Source: Ammoniphilus oxalaticus (GTDB taxonomy: Bacteria > Bacillota > Bacilli > Aneurinibacillales > RAOX-1). From it: a stretch of DNA of 64,000 nucleotides. The notes under the pieces were generated by a model. It did no database searches, was not told the DNA's origin, and was given only the letters and a program-made list of their open reading frames with translations. The position numbers and the translations under genes were made by a program. Positions 1 to 64,000 of the stretch are shown piece by piece (positions within the stretch are counted from its first letter, which is position 1; every line of letters begins with the position of its first letter). The stretch is taken from the NCBI RefSeq assembly GCF_003609605.1, contig NZ_MCHY01000011.1, positions 124,001 to 188,000 on the forward strand. Reading direction: 5' to 3'.

Positions 1-148
1 GATTTACGAGACTCAAGATAGTTTCTATATATAACATAGGATAACACTATTTTGGGTGTTCTGACAATGGGTACTGTCACTTATCTGTAACAAAAGTTAC
101 TGCAAAAACATTTATTATTACAATATTATGCATACTTCACGAAAAAAA

Positions 149-178
149 TTGATTACCTCCAGGTATCTGAAATAATAT
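149..178 (+). promoter_or_regulatory. Putative sigma-A promoter of the YokU-like gene
   Basis: TTGATT at 149-154 and TAATAT at 173-178 are separated by 18 bases, upstream of the SD and start at 267. The rest of 1-218 is AT-rich and holds nothing else I can name. Confidence 0.4.
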
Positions 179-266
179 CTTAAAAATGCGTTAGATTGGT
201 TTAAACTTCTTTTTTATCATGTTAAGATGGATGCAGACCATTAAAATTAATGGAAAGGGAGCTGAT

Positions 267-566
267 ATGATGTTCGAATGTATCTGGTGCGGGGAAAGAA
301 AGGCTACAAGCGCCAAAAAAGATTGTCAATGGATTGAGCCCGGCGGTATAGATGTTGTACTTGTTACCGACGTGCCCGCAATTGATTGTCAAAGCTGCCA
401 AGACGTTTATATTGATGACCAGCTAAACGCGGAAATAGAACAGGCATTAAACACGGTTGATTTAGACAAACTAGGCTTTCGTTTCTCTTATGATGAGTTA
501 ACAAACGCTCCAAAGATGAACATCTTTGAATTATATAGTAGCGGCGCGTCATTCAAATGTCCTTAA
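267..566 (+). CDS. YokU-like zinc-ribbon protein
   Basis: Small protein of about 99 residues with two CxxC pairs, C5/C8 and C41/C44, the layout of a YgiT/YokU-type zinc finger. An extra Cys is at position 20 and the rest is acidic. I chose the ATG at 267 (a second ATG follows at 270) because an AGGGAG sits at 256-261; an upstream in-frame ATG at 219 has no SD. YokU proteins in Bacillus often sit near lysine 2,3-aminomutase genes, but that neighbour would lie outside this window. A metal-binding role is inferred from the cysteines; the molecular function is unknown. A strong terminator follows directly, so the gene looks monocistronic. Confidence 0.65.
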   Translation: MMFECIWCGERKATSAKKDCQWIEPGGIDVVLVTDVPAIDCQSCQDVYIDDQLNAEIEQALNTVDLDKLGFRFSYDELTNAPKMNIFELYSSGASFKCP

Positions 567-575
567 GCGATAGCA

Positions 576-612
576 GACTGTCCCTCATTAGAAGTGGGGC
601 GGTCTTTTTTTG
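576..612 (+). terminator. Rho-independent terminator of the YokU-like gene
   Basis: A 9-bp stem (576-584 with 596-604, two G-U pairs) is followed by seven T residues. Confidence 0.85.
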
Positions 613-691
613 TTTTTTTAACTTCATTATTTCACATTCACGAATCTGACATATTTACAGTGTCTATACATTTAATTCAAGCATTAACAAT

Positions 692-719
692 TTGGTAAAG
701 TCCTTTAATGTGATATACT
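692..719 (+). promoter_or_regulatory. Putative sigma-A promoter of hemQ
   Basis: TTGGTA at 692-697, 16-base spacer, TATACT at 714-719, then AGGAG at 741-745 before the GTG start at 755. Confidence 0.55.
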
Positions 720-754
720 GAATATTAGAATAGAATTGAGAGGAGTGTTGCTCT

Positions 755-1540
755 GTGAGTCAAGGACGCGGGCATGGACAAGCTCAAAGCGAAGGACAAG
801 GTCAAGGCGTTAAAACACTAGAAGGTTGGTACGCCCTTCATGACTTTAGAACAATTGATTGGAACGCTTGGAAAGCGCTCTCGGAAGAAGATCGCGCCCG
901 AGCAAAGGATGAGTTAATTTCGCTTATGGGCGAATGGTCAAATGTTGGGGAACAAAAGCAAGGCAGTACAGCCGTATATACCTGTATCGGGCATAAAGCT
1001 GACTTAACATTTATGCATTTACGCCCAACCTTAGCGGAATTGGATGAATTAGAAAACGCATTTAACAAAACATTATTAGCTGAAGTGACGATCCCAAGCT
1101 ACTCTTATGTCTCAGTTGTTGAACTAAGTACATATATAGACGCAAACGTGGATCCAGAAACTGATCCTTACATTCAAGGTAGATTAAAACCAAACTTGCC
1201 GAAAACACAATACATTAATTTCTATCCAATGAACAAAAAACGAGATGGAAATGACAACTGGTTCATGCTCCCATTGGAAGATCGCGCCAGGATGATGAGA
1301 GACCACGGCATGATCGGACGAAAGTACGCAGGACGAGTGACACAGGTTATTTCAGGTTCTGTCGGCTTAGATGATTGGGAGTGGGGCGTAACCTTGTTCG
1401 CGGACGATCCCGTCGTATTCAAACATTTGATCTATGAAATGAGATTTGATGAAGCGAGCGCGCGTTATGGGGAATTCGGAACGTTCTTTGTTGGAAGTCG
1501 TTTAGATCCAGAATCACTCTCAAGTTACTTAGAAGTATAA
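755..1540 (+). CDS. hemQ: Coproheme decarboxylase (HemQ/ChdC)
   Basis: Chlorite-dismutase-fold enzyme that oxidatively decarboxylates coproheme III to heme b, the last step of the coproporphyrin-dependent heme pathway of Gram-positive bacteria. The 261-residue protein carries the catalytic Tyr157 and Lys161 in FYPMNKKR and the proximal His184 in RDHGMIG. These sit at a constant offset of 12 from the Geobacillus residues Y145, K149 and H172, so the active site is intact. The offset comes from a low-complexity Gly/Gln/Ser N-terminus of about 18 residues, longer than I expect for the family. The start is GTG with AGGAG nine bases upstream. It is transcribed towards, and shares a terminator region with, the small gene at 1603. 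Heme made here would feed the oxidase encoded next door. Confidence 0.93.
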   Translation: MSQGRGHGQAQSEGQGQGVKTLEGWYALHDFRTIDWNAWKALSEEDRARAKDELISLMGEWSNVGEQKQGSTAVYTCIGHKADLTFMHLRPTLAELDELENAFNKTLLAEVTIPSYSYVSVVELSTYIDANVDPETDPYIQGRLKPNLPKTQYINFYPMNKKRDGNDNWFMLPLEDRARMMRDHGMIGRKYAGRVTQVISGSVGLDDWEWGVTLFADDPVVFKHLIYEMRFDEASARYGEFGTFFVGSRLDPESLSSYLEV

Positions 1541-1548
1541 ATTAATGA

Positions 1549-1600
1549 AAAGGCTGATTATAAAGTTTCCTTGAAACGGACTTTATAAACAGCCTTTTTT
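1549..1600. terminator. Terminator hairpin between convergent hemQ and the gene at 1603
   Basis: A long inverted repeat, AAGGCTG...CAGCCTT with an inner ATAAAGT...ACTTTAT arm, is followed by T7 on the plus strand. On the minus strand it is followed only by a short T4, so it serves hemQ best. Confidence 0.75.
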
Positions 1601-1602
1601 TG

Positions 1603-1896
1603 CTATAATTCATCAAATTCGTCAAGATTTACTTCATAACTCCGCTCCTGGTTCAGCATGGAGAAAGTCAATCTTGTACGTTCTATTTCCTTATTCAAGT
1701 TAATTTTAATTTCGATCGGATCTTTTAAAGATTGTTTGTCTAGGATCGATTTCATAGCTTGCAACGATTTCAACGTGAATGGCAAGGCTACGATTTCACC
1801 TCTTTGATCTGGAATATGCAGTAGTTTTTTGTTGTCGACAAAGCTTTCCACTGTATCTATCAAAAATTGAATTTGAACTGAGCTTAATTTAATCAC
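1603..1896 (-). CDS. Hypothetical protein, about 97 residues
   Basis: I do not recognise this family. It is a soluble, charged protein with no signal peptide or membrane segment and an acidic C-terminus ending in DEFDEL. An in-frame ATG at 1950 has no SD. A GTG at 1896 follows GGAGG by five bases, so I prefer the shorter form, which begins VIKLSSVQIQF. It sits convergently after hemQ and is separated from the cta genes by a terminator at 1976-2008, so it is probably its own transcription unit. Confidence 0.55.
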   Translation of the reverse strand: MIKLSSVQIQFLIDTVESFVDNKKLLHIPDQRGEIVALPFTLKSLQAMKSILDKQSLKDPIEIKINLNKEIERTRLTFSMLNQERSYEVNLDEFDEL

Positions 1897-1975
1897 TGTT
1901 TCCTCCAACCTAGATCCCCCCTCTTCTTCCTTTCCATTGTAGCTTGCCATTTCTCATTAATCTAGTAAATCGACA

Positions 1976-2008
1976 CAAAAAAAGGCCGAATGCTCCTATT
2001 CGGCCTTT
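1976..2008 (-). terminator. Terminator after the DUF420 gene
   Basis: Perfect 11-bp stem (1981-1991 with 1998-2008), six-base loop, then a T run on the minus strand. Confidence 0.88.
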
Positions 2009-2024
2009 CATTGCTTGTTTTTAG

Positions 2025-2477
2025 TTAAATGCCTAAGATCGCTTTGATCATGCTGTCAGTTTCACCCGGCGTCCACAAAATATAGAGCATCAAATAAACA
2101 ATAACACCTGTAGTCGCGGTAAAGAACCATATGATTGAAGTAATCGGTCCGATCTTTTTATGCAACTTTAACTTATTTCTAAAACCCGTCGTTAAAGAAG
2201 TTAATCCGAACACGGCTCCAACTGTCGCTAAGAAAATATGAAAAATCAAAAATATCGTGTAGAACATTTTCAAGTGCTCAGGCCCGCCGAATGTCGTATT
2301 CCCGACAAAGATCGTGCGTGACGAATAAATGATAAAGAAGGCTAAAGCAAAAACCCCAGCAAAGGTCATCACTTTCTTGTGTGTGTCAATTTTTCCTTTG
2401 GCAATATAATACCAACCAAATGCGACCAAAATGGCGCTCGTGACGATAAATACAGTGCTTAAGAATGGTAGTATCAT
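2025..2477 (-). CDS. ctaM: DUF420 membrane protein, CtaM/YozB-like oxidase assembly factor
   Basis: A 150-residue integral membrane protein with about four or five hydrophobic helices and conserved histidines (THKKVM, LIFHIF, KLHKKIG). DUF420 proteins such as YozB of B. subtilis and CtaM of S. aureus are needed for maturation of aa3/caa3 heme-copper oxidases. The family call rests on hydropathy and these motifs. It lies 20 bases downstream of ctaG on the same strand, and both follow the ctaCDEF operon, so a role in oxidase assembly fits. The ATG follows GGGG by about nine bases. The terminator at 1976-2008 ends this unit. Confidence 0.8.
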   Translation of the reverse strand: MILPFLSTVFIVTSAILVAFGWYYIAKGKIDTHKKVMTFAGVFALAFFIIYSSRTIFVGNTTFGGPEHLKMFYTIFLIFHIFLATVGAVFGLTSLTTGFRNKLKLHKKIGPITSIIWFFTATTGVIVYLMLYILWTPGETDSMIKAILGI

Positions 2478-2497
2478 TCATACTTTCCCCTTTACGG

Positions 2498-3349
2498 TTA
2501 TTCAGTGATTTCCTTTTGATGAATTAAAATAGATGAGTCTCGCTCAAGGGGATCCACCGTGTTTTCTTTGCGATACCAGCGGAAAAAGATATAGGCCAAC
2601 GTTGAACCGAAAGAAATTTCTTGCACAAACTTCATAACGATCCCCGACAATTGCTGGTCATAAATCGGCGTCAGTATTTCAAAAATCTGCGGCGCCCCAA
2701 TATACTGAGCATAAATGATATGGTCAGCAAAAATCACTAAAGCGCATGCGGGCGTCAACAATACCGCGCCAAGAATGATACAAGCCATTCTTTTGATCTC
2801 GGAAACGGATGCGACCTCTGGAAGCGGGTTTAGAATTGGCCACCACATCTGAATCGCTAGCACAAATAAGAACAGATGAGCAATAACCATCACAACATAT
2901 TTTGACATTATAAAATCAAAGAACATCGGTAAATGATACATGGAAAATAGGAGGTCGAAGGCGAGTAAATAAATGATTAAATGGGTTTCTAGAAGTTTTT
3001 TCATCCATTTGTTATTAATCCACGCTTCAAAAACATATTTAGGTGTGCCTAAGATTAACAATGGAGGTACAACATAATACATTAAGGCTTGTTGAAACAT
3101 GTGCGCGCTGAGTAAAAAATGGTGTCCATAGAAATTAATCGGACCGCCAGCTGCAATAAGATATATAAAGCATCCTGAAAAAAATAATAGTTTCTTCGTT
3201 AATGGCACAGGATCTAGCGGATCTTCTTGTTTTAGAAAACGAACATAAAAATAAATCATGACAGCGGTAAGAAAGAATTGAAACGGGTCCCACATCTGCC
3301 AGAATCCGAAGTTCATGATCGCCTGGACTTGATTGTGCGCATCTAACAT
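2498..3349 (-). CDS. ctaG: Cytochrome c oxidase assembly factor CtaG
   Basis: A 283-residue polytopic membrane protein of the caa3_CtaG family, required in B. subtilis to form active caa3 oxidase, probably through copper-centre assembly. It has about seven hydrophobic helices with His-containing motifs: FYGHHF and SAHMF near residue 75, MYHLPMF, and FADHIIY. The ATG at 3349 is preceded by GGAGGGATATGTT, a good SD. A terminator separates it from ctaF, so it may have its own promoter or depend on read-through. Confidence 0.9.
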   Translation of the reverse strand: MLDAHNQVQAIMNFGFWQMWDPFQFFLTAVMIYFYVRFLKQEDPLDPVPLTKKLLFFSGCFIYLIAAGGPINFYGHHFLLSAHMFQQALMYYVVPPLLILGTPKYVFEAWINNKWMKKLLETHLIIYLLAFDLLFSMYHLPMFFDFIMSKYVVMVIAHLFLFVLAIQMWWPILNPLPEVASVSEIKRMACIILGAVLLTPACALVIFADHIIYAQYIGAPQIFEILTPIYDQQLSGIVMKFVQEISFGSTLAYIFFRWYRKENTVDPLERDSSILIHQKEITE

Positions 3350-3415
3350 AACATATCCCTCCTATTGGAGAATAATATAGCATGACTCTTTACAGGATTT
3401 TACAATATAGGAAAA

Positions 3416-3445
3416 GAAAAAGGGGCGCCTGGTAGGCGAGCCCCT
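3416..3445 (-). terminator. Terminator after ctaF
   Basis: GC-rich stem (3422-3430 with 3434-3444, small bulge), flanked by A and T runs giving T5 on the minus strand. It separates ctaCDEF from ctaG. Confidence 0.8.
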
Positions 3446-3456
3446 TTTTTAAGAAA

Positions 3457-3765
3457 TTACCATCCACCTAACCAATAGACAAACGTTACGATGAACGCAA
3501 CCACAAAAACTGTACCCATAAAAATTGCTACTGCGGGAAAACCGTGTCCTTTTTGTTCCATATGCATCCAAATATATAATTGAAAGAGAACTTGAACGAC
3601 CGCGATACCAATAATAAATGGAACAACCCATGTTGCGTTACCGCCGATGAGTACAGCTCCAAACGCGAAAGCTGTTAAGACAATGGAGATGATGAACGTG
3701 ACCAAATGTCTTTTAGGTCCTTCTGGACGATGCTGATGAGTCTCAGCATTGACTTGTTCAGTCAT
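3457..3765 (-). CDS. ctaF: Cytochrome c oxidase subunit IV (CtaF)
   Basis: A 102-residue protein with three hydrophobic helices after a His-rich, polar N-terminus, typical of the bacterial COX4 (caa3 subunit IV) family. It stabilises the oxidase and has no redox centre of its own. It lies three bases after ctaE and is the last gene before the terminator at 3416-3445. Confidence 0.9.
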   Translation of the reverse strand: MTEQVNAETHQHRPEGPKRHLVTFIISIVLTAFAFGAVLIGGNATWVVPFIIGIAVVQVLFQLYIWMHMEQKGHGFPAVAIFMGTVFVVAFIVTFVYWLGGW

Positions 3766-3768
3766 CGA

Positions 3769-4377
3769 TTAACCCACCTTTCCCATCAGATATACTACAG
3801 TAAATACGAACACCCAAATTAAGTCAACAAAGTGCCAGTATAAACTTGCAAGGTAGAACTTAGGCGCTGTAACTACTGTCAAGCCTGTTTTAGGTAAGCG
3901 AGCAACGAGTAGAATCATCCAAATAACTCCGCCAATGACGTGCGCGCCATGTGTTCCTACTAATGTGTAGAACGCGGATCCGAACGGACTACTCGACATT
4001 TTATGACCCATACTTGTGTAATGCGTAAACTCATAAATTTCTAATCCTAGGAAGCAAAGTCCAAGGAAAATCGTCACACTCATCCATGTTCTCAGCGACT
4101 TAACGTCGTTACGATGCATTCCGACAATCGCCATAACACTTGTCATACTACTCGTTAACAAAATCCCTGTAGCCAGGGCGATGAGTCTTAAATCAAACAA
4201 CTCCTCGCCCGTTGGACCTGTATGGAACGCTTGACGCAAAGCAATAAAAGTTGCGAATAGCGAACCAAACAGCACTACTTCCCCACCAAGGAATAACCAA
4301 AAACCAATAACTTTATTTCTACCTTCTAACGTAGCCTTTTCAGGATAGGCAGGTAAAGTCGTCTTCACTGGTTCCAT
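3769..4377 (-). CDS. ctaE: Cytochrome c oxidase subunit III (CtaE)
   Basis: A 202-residue membrane protein with about five helices, the short bacterial form of subunit III. It contains the GTHGAHVIGG motif and the C-terminal YWHFVDLIWVFVFTVVYL segment. Subunit III supports proton uptake and stability of the catalytic core. Its start overlaps the ctaD stop by one base, so the two are translationally coupled. Confidence 0.95.
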   Translation of the reverse strand: MEPVKTTLPAYPEKATLEGRNKVIGFWLFLGGEVVLFGSLFATFIALRQAFHTGPTGEELFDLRLIALATGILLTSSMTSVMAIVGMHRNDVKSLRTWMSVTIFLGLCFLGLEIYEFTHYTSMGHKMSSSPFGSAFYTLVGTHGAHVIGGVIWMILLVARLPKTGLTVVTAPKFYLASLYWHFVDLIWVFVFTVVYLMGKVG

Positions 4378-6221
4378 TAGACCTTTACCCCCTCATCTAT
4401 GTCCTCAACTTCGATATAATAACCCGGATCGTCCTTAACCGAACGAATCGACATTAATACAAATGTGAAGATCAATCCCGTCGCGGCCACAAACCACGTA
4501 TGGTAGATGAATCCGAATGCTGCAAACGTCAACCCAATCGCCATCAAAAACGGTAACACGGATGGTGAAGGCATATGGATCCTGCCTAATGGTTCAGCAT
4601 ATGAGATCTGACCGTTACCTTCCATTTTTTCAACCCATAGCGCATCCAAACCACGCACTAATGGCGTTTGAGCAAAGTTGTACTCAGGAGCAGGTGAAGG
4701 AATTGTCCACTCTAACGTGCGTCCATCCCACGGATCTGCAGGTACGGTTTGCTCACTGCGATTTGTGATAACAATGTTCAAAAGGAAAATCAAGATACTC
4801 AACGTCATACCGAATGCGCCAATCGTACTAACAAAGTTACCCATTTCAAGACCCGCATTAGGCAAGAATGTAAATACGCGACGCGGCATTCCCATTAAAC
4901 CTAAGAAGTGTTGCGGAAAGAACGTTAAGTTAAAACCAATAAAGAATGTCCAGAAATTCCACTTTCCAAGCTTTTCGTTTAACATCTTACCAAACATCTT
5001 CGGCCACCAGTAGTACATACCGGAGAATAAACCGAACACCATTCCCCCTACGATTGTGTAGTGGAAGTGAGCGATAACGAAATACGTGTCTTGGTACTGG
5101 AAGTCAGCTGGAGCAACTCCAAGCATAACACCCGTCATACCGCCAATGAGGAACGTTGGAATAAATCCAATCGACCATAAACTAGCCGTATTGATCCGTA
5201 CCTGTCCACCCCACATCGTAAATAACCAGTTAAAGATTTTAATTCCTGTTGGAACAGCGATCAACATGGTCGCTAATGCGAACAAGGAGTTAGCAATTGG
5301 TCCCATTCCTACTGTAAACATATGGTGAGCCCAAACCATAAAGCCTAGGAAACCAATCAATACCGTAGCAAAAACCATCGCGCTGTGTCCGAATAAACGT
5401 TTCTTTGAGAATGTTGAGATAACGTCTGAAACGATTCCAAACGCAGGCAAAATCAAAATGTAAACCTCAGGGTGTCCGAAGATCCAGAACAAGTGTTGCC
5501 AGATTACAACGTTTCCACCCATATCTGCGTTAAAGAACGCTCCGCCAAACAAACGGTCAAACATCAATAGAATTAAGTTTACTGTGATCGCTGGGAAAGC
5601 GAACAACACTAATGCGGATGTAACGAACGCCGTCCACGTGAACATAGGCAAACGCATGAACGTTAAACCTGGCGCGCGCATATTAATGATCGTCACTAGG
5701 AAGTTGATTCCACCTAACCATGTACCGATCCCCGCCACTTGTAGACCAAGCACATAGAAGTCTACACCCATATGACTAAACGCCGGTGTCGATAATGGAG
5801 CATAAGCTGTCCAGCCCGCTTCTGGAGCTCCAGCGCCAAGGAACCAGCTCGCATTCAAGATGACACCGCCCAGGAAGAACAACCATAACCCTAACGCGTT
5901 AATAAATGGAAACGCAACGTCACGCGCTCCAATTTGAAGTGGTACAATCGCGTTAAGCAAAGCAAAGATAATCGGCATTGCCGCGAAGAAAATCATGGTC
6001 GTGCCATGCATCGTCAACAACTGGTTAAATGTACCGCCAACAAAGATATCTAAGTCTGGATACATTAACTGGATACGGATCAACAAGGCTTCTAGTCCAC
6101 CCAAAAGGAAGAAGAATCCACCTGCCAAGAGGTACATGATCCCTATCTTCTTATGGTCAACCGTCGTAATCCAGTCCCATAATCCCGATCTCTTCGGATG
6201 AGAAAGTGTTTGTTCAGCCAC
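4377..6221 (-). CDS. ctaD: Cytochrome c oxidase subunit I (CtaD)
   Basis: Catalytic heme-copper subunit, 614 residues, with 12 or more membrane helices. Visible ligands are His72 (low-spin heme), His250 with cross-link partner Tyr254 in GHPEVY (CuB), His299 and His300 (CuB), and His385 and His387 in HFHYT (hemes). It reduces O2 to water and pumps protons in the cytoplasmic membrane. The HPEVY motif places it in the A-type family. It is 27 bases downstream of ctaC and is followed without a gap by ctaE. The heme A synthesis genes ctaA and ctaB are not in the window. Confidence 0.97.
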   Translation of the reverse strand: MAEQTLSHPKRSGLWDWITTVDHKKIGIMYLLAGGFFFLLGGLEALLIRIQLMYPDLDIFVGGTFNQLLTMHGTTMIFFAAMPIIFALLNAIVPLQIGARDVAFPFINALGLWLFFLGGVILNASWFLGAGAPEAGWTAYAPLSTPAFSHMGVDFYVLGLQVAGIGTWLGGINFLVTIINMRAPGLTFMRLPMFTWTAFVTSALVLFAFPAITVNLILLMFDRLFGGAFFNADMGGNVVIWQHLFWIFGHPEVYILILPAFGIVSDVISTFSKKRLFGHSAMVFATVLIGFLGFMVWAHHMFTVGMGPIANSLFALATMLIAVPTGIKIFNWLFTMWGGQVRINTASLWSIGFIPTFLIGGMTGVMLGVAPADFQYQDTYFVIAHFHYTIVGGMVFGLFSGMYYWWPKMFGKMLNEKLGKWNFWTFFIGFNLTFFPQHFLGLMGMPRRVFTFLPNAGLEMGNFVSTIGAFGMTLSILIFLLNIVITNRSEQTVPADPWDGRTLEWTIPSPAPEYNFAQTPLVRGLDALWVEKMEGNGQISYAEPLGRIHMPSPSVLPFLMAIGLTFAAFGFIYHTWFVAATGLIFTFVLMSIRSVKDDPGYYIEVEDIDEGVKV

Positions 6222-6248
6222 TTAAAATACCTCCTATAAAGATTTAGA

Positions 6249-7271
6249 CTATTTAACTGACAAAGTATTCAAATAATCAACAAGAGAAGCAAGCTGTTGA
6301 TCATCTAACTCATCTGCGAATCCAGGCATCAGGTTGCCCGGTTTCATTTTTTCAGGATTCTTAATCCATTCAGCGATTGTTTCATCGTCCATATTAAAGT
6401 AGTTAGCTAAGACGACTCGGTCACCAAAGTTTCTTAAATTAGGAGCGAAATCAGGAATATCCAATCCCTGTGTTGCGTCTATTGCGTGACAACTAATACA
6501 GCTATCTGCAAAGATCTGTTCGCCTTCCGCCACATCAGAACTTGAGACATGCGGTTCTTTCATTTTTTCTACCCAAGCGTCAAACTCTGGTCGATCCATC
6601 GCCACAATCTTAAAGTCCATCAGCGTATGCGAGTCTCCGCATAACTCAGCGCACTTTCCTTTGTATACTCCTGGATCATCCGCTTGTAACCACATCGCGT
6701 TGACCATTCCTGGGTTCGTGTCTGTTTTACCGCCTAATGCAGGCGCCCAGAATGAGTGAATGACATCTTCAGAAGTTAGTTGGAATTGAACTTTTTCTCC
6801 AGTTGGAATATATAAGTCCTGCGCAGCCGAAATGCCTAAATCTGGATATTCATATTCCCACCAGAATTGATGAGCGATAACTTTAACTTGCAACGCATCG
6901 TCTGTCGGAAATTTCTCCGCAAGATCAAACGTTATCTTAACCGTTGGGATTGCTAAAATTGTTAATAAAATAAGAGGAATCGTCGTCCAGATAATTTCTA
7001 GCTTATGACTTCCTTCAATCTGTTCTGGAATTCCAGTTTGTCCCGGACGATGACGAAACCGCACCAGAACATAAACATAAATGACCATAACTACAGCAAA
7101 TACACCCATCATGATGTAGATACTCAGTTTAATCAAGTAAAATTGCTGCTCAGCGACCGGTCCTCTCGGAGTGAGCGCTGATAGAAACGGGTCTTGACCA
7201 CATCCCGTGAGCACTAGCATCATTACCGCCAGCAGCGGTAGGAGACGCCAAGCTTTCTTCCACTGACTCAT
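6249..7271 (-). CDS. ctaC: Cytochrome c oxidase subunit II with fused cytochrome c (CtaC)
   Basis: Lipoprotein subunit that takes electrons from cytochrome c. Residue numbers here count from the GTG one codon upstream (7274); subtract one for the ATG at 7271. The N-terminus has a signal peptide with lipobox LTGC (Cys25) and two membrane helices near 50-72 and 92-112. The CuA site is complete: His173, Cys208, Cys212, His216 and Met219. The C-terminus carries cytochrome c with CISCH (259-263) and axial Met316, which makes this a caa3-type oxidase. GTG (7274) and ATG (7271) starts are adjacent; I chose the ATG because of SD spacing. It is the first gene of ctaCDEF. Confidence 0.96.
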   Translation of the reverse strand: MSQWKKAWRLLPLLAVMMLVLTGCGQDPFLSALTPRGPVAEQQFYLIKLSIYIMMGVFAVVMVIYVYVLVRFRHRPGQTGIPEQIEGSHKLEIIWTTIPLILLTILAIPTVKITFDLAEKFPTDDALQVKVIAHQFWWEYEYPDLGISAAQDLYIPTGEKVQFQLTSEDVIHSFWAPALGGKTDTNPGMVNAMWLQADDPGVYKGKCAELCGDSHTLMDFKIVAMDRPEFDAWVEKMKEPHVSSSDVAEGEQIFADSCISCHAIDATQGLDIPDFAPNLRNFGDRVVLANYFNMDDETIAEWIKNPEKMKPGNLMPGFADELDDQQLASLVDYLNTLSVK

Positions 7272-7316
7272 CACAATTCTACCCCACTTTCTTGTTTAAT
7301 AGCTCTACCTAAGCTA

Positions 7317-7344
7317 AGTATAAAAACTATATCATCAAGTTGAA
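7317..7344 (-). promoter_or_regulatory. Possible ctaC promoter
   Basis: A TATACT -10 (7317-7322) lies about 45 bases upstream of ctaC. The -35, TTCAAC (7339-7344) at 16 bases, is weak, so activation would be expected. Confidence 0.35.
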
Positions 7345-7880
7345 TGATGAACTTCTTAATTGCCGATGAAAAGGCAATGCATAAAAAAACAGAAAAAATG
7401 ACATCTTGTTCACTAACCTACTATTAAAACCTATGCCTTTTATCGTATGTCTAGGATAGGATCAACAAGTATTCTTAGGTAGAGATTAGTTTGCGAATAA
7501 AGTTCCATGCGGCTTGCTTATACTGGCTTCCTCTCCTTTTCTGTATGCTCTATTAACTACACTTGAAGATTATACATCATAATTACCATTATTAAAAGCG
7601 TAAAAAAGGTTATTTTGTTCTTATCACTAAATAAGCGCTGATTTTTCAGATATTTCCCATTAGAAGTTTACTCCTTGTGAAAATCAAGTTATTTTATAAA
7701 TTAATTATGAAAATTGTGTGAACTTTCTCTTGGGAACTAAAGTTCCCTTTTCCTTAATATTCCGTATAAATGACGTTGAAATCAATGTCGATTTCTGACG
7801 AAAGATAGAGCAAGATCTATTTTTTACGTTCCAATTTAGATGATCGGTGAACTTATTTATAAGTAATGGTAGACCATTGA
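7345..7880. other. AT-rich intergenic stretch without a recognised gene
   Basis: More than 500 bases between the ctaC promoter region and the tmRNA terminator. I see no open frame with an SD and no convincing promoter pair. The one distinct element is a palindrome, GGGAAC-TAAA-GTTCCC, at 7732-7747 followed by TTTT. It could be an operator or a weak plus-strand hairpin. Confidence 0.5.
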
Positions 7881-7909
7881 AAAAAGCCCTCCATCATTTG
7901 AAAGGCTTT
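7881..7909 (-). terminator. Probable terminator downstream of tmRNA
   Basis: The inverted repeat AAAGCC/GGCTTT (7883-7888 with 7904-7909) is followed by T6 on the minus strand, about 90 bases beyond the mature tmRNA 3' end. Confidence 0.6.
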
Positions 7910-8000
7910 ACGGCTCTTTATTGTTTGTATTCCCTCTAAACATGACTAATCCAATGCTTTAAAGATAATAAATACAAAATAAAAAACCCCCACTATGTAT

Positions 8001-8360
8001 TGGTGGAGGCGGTGGGAATCGAACCCACGTCCGAAAGTAACGCAACATAAGCTTCTCCGAGCGCAGTCGTTGTACTTAAAGGTTCGCCGCTCCGTCGCCC
8101 AACGACAGGCTATCGGATTGGCTAGTATCTTTTAAGTTCGCTCCCCGATCAGATACGGTTCGGAAGAGCTATCCCACTAAGATGACCTTCTAAAGCGAAC
8201 ATGGGCGATTCCCTAGAGAAGGATTAGGCTGCAACTAGGCAGCTAATTGTAAATTAGGTTGTTTTGCAGTTATATTTAACTCCGCGTTGTTAACGAGGCC
8301 CGCAGCCCCCCGACTCGCTACTTATGCCCGACCTACCCCCGTCGAATCCAGAACGCCCCC
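8001..8360 (-). ncRNA. ssrA: tmRNA (ssrA)
   Basis: A 360-nt transfer-messenger RNA that, with SmpB, rescues ribosomes stalled on broken mRNAs. The 5' end GGGGGCG pairs over 7 bp with CGCCTCC just before the encoded CCA (8001-8003). The 5' half has the tmRNA signature TTCTGGATTCGACGG, and the 3' half has a T-arm GGTTCGATTCC. The tag frame is at 8235-8267 on the minus strand, with GCA as the likely resume codon and TAG as stop, giving AKQPNLQLAA. Its own promoter lies just upstream, directly after smpB. Confidence 0.96.
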
Positions 8361-8404
8361 GTATAAACGAGAAACTTCTAGGGTGTGAATCGTGTAATAA
8401 TAAT

Positions 8405-8433
8405 AATATAGCATATCTAGTATCTTGTTTCAA
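8405..8433 (-). promoter_or_regulatory. Promoter of tmRNA
   Basis: TTGAAA (8428-8433), exactly 17 bases, TATATT (8405-8410). The -10 lies about 45 bases upstream of the mature 5' end, leaving a short leader for RNase P to remove. It sits in the gap after the smpB stop. Confidence 0.75.
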
Positions 8434-8440
8434 ATGGTAA

Positions 8441-8908
8441 TTACCGTAAGCGATCTTTTATCGCGCGGTCCATTTCGCGTTTTGCGTCTCGTTGCTTTAT
8501 CGCTTCACGTTTATCGTATTGTTTTTTCCCTCGCGCTAACGCAACTTCGACTTTAGCCAATCCATTTTTTAAATATAAACGAGTCGGCACTAATGTGTAA
8601 CCCTTTTCACGCATCATTCCGAATATCCGATCGATCTCTTGACGATGTAACAATAATTTTCTCATTCGTAATGGTTCGTGGTTGTGACGATTGCCTTGTT
8701 CATACGGGCTGATATGCATATTATGCAAAAAAGCCTCTCCCCTACGCACTTGCGCAAAGCTATCCCGCAAATTCACTCTACCAGCTCGAATCGACTTAAT
8801 TTCTGTCCCTGTTAATACGATCCCCGCTTCATAACGATCTTCAATATGGTAGTCATGAAACGCTTTTCTATTTTGGGCGATGACTTTTTCTCCTCTTGTA
8901 ATGGCCAT
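8441..8908 (-). CDS. smpB: SsrA-binding protein SmpB
   Basis: A 155-residue RNA-binding protein that binds the tRNA-like domain of tmRNA and delivers it to stalled ribosomes. It has the N-terminal signature [18 protein letters not shown] followed by [10 protein letters not shown], the OB-fold core, and the basic C-terminal tail ([19 protein letters not shown]) that enters the decoding site. It lies between rnr and ssrA, the usual Bacillales order, and all three act in trans-translation and mRNA decay. Confidence 0.97.
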
Positions 8909-8965
8909 TGCTTTTCACCTCAAATGGTTTGCGTCCCTGTATTATACACCATACTGGATGCTCAA

Positions 8966-8997
8966 ATCAAAGGCACCCGACTAACCATCGAGTGCCT
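8966..8997 (-). terminator. Possible attenuator or terminator between rnr and smpB
   Basis: A 10-base inverted repeat, AGGCACTCGA/TCGGGTGCCT (one G-U), lies after the rnr stop, followed by TTTGATTTG. The T run is poor, so some read-through into smpB is likely. Confidence 0.45.
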
Positions 8998-9010
8998 ACA
9001 ATTGTAATGT

Positions 9011-11302
9011 CTATGCTCGTTTTTTCTTATTTTTCCGTTTGGATTTTCGGCCTTGCTTACCGCTGGCTAAACCTTTATAAAACGGTTTGTTTTCTTTTTT
9101 TTTAGGCTTTGACTCACGTTTTCCGCCTTGAATAACAATTGTCGCCTTTTTACTTCGTTTCTCCGCCTTTTTCGCAATGCCAACGAGTTCAAAATCGACC
9201 GTATGTTCATCTTTATTAACACCGTGAACGCGAACCTTTACAAGATCGCCAATGCGATACGTCTTTTTCGTTCGCTCTCCAACTAAAGCGTAATTGCGTT
9301 CATCATATCGATAATAATCGTCTGTCATATAACTCATGTGAACAAGGCCTTCAATCGTGTTCGGCAACTCAATAAACATCCCAAAATTCGTAACGCTGCT
9401 AATGATCCCTTCAAATTCTTCACCGATTTTATCAGCCATATATTCCGCTTTTTTCATATCATCTGTTTCTCGTTCCGCATCAATCGCAACGCGTTCTCGC
9501 TCAGACGTATGGCGGGCAATATCAGGCAGTTTTTCTCGCCAGGCTTCTTTGCGATCCTCATTCATCGCTCCTCGTTCCAACCACTCTCGTATTAAGCGAT
9601 GCACGATTAAATCAGGATAGCGACGAATCGGGGAAGTGAAATGGGTATAATACTCCGCAGCCAAGCCGAAATGACCAATATTTTGAGCGTCATATTTCGC
9701 CTGTTTCATAGAACGAAGCATCACTTTATTAATGACCGTTTCTTCAGGCGATTCCTTTACTTGCTCTAACAACGTCTGTAACGCCCGCGGATGAATATTG
9801 TTTGCGGATCCTTTGACCATGTAGCCAAAATTCGTAATGAATTCCAAGAATGAACGTAATTTCCCTTCGTCTGGATCTTCGTGCGTCCGATAAATAAACG
9901 GTTGGTTTAACCAGTGGAAATGTTCAGCGACGGTTTCATTTGCGGCAAGCATGAATTCCTCAATAATTTGTTCAGCAACCGTTCGATCCCGTAAAACAAT
10001 ATCTGTCGGCGCGCCTTGTTCATCAACAATAATTTTAGATTCGGGAGAATCAAAATCAATTGCCCCGCGATCCATTCTTTTTTGACGTAATTTCAAGGCA
10101 AGCTCTTTCATCTGTTGAAACATAGGCACGAGCGGCTCATATCGAGCCATAAGGCCTTCATCTTCTTCTTCTAAAATTTTAAAGAGATCCGCATAAGTCA
10201 TCCGTTCATTTGTCTTGATTACACTTAAAAAGATATCATGACGGGCCAAGCTCATGTCGCGTGGATCAAATTCCATTTCACAGGTGATCGTTAAGCGGTC
10301 CACCTGCGGATTTAAACTGCAGATTCCGTTTGATAATCGATGCGGAATCATGGGGATGACGCGATCGACTAAATAAACACTCGTTCCTCTGCGAAATGCT
10401 TCTTCATCGAGATGCGATCCTTCTTTTACATAATAGCTGACATCGGCAATATGTACACCCAATTGGTAATTGCCATTGTCCAGCATTTCTAACGAAACCG
10501 CATCATCTAAATCCTTCGCGTCGGCCCCATCGATCGTTACAATCGTTCGGTCGCGTAAGTCTCGACGACCTTCCATTTGGTCAGGAGAGATTTCCTCTGG
10601 AACTGCTTCCGCCTCTCTCAGCACATGATCATCGAACGCTTCGGACAGCTCATATTTATGAATGACGGACAGAATATCAATGCCTGGATCATTTTTATGT
10701 CCAATGATCTGGTCAATCTTTCCTTCAGGATTCGCTCTGCCATCTTCGGAATACTTAACAATCGAAACGATTACTTTGTGCCCGTCGACAGCCCCCATCG
10801 TATCTGCTTTAGAGATAAAAATGTCTTTAGAAAAGCGTTTATCATCAACAATAACGAAACCATAATGTTTTTGATCAGAAAACGTTCCCACAAAGCGATT
10901 CGTTGCCCGCTGCGCAACACGAATGATTTCACCCTCAAGGCGCGCGCCGCCCTTTGCTTTGGATAGGCGACAAAGAACGATATCCCCGTTTAACGCTCCA
11001 TTAATATCATGCGCTGGCACGAAAATGTCTTCGATGCCTTCTTCCTCAGGCAACACGAATCCAAATCCTTTTGCATGTCCTTGCAGTTTTCCGCGAACAA
11101 GGTTCATCCGCTCTGGAACGCCATATCGGTTAGAACGAGTGCGGACAATTTTACCCGCTTCCTCCAACACGTTCAATAGTTTAACAAGCTCTTTAAATTC
11201 CTCCGCAGACTGACTCCCAAATTCCTCCTCTAACTCTTGGGCGGTCATCGGATGATAGGCTTCTTCTCTCATAAATTCAATCAATTTTAGTTCTGTGATC
11301 AC
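9011..11302 (-). CDS. rnr: Ribonuclease R
   Basis: 3'-5' exoribonuclease of the RNB family, 763 residues, that degrades structured RNA and works with SmpB and tmRNA. Layout: N-terminal winged-helix region (about 1-70), cold-shock domains (about 70-210), and the RNB domain from about 248 with the catalytic aspartate cluster at D258, D261, D264, D266 and D267. An S1 domain follows (near 630-715), then a strongly basic Lys-rich tail. The start is GTG with AAGGAG nine bases upstream. It overlaps the end of the upstream hydrolase gene by 26 bases. Confidence 0.96.
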
Positions 11303-12098
11303 ATCGTCTCGACTCCTTTGTGTTCCCAGTTATGTGAAAAAAGGGGCGTTCCCCTTCCGTTTGAATACGAATAGCTTCAAAGTAACTAGCGATATCTTGA
11401 TTAACGCGGTGGTGATCATGATCTCTCGTAATGATGTGTGAAGAACTTGGATAGAGCTGAACTTTTTTATAGTGTGACCCAATCCGATTATATATATAAT
11501 TAGCGCTTTTCGGCTCGACAGTTTCATCCGCCCCGCCCTGCGCCACAAAGATCGGTGTTTTTATTTTTGGCAAGTCATCCTTAATTGATTCAATTAATCG
11601 CTGTAACTGATCGATTGACGCTAACGGTGTACGCGGATAAGGGCGCAAATGCTGTTCAATATGAGGCGCCTTCTGCTCTGTTCGTCGAACATACGGCTTC
11701 ACCCATTTCAGATAGCGCGCATATTTGATTCGCTGATCCCGCGTAAAAATGGGAGAACTCAATGTAGACATTGCCGCAAACGGATAACGTAAAGCCAATC
11801 TCAAAGAAAGCAGTCCACCCATGGAATGTCCAATCGTATAAACCGATCCGACTCCACTTAAGCGTAATTGGTGATACGCTTCTTCCGCGGACTGCATCCA
11901 ATCCATCCAAGTTGTTTTGCGCAACGCCTCTGGCGTCGTTCCGTGACCTGCTAGCAAAGGCGCGGCTATCGCAAAGCCAATCCCGCAAAAAAATTTAACA
12001 AGGGGATCCATATCCAACGGAGTCCCAGTAAATCCATGTATCAATAATATGCCCCGACCATTATGTCCTTTATGAAAAATGGATGACACCTGTTGCAT
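11277..12098 (-). CDS. Alpha/beta hydrolase, Est30-like carboxylesterase (copy 2)
   Basis: Serine hydrolase with oxyanion motif HGFTGTP, nucleophile elbow GHSMGG, Asp in GGADETVEP and His in SSSHIITRD, so the catalytic triad looks complete. It resembles the small carboxylesterases (Est30/YvaK) encoded between secG and rnr in Bacillus; the natural substrate is unknown. An in-frame ATG at 12134 lies before the SD GAGGAGGT and inside the upstream gene, so I prefer the ATG at 12098, with TTG at 12104 as an alternative. It is a tandem paralogue of the gene at 12115 and overlaps rnr. Confidence 0.85.
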
Positions 12099-12114
12099 GG
12101 ACAATGTTACCTCC

Positions 12115-12813
12115 TCACGTTGGTTGCGGGGCAAGTTCTGTCATTAAGAATCGTTCGACCAGCTCGAATACTTGCTCCTTCTCGCAATCACGTAACAACA
12201 AATGTTTCGATTGTGGTAAAAAGTGTATCTCCTTAATATCTGATTCGATCTGATCATATATATACTCCGCGCTGCGCGGTTCAACGAGATCGTCGCGCTC
12301 TCCTTGCAAAATTAAAGTTGGCGCAGTTACCTTGCTTAACTCAGGTCTTAAAACCGTGATTAAACGTCTAAAATGGACAATCGAACGAACAGGCGCTGAA
12401 AGCGACTTTTCCATATAACGTTTTATAATCTCTGAATTAGCTGTGAAGTTCGATTTAATTGCTTCCGCTATATTTTGATAAACTTGGGCAGGGTTTATAT
12501 AGTATACACAGGCATTTAGTAAGACCAATTTAGACACTTGATATTTCGTCGACAAGTAGGCGGCAATCATGCCCCCCATCGAAAAGCCGATCAGGTATAC
12601 TTCAGAACACGTCAAAAGCAACTCCTTCAGTTCATCCTCCGCCTTTTTAATCCAGTCTTTCCATGTTACTTGTTTCATCGCATCTTTTTCATCGCCATGT
12701 CCCGGCAATGTCGGCGCGGCAATGCTCCATCCTTGCGCTGCAAGCCGTTCAGATAACGGCTCAACTTCAAATGGTCCACCGGTAAACCCATGCAGGAGCA
12801 AACAACCGATCAT
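12115..12813 (-). CDS. Alpha/beta hydrolase, Est30-like carboxylesterase (copy 1)
   Basis: About 232 residues with HGFTGGP, nucleophile elbow GFSMGG, Asp in GERDDLVEP and His in QSKHLLLRD: a complete hydrolase triad. It is closest in context to B. subtilis YvaK, the carboxylesterase between secG and rnr. The chosen ATG at 12813 follows AGGGAG and GAGGGG; the longer in-frame ATG at 12870 has no SD. The stop lies inside the leader of the second hydrolase, so the pair is probably co-translated. Confidence 0.87.
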   Translation of the reverse strand: MIGCLLLHGFTGGPFEVEPLSERLAAQGWSIAAPTLPGHGDEKDAMKQVTWKDWIKKAEDELKELLLTCSEVYLIGFSMGGMIAAYLSTKYQVSKLVLLNACVYYINPAQVYQNIAEAIKSNFTANSEIIKRYMEKSLSAPVRSIVHFRRLITVLRPELSKVTAPTLILQGERDDLVEPRSAEYIYDQIESDIKEIHFLPQSKHLLLRDCEKEQVFELVERFLMTELAPQPT

Positions 12814-12925
12814 GATCCCCTCTCCCTTAATCCCATGTTTTACGTATTGTGATAAAAAAAGATGCTTCACTGACTAGCTCCAACGTCTGGTTGTTTAGTC
12901 CTGTAGAAACATCCTCTGCAATCAT

Positions 12926-13159
12926 TTATTTAGAAAAAAAGGCTACGGCAATCGCTAAAATCATAAATCCGACAGCAAACACAATCGTAAGTTTATTTAG
13001 AACCGCGTCCATTCCGCGGGCTTTCTGTTTACCGAGCATTTGTTCCGCTCCGCCGCCGATCGAACCAGATAACCCTGCGCTCTTACTTGATTGCAGCAGC
13101 ACGACAACAATCAATCCGATCGAAAAAGTGATCAATAAAACTTTCAAAAAAAGAACCAT
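12926..13159 (-). CDS. secG: Preprotein translocase subunit SecG
   Basis: A 77-residue membrane protein with two hydrophobic helices flanking the conserved loop QSSKSAGLSGSIGGGAEQM. It is an accessory subunit of the SecYEG channel. It heads the secG-hydrolase-rnr-smpB series and is separated from eno by a strong terminator. SD GGGGGT precedes the ATG. Confidence 0.95.
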   Translation of the reverse strand: MVLFLKVLLITFSIGLIVVVLLQSSKSAGLSGSIGGGAEQMLGKQKARGMDAVLNKLTIVFAVGFMILAIAVAFFSK

Positions 13160-13240
13160 ATCGGTACCCCCAAACTTCTTACAAATAGCATTAACTATTC
13201 TATTTAACCTATTTTATCACAGGCAGCCGAATCGATCAAG

Positions 13241-13275
13241 AAAAACCAAGGGGCTATGTAGCCCCTTGGTTTTTT
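13241..13275 (-). terminator. Terminator of the glycolytic operon
   Basis: Perfect 10-bp stem (13245-13254 with 13261-13270) with A and T runs on both sides. It stands immediately after the eno stop. Confidence 0.92.
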
Positions 13276-13276
13276 A

Positions 13277-14554
<1,278 letters not shown>

Positions 14555-14593
14555 TTAGTTACTTCCTTTCTGTATTTGAGTAATTTGATTTAG

Positions 14594-16129
14594 TTAAAAT
14601 ATTGGTTTTCCCGTCATTTCTGTCGGTTGTTTGATATTAAGTAGTTTTAAAATGGTCGGCGCTAAATCGGCTAAAATCCCGTCCTCGCGCAGTTCGACTC
14701 CATCTTTTGTAACGATCAACGGAACGGGACACGTGCTATGCGACGTAACAGGTTTTCCAGTCTCATCGATCATCCAGTCCGCATTTCCATGATCTGCGGT
14801 AACGAGAGCGACCCCGCCTTGGGCAACAATCGCGTCGACTACTTTCCCCATGCATTCATCAACGGTCTCCACCGCTCGTACAGTCGGTTCCATTTTTCCG
14901 GAATGGCCAACCATATCACAATTGGCGAAATTGAGAATAATAACATCATGAACTCGTTTTTCGATCTCTTGCAAAGCCGCTTCTGTCACTTCATAGGCGC
15001 TCATTTCCGGTTTGAGATCATAGGTCGGCACGTTTTTGGGTGAGTTAATTAACACCCTCGTTTCACCTTCAAACTCTTGTTCTCTGCCACCCGAAAAGAA
15101 AAACGTGACATGCGGGTATTTTTCGGTTTCAGCAATGCGTAGTTGCTTTAGTTTATTTTGTTGCAATACTTCTCCTAACGTATTATCCAAGTCCGTCGGC
15201 TTGTAGGCGACAAAACCATTCACAGACTCACTAAATTTTGTTAAGCAGACATAATACAATTCTTTTGGGACTCGTTCGCCGCGATCAAAACCGCGAAAAT
15301 CTTCGTTTGTGTAGGCCAGCGAAATTTGAATGGCCCGATCCGGTCGGAAATTAAAAAAGATAACCCCATCGTGATCTTCCACTAGACCGCTCGGTTCCCC
15401 TCGTTCGTTCGCAATGACCGTCGGCATCACAAACTCATCATACACACTTTTGTCATATGATTCCTTAACTGCTTGCAACGGATCTTCGTATTTAGGGCCT
15501 TCCCCATAAACCATCGCTCGATAAGATTTTTCCGTTCGTTCCCAGCGTTTGTCTCGATCCATTGCGTAATATCGACCTTGCACAGTCGCAAACGCCCCAA
15601 CACCCAATTGCTTCATTTTATCGTTTGCGCGTTGAATGTATTGAAGCGCTGTGCCTGGCGCTACATCGCGTCCATCTAAAAACGCATGCACAAACACGCG
15701 TTCAACCTGCTCTTTTTTCGCCAACTCTAATAACGCAAATAGATGGTCGATATGACTATGTACGCCTCCATCTGATAGTAGACCATACAGGTGCAGCTTT
15801 GTGCCTTTTTGCTTCACATGTTTCATTGCTCCTAGCAACGTCTGGTTAGCAAAAAAAGAGCCCGCCTGAATATCACTGCTTACCCGGGTGAAGTCTTGGT
15901 AAACGACTCTGCCAGCGCCTAAGTTTAAATGGCCTACCTCGGAATTGCCCATTTGACCTTCCGGCAAACCGACCGCCTTGCCGCTAGCGCCGATTAATGT
16001 ATGCGGATATCTTTGCCACAAACGATCAAAATTCGGTTTCTCCGCATGATAAACCGCATTCCCATCCGTTTCTTCTCGCATTCCGAAACCATCCAAAATA
16101 ATCAAAGCGACGGGTTTGGGTTTATTCAT
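14594..16129 (-). CDS. gpmI: 2,3-bisphosphoglycerate-independent phosphoglycerate mutase
   Basis: Mn-dependent mutase of the alkaline-phosphatase superfamily, 511 residues, interconverting 3- and 2-phosphoglycerate. Asp13 in ILDGFG and the phosphoserine nucleophile Ser63 in [14 protein letters not shown] are present, as is the second metal site TADHGNAD. Its ATG overlaps the tpiA stop in an ATGA, so translation is coupled. Mn-dependent GpmI is pH-sensitive in sporulating Bacillus, which matches the Spo0E-like gene in this window. Confidence 0.98.
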
Positions 16130-16875
16130 TCCGCAGCTCCTTTAACTAAGGCTATAAACGAATCAGGCGTAAGACTCGCCCCTCCGACAAGAGCCCCATC
16201 AATATCAGATTGTGACATAAAACCTTGAATATTTTGTGGGTTGACGCTACCGCCATATTGAATTCGAACCTGTTCGGCCCATTGTGAACCGAATTGCTCG
16301 GCTATACATCCGCGGATCGCCTTAATCACTTCGTTAGCTTCTTCAGCTGTTGCTGTCTGCCCTGTGCCAATCGCCCATATCGGCTCATATGCAATCACGA
16401 TTTGATTCAACTGTTCAGCGCTCAGTTCACTTAAAGCAGCTGTAATTTGCCCGTTGACGATCGTCGATGTTTGCCCCGCTTCGCGCACAGACAAATTTTC
16501 GCCGACGCAAACAATTGGCATTAACCGCGCATCCAACGCGGACCGAACTTTACGGTTGACCGTTTCATCCGTTTCATTGAAATACGCGCGACGCTCCGAA
16601 TGACCAATAATAACGTACTTTACGCCAATTTCAGCTAACATCCCTGGGCTAACCTCTCCCGTAAAAGCCCCTTCCGATTCCCAGTGAACATTTTGAGCGC
16701 CAAGCGCGATGTTTTTAGCGCGTAAAGGTTCGGTTAAGCTAAACAAAGCAGTGAATGGAGCGCAAACGACAACATCCACTTCCTGTTCTACGACAGGAAG
16801 GTGTTGAACAAATGAGTCCGCCTCCGCAATTGTTTTAAACATTTTCCAGTTCCCCGCAATAATCGGTTTTCTCAT
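16126..16875 (-). CDS. tpiA: Triosephosphate isomerase
   Basis: A 249-residue TIM-barrel enzyme interconverting DHAP and glyceraldehyde-3-phosphate. Catalytic residues are visible: Asn9 and Lys11 (GNWKMFK), His92 in IGHSERR and Glu164 in [11 protein letters not shown], together with the phosphate-binding YGGSVNP. It follows pgk by eight bases and overlaps gpmI by four. Confidence 0.98.
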
Positions 16876-16883
16876 CTCTACAC

Positions 16884-18068
16884 CTACTTATCCTGCAATA
16901 TCGTGACACCTGGCAATTGCTTGCCTTCCATGTACTCCAAGGAAGCGCCGCCACCTGTAGAAATATGCGACATCTTTTCAGCTACTCCCGTTTTCTCCAC
17001 GGCAGCCACCGAATCTCCGCCACCGATAATCGTCGTTCCGTTCACTTCCGCCATAGCTTGGGCGATTGCTTCTGTTCCTTTCATAAAGGTTGGCATTTCA
17101 AACACACCCATCGGCCCATTCCAAACGACCGTTTTTGAAGCGGCAATAACTTGCCGATACGTTTCAGCGGTATCTGGACCAATATCGAGCGCCTGCCAGC
17201 CTGGAGGAATCGCATCGACTGACACAATCTGCGTTTCGGCGTCATCGGCGAATCGATCCGCGACCACAACGTCAGTTGGAATATAAAATTTAACACCTTT
17301 TTGTTTCGCTTGGGAGATGAAAGAAGCGGCCAATGAAACTTTGTCCTCTTCTAATAAAGAAGCTCCAATCTCGTGTCCAAGAGCTTTTATAAACGTATTG
17401 GCAAGACCGCCGCCAATAATCAAATGATCCACTTTATCTAACAAACTTTCAATTACGCCAATTTTATCCTTTACTTTGGCGCCGCCAATAATGGCTGTAA
17501 AGGGGCGGGTTGGATGGCTTAACGCGCTTCCTAAAAATTGAATTTCTTTTTCCATCAGGAAACCCGAGACAGCAGGCAAATAATGCCCAATTCCTTCTGT
17601 CGAAGCATGCGCTCGATGAGCGGCCCCAAATGCGTCATGTACAAACAGATCTGCTAAGTCAGCAAATTGCCGCGCCAGTTGTGGATCATTTTGTTCTTCA
17701 CCTGGCAGAAAACGGACGTTCTCTAGCAGCAAGACATCGCCGTTTTGCAGCTCGTTCACTTGCTTCTTTACAGCTTCTCCAATCACTTCATTTGCTTTTT
17801 GAACGGGCTTATTTAAACAATCCGACAACCTTTTTGCCACTGCCGTCAGACGCAGCCCTTCGTTGATCTGTCCTTTCGGACGACCCAAATGACTAGCAAG
17901 GATCACCTTTGCCCCTTGTTCAATTAAGTATTGAATTGTTGGCAATGCGGCTCGAATCCGAGTATCGTCTGTGATCTGTCCATTATTCATCGGTACATTA
18001 AAATCAACCCGACAAAACACTTTCTTCCCTGATACATCCACATCGCGAACCGTTTTTTTCAAGATCAA
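16884..18068 (-). CDS. pgk: Phosphoglycerate kinase
   Basis: A 394-residue two-domain kinase making ATP from 1,3-bisphosphoglycerate. The substrate-binding RVDFNVPM and SHLGRPKG motifs are at the N-terminus. The hinge and nucleotide motifs WNGPMGVFE and GGGDSVAAV are in the C-terminal half. The start is TTG at 18068, eight bases after AGGAGG. A hairpin stands between gap and this gene, which may set a lower pgk level than gap. Confidence 0.98.
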
Positions 18069-18090
18069 GCCCCTAGCCTCCTCTTTACAT

Positions 18091-18123
18091 ACCGAAAAGG
18101 GAGAAGCCCTGTCTCCCTTTTTT
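18091..18123 (-). terminator. Intercistronic hairpin between gap and pgk
   Basis: A 10-bp stem (18095-18104 with 18112-18121) is followed by TTTT on the minus strand. As it lies inside the operon, it is likely a partial terminator or an RNA 3'-end stabiliser for gap mRNA. Confidence 0.6.
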
Positions 18124-18142
18124 ATGTTTGACCTCTTTTATT

Positions 18143-19153
<1,011 letters not shown>

Positions 19154-19191
19154 TCAAATTCCTCCCTCAATTTCCCACCATACTCTACCTC

Positions 19192-19221
19192 ATTATACTT
19201 CATTTTCACACGTTGGTTTAA
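19192..19221 (-). promoter_or_regulatory. Putative gap promoter
   Basis: A perfect TATAAT (19192-19197) with a poor -35, TTAAAC (19216-19221), 18 bases upstream. I found no CggR-type operator repeat near it. Confidence 0.5.
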
Positions 19222-19360
19222 TACAACCATTAGTATGATGCAGGATCGATTCATCCATTCGTTCGATACGAGGCAGTTTACGTCGCGGAGTCTTGTCAGG
19301 TGCCGCTAGCCCCCCAGAACAAGCCCTAATTTCTAAATTAGAAGCCTGTTGTTCAATCAA
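19193..19360 (-). CDS. Possible small ORF, 55 codons, coupled to rpoN
   Basis: An open frame without ATG that would start at TTG (19360-19358). The TTG overlaps the rpoN stop TGA by two bases (TTGA), a classic coupling arrangement. The product would be basic in the middle (TPRRKLPRIER) and contain three Cys, two of them as CIKPTC near the end. I do not recognise it. There is no good SD, and the frame ends inside the gap -10, so it may be non-coding or a remnant of a lost gene between rpoN and gap. Confidence 0.3.
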   Translation of the reverse strand: MIEQQASNLEIRACSGGLAAPDKTPRRKLPRIERMDESILHHTNGCIKPTCENEV

Positions 19361-20739
19361 CGGTATCTCTTTCTTTTTGCGGAAGGCAAAATACCGAGTT
19401 GCTCCCGGTATTTTGCCACTGTTCTGCGTGAAATCGAGATGCCTTCCGCATTCAAACGGTCACTCAATTTTTGGTCGGATAGCGGTCGGCTCCCGTCCTC
19501 TTTCTTAATCCACGCGCTTAACTTTGCTTTGACACTCTCCGATGAGGTCATCTCGCCGCGTATTGTCGACACGCCAGATGAAAAGAAGTATTTTAGCGGA
19601 AAGATACCGCGAGGCGTTTGCGCGTACTTGTGATCCGTCGCCCGACTAACGGTCGATTCATGAGCCCCGATCACCTCCGCAATTTCTTTAAGTGTCATCG
19701 GCTTTAAAAAAGCGACTCCCTTTTCAAAGAACGATCGCTGGGTATGAACGATCGCTTCCGTTACGCGATAGAGCGTCAAGTTGCGTTGTTCGATGCTTTT
19801 AATTAACCAGCGAGCATCGCGCAGTTTTTCTCGCATATAGTGGCGGACCTCTTGTTCTTGCCGACTAATTGTTCGGTAATTTTCGCTAATCTTCAGATGA
19901 GCCGCAAAGCGGTCATTGACCGAAATGATCCATTCATTTGCCGCGCGATCAACAAATACATCCGGAATGATATAGTGGGAAATAAAACGTTCGTAACGTA
20001 AACCGGGTCGCGGGTCCAAGTCACGGATCTGGTCGATGGCTGCTTGGACTTGTTGCAAGCTCACTTTTAGACTCGTCGCAATTTGCTGCATTTTTCCATC
20101 CGCTAATGCTTGAATATGATTTTTGACAATCTGATAAGCAAGGCTTTCTCCCATTCCTTTTACCGATAACTGGATCATTAAACATTCTTTTAAATTTCTG
20201 GCTCCGATCCCATGCGGCTCTAAACTTTGCACAATCCCCAAGGCCTTTCTTGCCTCTTTAAGTTCAACCTGACAAGCAACAGCTAGTTGTTCAACCGTCA
20301 AATCTAGGTACCCTTTTTCATCTAGATTTCCAACTAGGCAGGCGCAAACAGTTTGTAATCTGGCGTCAAGTGATTGAATTCCCGCGAGTTGCCCAAGCAA
20401 CTCACTTTCGAGCGATTGCGTTTGGTCCGCTACCCGTTCTAACGGATCAAATTCATTGTCGATTGAGCGAACAGCCGAAGCGCTGTAGTCCCCTTGAGCG
20501 CGGGCCCGAATATAATCCGACCATTCAAAATTAGTTTCCGAAAGATGTTCGGAAAGATCTTCTCTAGAGGTTAGCTCTATATGGATTGGCTCCAGGGCTG
20601 GATTTTCATTCATCTGTTGATGGATAAAATCAACAAGATCAGCGGCAGACAACTGTAAGATCGCAATTGCCTGTCTTAATTCCGCGGTCATCGCCAATTT
20701 CATGCTCTGCTCCTGAAAGAAACCGTAACCCATTTGCAC
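19357..20739 (-). CDS. rpoN: RNA polymerase sigma-54 factor (RpoN/SigL)
   Basis: Sigma factor for -24/-12 promoters that needs an enhancer-binding ATPase. It has the N-terminal Gln/Leu-rich activator region (GYGFFQEQSMKLAMT, then AIAILQLSAADLVDFI), the core-binding domain, a C-terminal helix-turn-helix (TLKEIAEVIGAHESTVSRAT) and the RpoN box ISRRTVAKYRE. I prefer the GTG at 20739, eight bases after GAGGGG, over the ATG at 20802, which lacks an SD. No enhancer-binding protein is in the window. A cre site lies about 135 bases upstream of the start; CcpA control of sigL is known in B. subtilis. Confidence 0.94.
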   Translation of the reverse strand: MQMGYGFFQEQSMKLAMTAELRQAIAILQLSAADLVDFIHQQMNENPALEPIHIELTSREDLSEHLSETNFEWSDYIRARAQGDYSASAVRSIDNEFDPLERVADQTQSLESELLGQLAGIQSLDARLQTVCACLVGNLDEKGYLDLTVEQLAVACQVELKEARKALGIVQSLEPHGIGARNLKECLMIQLSVKGMGESLAYQIVKNHIQALADGKMQQIATSLKVSLQQVQAAIDQIRDLDPRPGLRYERFISHYIIPDVFVDRAANEWIISVNDRFAAHLKISENYRTISRQEQEVRHYMREKLRDARWLIKSIEQRNLTLYRVTEAIVHTQRSFFEKGVAFLKPMTLKEIAEVIGAHESTVSRATDHKYAQTPRGIFPLKYFFSSGVSTIRGEMTSSESVKAKLSAWIKKEDGSRPLSDQKLSDRLNAEGISISRRTVAKYREQLGILPSAKRKRYR

Positions 20740-20873
20740 GTGGTTGTCCCCTCTTTCATCACGTTCAACTATTTTTGTCTGTCTATTTATATGCGCAGAC
20801 ATTCCACTAATGCCGCGGCAAATCGAACGTAGCCTCTTGTCAAAAAGTGAGGTATTTTGAAGAATGTTTGTAA

Positions 20874-20888
20874 TTGAAAACGCTTTCT
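20874..20888. promoter_or_regulatory. cre site (CcpA operator)
   Basis: TTGAAAACGCTTTCT matches every fixed position of the WTGNAANCGNWNNCW consensus. It overlaps the -35 of the plus-strand promoter at 20874-20902 and lies upstream of rpoN on the other strand, so CcpA with HPr or Crh phosphorylated on Ser46 could control both. Confidence 0.85.
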
Positions 20889-20902
20889 ATGTGAGCTATA
20901 CT
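20874..20902 (+). promoter_or_regulatory. Sigma-A promoter of a candidate small RNA
   Basis: TTGAAA (20874-20879), 17-base spacer, TATACT (20897-20902), with the cre site over the -35. The predicted start is near 20909. No coding frame follows before the terminator at 20958. Confidence 0.75.
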
Positions 20903-20908
20903 TAACCT

Positions 20909-20986
20909 AATCCTGATACCATTGTTCAGGTTTCTCTCCACTCCTATCTTATCCATCCCACCGAATCGGTTCGGTGGATTTTTTTT
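20909..20986 (+). ncRNA. Candidate CcpA-repressed small regulatory RNA
   Basis: Predicted RNA of about 78 nt between rpoN and clpP. It has a 5' hairpin (CCTGA 20912-20916 with TCAGG 20926-20930), then an unpaired pyrimidine-rich linker (20931-20957) with several CUCC and UCC blocks, then a strong terminator hairpin. There is no start codon with an SD. The architecture is that of Gram-positive small RNAs which pair with SD regions; S. aureus RsaI is a known CcpA-repressed example. Function, expression and conservation are inference. Confidence 0.55.
20958..20985 (+). terminator. Terminator of the candidate small RNA
   Basis: Perfect 8-bp stem CCACCGAA/TTCGGTGG with tetraloop TCGG, then A and T8. 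No plus-strand gene precedes it, so it must end a short transcript from the promoter at 20874. Confidence 0.9.
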
Positions 20987-21055
20987 GCGTTATTGTCGGC
21001 GAAGTATAAAATAGGGTCCAAATGTGAATATAGTAAGGGACTGGAAATAAATTAT

Positions 21056-21095
21056 TTTGACCTTCATTGACCTTCAGCTTTATTTCATGTACTAT
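21056..21095 (+). promoter_or_regulatory. clpP promoter with CtsR operator
   Basis: TTTGACC-TTC-ATTGACC (21056-21072) is the inverse complement of the CtsR heptad repeat (GGTCAAA N3 GGTCAAA) with one mismatch. The second heptad contains the -35 TTGACC (21067-21072), with TACTAT 17 bases later (21090-21095). CtsR binding would block this promoter until heat or protein stress. Confidence 0.82.
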
Positions 21096-21153
21096 GTAGA
21101 TGTAAGCGTGTAATTAATACAATAGCGCCTAAAAACTGAGAGGAGGATCTTTG

Positions 21154-21747
21154 ATGTTAGTACCTACCGTCATCGAACAAACCAATCGTGGAGAACGAGC
21201 TTATGATATTTATTCTCGATTACTGAAGGATCGGATTATCTTCCTTGGTACGCCGATTAATGATGTTGTAGCGAATAGCGTTGTCGCTCAGCTGTTATTT
21301 TTGGCGGCGGAGGACCCAGATAAAGATATCAATCTGTACATAAATAGTCCTGGCGGTTCAATTACTGCGGGCATGGCGATTTATGATACGATGCAATTCA
21401 TTAAGCCTGATGTATCGACGATCTGTATTGGAATGGCCGCAAGCATGGGGGCCTTTCTGCTTTGCGCGGGGACGAAGGGCAAGCGCTTTGCTCTTCCAAA
21501 TAGCGAAGTGATGATCCACCAGCCATTAGGCGGGGCGCAAGGGCAAGCAAGCGATATTGAAATCAGCGCGAAACGCATCATTCGTATGCGTGATCATCTT
21601 AACTCGATCATGGCCGAACGTACAGGTCAACCGAAAGAACGGTTAGAGCAAGACACGGATCGCGATAACTTTATGAGCGCCGCGGAAGCGAAAGACTATG
21701 GATTGATTGACGATGTTATCCAAAATATTGAACAACAGAAAAAATAA
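21154..21747 (+). CDS. clpP: ATP-dependent Clp protease proteolytic subunit
   Basis: Serine peptidase, 197 residues, forming the tetradecameric barrel used by ClpX, ClpC and ClpE. The triad is Ser97 (GMAASMG), His122 (MIHQP) and Asp171, and the head-domain motifs are complete. The first in-frame codon is TTG at 21151, but the ATG at 21154 is seven bases after AGGAGG and fits known ClpP N-termini (MLVPTVIEQ). It has its own CtsR-controlled promoter and terminator. Confidence 0.98.
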
Positions 21748-21775
21748 ACAAGTCGCCTGCGGGCGGCTTGTTTTA
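21748..21775 (+). terminator. clpP terminator
   Basis: ACAAGTCGCC pairs with GGGCGGCTTGT around a short loop, followed by TTTTATT. Confidence 0.85.
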
Positions 21776-21791
21776 TTGTTATGGCAGGCAG

Positions 21792-21820
21792 AAAAAAGAG
21801 CCCTGTTCAGGGGGCCCCTC
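21792..21820 (-). terminator. Terminator after crh
   Basis: A stem with outer AGAG/CTCT and inner CCCTG/CAGGG is followed by T6 on the minus strand, directly after the crh stop. Confidence 0.8.
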
Positions 21821-22081
21821 TTACACTTCTTCTTTTTCTACAAGCGCTTTCAAACTAGCGACCGCTTCACTAGCGTCAGTTCCTTCCGCGGAGATCGCGA
21901 TTTCGGTTCCCGTCCGCACCGCTAGACTCATGATCCCCATGATGCTCTTAGCATTAACCTTCTTACTCCCTTTTTCTACAAAAACATCCGCTGTATATTT
22001 ATTTGCTTCTTGGACAAAGAATGCTGCTGGGCGTGCTTGCAAGCCTGTTCTCAACCTAACTGTCGTAAGTTCGCGAGCCAC
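21821..22081 (-). CDS. crh: HPr-like protein Crh
   Basis: Catabolite repression HPr. From the GTG at 22081 (seven bases after GGGAGG) the protein has 86 residues. Position 15 is Gln in RTGLQARPAA, where HPr has the phosphorylatable His, and position 46 is Ser in NAKSIMG. This Gln15/Ser46 pattern defines Crh: it cannot act in PTS phosphotransfer but is phosphorylated by HPr kinase and then serves as CcpA corepressor. Upstream in-frame ATGs at 22096 and 22087 overlap the SD and are less likely. It is the last gene of rapZ-yvcK-whiA-crh. Confidence 0.95.
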   Translation of the reverse strand: MARELTTVRLRTGLQARPAAFFVQEANKYTADVFVEKGSKKVNAKSIMGIMSLAVRTGTEIAISAEGTDASEAVASLKALVEKEEV

Positions 22082-22124
22082 GTTCATTCCTCCCATTCCC
22101 TTCGTTTCCTATGGATTTATTATA

Positions 22125-23063
22125 TCATAAAGAAGGGTGTTCTTTTAATTTGTTAGCGATTTCATTTAGTTTTCTCAGACGATGGTTAATGCCCGATTTA
22201 CTAATTTTCCCGCTCGGAATCACTTCGCCAAGCTCGGATAAATTTAGATCCGTATGTTTCATGCGCGCTTCCGCCACTTCCCGAAGCTTATCGGGTAGTT
22301 TTTCTAAGCCCATTTTTCGCTCAATCAATTTAATGTTTTCAATGTGTTTCATTGCTGCTGTAACCGTCTTATTTAGATTGGCGGTTTCACAATTAACGAG
22401 ACGATTCACCGAATTGCGCATGTCCCTGACAATTCGCACGTCTTCAAAATACAGCAAAGCCTGATGGGCTCCAATCAAACTAAGAAATTCAGTAATTTTT
22501 TCGCCTTCTTTTAAGTACATCACGAACCCTTTTTTTCGCTCAATATACCGAGCATTTAACCTAAAACGATTCGTCAACGCTTTTAAATCTTTACAATGCT
22601 GCTGATAGATTGTAAAAATCTCTAAGTGGTAACTATTTGATTCAGGATGATTGACAGAACCTCCCGCCAGAAACGCTCCTCTTAAATAAGCCCGTTGACA
22701 ACAATCTTTCTGAATCGTTTCCGTTGGAATTCCTTGGGTGATCGTCCCATCGCGATAAATTTGTAGAGACTCGAGAATATCCTGGGCCCCTGTCGATAGA
22801 CGCACGATATAAACGTTATTCTTCTTTAATTGCATCTTTTTACGAGCCAGCAGTTCCAGATGAATGTCAAATTGCTCTTTTAAAAGGGTATAGATGCGCC
22901 GAGCAATCGCCGCATTTTCCGTGACGATATCGAGCAAAAAACGCCCGTTACCAAACCGAATGCTTCCATTCATACGGATCAACGCCGCCAACTCCGCTTG
23001 TGAACAGCACGGCGTTCGATCCAATTGCGTTAGTTCTTTTTTGGTTAAGGCTGCAAAAGACAA
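22125..23063 (-). CDS. whiA: DNA-binding protein WhiA
   Basis: A 312-residue protein with an N-terminal LAGLIDADG homing-endonuclease-like domain (residues near 125-145, [14 protein letters not shown]) and a C-terminal helix-turn-helix ([23 protein letters not shown]). In Bacillus WhiA influences cell division and chromosome segregation, and in Streptomyces it is a sporulation regulator. The TTG start follows GAGGTGA by seven bases. The gene sits in the conserved rapZ-yvcK-whiA series. Confidence 0.95.
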
Positions 23064-23075
23064 TGATCAGTCACC

Positions 23076-24053
23076 TCACTTCGACTCAAGGAGTCCCATG
23101 ATCGCATCCCCTACCTTTAATGCGTTATGACGCAGGTAAGTTTCATAGATCACAAAATTGTCCTCAATGATCTCAAAACCAAAGCGGCTTAACCTTTCCG
23201 GATGATACGCAACGGGCAAAGCTCCTTTTTCTTTGTACCTGGCCAACACAGCACTCGGAATTTGCGCGTTGTTCACGATAATCGTTTGGAACAAATCGGC
23301 GCCGACATGATTATACAAGGCGTTCACATGATCAGCCGCGTCATAATGGTCTGTTTCGCCTGGTTGAGTCATGACGTTACAAATGTAAGCTTTCTTCGCA
23401 GACGCATCTTTCACTGCCCGTGAAATTCCCGGCACGAGTAAATTAGGTAAAATACTCGTATATAAACTGCCCGGACCGAGCAAGATCAAATCCGCTTGAT
23501 AAATCGCCTCGATTGCCTCTTCAAGCGGATCAACGTCTTTGGGCTCTAAAAAAACACGCTTGATTTTCTTGCCCGTTTTCGGGATTTGCGATTCACCAGA
23601 GACGATCGTGCCGTCTTCCATCTCCGCATTTAAAATAATCGCTTGATTCGCGGCGGGCAAAACTTGTCCGCGCACTGCTAAAACACGGCTAATTTCTTTG
23701 ACAGCCGTCACAAAATCACCTGTAATTTCTTTCATCGCGGCAATAAATAAATTGCCTAAACTATGCCCCGCTAAACCCGCTCCAGAGGAAAAACGATGTT
23801 GAAACAAACTCGCCAGCAAAGGTTCTGTATCCGCTAAGGCAACGATTACGTTGCGAATGTCGCCTGGCGGCGGCATGGATAATTCTTCGCGCAGACGCCC
23901 TGAACTACCGCCGTCATCAGCGACTGTGACGATAGCGGTAATATCCATTGGTTTTTCCTTCAATCCGCGCACAAGCACAGACAAGCCAGTTCCTCCGCCG
24001 ATCACGACGACCTTTTTAAGCTGTTCTCCTTCAAGCTCGGCGACCCTTTCCAT
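23076..24053 (-). CDS. yvcK: Gluconeogenesis factor YvcK (CofD-like)
   Basis: About 325 residues with the nucleotide-sugar-binding Rossmann start KKVVVIGGGTGLSVLVRGLK and the CofD/YvcK motif TVADDGGSSGRLRE. In B. subtilis YvcK binds UDP-sugars, is needed for growth on gluconeogenic carbon and helps localise PBP1. The ATG at 24053 follows GAGGTG by six bases; the longer form from 24095 would overlap rapZ further. Confidence 0.94.
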   Translation of the reverse strand: MERVAELEGEQLKKVVVIGGGTGLSVLVRGLKEKPMDITAIVTVADDGGSSGRLREELSMPPPGDIRNVIVALADTEPLLASLFQHRFSSGAGLAGHSLGNLFIAAMKEITGDFVTAVKEISRVLAVRGQVLPAANQAIILNAEMEDGTIVSGESQIPKTGKKIKRVFLEPKDVDPLEEAIEAIYQADLILLGPGSLYTSILPNLLVPGISRAVKDASAKKAYICNVMTQPGETDHYDAADHVNALYNHVGADLFQTIIVNNAQIPSAVLARYKEKGALPVAYHPERLSRFGFEIIEDNFVIYETYLRHNALKVGDAIMGLLESK

Positions 24054-24072
24054 CTCTGACACCTCACTCTTA

Positions 24073-24945
24073 TTACGAGCGACGATCTCTTTCAATATCG
24101 CGGTGACTTACCCTCGTAATATAGTTTTCTTTAAACTTCTGACCAAGATGCTCGACGATGGAGACAGAGCGGTGTTTTCCACCAGTGCAACCGATTCCAA
24201 TCACGAGTTGGCTTTTCCCTTCCCGCTGGTAATGCGGCAGCGTGTAACCGATAAAATCATCTAATTTCTCGAGAAATTCAATTGATTGATCCCACTGAAA
24301 AACATAATCAGAAACTTCTGATTCGAGCCCTGTCTTTGGCCGCAATTCATCGATATAATGCGGGTTTGGCAAAAACCGTACATCAAAGACAAGATCCGCA
24401 TCAATCGGAATCCCATATTTAAAACCGAAAGAAGTAATGTTAACGATCATCTTAGTTTCTATTGTTGAAAAATAACTCGCTATTTTTTCTTTTAACTGAA
24501 CGGGCTTTAATTGACTGGAATCAACGATTAGGTTTGCTCTCCCTTTCAGTTCCTCTAGCATTTTCCGTTCCGCTTCAATCCCTTCCAATGGAAGCCCCTC
24601 TGGGGCAAGCGGGTGACGTCGTCTCGTTTCTTTATAGCGCTGCACAAGAATTTGATTGGATGAATCTAAAAATAAGATTTGATGATGAATGTGTTGCATT
24701 TCCTCTAACTGCGAAAGCGCGTCGGATAGCGTGTCAAAAAATTCGCGACCGCGCAGGTCAATGACAAGGGCAACCTTTTTTATCCTTCCGCCCGACTGTT
24801 CAATTAATTCGGCGAATTTAGGGATCAATTGCGGCGGTAAATTATCCACACAAAAGAAGCCTAAATCCTCTAAACTTTGCACGGCAACCGTTTTTCCCGC
24901 TCCCGACATCCCTGTAATTATAAGAAGATTGATCTGTTCCGACAT
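24073..24945 (-). CDS. rapZ: RNase adapter/nucleotide-binding protein RapZ (YvcJ)
   Basis: About 290 residues. A Walker A motif, GMSGAGKT, is near the N-terminus, and the C-terminal domain contains [18 protein letters not shown], the RapZ signature. The protein hydrolyses ATP/GTP; in B. subtilis YvcJ is linked to competence, while in E. coli RapZ guides RNase E to GlmZ. An ATG at 24945 follows GAGGTGG by six bases and is preferred to the in-frame TTG at 24960. The nudix gene yvcI that lies next to it in B. subtilis is absent here. Confidence 0.95.
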
Positions 24946-24995
24946 GACTTGCCACCTCAATCCTTTTCCATAAATTCTATTTTACCATCTACTAT

Positions 24996-25030
24996 AAAAA
25001 AAAGCAGCGTGATTCCACTGAATCACGCCT
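24996..25030 (-). terminator. trxB terminator
   Basis: Perfect 9-bp stem GCGTGATTC/GAATCACGC (25007-25015 with 25020-25028) with a T8 tract on the minus strand. Confidence 0.9.
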
Positions 25031-25055
25031 TTGTACTCAAGAATTGTCTCAATTT

Positions 25056-26027
<972 letters not shown>

Positions 26028-26045
26028 TTAAATAGCTGTCATGTT

Positions 26046-26074
26046 AGTATACTTTATATCTATAATTATTCCAA
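26046..26074 (-). promoter_or_regulatory. trxB promoter
   Basis: TTGGAA (26069-26074), 17 bases, TATACT (26046-26051). A second overlapping pair, TTGTTA with TATAAA at 17 bases, is also present a few bases upstream. Confidence 0.6.
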
Positions 26075-26078
26075 ATAA

Positions 26079-26114
26079 CAAGGAACCTGTACAACGCAGG
26101 TTCCTTGATTTTTT
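26079..26114. terminator. Terminator hairpin after the TPR gene
   Basis: Perfect 11-bp stem (26079-26089 with 26097-26107). The better T run (ATTTTTTC) is on the plus strand; on the minus strand TTATTT follows. Confidence 0.7.
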
Positions 26115-26115
26115 C

Positions 26116-27678
26116 TTATTTTTCGCGAATCGTATCCACGTTTTTCTTCACAGTTTGAGCGCTGACACTATAGCTTTGCGCCAGTTCTTTATACGAGGTC
26201 GGCGTAATCAAATATTCAAGCGCCGCCGCCCACGCTTTTGGCTTGCGAATGATCGGCACATTTGGATAACGCGCTTGGATAAATTCCGTCCACAACTGTT
26301 GAGCCGCTTCCTGCTCCTCACCCGTTAACCGATCACGCAAACAATTAACCACCTCTTTCCAACTGGATCGCCAGCGAATTGTAGGTTGATTAGAACCTGC
26401 ATAGCCTAACGTGCCTAGCACAAAGTTAGCCATCTGTTTCAGATCGTCCTCTTGTTCAGGATCAGCTACAAACTCTTTCAGCGCTTCAATTACCTCTTGA
26501 TCCCCTAACCATTCAAACGCTTGCAGCACTTGTAATTTCGTTTCCCGATCCCCATGCCGCAAAGCCCACAGGAAAGAAGAACGAATGAACGGGTCGCGTT
26601 CCATGCTATCTTGCAAAGCTTCTTTTTTCTTTGATTCCTGATAATGATGGGGAACTTGATAATAATAGGGCGCTTCCCTATGCGTCTGCCCACTCTCAAT
26701 CCAATCCAAATAGTAAGGCGCAATCGGCGACTCGGGATCTTCGCGCTGCACCCACTTCCAATATTTCTTCGCCTCTTGGTAGCGGCCAAGATTAAATGCT
26801 GAAACCGCGCAATAGTGGTACAAATGAAAATCGAGCCGCCAGGCATACGCGGACATTTTTTTGAACAGTTGGTAAGCGGCGTCATGCTCGCCTAACACAC
26901 CAAGCGTAATGCCTAGTTTATAGGCTTGGTCATATTGAAGCGGTATGATCTTACGCAACTCTTTTAGCAACGCGCTCAGTTCTTCTAATTCCTGTTGTTG
27001 ATAATAAAGGATCGCTAAGTTGCACAGCGCATGGATATTGCAAGGATCCTGCTCCAATACGGATCGGATCATTTGATGCGCCTTCTCAATCTCCCCTTTA
27101 TAGTAATAACAAAGCGAAAGGTTGTTTCTAGCGGCAATAAAATCAGGATGATCCTCTAGTAATTGCGATAACAATTTTTCCGCCTGCTGAAATCTTCCTT
27201 CCTCCATCATCGTTCTCGCTTGTTCGTGGAGAATCGTCTTTTCATCCTCTTCCAAGTTTAAATCTTCTGTTAAAGGAGGATGATTCAAATCTTGAGCGAC
27301 ATACTCCAAAATTTCAACCGCATCTTTGGCAAAGCGCCCTTTCGGATCTTTGCGCAAATAAAGATAGGCGTGTTCCTCCGCTTGCTCTAGCAAATCCATA
27401 TATACATAGTTACAGGCCAAATAATAATGGCATTCCGCAGCATTATCATCGAATTTTTTTAAAACATTCATTAAAATTTCATTAGACTCTGAAAACTTTC
27501 CAAGGTGTCCGAGCACCCCCGCCATATTGCATAGATGACTTGGGTTTTTCGGTTCCATCTCTCCCGCGCGTTTAAAGTAGCGCAATGCCTTGGAATAATT
27601 ATAGCGGTCGAGGGAACGATTCGCTCTTTCCGCAAAAAAGTCGGCTGTCAATTTTAACGATATAATATTTGAAGACAT
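26116..27678 (-). CDS. TPR-repeat protein (YvcD-like)
   Basis: A 520-residue soluble protein built of tetratricopeptide repeats: helical pairs such as YSKALRYFKRAGEMEPKNP near residue 30, QAEKLLSQLLEDHPDF, and AHQMIRSVLEQDPCN. A basic region and a C-terminal segment, TSYKELAQSYSVSAQTVKKN, look like a helix-turn-helix. YvcD of B. subtilis, a TPR protein, lies in the same place between trxB and the his operon, so orthology is likely, but no function is known to me. It has SD GAGGAG and an upstream TATACT (27710-27715 on the minus strand) without a good -35. Confidence 0.8.
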   Translation of the reverse strand: MSSNIISLKLTADFFAERANRSLDRYNYSKALRYFKRAGEMEPKNPSHLCNMAGVLGHLGKFSESNEILMNVLKKFDDNAAECHYYLACNYVYMDLLEQAEEHAYLYLRKDPKGRFAKDAVEILEYVAQDLNHPPLTEDLNLEEDEKTILHEQARTMMEEGRFQQAEKLLSQLLEDHPDFIAARNNLSLCYYYKGEIEKAHQMIRSVLEQDPCNIHALCNLAILYYQQQELEELSALLKELRKIIPLQYDQAYKLGITLGVLGEHDAAYQLFKKMSAYAWRLDFHLYHYCAVSAFNLGRYQEAKKYWKWVQREDPESPIAPYYLDWIESGQTHREAPYYYQVPHHYQESKKKEALQDSMERDPFIRSSFLWALRHGDRETKLQVLQAFEWLGDQEVIEALKEFVADPEQEDDLKQMANFVLGTLGYAGSNQPTIRWRSSWKEVVNCLRDRLTGEEQEAAQQLWTEFIQARYPNVPIIRKPKAWAAALEYLITPTSYKELAQSYSVSAQTVKKNVDTIREK

Positions 27679-27770
27679 GTTGACTCCTCACATCCCATTT
27701 GATAGTTCCAGTATATCATATTTACAGTTAATAAAAAGATTTGGAAATTATTTGATGCTCGCTTGGAGGC

Positions 27771-27800
27771 AAAAAAAAGAGACCCTCGCTGGATCTCTTT
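27771..27800 (-). terminator. his operon terminator
   Basis: AAAGAGATCC pairs with GGGTCTCTTT (one bulge) and is followed by T8 on the minus strand. The stem overlaps the hisI stop codon. Confidence 0.8.
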
Positions 27801-28428
27801 AAGATTCGAATCGTTTCGATAGTTCGTTTAATACTTCGTCGAAAGAAAGCTGTTGTTCACGCAGCAAGACGAGCAAATGGTAAATTAAGTCACTTGTCTC
27901 ATAGCGAAGTTCATCATGATCCCGATTTTTGGCGGCAATGATCACTTCACTCGCTTCCTCCCCAACCTTCTTCAAAATTTTATCGACGCCTTCCTCAAAC
28001 AAATACGTTGTGTACGCCCCTTCGGGCCGCTCGGCATGTCGCTTGGCGATCAATGTTTCAAGGTTCGCTATGATATTAAAACGATCTGATCCCATTGGCT
28101 CGGATTCACCATTAAGCGACCGAAAGCAACTGTACGTGTTTTCGTGGCAGGCTGGACCGGCAGGTTCCACTTTAATCAACAACGTATCCCCATCGCAATC
28201 GAGGGCGATGTTGTTCACTTGTTGCGTATTCCCTGATGTCGCTCCCTTATGCCACAATTGTTGTCGCGAACGACTCCAAAACCATGTTTGCCCGCTTTCG
28301 ATTGTTTTCTGAAGCGACTCCTTATTCATATAGGCCATCATCAGCACTTCTTTACTTTGCGCGTCCTGCACGACAGTCGGAATTAAGCCGCTCTCATCAA
28401 ATTTTATTTTCTCCCAATCAACTTTCAT
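27799..28428 (-). CDS. hisI: Bifunctional phosphoribosyl-AMP cyclohydrolase / phosphoribosyl-ATP pyrophosphatase
   Basis: Fused HisI-HisE, 209 residues, catalysing steps two and three of histidine synthesis. The N-terminal cyclohydrolase has [17 protein letters not shown], the metal site DCDGD and Cys in [11 protein letters not shown]. The C-terminal MazG-like pyrophosphatase has the [13 protein letters not shown] helix and [12 protein letters not shown]. Its start lies 11 bases inside hisF. SD AAGGAG. It is the last gene of the operon. Confidence 0.97.
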
Positions 28429-29185
28429 CGCGAACCTCGACTCCTTTCTCCTTAAGAAACCGCTTCACGTCCCGAATCGTTACTTCTTTATAATGAAAGA
28501 TCGAGGCGGCCAAGCCTGCAGCCGCTTTGCCTTCTGTAAAAGCGGCTAGGAAATGGTCCGCATTTCCTGCTCCGCCCGAGGCGATTACAGGGATTTGAAC
28601 CGCTTCCGCAATCGCCCGCGTTAAACCAATATCAAAACCGTCTTTATGCCCGTCGGCGTTCATGCTCGTTAGTAAAATTTCGCCCGCCCCAAACGATTCT
28701 GCCTGTTTGGCCCATTCAACCGCGTCTAAACCACTTTGCGTACGCCCGCCATGTGTGTACACATCCCATGCTTGCCGTTGTTCATTCCAACTGGCGTCAA
28801 TCGCAACGACAATCGCCGCAGAACCAAAGGCTTGGGCCCCTTCGCTAATCAACTCAGGATTGGCAGCTGCTGACGTATTCATCGACACCTTGTTAGCTCC
28901 CGCTTGCAGAACGCGTCGCATATCTTCGACACTATTTATCCCGCCGCCGACAGTTAACGGAATCGTCAATTTTTCAGCCGCCGCTCGGATGACGTCAACC
29001 ATGGTAGCTCGTCCTTCCTGCGATGCGGATATATCCAGCAGGACAAGCTCATCGGCCCCCTCGCGACTATACAGTTCCGCCAGTTCGACAGGATCACCCG
29101 CGTCACGCAAGCCGACAAAGCTAACCCCTTTTACAACGCGTCCATCTTTCACATCGAGACAAGGGATGATTCGTTTCGTGCCCAT
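28418..29185 (-). CDS. hisF: Imidazole glycerol phosphate synthase subunit HisF
   Basis: Cyclase TIM barrel, 255 residues, making imidazole glycerol phosphate and AICAR from PRFAR and ammonia. Catalytic Asp11 ([12 protein letters not shown]) and the second Asp in VVAIDASW are present, as are phosphate-binding loops VGGGI and ASGGAG. HisF normally receives ammonia from the glutaminase HisH, whose gene is not in this cluster. It starts one base after the hisA stop. Confidence 0.97.
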
Positions 29186-29186
29186 C

Positions 29187-29927
29187 CTAGTTCACCTCGA
29201 CTTCTTTTAACGCATCAGCAAGTGTAAAACGGTCCATATAGAGCGCTTTACCGACGATCACACCGCTAATCCCGTCCGCCGCGTGGGGAGCCAATTGTTT
29301 CAGGTCCTCCATCTTGCTGACTCCGCCCGAAGCAATTACCGTCACATTCGCTTCACGCGCCAGTTCAAGGTTTCCTTTAATATTTGGTCCTTCCAGTGTG
29401 CCATCGCGGGCGATGTCGGTGTAAATGAACACCTCCGCCCCTTTTTTAGCTAACTCGCGAGCCAACGTGTCCGCTTTCACTTCCGATGTTTCCAACCAGC
29501 CGTGCGTCGCCACATACCCTTCGCGAGCATCAATGCCGATCACGATTTTCGAGCCGCCAAAGGTCGCCAACGCTTCTTCAGCAAACGGTCGATCTTGAAT
29601 CGCAGAGGTTCCTAAAATAACGCGGGCAACTCCGCCATCCAAATACTTACGCGCATGTTCCATCGTTCGAATTCCCCCGCCAACTTGAATGGGAACGTTG
29701 ACCGTCCGCGCCATTTCCAAGATCGCCTCATCATTGACAGGCGCCCCCGCCTTAGCTCCATCCAAGTCAACGACATGGATCCAAGCGGCGCCCTGCTGTT
29801 CCCACTGTTTTGCCATATCGACTGGAGAATCGCCATACACTGTTTCTTGATCATAATCTCCCTGAAACAACCGCACACATTTTCCGCCGCGAATATCGAT
29901 CGCCGGATAGATGATAAATTCACTCAT
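29187..29927 (-). CDS. hisA: ProFAR isomerase HisA
   Basis: A 246-residue TIM barrel that isomerises the ProFAR intermediate to PRFAR. Catalytic Asp11 ([14 protein letters not shown]), Asp in VIGIDAREG, the VGGGIRT loop and ASGGVS phosphate site are visible. It lies 23 bases downstream of hisB, where hisH stands in most Bacillales operons. Confidence 0.96.
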
Positions 29928-29950
29928 GCTAAAATCCCTCCTCGACCCTT

Positions 29951-30535
29951 TTACAGTAGTCCTTTTGTCGACGGCACACCTTTGACGCGCGGATCGATCG
30001 TCACCGCCTCATCTAAGGCTCGTCCCAACGCTTTGAAAATCGCCTCGATCATGTGATGCGTATTCATGCCGTAATGAAGAATGATATGTAAATTCATACG
30101 CGCTTCCAAGGCAAGTTTGGACATAAATTCATGAACCAATTCGGTCGGGAATTGACCCACCTGTTGGCTTGGATAAGAGGCCCGGTATTCCAAATGGGGC
30201 CGATTGCTTAAATCAATCACCACTTGAGCCAACGTTTCATCCATTGGAACGAATGAATTTCCGTACCGCTTGATTCCCTTTTTATCGCCGAGCGCCTCAC
30301 GCAATACGTTTCCTAAACAGATCGCGACATCTTCCACTGTATGGTGGTAGTCGATCTCGATATCGCCAACCGCTTTTACGGTTAAGTCAAACTGCCCGTG
30401 TTTCGTAAATAAATCTAACATATGATCTAAAAAAGGAACGCCTGTATCAATCTCTGTCTTCCCTTCCCCATCGATCGAAAAACTTAATTCAACACTCGTT
30501 TCCGTTGTTTTACGACTAATTTGACTGCTACGCAT
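29951..30535 (-). CDS. hisB: Imidazoleglycerol-phosphate dehydratase HisB
   Basis: A 194-residue Mn-dependent dehydratase converting IGP to imidazole acetol phosphate. The two pseudo-repeated metal motifs are present: [12 protein letters not shown] and, near the C-terminus, [15 protein letters not shown]. It is the monofunctional form without a histidinol phosphatase domain. It starts three bases after hisD with SD GAAAGGGG. Confidence 0.97.
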
Positions 30536-30538
30536 CTT

Positions 30539-31819
30539 TTAGTTACCCCTTTCTTTCTTCAACCGCAATTCGATCGCTCGAGCATGGGCGGTTAATCCTT
30601 CCGATTCAGCCATAGCGATAATTTTCGGTCCATGTTCAAGTAAATCTTGCTTACTATATGAAATTAAACTCGATTTTTTAATGAAGTCATCCACATTTAA
30701 CGGGGATGAAAAACGAGCGGTGCCATTCGTCGGAAGTACGTGGTTCGGCCCCGCAAAATAGTCTCCAACTGGCTCTGAACTGTATTCGCCAAGAAAGATC
30801 GCGCCTGCATTCTCAATTTTGCCTAGCTGCTCAAACGGATGCTCGATCATCACTTCGAGATGTTCAGGCGCAAGCTCGTTAACGACTTTGATCCCTTCTT
30901 CCAAATCCTCAACGAGACAGATCGCTCCATAATCCCGAATCGAAGCTTCAGCAATTTCTCGACGCGGCAAATTGGCGAGTTGCTGCTCCAATTCAATTTG
31001 CGTCTGCGCCGCTAACTCTTTTGACGGTGTGACCAACACGGCCGATGCCATCGGATCATGTTCCGCTTGCGACAACAGATCGGCCGCGATATAGGCTGGA
31101 TTCGCCAGTTCATCAGCTAATACAACAATTTCACTTGGTCCAGCGACCATATCAATGTCAACAAGACCGAACACCTCACGTTTCGCCAGGGCAACATAAA
31201 TGTTACCGGGCCCGACAATTTTATCAACTGATCGGATGGTCTTTGTCCCGTACGCGAGGGCTGCGATCGCTTGCGCTCCACCAACTTTGAAAATTTCAGT
31301 TACACCCGCAATTTTCGCGGCGGTAAGCACCCCCGGATCAATGCGACCTTCTTGATTCGGGGGCGTCACCATCACAATTTCTTTCACACCCGCAACTTGA
31401 GCGGGAATCGCGTTCATCAGTACTGATGAAGGATAAGCCGCCGTGCCGCCAGGAACATAAATCCCGACCCGTTGCAATGGACGCACCAACTGACCAAGCA
31501 TCGTTCCTGTCGGTGAGGTTTCGATCCACGATTGACGCGCTTGTTTTTCATGAAAACGTCGAATATTAATGGCAGCCGCTTCTAACGCTTCCCGCACTTG
31601 CGAGGACACCTCATCAAGCGCGTTGTTCCGTTCCTGTTCGGTCACAGCCAGCTGCTCTAAGCGAACACGATCAAACTGTTCTGTAAAGGAAAAGACAGCC
31701 TGATCTCCTGTTTCCTTTACAGCGCTTATGATAGATAGTACGGCTTGGCGCTGAGTTTCTGTTCCTGTGTCGACATCTCTTTTTGTAGAGAAGTGAGCGG
31801 CGTTGACGATCTTGATCAT
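30539..31819 (-). CDS. hisD: Histidinol dehydrogenase HisD
   Basis: A 426-residue Zn and NAD-dependent enzyme catalysing the last two oxidations to histidine. Family motifs: [24 protein letters not shown], the Zn-binding Gln/His in LLSQAEHDP, and APEHLEVM. Its ATG overlaps the hisG stop in ATGA. Confidence 0.97.
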
Positions 31820-32451
31820 ACTTCTACTCCTTTCGGAACCACGGTTGAAAATTTATCAATTATAAAATCAATGGCCTCGCTCTTCATCCGATAACTAACC
31901 CGATTGGCAATCAATCGGCTCGTAATCGAGGTGATCGTTTCCAACTCAACTAAGCCGTTATCTTTTAACGTTTGACCCGTCGATACAATATCGACAATCC
32001 GATCCGCCAAACCAATTAACGGGGCCAGCTCAATCGAACCGTTCAGCTTGATAATTTCGACCTGAGCTCCTTGTTCACGGAAGTAGCGCGACGCTAATTT
32101 CGGAAATTTGGTGGCTACTCGCGGCGCGTCTGTTGGCTGCCAATCAGGCAGACCCGCCACAGACAACCGACAGGCGCTAATCTTTAAATCGAGCAATTCA
32201 TATACATCGCGTTCTTCTTCCAGCAACACATCTTTGCCAACGACACCGATATCGGCGACACCATATTCAACATACGTCGGCACATCGACAGGCTTTGCTA
32301 GAATAAAGTCCATTCCCGCCTCTTCAACAGGGATAATCAACTTACGTGACTCCTCAAATTCGGGCGGAATAGCCAAACCCGCTCGACGCAGTAGCTCCAC
32401 CGCTTCTTCAAAAATTCTTCCCTTCGGCATTGCCACGGTCAATCTAGGCAT
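31816..32451 (-). CDS. hisG: ATP phosphoribosyltransferase catalytic subunit HisG (short form)
   Basis: About 211 residues, the short form that lacks the C-terminal regulatory domain and needs HisZ. It carries the substrate motif [10 protein letters not shown] at the N-terminus and the PRPP loop [16 protein letters not shown]. First, histidine-feedback-controlled step of the pathway. The ATG at 32451 is eight bases after AGGAGG; an in-frame GTG at 32460 overlaps that SD. It overlaps hisZ by eight bases. Confidence 0.96.
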
Positions 32452-33598
32452 CGACTCCACCTCCTCTGAGATCGATCAATCCATCCACAGGCGCGCTGGG
32501 CGGGACGGTTCCCATGATGACGATTGCTTCACCGCGCAGCTCCCGCGCTTTACGAATCGCCTGCGCCCTCGTTTGCTGATCATAAATAATATACATCTTT
32601 CTTTCTGTCGATTGCGGTTGTAATGGCGACGCTTCAATTAAACGGTCCATCTTAATCGCAAAGCCTGTCGACGGGTTATCGACGCCAAAACGAGAAATCA
32701 ACTGATCATACCGTCCTCCGCCGCACACAGGCCAACCTTGATCCTTGGCGTACCCCTCAAACAAAATACCTGTATAATAATCCAAACTGCTTAGCAAATT
32801 TAAATCAAACATAATATATTCGGTCACTTCATACGCTTCAAGAGCCAACCACAATTGTTGCAAATTACGGACCGCTTCGCGCGCGCGACCATTGACCGTC
32901 AACGCTTCCGCATCCGCTAAACGATTGATTCCGCCGCGCAACTTCAAAAGACCGATTAAACGTTCTTTCTCTGTGGCAGCGATCGGTAGGTTGTCCACAT
33001 CTTCCCGAAACCCAACATAATCAAATTGATGCAGCCGCTCTTTCAGCCTGACTCGATCCTCTTCTTTCGGGACGGTTTCTTCCAATAATCCTTCGATAAA
33101 CCCAACATGTCCGACAACAATTTTGAACTTCTCTAAACCTGCAGCCCGCAATGCCTCTGATGCCAACGCAATCACTTCCGCATCAGCGTCAATCGTCTCA
33201 TCCCCGATCAGTTCGACCCCGCTTTGCGTAAATTCAGCATTGCGTCCCGCTTCATGATGTTGCGCCCGAAACACACTCGTATTATACATCAAGCGTAACG
33301 GACGCGGTTCATCTTTTAGTAAAGATGATACAACGCGGGCGATCGGTGTCGTCACATCCGGTCTCATCACTAATGTTCGGCCTTGACGGTCCAACAATTT
33401 AAACAAGCGATTATCGAGCGTGGCGCTTGCTTCGCCCACCGTCTCGTAATATTCCAACGTCGGCGTCAAAATTTCTTGATATCCCCAACGCATCATACAT
33501 TGATTCACTCTATATTCGATATCCCGTTGTTTCGCTAACAGATCCGGGAGATAGTCCCGCATCCCTAATGGTTTCTCAAAACTAAGCGGCTTGCTCAC
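32444..33598 (-). CDS. hisZ: ATP phosphoribosyltransferase regulatory subunit HisZ
   Basis: A 384-residue paralogue of histidyl-tRNA synthetase that lacks synthetase activity and activates short-form HisG. It shows class-II synthetase motifs, with [12 protein letters not shown] near residue 78 and a degenerate C-terminus. The start is GTG with SD GAGGTGG. First gene of hisZGDBAFI; its promoter is at 33667-33696. Confidence 0.95.
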
Positions 33599-33666
33599 GC
33601 CGATCCACCTCTTTTACTCTACTTACTTTAGCCTGCTAATAAGATAAAGTGTTTATTGTTGTTAGC

Positions 33667-33696
33667 ATTTTAACACAGTTTCCCAAATAGCGTCAA
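33667..33696 (-). promoter_or_regulatory. his operon promoter
   Basis: TTGACG (33691-33696), 18 bases, TAAAAT (33667-33672), about 70 bases before hisZ. The short leader has no T-box motif; an imperfect dyad GCTAA...TTAGC lies just downstream of the -10. Confidence 0.65.
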
Positions 33697-33845
33697 CCTT
33701 TTGAAATCAAACCGATTATACTTCCGCTAGTTCGAAAAAAGTAGTCTCCCGCCGACCACGTTTACGCATTCTATTCTTTTAAAAACAGTCCATATTTGCG
33801 TTAAACGGTTTACATATCTTAAAATATCCAAGTAAGGGATTATTT

Positions 33846-33864
33846 TGCAGACAATCATTCTGCA
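33846..33864 (+). promoter_or_regulatory. Inverted repeat in the leader of the PNPOx-like gene
   Basis: TGCAGA (33846-33851) and TCTGCA (33859-33864) are perfect 6-base arms around seven bases, 24 bases before the start codon. Candidate operator or 5' hairpin. A possible upstream promoter is TTGCGT, 18 bases, TAAAAT. Confidence 0.4.
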
Positions 33865-33888
33865 GTAATATATAGAGGAGGTTTTAAA

Positions 33889-34344
33889 ATGGCAGCAAAG
33901 GAACAACAAACAACCATTTCTACCGAAATGGAACCCTATCTTAGCGGGGAAAGTTTAATTTTTTTATCGACAGTTGAGGCTGACAGCCAAACACCGAGCG
34001 TTTCCGCGATCTCCTGGGTGAAAATGAAAGACAACAAAACGATCCGCATCTCGGTATCAAGTTCTTCTCGCATCGTTGATAACATCAAAGCGAACAAGCG
34101 GGTTTCACTTGCCTTTATCGGAAACGAGACTGTCTACTCAATTACTGGCGACGCCACCGTTTTGGAAGATGCGATGGAAGGAATCAACATGCGGTTAGCA
34201 AAAATTGAGGTAAAGCTAGACCAAGTATTCGAAAGCATGTTCTGGGGCGCAAAAATTACACAAGAACCGACCTATGAAAAAACATACGATCCAGAAAAGG
34301 CGAAAAAGTTAGATGATGATGTGTACGAATTACTAATGAAATAA
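33889..34344 (+). CDS. Pyridoxamine 5'-phosphate oxidase-family protein
   Basis: A 151-residue protein with the split-barrel flavin-binding pattern (LIFLSTVEADSQTPSVSAISWVK, then SRIVDNIKANKRVSLAFIG). Such proteins bind FMN or related cofactors; most are not true PNPOx enzymes and the substrate cannot be told. Strong SD GAGGAGG. It is a single gene between the divergent his promoter and a bidirectional terminator. Confidence 0.75.
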   Translation: MAAKEQQTTISTEMEPYLSGESLIFLSTVEADSQTPSVSAISWVKMKDNKTIRISVSSSSRIVDNIKANKRVSLAFIGNETVYSITGDATVLEDAMEGINMRLAKIEVKLDQVFESMFWGAKITQEPTYEKTYDPEKAKKLDDDVYELLMK

Positions 34345-34345
34345 G

Positions 34346-34376
34346 TGAAAGGGAGGCTCACTTGAGCCTCCCTTTT
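34346..34376. terminator. Bidirectional terminator between the PNPOx-like gene and the aminotransferase
   Basis: A 13-base inverted repeat AAAGGGAGGCTCA/TGAGCCTCCCTTT with T runs on both strands, serving two convergent genes. Confidence 0.88.
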
Positions 34377-34377
34377 C

Positions 34378-35712
34378 CTATGTTAATGCTACATCCAATG
34401 TTTGTTCCATCACGTCCAGCCCCTCAATTAATTGTGAATCTGTAATCACGAGTGGCGGAAGTAACCGCAACACATTACTATGCAAGCCCGCGCTCAATAA
34501 AATTACGCCTTTCTGCTGCGCCGTCTGAACAACCTGAGCGGCCGCTTCCCGATTGGGTTGTTTCGATTGCGGGTCTTTAACGAGTTCCAAAGCTCGCATC
34601 GCTCCCAAACCGCGAACATCACCGACTTGCGGGTATTTCGATTGCCACGTTTTGAAACGTTCATCCATGATTCGCCCAATTGCTTGCGATCGTTCAATAA
34701 GTCCATCCCGTTCGATTAATTTGATTACTTCCAATGCGGCAACACAACCAAGCGGGCTGCCCGCAAACGTACCCCCAATTTCACCGACGTTCGGGGCATC
34801 CATAATTTCTGATTTACCAACGACTGCGCTGATCGGTATCCCTGCTCCAAGCGATTTAGAAAGTGTGATCAAGTCAGGTTCCACCCCAAACTGCTCCATC
34901 GCAAACATGGAACCTGTTCGAGCAAATCCAGTCTGGATCTCATCAGCGATAAATAAAATGCCGTGTTGTTCGCAAATTTGTTTTAACCCTTGCATAAATG
35001 TTTTTGAAGGAACGATAAAACCGCCTTCCCCTTGGACGGGTTCAAGTAAGATCGCCGCAATTTCATCCGCTGGAGCCTCCGCCAAAAAGAAATGCTCCAA
35101 CTGCTCTAAAAGATGTTGATCAAGCTGTTCATCACTCATTCCATTCGGTTTTCGATAATAGTAGGGATAGCCCAAGCGGTAGGTTTCTGGGGCGAATGGA
35201 CCAAACTGATATTTATATGGTTTCACCTTACTCGTCAACGACATAGTCAACAACGTTCGACCGTGATAGCCCCGATCAAAAGAAATAATCCCTTTACGTC
35301 CCGTGTGCTTGCGAGCGATTTTGACCGCATTTTCGACCGCTTCCGCTCCGCTGTTGGCGAGAAATGTCTTTTTAGCAAAATCGCCAGGCGTAATCCGCGC
35401 CAACTCTTCGGCTAATTGCACATAAGGCTCATACATCATCACATTAAAACACGTATGGATATAGTTATCGAGCTGTTGCTTAAGCGCTTGCGTCACAGAC
35501 GGTGGACAATGTCCAACATTCAACGTACCGATCGCCCCGGCAAAATCGATGAATGTATTCCCGTCAACATCCGTTAGTAACGCCCCTTCCCCTTTTGCCG
35601 CAAAAGACAGCACCGTATTAAATGGACCTTGAGCAACGAATTGCTCCTTTCTTTTTAACAGCTCCCGCGCCTTCTGTCCCGGTATCGATGTCCGCATGCG
35701 AATGCTTCCCAT
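34378..35712 (-). CDS. gabT: Class-III aminotransferase, probable 4-aminobutyrate transaminase
   Basis: A 444-residue PLP enzyme. Cofactor and family motifs: SGAEAVENAVKIAR, FDRGYHGRT, ILLEPVQGEGGF, ADEIQTGFART and the Schiff-base Lys in TLSKSLGAGIP. Overall it resembles GabT/PuuE-type omega-aminotransferases that send GABA nitrogen to 2-oxoglutarate, but related omega-amino acid substrates cannot be excluded. No succinate-semialdehyde dehydrogenase or GabR is adjacent. SD AGGAGGGGG. A pair of 26-bp direct repeats lies 120-200 bases upstream. Confidence 0.82.
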   Translation of the reverse strand: MGSIRMRTSIPGQKARELLKRKEQFVAQGPFNTVLSFAAKGEGALLTDVDGNTFIDFAGAIGTLNVGHCPPSVTQALKQQLDNYIHTCFNVMMYEPYVQLAEELARITPGDFAKKTFLANSGAEAVENAVKIARKHTGRKGIISFDRGYHGRTLLTMSLTSKVKPYKYQFGPFAPETYRLGYPYYYRKPNGMSDEQLDQHLLEQLEHFFLAEAPADEIAAILLEPVQGEGGFIVPSKTFMQGLKQICEQHGILFIADEIQTGFARTGSMFAMEQFGVEPDLITLSKSLGAGIPISAVVGKSEIMDAPNVGEIGGTFAGSPLGCVAALEVIKLIERDGLIERSQAIGRIMDERFKTWQSKYPQVGDVRGLGAMRALELVKDPQSKQPNREAAAQVVQTAQQKGVILLSAGLHSNVLRLLPPLVITDSQLIEGLDVMEQTLDVALT

Positions 35713-35837
35713 GCTACCCCCTCCTTTCTAACACTGTATGCTTTCGACTGAGTCAATACATCTATTTCGTAAAGGAAGGAGAGGGCTGGCGAAGCATGGA
35801 CGGACAATTATGGCCGCTTCGCGGTGGGGATCACGAC

Positions 35838-35915
35838 TGAAATCGGAGAGGAAACGGTCATGAGCGGCACCTTCACAACCGATGCGCCATGAATTCCGAG
35901 AGGAAACGGTCATGA
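35838..35915 (-). repeat. Two 26-bp direct repeats upstream of gabT
   Basis: Copies at 35838-35863 and 35890-35915 are identical at 24 of 26 positions, including an 18-base perfect core (35846-35863 and 35898-35915). The repeat period is 52 bases, about five helical turns. They lie between the gabT leader and the methyltransferase gene, suggesting a regulator binding on one face of the DNA. A decayed coding or repeat element is the alternative. Confidence 0.7.
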
Positions 35916-35934
35916 TCACGCCAGGTTCGTCCCC

Positions 35935-36654
35935 CTACCGTTGCGCCACCGCGATCATTGCGGGTGAATTTAATTGATACGCTTCCGCTTTAAAATTGCC
36001 GTACCACTCAATTTGCTGGAAGCCACTCGTTTCCAATAATCGCCCTAACGCGTCTTTCTTTAAGGGGAGTAATTCGGTCGTTTGTTCAAAAGTTCGATAT
36101 TGCCCATCATCGCCCGTGACAATCAAACGACCTTGGAACAACAATTTGGCCGCCTTCCATTCATACGTTCGGTAAAATTGAACTTGTTCTCGCTCAATTG
36201 GCGGCAAAGCTTGAACCCGATCGGCGATAATTCGGTCGTAATTGACGATTTGGATAATTAAGCGACCTCGTTCGCTTAACAAGTTGAACGCCTTTTCCAA
36301 TACATCAGCCACTTCGCCTTCGGAAGCTAAGTGGACCAGCGAATTACCTAGGCATATAATCGTATCAAAAGCGCCTGATGGTAACTGGTCCAACTGACGC
36401 ATGTCCATCGTTCGAATCTCAAGCTCCACCTGAGCCTGCTCTTTTTTACGTTTGATTTGCTTGGTCATATTCGGTTCGAGGTCTGTCGCGGTCACCGTGT
36501 ATCCTTGTTCGGCCAAGGCGAGCGCCAAACTGCCGCTACCAGCTGCCACATCCAAAATATTCGTTCCCGCGCGCTCGCTTATAAACTGCGCTTGCTGTTG
36601 ATTAAGCGGGAAAATTTGATCATAGTAGTCGCTTAATATATTGTAAAAACCCAT
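35935..36654 (-). CDS. Class I SAM-dependent methyltransferase
   Basis: About 239 residues with the Rossmann motif I ILDVAAGSGSLALALAEQG, an acidic residue after strand two (TATDLEPNM), and motif IV IICLGNSL. The substrate is unknown. The ATG at 36654 follows AGGAGGT; an in-frame TTG one codon upstream is less likely. It is transcribed towards gabT with a repeat-bearing gap between. Confidence 0.8.
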   Translation of the reverse strand: MGFYNILSDYYDQIFPLNQQQAQFISERAGTNILDVAAGSGSLALALAEQGYTVTATDLEPNMTKQIKRKKEQAQVELEIRTMDMRQLDQLPSGAFDTIICLGNSLVHLASEGEVADVLEKAFNLLSERGRLIIQIVNYDRIIADRVQALPPIEREQVQFYRTYEWKAAKLLFQGRLIVTGDDGQYRTFEQTTELLPLKKDALGRLLETSGFQQIEWYGNFKAEAYQLNSPAMIAVAQR

Positions 36655-36830
36655 CAAGTTACCTCCTTACAACAATGTAGTCCTTATAGTAGCTAGCCTA
36701 TCTTATTCAAACAAGTAACGCGGTGAGGTTTCTCACGAACGAGCTTGGGACCGCTTTTCCAGTATACTCCCCTCTTTTCCCCTTTTCATAGTATAATGAC
36801 TCTAAAAAAACAGACTACGGAGGCGATTCA

Positions 36831-37259
36831 ATGTCAATAGTTACGTTGGATAACATTATCGTCCGTCCCACCGAATTGGATGTGAACGGACACGTCAATA
36901 ACGCAAAGTACTTGGAATACTTAGAGTGGGGGCGCGAAGCGTGGTATGACGCGGCTGGACTGACGTATGAAACCTTTGAAACGATGGGCATCCAAACCGT
37001 CACGGTCAACATTAACATTAACTATCGCAAAGAGTGTCGGCAAGGCGACAAACTTACCGTGAAGACGACCCCGCAAAAAATGGGCAATAGCAGTTACGTC
37101 CTTAAGCAAGAAATTATTAACCAGCGCGGCGAGTTGTGCGCGGATGCCCTTGTCACCTCTGTCACGATGGACCTGTCCACACGAAAAGGACGGCCAGCTC
37201 CTGAACCGTTACGCATTTTTTTTGGGCAAGGGATAGTCGAAAACAGCGAGCAGAATTGA
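36831..37259 (+). CDS. Hotdog-fold acyl-CoA thioesterase (4HBT/YbgC family)
   Basis: A 142-residue thioesterase with the 4HBT active-site helix motif ELDVNGHVNNAKYLEYLEWG, in which the Asp and following GHVNN are the catalytic loop. It hydrolyses acyl-CoA or acyl-ACP thioesters; chain preference cannot be told. SD ACGGAGGCG precedes the ATG, with a TATAAT about 40 bases upstream. Monocistronic, followed by a GC-rich structured tail and a terminator. Confidence 0.82.
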   Translation: MSIVTLDNIIVRPTELDVNGHVNNAKYLEYLEWGREAWYDAAGLTYETFETMGIQTVTVNININYRKECRQGDKLTVKTTPQKMGNSSYVLKQEIINQRGELCADALVTSVTMDLSTRKGRPAPEPLRIFFGQGIVENSEQN

Positions 37260-37299
37260 AGATAAAACAGCCTACAAGATGAAAAGGTCCAATTGACCC

Positions 37300-37390
37300 T
37301 TACGCGCGGAACACTTTATAGGAAGCGTCAGTTGTAAAGGACGCGCAGACCCTTACAGGCCACCCGCCCGAGCGACGGCCCGTCCGCGCG
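37300..37390 (+). other. GC-rich, potentially structured 3' region after the thioesterase gene
   Basis: CGCGCGGA (37303-37310) and TCCGCGCG (37383-37390) are perfect 8-base complementary arms enclosing 72 bases that are themselves GC-rich towards the 3' side. There is no reading frame with an SD. It lies between the thioesterase stop and the terminator at 37395. Confidence 0.4.
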
Positions 37391-37394
37391 GCAT

Positions 37395-37441
37395 AAAAAG
37401 AGGCAACGAAACCGACACTACCTCGGCCGTTGCCTCTTTTC
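37395..37441. terminator. Bidirectional terminator between the thioesterase and the membrane protein gene
   Basis: AAAAGAGGCAACG/CGTTGCCTCTTTT (13 bp) with an inner CCGA/TCGG extension and A/T runs on both sides. Confidence 0.9.
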
Positions 37442-37447
37442 GTCTAA

Positions 37448-37738
37448 CTAACTATGAAAAACATATCCTCGATAGATGAGATCGGCCAATGCCGCCGCCC
37501 CGGGGAAATTCAGATACCACGCATAGAATAGCCGCGCTTGCGGGACCGTCACCCATTCGTCTTTCCTCAGGCGATTCAATCCCTTACGAATGGACATGAT
37601 CAACCCATATATGGACCAATTGATCACAGGGAGATAAAGGATAATAAACCATAGAAAGTTGATCGAGTCTTCCCCAAGATAAAAACGGAACAATGAACAT
37701 AACGCCGTGACAATCATGAATCTTAGTAATTTACGCAT
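37448..37738 (-). CDS. Small unknown membrane protein
   Basis: I do not recognise this family. About 96 residues with two N-terminal hydrophobic helices (FMIVTALCSLF, LWFIILYLPVINW) and a more polar C-terminal half rich in Tyr and Trp. The ATG at 37738 follows AAGGAC and overlaps the yvoF-like gene by eight bases; the longer frame from 37762 lacks an SD. It is the last gene after hprK-lgt-ppaX-yvoF, so a cell-envelope role is possible but unproven. Confidence 0.6.
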   Translation of the reverse strand: MRKLLRFMIVTALCSLFRFYLGEDSINFLWFIILYLPVINWSIYGLIMSIRKGLNRLRKDEWVTVPQARLFYAWYLNFPGAAALADLIYRGYVFHS

Positions 37739-38234
37739 GACCCGTGTCCTTATATCGTTCACGAATCACCTTGGCGGGATTCCCGCCGACAAGGGAGCCT
37801 GGAGGCACATCTCGATAAACGAGCGAAGCTGCGGCAACGACGGCCCCGTCGCCGATCGTGATACCAGGTAAAATCGTCGCATTCGCCCCGATCATTACGT
37901 TTGAGCCAATCCGCACTTCGCCAATTCGATATTCATCGATCAAGTATTCGTGTGTCATGATTGTCGCATTATAGCCAATAATTGAATTATTGCCGATTGT
38001 GATCCGCTCCGGGTACAAAATATCCGGAAGAACTAAAAAAGCGAGCGCCGTATGTTCTCCAATTTTCATGCCTAGAAACACGCGATACATCCAATTTTTC
38101 CAACTTGGAAACGGCGTGTAGCGTCCGATTACGATCACAAGAGTATTCAGGAATACCCGCCAAAAGCCAATCGTATTATAAAGTTGCCATAAAGAATTGG
38201 GACCCTTAATCGGGTAACGTTCGGTGCGACGCAT
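37731..38234 (-). CDS. yvoF: Hexapeptide-repeat acyltransferase (YvoF-like)
   Basis: A 167-residue left-handed beta-helix acyltransferase of the LbH/maltose O-acetyltransferase group, with repeats such as ITIGNNSIIGYNATIMTHEY, VRIGSNVMIGANATIL and ITIGDGAVVAAAS, ending in GGNPAKVIRERY. In B. subtilis yvoF follows ppaX in the hprK operon, the same place as here. Acceptor unknown. Confidence 0.85.
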   Translation of the reverse strand: MRRTERYPIKGPNSLWQLYNTIGFWRVFLNTLVIVIGRYTPFPSWKNWMYRVFLGMKIGEHTALAFLVLPDILYPERITIGNNSIIGYNATIMTHEYLIDEYRIGEVRIGSNVMIGANATILPGITIGDGAVVAAASLVYRDVPPGSLVGGNPAKVIRERYKDTGHA

Positions 38235-38238
38235 CGAC

Positions 38239-38895
38239 TTATTCTCCTTTTATAATCGGAATTAAATCCGCCATATCGTTCAATATATAGGTCGGATTGA
38301 ACTGTTTTAGAAAATCAGGACCTTTCATGCTCCAAGCCACACCTGCTGAATCAATACCGGCCTCTTGAGCGGCCTGGATATCGTATTGACTATCGCCGAT
38401 CATAATCGTTGTTTGCGGGTCGGCAGCGGTCAGTTCGATCCCTTTCAACACGGGGTCTGGATTCGGTTTATGTTTCTTAGTGCTTTCAAAAGCGACAAAG
38501 GCATTCATATACTGATCAATCCCAAATAATTTGGCGCCCATCTCCGCTGTTTTTCTTTGCTTAGTAGTGACAATCCCCATCGTCACGCCCAATGACTGCA
38601 ATTGTTCCAACGTGTCATTCACTCGCTCAAATTCTTTTACATACTCATCATGGATCTTCAAATTATAGTCGCGATACGCTTCAATTAACGTATCACGCAA
38701 CTCTTCCCCGCCATAACGACCCATCTGTTCGGCCAATGTTTGCCCCATATGCGAAATAATATCATCGCGCGTATACTGTCCTGGCAAATGGATCCCCAGC
38801 ACATGCAAAAACGTCGTAATAATTAATTCATTCGTATCGATTAACGTTCCATCCAGATCGAACAGAACCGTTTCATATTTTAACAACTTACGCAA
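38239..38895 (-). CDS. ppaX: Pyrophosphatase PpaX
   Basis: HAD-family phosphatase, 218 residues, that removes the pyrophosphate formed when HPr kinase/phosphorylase dephosphorylates P-Ser-HPr. It has the catalytic FDLDGTLIDTN near the N-terminus, motif II TTKQ, and motif III/IV IMIGDSQYDIQAA. Two TTG codons (38895 and 38886) are possible starts after AAAGGTGG; I kept the first. Its place beside hprK and lgt supports PpaX over generic Gph. Confidence 0.92.
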   Translation of the reverse strand: MRKLLKYETVLFDLDGTLIDTNELIITTFLHVLGIHLPGQYTRDDIISHMGQTLAEQMGRYGGEELRDTLIEAYRDYNLKIHDEYVKEFERVNDTLEQLQSLGVTMGIVTTKQRKTAEMGAKLFGIDQYMNAFVAFESTKKHKPNPDPVLKGIELTAADPQTTIMIGDSQYDIQAAQEAGIDSAGVAWSMKGPDFLKQFNPTYILNDMADLIPIIKGE

Positions 38896-38902
38896 ACCAC
38901 CT

Positions 38903-39715
38903 TTATTCTCCGTATTTCAGTTTCGCGTAACCCATTTTTCTTCGACCAATCCAGAGTCCAATCGCAACCACGATGATCGCGACACTGATCATTTGCGCGG
39001 CGCGTAACGTATCCGTCACCATTAAGCTATCCGTTCGCATCCCTTCAATGAAAAAGCGACCGATCGAATACCAGATTAAATAGGAACAAAATAGTTCCCC
39101 GCGACGTAACGGCGCTTTTCTGCGCAACAACAGCAACAGACCGACGCCAAGCAGATTCCAAACCGATTCATATAAAAACGTAGGATGGTGATAAGCCCCT
39201 TTAATGTACATTTGTTCAATGATAAAAGTTGGTAATTGCAGCGACTCCAAAAAAGCGCGAGAAACCGGGCCGCCGTATGCTTCCTGATTCATAAAGTTAC
39301 CCCAACGTCCAACCGCTTGACCAATCAGGATACTCGGAGCGGCAAAATCCGCGATTCGCCAAAAACTGAGTCCTCTTTTACGACAGAAAACAATGCCCGT
39401 CAGGATTGCCCCGATTAGCGCGCCATGAATCGCAATCCCGCCTTGCCAAATCGCAATAATTTCCCCAGGATGATGGCGGTAATAATTGTCCCATTCGAAA
39501 ACAACGTAATAAATGCGGGCGCAAATAATGGATATGGGAACGCCCCACATCACTAAATCTAAAAATACATCTGGATCTAACTCGAAACGCTTCGACTCTC
39601 GCATCGCTAGCAGTAAGCCAATCAGGGCTCCTGATCCTAAAATGAGGCCATACCAATGAATCGGGATCGGCCCTAATTGAATAGCGACGGGATTAAGTGG
39701 TGTAATCGAATCCAT
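38903..39715 (-). CDS. lgt: Prolipoprotein diacylglyceryl transferase
   Basis: A 270-residue integral membrane enzyme with about seven helices that transfers diacylglycerol from phosphatidylglycerol to the lipobox Cys of prolipoproteins such as CtaC in this window. The Lgt signature [14 protein letters not shown] and the preceding HGALIGA motif are present. SD AAAGGGGAAAG. Confidence 0.97.
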
Positions 39716-39729
39716 ACTTTCCCCTTTCC

Positions 39730-40662
39730 CTACATTTCTTCAGACGCTTCTTCAATGGTGTCTGTTAATCTTCGGCTAAAATGTACCGCAGCGTTGTAGC
39801 CCATCCGTTTTAAACGGAAATTCATCGCCGCCACTTCACAGATAACGGCCATATTTCGTCCTGGACGAACGGGGATCGTAATTTGCGGGAGTTCTGTATC
39901 CATAATTTTCATGGTCTCTTCGTCAATCCCTAAACGTTCATAATGCCTTTCCTGATCCCACAGTTCCATCTTAATAACGAGAGAGATCCGTTTGAAATTG
40001 CGCACTGCTCCAGCCCCAAATAAGGTCATCACATTGATAATTCCTAAGCCGCGTATTTCGAGCAAATGTTGGATCAACTCAGGGGCATTTCCAATTAACT
40101 GATTTTCTTGCGTTTGCCGTATTTCAACAGCGTCATCGGCGATCAAGCGATGCCCTCTTTTCACCAATTCTAGAGCCGTTTCACTTTTGCCAATCCCGCT
40201 GCCGCCCATTAATAATACGCCGATTCCATAAACATCAACGAGCACGCCATGGATCGTGGTGACTGGAGCCAACCTTCCTTCTAAAAACGTGGCGACCTTA
40301 CTAAATAGTTTTGTCGTCGATAAATTGGAATACAGGACAGGCACACCGAATTCGTTAGAGGCTTGAATCAACTCTGTCGGAATTTCTAATTCACGAGAGA
40401 TACACACACAAGGTGTATGTTCCGCGCAAAGTTGTTGAAACCGCTCCAGACGAAGCGCGGGATCGAGTCCTTTCACAAAGGAAACCTCCGAATCACCCAA
40501 CAATTGCACCCGATCGAGCTTACTCAGATTAATATGCCCGGCCAATTCCAAGGCGGGACGGTGAATATTGCTCGTCTTAATTTCGCGTGTAATCCCTTGA
40601 TTACCGCTGACCACATCAAATTCAAGGTGTTGACTGATGTCTTTCACGATCGTCCTCTTCAT
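39730..40662 (-). CDS. hprK: HPr kinase/phosphorylase
   Basis: Bifunctional enzyme that phosphorylates or dephosphorylates Ser46 of HPr and Crh in response to fructose-1,6-bisphosphate and phosphate, and so sets CcpA activity. From the ATG at 40662 (after GGGGGAGG) it has 310 residues, with the P-loop GGSGIGKS at 153-160, exactly the B. subtilis position. The HPrK signature [17 protein letters not shown] follows. A longer frame from 40716 lies upstream of the SD. First gene of hprK-lgt-ppaX-yvoF. Confidence 0.97.
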
Positions 40663-40735
40663 AATACCTCCCCCAAATGGTTGATCCTCTTTTTCTAATG
40701 GGAAAATATAAAGCATATTCTATCATATCAATTTG

Positions 40736-40770
40736 AAAAAGGAGAGCTGACCAGCCAACGGTTCAGCTCT
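40736..40770 (-). terminator. uvrA terminator
   Basis: AGAGCTGA/TCAGCTCT (8 bp, 40743-40750 with 40763-40770), then CCTTTTTC on the minus strand. Confidence 0.75.
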
Positions 40771-43656
40771 TTACGATGATGTTACTGCTTTTTGTTCCAA
40801 CGCGCTCAAATAGGCGGCTGTCCGCTCCCGATCTCGTTCTAAAATTCGGCCTAAATATTTACCCGTGTAGGATCCTTCCACCTGACTCAGTTTTTCCGGC
40901 GTGCCAACCGCGACAACTTGACCGCCTTTGTCGCCGCCTTCGGGACCAAGGTCAATAATATAATCCGCCGTTTTGATGACATCAAGATTATGTTCAATGA
41001 CGAGCACGGATTCCCCCGCCTCAACGAGACGTTGCAACACTTTCAGCAAGCGTTCGATATCATGAGCGTGCAGTCCCGTGGTCGGTTCATCTAGAATATA
41101 GAGGGTGCGCCCCGTACTGCGACGGTGCAATTCAGACGCGAGTTTGACGCGTTGCGCCTCTCCCCCGGACAATGTCGTAGCGGGTTGCCCCAGTCGCATA
41201 TAGCCTAACCCGACATCATAGATCGTCTGCAACTTGCGGTGGATCCGCGGAATATTTTTGAAAAACTCAACAGCGTCTTCCACAGTCAGGTCCAATATAT
41301 CAGCGATGTTTTTGCCTCGATAACGCACTTCCAATGTCTCGCGATTGTATCGTTTTCCTTTGCAGATTTCACACGGCACGTACACATCGGGTAAGAAGTG
41401 CATTTCGATTTTTATGATTCCATCGCCGCGACACGCTTCACAGCGGCCCCCTTTAATATTAAAACTAAAGCGTCCCTTTTTGTAACCTCGCACTTTCGCT
41501 TCATTCGTTTGAGCAAATACATCGCGAATATCGTCAAACACGCCTGTATACGTGGCTGGATTAGAACGCGGTGTGCGCCCGATCGGCGACTGGTCAATCT
41601 CAACCACTTTATCAAGCTGATCCAGTCCTTCGATTTTTCGATAAGCCCCAGGCTTCGCCTTTGCTCGGTTGAGATCGCGCGCCAATGTTTTATAAAGAAT
41701 CTCATTAATCAACGTGCTTTTCCCCGATCCTGAAACACCTGTCACACAAGTAAACAGACCAAGTGGAACCTTCACATTAATATTTTTTAAATTGTTCTCC
41801 TTCGCTCCCTTTACTTCGATCCAACGTCCATCGGGCTGACGACGTTCAGCGGGAACAGGAATCAACTTTTTGCCCGACAAGTACTGCCCCGTTAACGAGT
41901 GTTCCTGTTGCATAACCTGTTCTGGCGTTCCCTGAGCGACGACCGTTCCGCCATGCACACCTGCCCCGGGCCCGATATCAATAATATAATCCGAAGCGAG
42001 CATCGTATCTTCATCATGCTCAACAACGATCAATGTATTGCCAAGATCACGCATATGCTCCAACGTGCGAATTAAGCGATCATTATCTCGTTGGTGCAAA
42101 CCGATACTCGGCTCATCCAAAATATAGAGCACGCCCATCAACGAGGAACCGATTTGCGTCGCCAAACGAATCCGCTGCGCCTCCCCGCCTGACAACGTAC
42201 CAGCCGCTCGATGCAACGTTAAATAATCGAGTCCGACATCCCGCAAAAAGCTCAAGCGAGATTCAATTTCTTTCAAAATAAGATGGGCGATCGACCGATC
42301 TTTTTCGCTCAACTCTAACTCGGTGAAGAAATCGTAAGCGTCTTGCACCGACTTGGATGTAATGAATGAGATGTTTTCCCCGTTTATTCGCACCGCGAGC
42401 GATTCTGGACGGAGTCGCTGCCCTTTGCAGGAAGGACAAGCACGTTCACTCATATAGTTGCGGATCGAATCGCGAATATGTTCTGAACTCGATTCGACGT
42501 AGCGTCGCTGCAAGTTATGAACGACCCCTTCAAAATAAATTTCCGAGTCGCGGCGACGACCGCCAAAATCACTCGTGTAAACGAAGCGAAACTTTTCTTT
42601 TCGATTTCCAAATAAAATAATGTCCAGCTTTTCCTTTGGCAGCTGTTCAACAGGCAGTTCCATATCAATTTCGAAATGATCGCAAACTGAATGAAGCAGC
42701 TGTTCATAATACAGCGAAGTCGAACCCTCCCACGGCTCGATCGCTCCCTCATTCAGACTTTTGCTTCGATCAGGAATAATCAGGTCCGCGTCCACTTCCA
42801 TTCGCATCCCTAATCCATCACAGGCCGTACAGGCCCCGTATGGACTGTTGAAAGAAAACATGCGAGGCTCAAGCTCAGCCAAACTAAAGCCACATTGCGG
42901 GCATGCCAGGTTTTGACTAAATAGCAGCTCCTCTTGATCAATCACATCGATCAGCACATTCCCATCCGCTAAGTTTAATGCGGTTTCTAGGGAATCTGCC
43001 AACCGGGATTCAATGCCGTCTTTGACGACAATACGATCGACGACAACCTCAATTTGGTGTTTTTTATTTTTTTCTAGTTTAATTTCCTCAGATAGATCCG
43101 TCGTCTCACCGTTAATCCGCGCCCGCACATACCCTTCTTTGCGAATCTCATCCAGCAACTTTGCATGTTCCCCTTTTCGACCTTCAACGAGGGGGGCTAA
43201 AATTTGCAGTCGAGTCCGCTCCGGCAAGCTGACGATACGATCGACCATTTGCTCCACCGTTTGAGCTGTAATTTCCACGTTATGTTTCGGACAAAACGGT
43301 TGTCCAATACGGGCAAACAACAACCGTAAATAATCATAAATTTCGGTAACAGTTCCAACCGTTGAACGCGGATTGCGGCTCGTTGTTTTTTGATCGATAG
43401 AGATTGCAGGCGATAGCCCCTCAATCGAATCCACATCAGGCTTATCCATCTGACCTAAAAACTGCCGCGCATAAGCGGATAGCGATTCAACATAGCGACG
43501 TTGTCCCTCCGCGTAAATCGTATCAAAAGCTAGCGACGATTTACCCGAACCAGATAGGCCCGTGATTACCACGAGCTGATCACGCGGAATCGTCACATCG
43601 ATGTTTTTTAAATTATGGGCGCGAGCCCCTTTAATCACAATATTTTCAAGACTCAC
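40771..43656 (-). CDS. uvrA: Excinuclease ABC subunit A
   Basis: Damage-recognition ATPase of nucleotide excision repair, 961 residues. Two ABC modules: Walker [10 protein letters not shown] at the N-terminus and GVSGSGKST in the second half, with signatures [16 protein letters not shown] and [15 protein letters not shown]. Zinc-binding CPQC...CTAC and CEAC...CEIC modules are complete. The start is GTG, seven bases after uvrB. Confidence 0.98.
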
Positions 43657-43663
43657 CAGGAGA

Positions 43664-45640
43664 TCATCCTTCCACTTTCAATTCCAGAATTAGGTCGCGC
43701 AATTCCGCCGCGCGCTCAAACTGCAAATGTCTCGCCGCGTCCTTCATCTCCGCCTCTAGGTTGTCGATAAAGGTTTTCCGCTCCTTCTTGTTCATCTTTT
43801 GGTACTCTTTCGTCGGCAAATAATCTTCGCCCTCTTCGGCCACTCTCGTCGCTTCGATAATATCGCGAATCGCCTTTTGAATCGTTTGCGGCGTAATCCC
43901 GTGCCGTTCGTTGTGCTCTTGCTGAATCTGACGGCGACGTTCTGTCTCTTCGATCGCCCGTTGCATCGAGTGGGTCATTTGATCGGCGTACATAATCACT
44001 TGTCCAGACGCGTTACGGGCCGCCCGTCCAATCGTTTGAATTAAGGATCGTTCGTCGCGTAAAAAACCTTGTTTATCCGCATCCAATATCGTCACCAACG
44101 ACACTTCCGGCAAATCTAAGCCTTCTCGCAACAAGTTAATTCCAACGAGCACATCAAACGTTCCCAATCGAAGATCGCGAATGATCTGCATCCGCTCAAT
44201 CGTTTTAATATCCGAGTGTAAATACTTCACTTTAATCCCAACATCTTTCAAATAATCGGACAAATCTTCAGACATCTTTTTCGTTAGCGTCGTAACCAAT
44301 ACTCTTTCTTTCCGTTCGATTCGTCCGTTAATTTCCCCGATCAAATCATCAATCTGTCCCTTGATCGGACGCACCTCGATCACAGGATCGAGCAAACCTG
44401 TCGGACGGATTACTTGTTCCACAATATTCGGGGCATGCTCTAACTCATAAGGACCCGGCGTCGCCGACACGAACACGATCTGATCAATTTTTTCTTCAAA
44501 TTCCTCAAAACGCATCGGTCGGTTATCGCGCGCTGAAGGTAAACGGAACCCATGGTCAATCAACATATCTTTTCGGGCTTTGTCCCCATTATACATCCCG
44601 CGAATTTGCGGCAGTGTAATGTGCGACTCATCAATTACGATCAGCATATCATCTGGAAAATAGTCAAACAACGTGTATGGGGTCGCGCCTGCGGGCAAGC
44701 CTGTCAAATGGCGCGAGTAGTTTTCAATACCTGAACAGAATCCCATTTCCTGCATCATTTCCATATCGTAACGGGTGCGTTGTTCAAGCCGCTGCGCTTC
44801 CAGCAACTTATCGTTCGCTCGCAACTCAGCGAGCCGTTCTTCCAATTCAATTTCAATATTCTTTAAAGCGACACGCATTGTTTCACCCGAAGTAACGTAG
44901 TGTGACGCAGGAAAGATAGCGACGTGCTGACGTTCACCAATGATCTCGCCAGTCAACACATCAATTTCCGTCATTCGCTCAATTTCATCTCCGAAAAACT
45001 CGACGCGAATCGCTTGCTCACTCGTTGAAATTGGGAAAATCTCGACGACATCGCCACGCACGCGAAATGTCCCGCGCGTGAAGTTAATATCATTTCGTTC
45101 ATATTGTATGTCGACCAACTTACGCAACATCTCATCGCGGCTTCGTTCCATGCCAGTTCGCAATGAAAGTAACAAGTCCCGATAATCTTGCGGTGATCCC
45201 AATCCGTAAATGGCGGACACACTCGCAACGATAATCACGTCGCGTCGCTCAAATAAAGAGCTTGTCGCCGAGTGCCTCAGCTTGTCAATTTCATCATTAA
45301 TGCTTGCATCTTTTTCAATATACGTATCGGTATGCGGAATGTACGCTTCCGGTTGATAATAGTCGTAGTAACTAACAAAATATTCGACCGCATTTTCAGG
45401 GAAAAACTCTTTAAATTCGCTGCATAGCTGGGCGGCTAATGTCTTATTGTGGGCCATGATCAGCGTAGGTTTATTAAGTTGAGCAATGGTTTGAGCGACG
45501 GTAAACGTCTTGCCTGTGCCCGTCGCCCCGAGTAGTGTTTGATATTTTTCCCCATTTTGCAATTGTTCAACCAATTGGCGGATTGCTTGCGGCTGATCGC
45601 CCTTCGGTTCAAATTCAGAAACCAGTTTAAAACGTTCCAA
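43664..45640 (-). CDS. uvrB: Excinuclease ABC subunit B
   Basis: Helicase-like 658-residue subunit that verifies damage and recruits UvrC. Walker [14 protein letters not shown], beta-hairpin [12 protein letters not shown], helicase motif [11 protein letters not shown], and the C-terminal UVR coiled coil ([20 protein letters not shown]) are visible. TTG start, nine bases after GAGGTG. I did not find a clear LexA box in the short upstream gap. Confidence 0.98.
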
Positions 45641-45669
45641 TTGCGCTTCACCTCATTCCCATTAAGTAC

Positions 45670-45704
45670 AAAAAGTCTTGCCATCGATTTGGACTGGCAA
45701 GACC
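45670..45704 (-). terminator. Terminator between the csbA-like gene and uvrB
   Basis: GTCTTGCCA/TGGCAAGAC 9-bp stem (45675-45683 with 45695-45703) and T5 on the minus strand. It implies uvrBA has its own promoter or relies on read-through. Confidence 0.8.
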
Positions 45705-45712
45705 CCACGCGC

Positions 45713-45943
45713 TTATTCTGTCAATTTTATATTCTTTAGCAATTTACGAGATACGAAATACCCGCCGATCAATGAGACCGTTCCGATCGCCATCGGTGTT
45801 GGACCGTGATTGTACCCCTCAAAAACGGCCATCATAATTCCGATCGTAGCCAGCGCCCCCACAATCATATTTAGAGAAAAACGAGACAAACTGACCATCA
45901 ATGCAAACGGCGCAACGAAAGCGATGAGCAATTTTACAAACAT
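45713..45943 (-). CDS. csbA: CsbA-like membrane protein (DUF2198)
   Basis: A 76-residue protein of three hydrophobic stretches, matching DUF2198/CsbA, the sigma-B-controlled protein encoded immediately upstream of uvrBA in B. subtilis. Function unknown. SD AAAGG; 26 bases downstream of the minJ-like gene. I could not identify a sigma-B promoter. Confidence 0.82.
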   Translation of the reverse strand: MFVKLLIAFVAPFALMVSLSRFSLNMIVGALATIGIMMAVFEGYNHGPTPMAIGTVSLIGGYFVSRKLLKNIKLTE

Positions 45944-45969
45944 GAACCTTTCCCTCTCCCCTTTTTTTG

Positions 45970-47238
45970 TTACGCTCCTCGGTCAATTTGCTGACGGAAG
46001 AGCTGCGCAATACTGACAGGCTTTAAGTCTACATAATAAGGAGTTCGTTCATCTGGCGCTAGAATCAAACCAAGCTGATGATGCTCTCCTTCGTAAACCG
46101 CCCGCTGCGCGTATTTCATATGACCTTCGATGTTTCTAACCTCCATTTTACAGAAGGCGGAATTGAGTTGCAACGCGGGATATAAATCTTTGCTGCTTGT
46201 TATTGGCTGGTCATTCACCTTCATTAAAACATCGCCCGACGTAATCCCCATTTTTGCAGCCGGTGTGTCCGGGAAAACTGCCAGCACAACAGCCCCTTCG
46301 CCTAGCTGGACAAACATCGGCGGTCGTTGCCATTCTTTCCAGTGGTTCCACCGACTCAATAATGGATGACCGAATAAAGCAAATAAACCCGCAACGGCTC
46401 CCGCCCATAACGACCACATGCTAAACAAGGCGAGCAACAGCAACACCAAACCGACTCGAACAAGAGCGAGCGCAGATTGACCCGCTTTTCGGCTCGGTAA
46501 GCGGCTTAACATCAAATCAGAAAAACCGAGCATGATCGGAAAACCAATGATCGCAACATTTGATTGATCGCCCGCTAATAACAACGGCCACCAAGACGGC
46601 AAACCAAGACCGCCCTGCGCTCCGTCGGGAATCGAAACGACCATCACCATCGGCAACATCCAAAACTTCTGCAACTGATAAGCGCCGACTAATCGCCCCC
46701 GTTTTCCATTTAAAAAAATCGGTGTTGCTCCGCGACCGCGATTCCTGCGAACTAAAAAAGCCTCTACAAAATAAAGGATTGCTGCTAAGCCAATAATTGA
46801 AGCGACATCGGTCAAGGCGAGTCTTTCCCATAACCATGCAAACGCGGCGATCGACTGACCTTGTGGCCACAATTGAACAACGGCTGCAATCAACGCGTAA
46901 CAACCGACTGCATAGGTAAAGGACAATAACTGTACATGGAAGAAAGAAAAAATAAAACTAAGCGCGACAATCGTCCATAAATCAAAAGGCTGCAAGATCA
47001 CCCCTAGCGCCAACAATAACATCGAACCAAAAATCGCGCCCAACAGACCGTAAATTAACGTAAGGGTCCATTGTTCCCAAGGTCGGTTCAGGCGTCGATG
47101 AAACAACTTTCGTTCAAATAACGTTTGACGCTGGTAAAGCATCCAGGCCAGCGCCAAGAAAAAATAGAGAAAAGGATTTATAAATATAGAAGGAATCCCT
47201 CTCATTAAAACCGAACCGAATGAAACAATCCAGTCCAC
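45970..47238 (-). CDS. minJ: MinJ-like membrane protein with PDZ domain
   Basis: A 422-residue protein with about eight to ten membrane helices in the first 290 residues and a C-terminal PDZ domain (AVVLAVFPDTPAAKMGITSG, then MKVNDQPI). MinJ of B. subtilis bridges DivIVA and MinD to restrict division to midcell. The architecture and the position next to ctpB support this, although sequence identity to MinJ is not something I can measure here. GTG start after GGAGGAA. Confidence 0.78.
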   Translation of the reverse strand: MDWIVSFGSVLMRGIPSIFINPFLYFFLALAWMLYQRQTLFERKLFHRRLNRPWEQWTLTLIYGLLGAIFGSMLLLALGVILQPFDLWTIVALSFIFSFFHVQLLSFTYAVGCYALIAAVVQLWPQGQSIAAFAWLWERLALTDVASIIGLAAILYFVEAFLVRRNRGRGATPIFLNGKRGRLVGAYQLQKFWMLPMVMVVSIPDGAQGGLGLPSWWPLLLAGDQSNVAIIGFPIMLGFSDLMLSRLPSRKAGQSALALVRVGLVLLLLALFSMWSLWAGAVAGLFALFGHPLLSRWNHWKEWQRPPMFVQLGEGAVVLAVFPDTPAAKMGITSGDVLMKVNDQPITSSKDLYPALQLNSAFCKMEVRNIEGHMKYAQRAVYEGEHHQLGLILAPDERTPYYVDLKPVSIAQLFRQQIDRGA

Positions 47239-47261
47239 TAACTTGTTCCTCCAATCAAAAG

Positions 47262-47299
47262 AAAAAAATGTAATGATAGTTGTCTATCATTACATTTTT
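47262..47299 (-). terminator. Terminator after the ctpB-like gene
   Basis: Perfect 16-bp stem (47264-47279 with 47284-47299), TTGT loop, with T7 on the minus strand. Confidence 0.9.
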
Positions 47300-47335
47300 C
47301 TACATTTCCCGCTGATGTTCCTGCTTTTTATATTG

Positions 47336-48826
47336 TTATTTTTTAACTTGCTTCGTTATTGTTTGAATCGCAGCTTGTAATTGCAGATCATTTTCGGGTT
47401 CTTTCATCTTGTTCAGCAACGCTTCTTGCATCGCTTTGGCTGTTTGCCCATCGACTTGACCAGACGTCGGCAAACTGTTCAATTTTTGAAACGCCTTGAC
47501 CGCTGTAGCCGTCTTTTCATCAAAATAGCCGTCTGAACGTCCCGTAGGGAAACCAAGTCCGCTCATGATCACTTGAAGGTTACGCACTTCCTCGCCATTT
47601 TGGTCAAATTGCAATGTTTTATTTTCTTCTAAATGGATCGGAGCCGCCTCAAAATAAGCAGGCTGTTCCACTTTCACATTCGGTTCAATACCGTCATTGT
47701 TGATCCATTTGCCAGATGGCGTTAACCATTTGGCAATCGTCATCTTCAACTGACTATCATCCCCAAGCGGCACCGTATTTTGCACCGTTCCTTTACCAAA
47801 CGAGTGTTGGCCAACAAGCGTGTAGCCATTTTCCTGCAGCGCGCCCGCTAAAATTTCGGATGCGCTCGCGCTTCCTTTGTCAATTAAGACTGTAATTGGA
47901 TACGGTTTTTTCTTTGTACTCGATGATTTAATCAGTTCACGATTCCCGTTTGGATCTTCGACTTGCAAAATGACACCTTCATCCGGAACGAGCAGCTGGG
48001 CCATATCGACGACAGCCGGTAATAACCCACCTGGATTCCCGCGTAAATCAACGAGCAAGCCGTCTATTTTTTGCGCTTCTAATTTTTCTAGCTCTTGTTT
48101 AAAATGATCAGCTGTTTCCGTTGCAAATTGGGTGATTTCTAATTTACCTAATTTCATCCCATCTCGTTCAATCGTCTCGCTGTACACCGTCTCAATCGGA
48201 ATTTCGTCGCGCACGACCTCAACAACGAGCGGATCTTTCACGCCAGGACGAAGTACTTCCATCTTCGCTGAAGAACCTTTTGGTCCGCGAATCTTAAGCA
48301 CTGCTTGATATAAATCAAGGCCTTCTAATGAATTCCCGTCAACTTTTAGAATTTGGTCTTTCGGTCTTAGTCCCGCCTTTTCAGCAGGTGATCCTTTGAA
48401 CGGCGACACGATTGTCACTTTGCCGTTATCCAATGTCACTTCCGCTCCGATCCCTTCAAAAGAAGAATGGATCGAGTCGTTAAATTCCTTCGTCGATGTC
48501 GGATCCATATAGACCGAATAAGGATCTTCCAACGCATTTAACATGCCGTTAATTGCACCATCGATCAGCTTTTCATCCGCAACATCTTCCAAATAATTTT
48601 CTTTGATGAGGCGATATACTTCGTTAATTTTTTGAAGATCTGCCCCGCTAGCGGTTCGTCCTGCCTTTGGGATGTCTGTATCCGAATTTCGGAGGCCTAT
48701 TTTCCCCAGAAATTGATCAACAGTTTGTCCAATTCCACCGTCCCCTGAACCGAGCGCCGCCGCTGTAAAGAGGCTACTTAACGCGACGGTGACCCCTAAC
48801 AGAGCTGCTAGTGTTAGCCTTTTCAT
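47336..48826 (-). CDS. ctpB: Carboxy-terminal processing protease (CtpB/CtpA family, S41)
   Basis: About 496 residues: signal peptide or anchor (MKRLTLAALLGVTVALSSLF), N-terminal cap, PDZ domain (IVSPFKGSPAEKAGLRPKD), S41 catalytic core (LVDLRGNPGG, nucleophile in GSASASEI, Lys in SFGKGTVQ), and a C-terminal peptidoglycan-binding repeat (FDEKTATAVKAFQK). CtpB in B. subtilis acts in sporulation by cleaving SpoIVFA; CtpA paralogues also exist, so the exact role is open. The ATG at 48826 follows GGAGAAGGA; a longer frame begins at 48871. Confidence 0.88.
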   Translation of the reverse strand: MKRLTLAALLGVTVALSSLFTAAALGSGDGGIGQTVDQFLGKIGLRNSDTDIPKAGRTASGADLQKINEVYRLIKENYLEDVADEKLIDGAINGMLNALEDPYSVYMDPTSTKEFNDSIHSSFEGIGAEVTLDNGKVTIVSPFKGSPAEKAGLRPKDQILKVDGNSLEGLDLYQAVLKIRGPKGSSAKMEVLRPGVKDPLVVEVVRDEIPIETVYSETIERDGMKLGKLEITQFATETADHFKQELEKLEAQKIDGLLVDLRGNPGGLLPAVVDMAQLLVPDEGVILQVEDPNGNRELIKSSSTKKKPYPITVLIDKGSASASEILAGALQENGYTLVGQHSFGKGTVQNTVPLGDDSQLKMTIAKWLTPSGKWINNDGIEPNVKVEQPAYFEAAPIHLEENKTLQFDQNGEEVRNLQVIMSGLGFPTGRSDGYFDEKTATAVKAFQKLNSLPTSGQVDGQTAKAMQEALLNKMKEPENDLQLQAAIQTITKQVKK

Positions 48827-48935
48827 CCGCAATCCTTCTCCACCACCTTTGTTAGCCTGTCTGATTGCCATGCTTTTTCTCCATTATTATATGATGGAGC
48901 CGAGTTGGATATGATCTTCATTATATCATAATCAA

Positions 48936-50114
48936 TCAGCCGCGAAGATAGCCCATCGGGTCAACCACCGTCCGACCTTTATACACGCCAAAATGCAAAT
49001 GCGGACCTGTCGAACGACCGGTTGAGCCCACTTCGGCAATCTTCTGGCCTTTCGTAACTTTTTGTCCAACCTTCACCTTAATTCCGCCATTGCGAATATG
49101 GGCGTACAAAGTTGTAATATCTCCGCCATGATCGATGCTGACCATATTGCCATAACCGCGCACGTAGCTGGCTACAACGACAACCCCATCAGCGGCAGCG
49201 ACAATTGTTGTTCCTTGCGGCGCGCCAATGTCTATCCCATCATGTCCTGTTTTACGGCCTGTAAACGGATCCGTTCGGTAGCCGAAATTGGACGTAATCC
49301 GATTGCTGCTTGGTACGGGCCAAGCAAACCTTCCGCCGACAAATTGTCTCTGGCGCAACGCTTGATCTTTATCGCGCAAAGCTTCACGCATGTTGTGCAT
49401 CAAATCGAGCATTGCCTGTTCTTGTTGCTGTCGAACGCGTTCCAATTCTTCTTGTTTTGCCGCCAGTTGGGCAATCATCGCGGCTCGTTCGTTTTGTTGT
49501 CTCTCTAAATCAGCTTTAAGATCGGACGTTTCCTTGTACATTCCTTGTAAACTGGCTAAATGATTTTCGATTTCGCGTTTTTTAGCCTCAATAATTTTCT
49601 GATCTTCAATATTTGCTTCCAAAATTCGAACATCCTGATCAATGATTAATCTGACCGTATTCAGCCGATCGAGAAAATCGCCGAAACTATTCGAACCGAG
49701 CAGGACATCTAAGTATGAAATCTCCCCCATTTCATACATGACCTTCACTCTCGTTTTCAAAAGCTCGTCCCGTTCTTCAACACGCCTTGTCGCTTCATCC
49801 AATTGGGCCGCCGCATCTTGCGCTTTAAGCGTTGTTTGACCGATCTGAATGTCCAAGTGAGAGATGCGTTCCTGTGTCTCCTTCAGTTTCCGATCGATCA
49901 CGACTAAATCTTGATGCGCTTGATCTTTTTGCGATGCGACCTGGATCTTTTCCCGCTCAATTTCACTGATCCGACTTTCAGCGGCGCGCTGCGCTTTTTG
50001 AATCTGGGTAATCCTTTGATTAATTTTATCGATTGAACTAGCTGCCACATCCGACAACGGCGTAAGCAACGATGTCGATAGGAGCAATACGAGCAATAAC
50101 GGTGTTTTGCGCAT
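48936..50114 (-). CDS. Secreted M23 peptidase with coiled coil (EnvC-like)
   Basis: A 392-residue exported protein: signal peptide (MRKTPLLLVLLLSTSLL), long coiled coil (about 28-250) and a LytM/M23 domain with Zn ligands in GHDGIDIG, LYAHI and GPHLHFGV. The ligands are intact, so it should be an active endopeptidase or a direct activator. Its gene follows ftsEX, which typically controls a coiled-coil peptidoglycan hydrolase (CwlO in B. subtilis, EnvC in E. coli). SD GGAGAGAGG. Confidence 0.9.
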   Translation of the reverse strand: MRKTPLLLVLLLSTSLLTPLSDVAASSIDKINQRITQIQKAQRAAESRISEIEREKIQVASQKDQAHQDLVVIDRKLKETQERISHLDIQIGQTTLKAQDAAAQLDEATRRVEERDELLKTRVKVMYEMGEISYLDVLLGSNSFGDFLDRLNTVRLIIDQDVRILEANIEDQKIIEAKKREIENHLASLQGMYKETSDLKADLERQQNERAAMIAQLAAKQEELERVRQQQEQAMLDLMHNMREALRDKDQALRQRQFVGGRFAWPVPSSNRITSNFGYRTDPFTGRKTGHDGIDIGAPQGTTIVAAADGVVVVASYVRGYGNMVSIDHGGDITTLYAHIRNGGIKVKVGQKVTKGQKIAEVGSTGRSTGPHLHFGVYKGRTVVDPMGYLRG

Positions 50115-50129
50115 ACGTTCCTCTCTCCT

Positions 50130-51026
50130 CTATATTTTTAGAAATCGGCGAACAGAGACCATGCTGCCCCACACGCCAATAAACGCGCCTATTCCCATTA
50201 ATAGGAGCGTAATTTGCCACGCCAACGGATCGAGCGGCAACAGTTGCAGAAAGTACAGATTGAGATCAACTTTCACAAATTTAATAACGTAATAGTAACC
50301 TGTAAGCAAAATGGCGATCGGGATAATTGCCCCCACCACACCCATTAACAGCCCTTCAATAAAAAACGGCCAACGGATAAACGCATTCGTCGCCCCGACT
50401 AATTTCATAATCTCGATCTCTCGGCGACGAGCGACGATCGTTAACTTAATCGTATTCGCGATTAAAAACATCGCGGTGAAAGCGAGCGCAATGATAAGTA
50501 CCATACCTATGTTACGCACTACTTTGGTGACGCTAAATAACTTTTCAATCGTCTCTTCCCCAAACACAACATTTTCAATGTGCGGCAACTCTGTCAACGT
50601 TTCGGCGATAGTCGAAGTTTCCTGGGGATTTTTTGGTTTTACCGCAAACGCGTCGAGGAGCGGATTTTCCTCCCCCTCTAAACCTGTCAGCAGATTCCCC
50701 TTATCCCCCCAGCTTTCTCTAAATGTTTCCAAACCTTGTTCTTTCGTAATAAAGTTAACCGATTCAACCGTCGCCAGCTGTTCAATTTCCTCTTGGACTT
50801 GACCAACTTGTTCATGCGTTGTGTCCGCCTTGAGGTAGGCGCGAACTTCGACCTGCTTTTCAACAACATCCGCTGAATGGTTCACATTCATCGCCAACAC
50901 CAAGAATAGGCCGAGCACAAACAACGTAATCGCGACGGAGCTGACTGAAGCAAACGACATCCAACCGTTACGCCCGATATTTCGAAAACCTTCGCGGGCG
51001 TGTCTCGTTAACGTTCTAAATTTCAT
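50130..51026 (-). CDS. ftsX: Cell-division ABC transporter permease FtsX
   Basis: About 299 residues, four membrane helices with a large extracellular loop (about 45-160) between helices one and two that contacts peptidoglycan hydrolases. The N-terminus MKFRTLTRHAREGFRNIGRNG is family-typical. The ATG at 51026 overlaps the ftsE stop by 11 bases, with AGGAG nine bases upstream; another ATG lies two codons earlier. A much longer open frame continues upstream inside ftsE and is not used. Confidence 0.95.
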   Translation of the reverse strand: MKFRTLTRHAREGFRNIGRNGWMSFASVSSVAITLFVLGLFLVLAMNVNHSADVVEKQVEVRAYLKADTTHEQVGQVQEEIEQLATVESVNFITKEQGLETFRESWGDKGNLLTGLEGEENPLLDAFAVKPKNPQETSTIAETLTELPHIENVVFGEETIEKLFSVTKVVRNIGMVLIIALAFTAMFLIANTIKLTIVARRREIEIMKLVGATNAFIRWPFFIEGLLMGVVGAIIPIAILLTGYYYVIKFVKVDLNLYFLQLLPLDPLAWQITLLLMGIGAFIGVWGSMVSVRRFLKI

Positions 51027-51702
51027 AGCCATACTCTCCTCTTTGTTGATCGCGAGCAATTCGACCCGCCTCAATTGCGATGACACGTTTTCGCATCGTA
51101 TTGACGATTTCACGGTTATGCGTCGCCATGACGACCGTCGTCCCTCTGCAATTGATTTCTTCAAAGATCTTCATGATTTCCCACGATGTTTCTGGATCTA
51201 GGTTCCCGGTCGGTTCATCGGCAATAATCGTAATTGGATCGTTAACAAGCGCTCTAGCAATTGCCACGCGCTGTTGCTCTCCGCCCGATAATTCATCTGG
51301 ATAGGCCCGCATCTTATGATTTAATTTTACGAGATCTAGCACTTCCATTACCCGTGATCGAATCACTTTTTTTGGCGCTTCAACAACTTCCATCGCAAAA
51401 GCCACATTTTCATAGACATTCAACGTTGGCAGTAATTTATAGTCCTGAAAGACAACGCCGATACTTCTGCGTAACTTTGGAATCTGCTTTTCTTTTAATT
51501 TTTCAACATTTTTGCCGTCAAGAAAAATTTGGCCCTTCGATGGCCGTTCCTCGCGGTACATCAGTTTGATAAATGTAGATTTACCAGCCCCGCTCGGTCC
51601 AACGACATAAACGAATTCACTCTTTTCAATTTTTATATTGATCTCTTTCAGGGCATCCGTTCCGTTGGGATACGATTTCCAAACGTCAACCATTTCAATC
51701 AT
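51016..51702 (-). CDS. ftsE: Cell-division ATP-binding protein FtsE
   Basis: A 228-residue ABC ATPase: Walker A GPSGAGKST, signature LSGGEQQRVAIARAL, Walker B IIADEPTGNLDP and H-loop ATHN. With FtsX it drives cell-wall hydrolase activity at the membrane. The ATG at 51702 follows GAGGTGG; the open frame extends 58 codons upstream but the extension is not family-like. Confidence 0.96.
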   Translation of the reverse strand: MIEMVDVWKSYPNGTDALKEINIKIEKSEFVYVVGPSGAGKSTFIKLMYREERPSKGQIFLDGKNVEKLKEKQIPKLRRSIGVVFQDYKLLPTLNVYENVAFAMEVVEAPKKVIRSRVMEVLDLVKLNHKMRAYPDELSGGEQQRVAIARALVNDPITIIADEPTGNLDPETSWEIMKIFEEINCRGTTVVMATHNREIVNTMRKRVIAIEAGRIARDQQRGEYGYEI

Positions 51703-51844
51703 TGCTTTTATTCCACCTCTTTCAATCTCAACAACGGAGGAAAGAATCCTCGAAAGAACTCTATCTTTTTGTTCGACAACTTCGCAACAGATTCCTCCAT
51801 TATTTCCAGGGAAATGACAAAGTTTTCGTTTTCGACCTTTTTCC

Positions 51845-51853
51845 ATTATAACA
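51845..51853 (-). promoter_or_regulatory. Extended -10 promoter for ftsEX
   Basis: TGTTATAAT on the minus strand (extended -10, TGnTATAAT) about 140 bases before ftsE, without a well-placed -35. Confidence 0.45.
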
Positions 51854-51936
51854 CCGCTGTCAAATGATTCTCGCATATTTCTTAAAGACTTTCATATATA
51901 TGATCTTGCATGACCGGGAGAGGAGAGGAATCAAAT

Positions 51937-53196
51937 TTGGGTGAGAAGAAAAGGTTTGTCCGATTAGGTAGTTTATGTCTGATTTTAGCGATTGCATTGG
52001 GGGGTCTCTATGCGTATGGGAAACAAACGACGATTCCAATCGGCTACTTTTTTCACGATTGGCACATCGGAACGCTGTCGCCTGAGCAACTCAAACAGCA
52101 ATATCCAAAGCGAATCGCCGCTTTACAACAAAAAAAGATCTATTTCCAGCTCTTAGAAGACTCGGAAATAAAAGAAGTCAGCTTTACATTTAAAGAACTA
52201 GGCATTCCCTTCAACGAACAGCAAGTACTCAATGATATATTAGCCTACTCCAAGCAAGAAAAACTGTACAAAAGAATCTTCGATCGCATGCGCGGTCCCG
52301 ACAGTAAGCCTTTTTACCTCGCGCCCCAATGGAATGAACAAAAATTACATAACGCGCTCAGCTCCGAGTGGGCCGATGTATTTGCGCGCGAACCAAGTAA
52401 CGCGGAACGTGTCTTCGACGAACAGGATCAGATCAGTTACAAATCGGAACAGTCCGTATTTCGACCGAATATCAGTAATCTCGTAATCAAACTCGGGAAA
52501 TTGGAAGGCGAGCGACTGTGGAGTGAAGAAAAACTAGCCATCGTCCTACCGATGGAAAAGCTAAAGCCAGCAATTACGGTGGAGGATTTAAAAAGCGAAG
52601 GAATCGATCGTAAGATTTCTGAATTTTCAACCCATTATTCTAAGAGTTCAAGCGGTAGGATTCATAATGTGGAAAAGACCGCAATGATCTTAAACGATAA
52701 AATGCTAGAACCAGGGGAAGTATTCAGCTATAAGGAGATTGTTGACGCCACGGAAACCGTCCATGGTTATCGCGCGGCTCCTGTTATTATGGATGGTGAA
52801 TTACGCCCAGGAATTGGCGGCGGGGTTTGCCAAGTGTCGACCACACTCTACAATGCAGCCCTCCTCTCAGACTTGGAAATCGTCGAACGCCGCAACCATT
52901 CGTTACCGATCGGCTATGCCCCTTTAGGACGTGACGCCACGTTTACAAATGATGGAGGAATTGATTTTCGCTTTAAGAATACGACAAAAAACAACCTGCT
53001 CATTCGCGCCGAAACAAAAAATGGGAAATTGACCGTCAAAATTTTCGGAAAGGATTCTGATGATGATAAACAAATTGAAATTTTTACGGAAAGAAGGTCC
53101 AGTCATAGCGTCAATGTATATAAACGCGTGATCGTAAACGGAGAGGTCGTCAATCAAGAGTTAATTTCCAGCGACACGTATCGATCACCAAAATAA
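51937..53196 (+). CDS. VanW-family protein
   Basis: About 419 residues: an N-terminal membrane anchor (LGSLCLILAIALGGLYAYG), a putative peptidoglycan-binding region in the middle, and the VanW domain (STHYSKSSSGRIHNVEKTA, then LRPGIGGGVCQVSTTLYNAAL). VanW proteins occur in vancomycin clusters and widely in spore formers (YoaR of B. subtilis), with no settled biochemical role. I prefer the TTG at 51937, seven bases after AGAGGAGAGGA; an in-frame ATG at 51910 lacks an SD. It is divergent from ftsEX. Confidence 0.85.
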   Translation: MGEKKRFVRLGSLCLILAIALGGLYAYGKQTTIPIGYFFHDWHIGTLSPEQLKQQYPKRIAALQQKKIYFQLLEDSEIKEVSFTFKELGIPFNEQQVLNDILAYSKQEKLYKRIFDRMRGPDSKPFYLAPQWNEQKLHNALSSEWADVFAREPSNAERVFDEQDQISYKSEQSVFRPNISNLVIKLGKLEGERLWSEEKLAIVLPMEKLKPAITVEDLKSEGIDRKISEFSTHYSKSSSGRIHNVEKTAMILNDKMLEPGEVFSYKEIVDATETVHGYRAAPVIMDGELRPGIGGGVCQVSTTLYNAALLSDLEIVERRNHSLPIGYAPLGRDATFTNDGGIDFRFKNTTKNNLLIRAETKNGKLTVKIFGKDSDDDKQIEIFTERRSSHSVNVYKRVIVNGEVVNQELISSDTYRSPK

Positions 53197-53208
53197 TAAT
53201 AAAATAAA

Positions 53209-53246
53209 AGGGAGTTAGCCCGATTAGGCCAACTCCTGTTTTTTTC
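53209..53246 (+). terminator. Terminator after the VanW gene
   Basis: GGAGTTAGCC/GGCCAACTCC (one mismatch), six-base loop, then GTTTTTTT. Confidence 0.8.
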
Positions 53247-53251
53247 ATGTC

Positions 53252-53464
53252 TTAACAAGCTTGTTTATTTTTCATTTGTTCGTACGCATTCAATTTTTGA
53301 TCCAGCTGTTGACTGATCTCAACAATGCTTGGATTAGATAAATTACCCACCTCTAGACTCATCTCGTTCAACCGGGAGCGAAGGCGACAGATCTCTTCTA
53401 ACAATGCATCCAATCCTAGTTTGACTGATGAACGGTGGGTTGAGTCTGCTAAGGACACGGACAC
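53252..53464 (-). CDS. Spo0E-like aspartyl-phosphate phosphatase
   Basis: A 70-residue protein of two helices: LLEEICRLRSRLNEM, then IVEISQQLDQKLNAYEQ with the Spo0E signature SQxLD at 51-55. Family members (Spo0E, YisI, YnzD) dephosphorylate Spo0A-P and delay sporulation. GTG codons at 53464 or 53458 follow AGGGGGA. It stands alone between two terminators. It implies a sporulation phosphorelay. Confidence 0.82.
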   Translation of the reverse strand: MSVSLADSTHRSSVKLGLDALLEEICRLRSRLNEMSLEVGNLSNPSIVEISQQLDQKLNAYEQMKNKQAC

Positions 53465-53697
53465 TTCCCCCTAACCTATAAGATGTGAATCATTTTTGTT
53501 GATTTGGTTAATACTTCCTAAACCTTTATATGTGTATTCTACACTCACTTTAAAATTCCTTCTATATCTAGACATTTTTTTAAAAAAATTAACTATCCAT
53601 ATTGTATGCTCTACACCCTTTTTTTATCAAGCCTTTTTTCAAGACTGTTATACAGTTCTTTCCACACTCACGCCTAGGTCTTGTTGTCTATCTTGCC

Positions 53698-53746
53698 TAA
53701 AAAACAAACAGGTAAAGGAAAACGAATCGTTTCCCTTTACCTGTTT
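53698..53746 (-). terminator. argH terminator
   Basis: A stem of nearly 20 bp with AAACAGGTAAAGG/CCTTTACCTGTTT outer arms, followed by TTTGTTTTTT on the minus strand. Confidence 0.88.
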
Positions 53747-53753
53747 ATCCATT

Positions 53754-55178
53754 TTACAGTTGGACCTCTATTTTTTTACGATGGTTTGCGGTCCATTCAT
53801 CCGTTGTTTGTTTCAATTGTTCCATATAAGCGAGTTGCTTCTCGACTTGTCTTTGCGCCGTTCCGCCAAGCGCGTCTCGCGCGTTGACAACGTTCATTAC
53901 ATCTAACGTTTGGTAAATATCGTCTTCGAACAAATCAGAGAACTGTCGGTATTCATCCATCGTTAAATCAAGCAAATATTTGTTCTGTTGAATACAGTAC
54001 AGCACCGTTTTCCCAACGACCTCGTGCGCTTGTCGAAAAGGCAATCCTTTGTTTACTAAGTAATCCGCTAAGTCCGTCGCATTAGAAAAGTCTTGTTGAG
54101 CGGCCTGTCGCATCTTTTCCTTACCGACTTTCATCGTCGCAATCATCGGGATAAATAACGACAACGCGCCATGAATCGTTTCAAGCGTATCGAACATTCC
54201 CTCTTTATCTTCCTGCATATCTTTGTTATACGCTAACGGTAAGCCCTTCAACACCGTTAACATCCCCACTAGATTCCCGTAAACTCGTCCTGTTTTTCCA
54301 CGCACGAGCTCGGCCACATCAGGGTTCTTCTTTTGCGGCATAATACTGCTGCCCGTACAAAAAGCATCATCGAGTTCAACAAACGAAAATTCATCACTCG
54401 ACCAGAGCACGAGTTCCTCGCATAATCGAGACAGATGTGTCATCAACAAGGAAGCCGCGCTTAAAAATTCAACGATGAAATCCCGATCACTAACAGCATC
54501 CAAGCTATTCATATAAATCGAGTCAAACTTCAACAATTCCGCGGTATATTCTCGATCGATCGGAAATGTCGTGCCCGCTAACGCGCCCGCTCCTAATGGC
54601 AACACATTGATTCGTTTCCAACTATCCATTAATCGTTCAGCGTCACGTTGCAACATCGCCACATAAGCGAGCAAATGATGGGCAAACAAAATCGGCTGGG
54701 CTCGCTGTAAATGCGTGTAGCCCGGTATAATCGTATCGATATTTTCCTTCGCTTGGCCAATCAACGATTGTTGCAGCTTCGAAATTAATTCCACAAGCTC
54801 GATCGTCTGCTCGCGCAAATAAAGATGCATGTCTGTCGCAACCTGATCGTTTCGACTACGACCCGTATGTAATTTACCGCCAACAGGTCCGATTTCGTCG
54901 ATGAGCATTTTCTCGATATTCATATGAATATCTTCATTGGCAATCGTAAATTCAGCTTCGCCTTGTTCAATTTTCGCCGCAACTTTTTTTAAGCCTTGTT
55001 TGATTGTTTCGACATCCTCCGCTGGAAGGATGCCGCATTTCCCCAACATCGTCACATGGGCTAAGCTGCCTGTAATATCTTCTTTCCATAATTGCTGATC
55101 AAATTGAATCGATGCCGTGTATTCTTCGACTAATTGATCGGTCGCTTTCGTAAATCTTCCGCCCCACAGTTTACTCAT
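53754..55178 (-). CDS. argH: Argininosuccinate lyase
   Basis: A 474-residue fumarase-superfamily enzyme splitting argininosuccinate into arginine and fumarate. Signature loop [16 protein letters not shown] and the catalytic [10 protein letters not shown] region are present. Its start overlaps argG by eight bases, so argGH are coupled. Confidence 0.97.
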
Positions 55179-56430
55179 TGCTCAAAATCGCTTCTTTCTT
55201 ATCGATAATCACCGCTTGCGGTTCATACCCTAAATGCTTGCGGTTCACTTGCGAATACACTTGTGTCGGCATGCCGTATAGTTCAATGAAGCCAAGCGCC
55301 GACTGATGGTCAAATGTATCTCCTTCTCCATAGGTCGCTAAGTTCATATCATATAATGAATGCGGTGATTTACGTCCGACAACTATCGCGTGTCCTTTAA
55401 ACAACTTGACGCGAATTGTTCCCGTCACAAATCTTTGTGTTTCCTCGACAAACGCCTTCAATGCGTCCATGACTGGCGAAAACCAAAGCCCTTCGTAAAT
55501 CACGTTCGTTATCTTTTGCTCGATAATCGGCTTAAATTGAGCTAACTCGCGTGGTTGCGTCATGAATTCTAATTCACGGTGAGCTAAAATAAGCGTGATC
55601 GCTCCTGGGCACTCATACACTTCACGAGACTTAATTCCAACCAAACGGTTCTCAACATGATCGATTCGTCCGATCCCATGTTTCCCCGCAATTTTATTTA
55701 ATTCAAGGATCAGTTCGCTTAACAGCATTTTCTTACCGTTGATAGCCACTGGCTTCCCTTGTATAAACTCGAGTTCAATTTCTTCCGGCGTATCAGGCGC
55801 GTCCTTTATATCAACAGTTAGATCATACGCTCCCGCAGGCGGTTCAGCCCAAGGGTCTTCCAAAACGCCGCACTCACACGCGCGTCCCCAAAGATTTTCG
55901 TCCACGCTGTACGGGTTGTCTAGATCAATCGGGATTGGAATGCCGTGTTTTTCCGCGTAAGCAATTTCTTCGTCACGCGTCATGCCCCACTCACGAACGG
56001 GCGCCACTACTTTTAAGTTAGGATCCAATGCGGCGAACGAGACATCAAAACGAACTTGGTCGTTGCCTTTTCCCGTGCATCCATGAGCAACCGCAACCGC
56101 CCCTTCTTCTTTCGCGATATCCACTAAAATCTTAGCAATTAGCGGACGAGACAACGCGGATACAACAGGGTATTTCCCTTCATACATCGCGTTTGCCTTT
56201 AGCGCGGGCAACACGAACTCTTCAGCGAATAGTTCTTTGGCGTCAACAATGTAAGATTTGATCGCCCCAACTTGAATCGCTTTGTCTCGCACAAAATCAA
56301 GATCGCTTCCTTCTCCAACATCTAACCCGACAGCAATGACATCGTATTTGTAATTATCTTGCAACCATTTGATGGCAACCGATGTATCCAACCCTCCAGA
56401 GTATGCTAACACAACTTTTTCACGCGCCAT
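55171..56430 (-). CDS. argG: Argininosuccinate synthase
   Basis: A 419-residue ATP-dependent ligase joining citrulline and aspartate. The N-type ATP pyrophosphatase P-loop [15 protein letters not shown] is at the N-terminus, with [12 protein letters not shown] near 117-128. Preceded by a promoter containing ARG-box-like sequences. SD AAGAGGGG. Confidence 0.97.
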
Positions 56431-56508
56431 ACTAATTCCCCTCTTCCTTCTATATCAAATAAATATTAAAATTCAAAATGAAAGTATATTTCGTAGCTTC
56501 TGTGTAAC

Positions 56509-56537
56509 ATTATGCATCATATGTAATAAAAATTCAA
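56509..56537 (-). promoter_or_regulatory. argG promoter with ARG-box-like sequence
   Basis: TTGAAT (56532-56537), 17 bases, CATAAT (56509-56514). The -35 is embedded in TTGAATTTTTATTACA (56522-56537), close to the ArgR/AhrC half-palindrome consensus. A second AT-rich TTGAAT motif lies near 56462-56478, between promoter and gene. Confidence 0.6.
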
Positions 56538-56586
56538 CCGTTATTTTAGATAAATTCAAAAAAAAATTTGACTCGCAAAAAAAACA

Positions 56587-56627
56587 ATAAAAAGGTGATG
56601 CCACGATCGTCTCATGGTATCACCTTT
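56587..56627 (-). terminator. Terminator after RNase P RNA
   Basis: AAAAGGTGAT(A)CCA/TGG(C)ATCACCTTTT stem with a T run on the minus strand, between rnpB and argG. Confidence 0.82.
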
Positions 56628-56639
56628 TACTATTCATAA

Positions 56640-57084
56640 GATGGCGATAAGGAATGCTGTAAGCCAGGTTCTGTTCTTCCGTACTGATCGCGGCAGCCAG
56701 CCTCGTACGAGAAGTTGCAGTCATTTAACTATCGATCGCAAAATCGATCCGTCCCTTTGGTTCATTTCCCGCAGGACGGCGCCCCTACCTATATTTGGGT
56801 TGCTCACTCACGGGGTTTACCTCGTTCCACTCTGGTTCGTTTCCGAACAGATTCGTCACTGTGGCACTTTCAGAGTAATATAACCATAGCGAAACGCCTT
56901 AGGTTAGTTCCTCGCCGTCAACCAAGCGTTACACTCAGCTGCCCTACCTTGCGATAGGCGTGATCACTCCGGGCATCTCAGCAGGGATCATCGTTTTAAA
57001 AAGCAACGATCCACTTCCGGGTGAGCCTGGACTTTCCTCTACTTACTTAACAGTAAGCAGCGACTACACACATTCCTTACTTCT
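56640..57084 (-). ncRNA. rnpB: RNase P RNA, type B
   Basis: Catalytic RNA of RNase P, about 440 nt, processing tRNA and tmRNA 5' ends. It has the P4 5' strand GAGGAAAGTCCAGGCTC, GAAAGTGCCACAGTGACGAA, GTGGAACGAGGTAAACCCC and, at the 3' side, CAGAACCTGGCTTACAG. Ends pair as P1 (GTAAGGAATG with CATTCCTTAT). The layout matches the Bacillus type B RNA. End positions are approximate. It has its own promoter and terminator. Confidence 0.95.
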
Positions 57085-57090
57085 GTTCTT

Positions 57091-57119
57091 ATTTTAATGT
57101 GAATGACGCTGACAATCAA
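57091..57119 (-). promoter_or_regulatory. rnpB promoter
   Basis: TTGATT (57114-57119), 17 bases, TAAAAT (57091-57096), with a predicted start near 57084. Confidence 0.7.
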
Positions 57120-57178
57120 GTCTGGCGACATGTATAAACTTATCATGGCCCGCAGTGAAAAGCAATCGGTAGTTTTTG

Positions 57179-59560
57179 TTAATCAGATGGCTTAACGTCG
57201 CCCTTTCGTTCCAACGCTTTTAAGCGTTCGAACATTTGGTTCAATCGTTGTTCCACACGGGCAAAAATCGTTTCCGCCGATTCTCCCGTCAACATTTCAA
57301 TGCCTTGTTCGATCGTCTCCACTGACCAAACATGAAATTGACCGCGTTCAATCGCTTCAGCAACATCCGCTTTTAACCCCAGATTTTTAACATTTTGATG
57401 CGGAATGATGACACCTTGCTCGCCTGTTAAGCCTTTCGCTGCGCAAACGTAGAAAAACCCTTCGATTTTTTCATTAACGCCGCCAATTGGTTGAATTTCT
57501 CCTTTTTGATTAACAGAACCTGTAACCGCAATGCCTTGTTTGATCCCCGTTTGACTCAACGAAGAAAGCAGCGCGTACAATTCTGTGCTTGAGGCGCTGT
57601 CACCGTCGATCATACTGTACGTTTGTTCAAAGGTCACACTTGCCGAAATCGGCAGCGGTCGTTCTTGAGCAAACTTTCCATTGAGGTAGCCACTTAGAAT
57701 TAGCAGCCCTTTGTCGTGCAATTGACCGCTTAATGATGTTTCTCGTTCGATGTTGAGGATCCCTTTGCGCCCCAAATACGTTTGAGCGGTAATCCGATGC
57801 GGCTGACCAAACATGTAATCGCCTGTTTGCAACACAGCTAAGCCATTAATTTGCCCGACAACTTCACCTTCCGTATCAACCATCAACGTACCGTCAGCGA
57901 TCATTTCTCGAATTCGTTCCGCAATCCGACTGGAGCGGTATTCTTGTTCATCCAACGCTTGCCGCAGATGAGCCTCCTCCACAACCAGCGCTTCCGCTTG
58001 TTCCGCCCAAAAACTAGATTCTACTATAATTTTGGTAATATCATGAAAACGGGTCGATAGTTTGCGCTGATCGCCAGCTAATCGCGAGCTGTAATTCATC
58101 AAACTCGCTAAGGCGCCGCGGTGAAACGGAAGCAAGCCCGACTCTTCCGTATAGCGTTTCACAAAAGAGGCAAAATCCTGAATGTGCTCAGCCGATTTTT
58201 CCATATCCGTATCGAATTCAACTTTGACTTTAAAAATTTTATGGAAGTCTTCATCCCATTGCGCCAGTAAATGATACAAATGCGCGCTGCCAATCATGAC
58301 CACTTTTACATCAAGCGGAATTTCCTCCGGCTTAATGCCCGCTGTAGAAACGAGGGCTTGTTCTTCCAACACATTTTCAATGCGGATTTGTCTTGTCTTT
58401 AACGTGCGCTTGAGCATGATCCATGATAATGGGTTCGCCAACAGTTCTGCCGCTTGCACGATTAAGTATCCACCGTTACTCGTATGTAGAGCGCCTGGTT
58501 TAATCATCGTAAAATCCGTTGACATCGATCCAAATGAACCACGATATTCCACTTTTCCGAATAAATTATGGTAACTTGGATTCGTCTCGAACACGACGGG
58601 GGCGCCTGTTAATTTACTGCGATCAACGAACACATTAACCTGATATCGGGTCGATCGAACCTTGCTTTCCACAAATGGAAACAAAAAGTTTTCTTCTGAA
58701 CCGTCGCTACCCTGGAAAAGCCGATAATTTTCACTCACATCGTCATGCATTTTTGTTAAATAAGTCAACACTTTTTCATTGTCCGCGTATAAATCCAACA
58801 ATGCCGCAAATAAATCGTTCACCGCTTCTCGCGCCATCTTCTTTTTAAGTTTATCGTACTCTTCCTCTAGTTGACGTTCCACCAATTCAATGCGACGCGC
58901 GGCCTCTGTTACTTCCGCCTCAACTTCCTTGCCTTTTTGATTCAATTCATCCTGTTCAGCTTCAGGCATCGCTTTAAATTCTTCTTTGCTAATCGGACGA
59001 CCGAATCGCAATGGTACTGTCAAATAACCTTGCTGTGTTTTTTCAACCCCAAAGTTTTGATCCTTCGCATACTGCTCAAGCTGCTTCCAAATCTCCTCTG
59101 CTTGATCGTTAAATGTTTTATGTACACTTTTCCGCTTTTTCTCGAACTCTTCACTGGCAAAAGCCGCGCGCGCATTCCGTTCAATATCTTTGATCAATGT
59201 CTCGATCGTCTGTTTAAATTGCGCCGCCTGTCCAGCAGGAAACGAAATGGCCAGCGGATGGTCCGGTGATTCAAAATTGTAAACATAACACCAATCATTA
59301 GGCGCTTGTCCATCTTCAGCCATCTCGGTTACTTTGGCCAACGCATACGCGCTCTTGCCAGAACCAGATGGACCGACCAAAAATAAGTTGTATCCGGGCT
59401 GTTTTACTTTTAAGCCAAACTCACTCGCCCGCTCCGCCCGTTTTTGACCAAAAACAACGTCTGACAAAGACTCAATCTCATTTGTCGTTTCAAACGGAAA
59501 GTCGTCAGCTTTAATATCGCCGCGCAGTTGAGCGGCAGGGACTTGACGTGATTGTTTCAA
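57179..59560 (-). CDS. Lon-type AAA+ protease (COG1067 group)
   Basis: A 793-residue ATP-dependent protease: AAA+ module with Walker A GPSGSGKS at 63-70 interrupted by a long coiled-coil insert (about 115-260), and a C-terminal S16 Lon peptidase domain with the Ser655/Lys698 dyad (MIDGDSASST; GGVNEKIEG). It has no LonA N-terminal domain, so it belongs to the LonB/AAA_32 type rather than housekeeping LonA. Substrates unknown. TTG start after AAAGGAGGGG. It lies between the argCBDF cluster and rnpB, with no evident link to either. Confidence 0.88.
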   Translation of the reverse strand: MKQSRQVPAAQLRGDIKADDFPFETTNEIESLSDVVFGQKRAERASEFGLKVKQPGYNLFLVGPSGSGKSAYALAKVTEMAEDGQAPNDWCYVYNFESPDHPLAISFPAGQAAQFKQTIETLIKDIERNARAAFASEEFEKKRKSVHKTFNDQAEEIWKQLEQYAKDQNFGVEKTQQGYLTVPLRFGRPISKEEFKAMPEAEQDELNQKGKEVEAEVTEAARRIELVERQLEEEYDKLKKKMAREAVNDLFAALLDLYADNEKVLTYLTKMHDDVSENYRLFQGSDGSEENFLFPFVESKVRSTRYQVNVFVDRSKLTGAPVVFETNPSYHNLFGKVEYRGSFGSMSTDFTMIKPGALHTSNGGYLIVQAAELLANPLSWIMLKRTLKTRQIRIENVLEEQALVSTAGIKPEEIPLDVKVVMIGSAHLYHLLAQWDEDFHKIFKVKVEFDTDMEKSAEHIQDFASFVKRYTEESGLLPFHRGALASLMNYSSRLAGDQRKLSTRFHDITKIIVESSFWAEQAEALVVEEAHLRQALDEQEYRSSRIAERIREMIADGTLMVDTEGEVVGQINGLAVLQTGDYMFGQPHRITAQTYLGRKGILNIERETSLSGQLHDKGLLILSGYLNGKFAQERPLPISASVTFEQTYSMIDGDSASSTELYALLSSLSQTGIKQGIAVTGSVNQKGEIQPIGGVNEKIEGFFYVCAAKGLTGEQGVIIPHQNVKNLGLKADVAEAIERGQFHVWSVETIEQGIEMLTGESAETIFARVEQRLNQMFERLKALERKGDVKPSD

Positions 59561-59612
59561 TCCGTCACCCCTCCTTTCTCTCTCTATTATACGACAGCGG
59601 GACAGCCTTCGT

Positions 59613-59665
59613 AAAAAAAAGTCTGTCCCGCAAGGAATCGCTTCGATTCACTCCCAAAACAGACT
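59613..59665 (-). terminator. Terminator after argF with alternative pairing
   Basis: Outer stem AGTCTGT/ACAGACT (59659-59665 with 59620-59626) encloses an inner GAATCG/CGATTC hairpin and is followed by T8 on the minus strand. Its 3' arm overlaps a second perfect inverted repeat, GCGGGACAG/CTGTCCCGC (59597-59605 with 59623-59631), so the two structures exclude each other. Confidence 0.75.
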
Positions 59666-59686
59666 AATTCACTTCTATATTTTAAG

Positions 59687-60646
59687 CTATGACATAATTG
59701 CCGCCATAATCGCCTTTTGAGCATGTAAACGGTTTTCCGCTTCATCGAATATGACCGAGTTCGCTCCGTCAATGACCTCTGCCGACACCTCTTCACCGCG
59801 GTGGGCGGGTAAACAATGCATGAAGATGTAGTCCGCGTTCGCACGTTCGACTAATGAACCATTCACCTGATAATTGGCAAAAGCTTTCTCCCTTTTTTCC
59901 TGCTCCTCTTCTTGCCCCATACTCGCCCATACATCTGTATAGATGACATCGGCCTGTGTTGCCGCTTCAATCGGATTATCCGTGATCAACACGTTGCTGC
60001 CGCTCTCTTTAGCAAATTCCTTGGCCATGGACACGATCGCTTCATCGGGCATATAACCTTGCGGCGAGGCCACGGCAATGTCCATGCCCATTTTTGCCGC
60101 TCCGATCAGCAATGAATGGGCCATATTGTTCCCATCACCAACGTAGGCAAATTTTAATCCTTCCAACTTTCCTTTATGTTCGATAATCGTTTGGAAATCA
60201 GCCATAATTTGACACGGATGAAACTCATCTGTCAAACCATTGATCACTGGAATCGACGCATATTTCGCCAACTCCTCGACGATCTCATGTCCGAACGTGC
60301 GGATCATGATTCCGTCCACATAGCGGGACAACACTTGAGCGGTGTCAGAGATCGGTTCACCCCGACCAATCTGCAAATCTTTTGAACTAAAAAACATCCC
60401 CTGACCGCCAAGTTGATAAATCCCAACTTCAAACGAAACCCGTGTACGGGTGGAAGCCTTCTCAAAGATCATTCCCAACGCTTTTCCTTTTAGAGGTTGA
60501 TAGGACCCTCCCGCCTTTTGCAATTTCTTCAATTCCGCCGCAAGCGCCAATAGATCGGTTAGTTCTTGCTTTGTAAAATCGGCGAGACGCAAAAAATCTC
60601 GTCCCGTTAAATTCAACCGTTTGTGTAAAAGTTCAATCGTTGTCAT
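59687..60646 (-). CDS. argF: Ornithine carbamoyltransferase
   Basis: A 319-residue enzyme making citrulline from ornithine and carbamoyl phosphate. Carbamoyl-phosphate loop STRTRVSFEVG, DEFHPCQIMADF, and the ornithine-binding FMHCLPAHRGEEV are present. Last gene of argC-argB-argD-argF. An anabolic role is supported by context; no arcA or arcC is nearby. Confidence 0.97.
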   Translation of the reverse strand: MTTIELLHKRLNLTGRDFLRLADFTKQELTDLLALAAELKKLQKAGGSYQPLKGKALGMIFEKASTRTRVSFEVGIYQLGGQGMFFSSKDLQIGRGEPISDTAQVLSRYVDGIMIRTFGHEIVEELAKYASIPVINGLTDEFHPCQIMADFQTIIEHKGKLEGLKFAYVGDGNNMAHSLLIGAAKMGMDIAVASPQGYMPDEAIVSMAKEFAKESGSNVLITDNPIEAATQADVIYTDVWASMGQEEEQEKREKAFANYQVNGSLVERANADYIFMHCLPAHRGEEVSAEVIDGANSVIFDEAENRLHAQKAIMAAIMS

Positions 60647-60670
60647 CTCGTCACTCTCTTTCTTTGATCG

Positions 60671-61804
60671 TTATGCTTGCGCCGCCGCTCCTTGATGCTT
60701 GGCGATCACTTGCTTGATTTTTTCAATCGCAAACTCAAGTTCTTCTTGTGTAATTGTAAAAGGAGGCAACAAGCGTAACACGTTCGGTCCCGCCATTAAC
60801 ACGAGAATGCCTTCGTCACGCAACTCACTAATAATCGGGGCCACCTCAACCTTACACTCCACCCCGACGAGCAACCCTTGGCCGCGACCGCCTAACTCAC
60901 TGCGCAAGTACTCCCCTTTTTGCTGGACTTGCGGTAAATACGATCCCACTTCCTCTAATGTCGCCAAACCCGCCGCCATTGCCAACGGATTCCCCCCGAA
61001 CGTCGAACCATGAGTGCCTGGGCCAAAGCTATCCGCCAAAAATTCTTTTGCGATCATCGCCCCAACAGGGAATCCGCTGCCAAGCCCCTTCGCCGAAGTC
61101 ACGATATCGGGTTCAAACTCGTAGTGCTGAAATCCGAACCATTTTCCTGTGCGACCAATGCCCGTTTGAATCTCATCGATAATCAACAGCAACTGATGCT
61201 CTTTCGCCAACGCCGCAATTTGCCTAACCCAATCCGAATCCGCGGGATTTACACCGCCTTCACCTTGCACCATTTCCAACATCACGGCGCACGTCTGCGG
61301 TGTAATCGCCGCTTGCAGCGCTTCTAGATCATTATACGGGACCGTTTTAAACCCAGCTGGCAACGGTTCAAAACCTTCTTTCACTTTATCTTGTCCCGTC
61401 GCTGTCAATGTCGCCAACGTCCGTCCATGAAAAGATTGTTCAAACGTAATAATTTCATACTTTCCTTGCTGATTCCCGTATCTCCGCGCTAATTTGATCG
61501 CCGCTTCGTTCGCTTCCGCTCCGCTATTGCAAAAAAACACACGATCCAAACCTGAGATTTCCGCTAATTTAGTCGCCAATTCTTCTTGAATCGGAATCTG
61601 AAATAAATTCGAACAGTGCCACAGCGTATCAAGTTGCTCGGCGACCTTCGCCTTCACCTTAGGCGGAACGTTACCAAGAGAATTCACTGCAATTCCCGAA
61701 ACAAGGTCTAAATATTTATTGCCTTCCGCATCAAATACATAGTTCCCTTCCCCTTTGACGATCGAAATCGGCCAACGTCCATAATTCGAAAATAAATGGC
61801 TCAT
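60671..61804 (-). CDS. argD: Acetylornithine transaminase
   Basis: A 377-residue class-III PLP aminotransferase. NSGAEANEAAIKLARR, ITFEQSFHGRT, LIIDEIQTGIGRTG and the PLP Lys in TSAKGLGSGFPVGAM are visible. Converts N-acetylglutamate semialdehyde to N-acetylornithine. Placed between argB and argF, three bases after argB. Confidence 0.95.
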   Translation of the reverse strand: MSHLFSNYGRWPISIVKGEGNYVFDAEGNKYLDLVSGIAVNSLGNVPPKVKAKVAEQLDTLWHCSNLFQIPIQEELATKLAEISGLDRVFFCNSGAEANEAAIKLARRYGNQQGKYEIITFEQSFHGRTLATLTATGQDKVKEGFEPLPAGFKTVPYNDLEALQAAITPQTCAVMLEMVQGEGGVNPADSDWVRQIAALAKEHQLLLIIDEIQTGIGRTGKWFGFQHYEFEPDIVTSAKGLGSGFPVGAMIAKEFLADSFGPGTHGSTFGGNPLAMAAGLATLEEVGSYLPQVQQKGEYLRSELGGRGQGLLVGVECKVEVAPIISELRDEGILVLMAGPNVLRLLPPFTITQEELEFAIEKIKQVIAKHQGAAAQA

Positions 61805-61807
61805 CGT

Positions 61808-62554
61808 CTAGTTCACCTTCCCTATAATCTTCGTGCCAACCGCTTGCCCTTGAACCGCCATTGTTAGGTTAGACGGATCAATGATCACAACCTGTTCCGC
61901 CGCTCGCAACGCGTCCATGGCCGCTTTCACTTTCGGAATCATCCCGCCAGTAATCACTTCGGAGTTAATCAGTTGATTAACTTGGTCCACTGTTAGTTCA
62001 GACAGCACCTCGCCATCTTCCATGACACCCGGCACGTCCGTCACGACGATCAATTGCGATACCTCAAGCGCTGCTGCGATCGCTCCAGCGGCTGTATCTG
62101 CGTTTATGTTGTAGGTTTGCCCATTTTCGTCGATACCCAAAGGCGCAATCACTGGGATCAAACCCATCCGACTAATAATCCGAATCGTTTCAGGATGAAC
62201 TTGCTCGATTTGACCAACAAATCCATGTGGTCCTTTTAATTGGCTCGCTTCAATTAAGTTACCATCCAGGCCACTCAACCCAAAACCAAGTCCGCCCAGC
62301 TTTTTCACAATTTGCTTATTCGTCTGACCAATCAACACCATTTCCACCACTTTGAGCGTCTGCTCATCCGTCACCCGCAATCCGTCGATAAACTGCGGCT
62401 CAATTCCGTACGTTTCCAACGCATTTGAAATAGCGGGCCCGCCGCCATGGACAATCACCGGATCAAATCCGTCTTTCTTTAACTGAATCAATTGTTCGTA
62501 TAAAGAATCGGGCAGATTGTCCAACGTGCTCCCGCCGCATTTTAAAACGATCAT
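61808..62554 (-). CDS. argB: Acetylglutamate kinase
   Basis: A 248-residue amino-acid kinase-fold enzyme phosphorylating N-acetylglutamate. KCGGSTL, HGGGPAI, GLSGLDG and INADTAAGAIAAAL motifs are intact. It follows argC by 24 bases; argJ, usually between them in Bacillus, is absent. The SD region GGGGAGAGAAAG is complementary over nine bases to the linker of the candidate small RNA at 20931-20939, which may be chance. Confidence 0.96.
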   Translation of the reverse strand: MIVLKCGGSTLDNLPDSLYEQLIQLKKDGFDPVIVHGGGPAISNALETYGIEPQFIDGLRVTDEQTLKVVEMVLIGQTNKQIVKKLGGLGFGLSGLDGNLIEASQLKGPHGFVGQIEQVHPETIRIISRMGLIPVIAPLGIDENGQTYNINADTAAGAIAAALEVSQLIVVTDVPGVMEDGEVLSELTVDQVNQLINSEVITGGMIPKVKAAMDALRAAEQVVIIDPSNLTMAVQGQAVGTKIIGKVN

Positions 62555-62578
62555 CTTTCTCTCCCCTTCGCGCTTTCC

Positions 62579-63589
62579 TTATGGATACAGCGGACTGAAC
62601 GTCAATCCTGTCGTTTCATCCAAGCCCGCCATGATATTCATATTTTGAATCGCCTGCCCCGCCGCGCCCTTGACCACGTTATCAATCACGGAGATAACGA
62701 TCAGGCGGTTCGTTCGAGGGTCCACATGGACTGCGATGTCACAGTAGTTTGAACCGGACACTTCTTTTGTTCTCGGATAGCTTCCCTCCGCGCGCAAACG
62801 AATGAACGGTTTCCCTTCGTAGGCTGCTTTGTACACTTCTTGAAAATCAACTTCCTCCGTTATTGTCGCATACATCGTACATAAAATCCCGCGTGTCATG
62901 GGCGCTAAATGCGGCGTAAAGGTAATCAAAGGTTGTTGCTCTGAAACGCGTTGCAACGTTTGTTCGATTTCTGGAGTATGTTGATGGTTCGCGACACGAT
63001 AGGCCGCAAAATTTTCGTTGACTTCTCCATAGTGTGTCGCAAGTGACGCCGAACGCCCCGCCCCAGATACCCCTGATTTTGCATCAATAATGATCGATTT
63101 TGGATCTATATAAGGCATCGCTGGCGCTAACCCAAGCGCAGCCGCCGTCGGATAACAACCCGGATTGGCGATCAATTGAGCGTTCTGAATTTGCTCTTTG
63201 AACCATTCGGGCAACCCATAGACCGCTTTTTGCAGATCAGATTCATTCGCAGTTTCTTTGTTATACCATGATTCGTATGTCTCTTTAGGAAGCCGGAAAT
63301 CACCCGATAAATCGATTACTTTCCGACCTGCTTCTAATAATGAAGGAACAAGTTTCGCGCTGACCCCAGACGGCGTCGCTAGAAAAACCCATTCCGCTGT
63401 TTTTTCCACGTCTAATTCTTCCAAAGTATGTTGTTCAATATTTGTCAAATGAGGATATACCTCTGTTAAATCAAGTCCAGCCTGTGAACTGGCAAACAAT
63501 GATTTGATTTTCGCGGTTGGGTGGTTTTGTAACAGCCTAATCAGCTCCACGCCACTGTATCCTGTCGCTCCAATAATCGAAATATTCAT
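62579..63589 (-). CDS. argC: N-acetyl-gamma-glutamyl-phosphate reductase
   Basis: A 336-residue NADPH-dependent reductase with the N-terminal GATGYSGVELIRLL dinucleotide motif and catalytic Cys in IANPGCYPTAAAL. The ATG at 63589 follows GGGAGAG by six bases; an in-frame TTG at 63610 lies before the SD. First gene of the arginine cluster, controlled by the ARG-box promoter just upstream. Confidence 0.96.
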   Translation of the reverse strand: MNISIIGATGYSGVELIRLLQNHPTAKIKSLFASSQAGLDLTEVYPHLTNIEQHTLEELDVEKTAEWVFLATPSGVSAKLVPSLLEAGRKVIDLSGDFRLPKETYESWYNKETANESDLQKAVYGLPEWFKEQIQNAQLIANPGCYPTAAALGLAPAMPYIDPKSIIIDAKSGVSGAGRSASLATHYGEVNENFAAYRVANHQHTPEIEQTLQRVSEQQPLITFTPHLAPMTRGILCTMYATITEEVDFQEVYKAAYEGKPFIRLRAEGSYPRTKEVSGSNYCDIAVHVDPRTNRLIVISVIDNVVKGAAGQAIQNMNIMAGLDETTGLTFSPLYP

Positions 63590-63618
63590 AGCAATCTCTC
63601 CCTGTTTCAAATCTAATA

Positions 63619-63653
63619 TGAATCATTATACAGTCTGTATAATTTTTATACAA
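63619..63653 (-). promoter_or_regulatory. argC promoter with two ARG-box-like sites
   Basis: TTGTAT (63648-63653), 17 bases, TATAAT (63625-63630). The -10 lies in TGAATCATTATACA (63619-63632), 12 of 14 matches to TGAATAATTATTCA. The -35 lies in the palindrome TGTATAATTTTTATACA (63636-63652). The sites are three bases apart, the usual ArgR pair spacing. Confidence 0.75.
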
Positions 63654-63743
63654 CACCTATTTTCATCAAAGAGATAAGACACGCCGACGATGCATACATA
63701 TGTTGTGAGTCAAAGTATAACCGAGAAAAAGGAGGACTTCCGC

Positions 63744-64000
63744 ATGAATCGACCTGCTGGATTTTGGGTGCGATTGTTGGCGATCATTGCCGATACGATC
63801 GTACTTAGTTTTATCAACATGTTCTTTATTTTGTTTCTAGGCGAAAGCTCGCTCTTTTACGCGTTATCAGCCGTAATTGGGTGGCTTTATTTCGCCGGGT
63901 TGGAGTCGTCATCACGTCAAGCAACCTTGGGCAAAATGTTATTCAGCTTAAAAGTAACTGATTTGTCTGGAAATCGAATTTCGTTTGCCCGGGCGACAGG
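63744..64000 (+). CDS. RDD-family membrane protein (partial, runs off the window)
   Basis: The frame is open from ATG at 63744 to the window end (85 codons). The start, FWVRLLAIIADTIVLSF, is a typical RDD first helix with Arg and Asp, and ATLGKMLFSLKVTDLSGNRI is the second conserved block. RDD proteins are small polytopic membrane proteins of mostly unknown function, some linked to Na+ or compatible-solute transport. Strong SD GGAGG eight bases upstream. Divergent from argC. Confidence 0.82.
   Translation, partial: MNRPAGFWVRLLAIIADTIVLSFINMFFILFLGESSLFYALSAVIGWLYFAGLESSSRQATLGKMLFSLKVTDLSGNRISFARAT

Follow-up and report, generated by a model that had tools for sequence, protein, structure and literature searches.

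The histidine operon of Ammoniphilus oxalaticus lacks hisH, and the organism very probably makes histidine with HisF alone, on free ammonia, as one part of a wider loss of glutaminases. We analyzed a 64,000-nucleotide stretch of its genome (contig NZ_MCHY01000011.1, positions 124,001 to 188,000; hereafter the window), together with the rest of the genome and the genomes of relatives. At least seven glutamine-splitting parts have been lost or disabled, and this suggests that much of the biosynthesis of this bacterium runs on free ammonia.

Seven his genes lie on the minus strand of the window and read from hisZ (position 33598) to hisIE (27799) in the order hisZGDBAF(IE). Each is an intact open frame that scores above its NCBIfam cut-off: hisZ (32444..33598; NF008941, 505 bits versus 447), the short form of hisG (31816..32460; TIGR00070, 207 versus 76), hisD (30539..31819; TIGR00069, 575 versus 244), hisB (29951..30535; NF002115, 356 versus 289), hisA (29187..29927; TIGR00007, 286 versus 229), hisF, encoding the cyclase (28418..29185; TIGR00735, 366 versus 294.55), and the bifunctional hisIE (27799..28428; NF002747, 292 versus 187). 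The hisC gene (361 bits versus a cut-off of 277) is on a different contig, within the trp operon. The initial annotation had described a hisZGDBAFI operon without hisH; the gene set and the absence hold, and its hisI is in fact a hisIE fusion. It had also placed hisA 23 bases after hisB with no hisH between them, and the coordinates bear this out: hisB ends at 29951, hisA starts at 29927, and the intervening minus-strand bases, 29928..29950, are too few for hisH and contain a ribosome-binding-like GGAGG. All three same-family genomes read hisB-hisH-hisA, with the hisH motif GICLGMQ.

A genome-wide search for HisH, which the initial annotation had proposed, covered all 13 contigs of the genome (3,319,172 bases; completeness 99.93%) and returned no hisH. 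The sole match to TIGR01855 scores 39.8 bits (cut-off, 105.4) and is a 523-aa frame that we read as GuaA (GMP synthase). As a control, the same model gave matches in 14 of 14 control genomes, in 13 of them above the cut-off. The suggestion that hisH had moved is therefore excluded as far as an assembly of this completeness reaches, no match lying above the cut-off. Counted without regard to hisF, 54 of the 61 genomes examined (this one and 60 relatives) had hisH above the cut-off, the three of the same family included. Because those three keep hisH between hisB and hisA, the loss occurred in this lineage. The vicinity of hisF was surveyed at the best 80 of at least 597 named hisF loci, using a HisH profile built from four sequences, and hisH lay within the fetched stretch in 69. 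Ten of the other 11 come from genomes with a TIGR01855 match above the cut-off elsewhere (one of these being a frameshifted Psychrobacillus copy and one a partial match), and the last, a fragmented Chloroflexi MAG, has none above it.

The initial annotation had also called for a check of the HisF interface, and this revealed changes in residues on the HisH side, including D98N and Q123A. When the window protein was aligned with 85 others (80 from the named loci and five from relatives), it departed at six of the 105 columns in which 90% or more of the others share one residue (F49L, D98N, Q123A, C124A, D176N, and D222A). It keeps D11, D130, R5, E46, and K99, of which D11 and D130 are presumably the catalytic Asp residues. 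In a gap-free alignment, positions 98 and 123 match residues 98 and 123 of the numbering reference 2wjz, which we take to be T. maritima HisF; Q123 and D222 also belong to the end of the barrel that faces HisH. D98 and Q123 are each conserved in 84 of the 85 other proteins, the exception being from Psychrobacillus. In the active complex, D98 moves 3.6 Å and contacts N12 of HisH, according to PMC8115485. Two marks of a glutamine-dependent HisFH are thus missing here: the HisH subunit is absent, and D98 of HisF is Asn.

The median number of departures across the 86 proteins is one, and the same-family HisF proteins have 0, 1, and 1. The window protein does not rank first, being preceded by those of L054 (Psychrobacillus, 14), L065 (10), and L088 (7) and tied at six by those of L091 and L074. 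Because five of the 86 depart as often or more, the count by itself is nothing special; what matters is which residues changed, namely D98 and Q123. D176N is shared with two of the three same-family proteins, and A124 (L067, L092) and A222 (L038) occur in HisF from genomes that have hisH.

Psychrobacillus sp. NEAU-3TGS supplies a second his operon without hisH. Like the window, it carries hisZGDBAF(IE) with hisH missing between hisB and hisA (L054, 5244-5257 and 5995-6750) and an Asn at position 98 of HisF. This HisF, the most divergent of the set, is N98/N123/K124, the only one among the 85 compared with Asn at both 98 and 123; the window protein is N98/A123. Unlike the window genome, Psychrobacillus has frames read as PabA, PdxT, and PurQ that retain their cysteines, and it has a second HisF, above the hisF cut-off, which adjoins the frameshifted hisH (L173, 498-1887), has D, Q, and C at 98, 123, and 124 by eye, and might serve histidine synthesis. 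The HisF changes in the two lineages look separate, because the window protein's own family, at 77-78% identity to it, keeps D98. They suggest that the HisH-facing side of HisF may decay once the his operon is without hisH, and the Psychrobacillus genome suggests that losing hisH does not by itself entail the wider glutaminase losses. Change at both D98 and Q123 in two lineages with a hisH-less his operon supports a role for D98 in coupling to HisH.

Other glutaminase parts are also absent from the genome. In this part of the analysis, sequence and place rather than profile matches were the basis for naming GuaA, PyrG, CarB, PurL, and the genes of relatives. The genome has four PF00117 frames: CarA, GuaA, PyrG, and a 264-aa frame whose gamma-glutamyl-GABA hydrolase match falls below the cut-off (115.5 versus 266 bits). 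Because these are the only ones, PabA/TrpG is absent. Its synthase partners are in place: trpE (567 bits versus 518) belongs to an aro-trp-hisC-tyrA-aroA cluster, and only 45 bases separate pabB from pabC downstream, with no pabA between them. The pabB frame falls short of the cut-off of every TrpE and PabB model considered and was named by its place in the folate operon. All three same-family genomes have pabA, intact between pabB and pabC in two of them (G002 and G003; GVCLGHQ) and, in G001, intact but flanked by a transporter-like frame and folP, with neither pabB nor pabC adjoining (L132, 4709-7049).

PdxT gave no match at E<=1 anywhere in the genome, where pdxS is followed by serS; the three same-family genomes all read pdxS-pdxT-serS, with the motif GTCAG. 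By eye, the gap between pdxS and serS (L180, 2990-3270) holds a T-box-like leader before serS. Within the window, argD (60671..61804; TIGR00707, 480 bits versus 410) and the ornithine carbamoyltransferase gene argF (59687..60646; TIGR00658, 459 versus 281), both on the minus strand, are separated by a 24-base minus-strand junction (60647..60670) from which the arginine carAB is missing, the order in all three same-family genomes being argD-carA-carB-argF (L183-L185); a single CarA scores above the cut-off in the genome. These four absences (HisH, PabA/TrpG, PdxT, and the arginine carAB) are each set against same-family genomes that have the part. GltB, the large subunit of glutamate synthase, was not found either, PF00310 at E<=10 matching two PurF proteins only; this absence may predate the lineage.

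Three further glutaminases are present as single copies that have lost the nucleophile. The sole CarA (TIGR01368, 462 bits versus 307) reads FGIGLGHQ in place of the usual GICLGHQ, with Gly (codon GGA) for the catalytic Cys, and keeps the HPE of the triad. At 30 of 30 loci from 30 relatives, which are the best-scoring loci rather than a random sample, CarA has the Cys (26 G[IV]CLGHQ, three GICMGHQ, and one GVCLGQQ). The sole PurQ (303 bits versus 212) reads GVSNGFQ, with Ser (codon AGC) for the catalytic Cys; the motif is GVCNGFQ in four of four relatives and GICNGFQ in PDB 3d54. CarA and PurQ both keep their fold, and for both the missing nucleophile stands out against same-family genomes. 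GlmS (689 bits versus 418) has Ser in place of Cys1; because a GTG directly precedes the Ser codon and GGGGTGA lies upstream, its product likely begins Met-Ser-Gly-Ile. The same residues are replaced in E. coli CarA 1c30 (Ser, Gly here) and GlmS 3ooj (Ala, Ser here), which are laboratory mutants, whereas the replacements here are natural and affect sole copies.

The nucleophile is kept in GuaA (GICYGMQ), PyrG (GICLGMQ), two PurF proteins (CGIFG and CGVFG), and AsnB (MCGF), so that glutamine use is not abolished. The two PurF genes, full-length, above the cut-off, and with the N-terminal Cys motif, are on contig 8 (L140, 1054-2433) and contig 13 (L139, 772-2211), the former about 4 kb from glmS. 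A frame read as glmM (L153, 7306-8649) is not followed by glmS, which is on contig 8 (L158). In the window, frames read as GlmR (YvcK) and RapZ/YvcJ occupy 23076-24960, near the his operon, in this genome with a Cys1-less GlmS; both proteins are reported to be linked to GlmS in B. subtilis.

We propose that ammonia from the cell pool, rather than ammonia released from glutamine by HisH, would enter HisF and join PRFAR, and that the same supply would feed TrpE, PabB, PdxS, CarB, PurL, and GlmS. Of the parts dispensed with, HisH, PabA/TrpG, PdxT, and the arginine CarA have been deleted, with GltB also gone, and the sole CarA, PurQ, and GlmS have been retained as folded proteins without a nucleophile. 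The synthase partners still in place are HisF, TrpE, PabB, PdxS, CarB, and PurL, whose frames are open in the genome alongside the absences and residue changes described above. An NADP glutamate dehydrogenase (753 bits versus 536) would provide glutamate when ammonium is high. Each synthase would then work on free ammonia in vivo, and the likely cost would be a dependence on high external ammonium. The Ser1 GlmS needs further explanation, because the E. coli enzyme is not known to accept free ammonia. Dependence on ammonia had been one of the options in the initial annotation, and it is strongly supported by the parallel losses at the TrpE, PabB, PdxS, CarB, PurL, and GlmS steps. We found no paper on a genome-wide loss of glutaminases among the matches listed, as judged by titles and the beginnings of abstracts.

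HisF might instead be served by another amidotransferase of the cell that docks on it and supplies ammonia from glutamine, an option also raised earlier. GuaA, PyrG, and the 264-aa class I frame do retain a cysteine, and the altered HisF residues might reflect adjustment to a different partner. Yet the GuaA and PyrG frames have a synthetase part of their own, and the 264-aa frame has the sub-cut-off hydrolase match noted above, which leaves no good candidate among the PF00117 frames. HisF, moreover, is changed at the HisH side, where D98, the HisH contact in the active complex, is Asn. A single new partner for HisF would also leave unexplained why TrpE, PabB, and PdxS no longer have their glutaminases and why the glutaminases of CarB, PurL, and GlmS lack the nucleophile. 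We consider such a substitution very unlikely.

The organism could also be a histidine auxotroph and the operon a relic. In vitro, E. coli HisF can use ammonia when its concentration is high and the pH is above 8, and hisH mutants of E. coli and Salmonella are auxotrophic despite ammonia, the missing subunit being essential in both, according to PMC3896937. Against decay, the eight his genes looked for, the seven of the operon and hisC, are intact and above their cut-offs, HisF keeps D11, D130, R5, E46, and K99, and the five his proteins compared with same-family G001 are 72-89% identical. The same pattern recurs in the trp, folate, PLP, purine, and pyrimidine genes. Auxotrophy, the remaining option of the initial annotation, thus seems improbable as far as gene content can tell. 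That hisH is missing through gaps or errors in the assembly, a draft in 13 contigs, is extremely improbable, and we rejected it: the hisB-hisA junction, a clean spacer of 23 bases, is internal to a contig, as are the other gene gaps, completeness is 99.93%, and the GGA codon of CarA is two bases away from both TGT and TGC.

The reading that HisF works alone on ammonia has a counterpart in Corynebacterium glutamicum. A hisH deletion strain of this species grows on ammonia minimal medium, and its hisF complements an E. coli hisH deletion, both given as unpublished observations in PMC3896937. There, as proposed here, HisF works without HisH when given ammonia; C. glutamicum, however, keeps a working hisH, whereas in the window lineage the gene is gone and the HisH-side residues are changed. 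The mitochondrial carbamoyl-phosphate synthase (ammonia) (PDB 5dot) similarly uses free ammonia and keeps a glutaminase-like region without the nucleophile. It is one enzyme, whereas here several bacterial pathways that are unrelated to one another have changed, and the residue in CarA is Gly. The NAD synthetase family has glutamine-using members, with a fused glutaminase domain in eukaryotes, and ammonia use is the contrast drawn in the title of PMC3376133. That is a single family, whereas here the change runs across many enzymes of one cell. Sporosarcina pasteurii is described in PMC7775470 as needing ammonia, which urea can replace; the likeness is in the ammonia requirement.

Some 4-9 kb ahead of the window, the genome carries genes for oxalyl-CoA decarboxylase (881 bits), for formyl-CoA transferase (679 bits), and for an oxalate/formate antiporter (420 bits). 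These are consistent with the genus Ammoniphilus, which NCBI places in the Aneurinibacillus group. Three neighboring frames (L148, 9551-14531) and a fourth (L157, 10857-12152), the last a formyl-CoA transferase by profile, begin alike, which suggests an amplification of oxalate genes. Ammoniphilus was reportedly described by Zaitsev et al. in 1998, in the title of their paper, as aerobic, ammonium-dependent, and obligately oxalotrophic, and its ammonium dependence would follow from the gene set found here.

On balance, we think it fairly probable that the bacterium is obligately dependent on ammonium and has shifted most of its amide and amine biosynthesis away from glutamine and onto free ammonia. 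Subunits would have been deleted where the synthase works alone, and only the nucleophile would have been replaced where the glutaminase is needed as a scaffold (CarA and PurQ) or is part of the enzyme itself (GlmS). The gene set would then be the cause of the ammonium dependence, and GlmS and HisF would be naturally occurring enzymes that use ammonia. That cells channel ammonia from glutamine rather than use it free is a rule for which glutamine amidotransferases are the textbook case, and a cell in which at least seven of these glutaminases are removed or disabled is a natural test of it. The genome offers candidate ammonia-using forms of HisF, CarAB, PurLQ, and GlmS for comparison with their glutamine-using relatives, and its gene set provides a concrete genetic hypothesis for bacteria that need plenty of ammonium.
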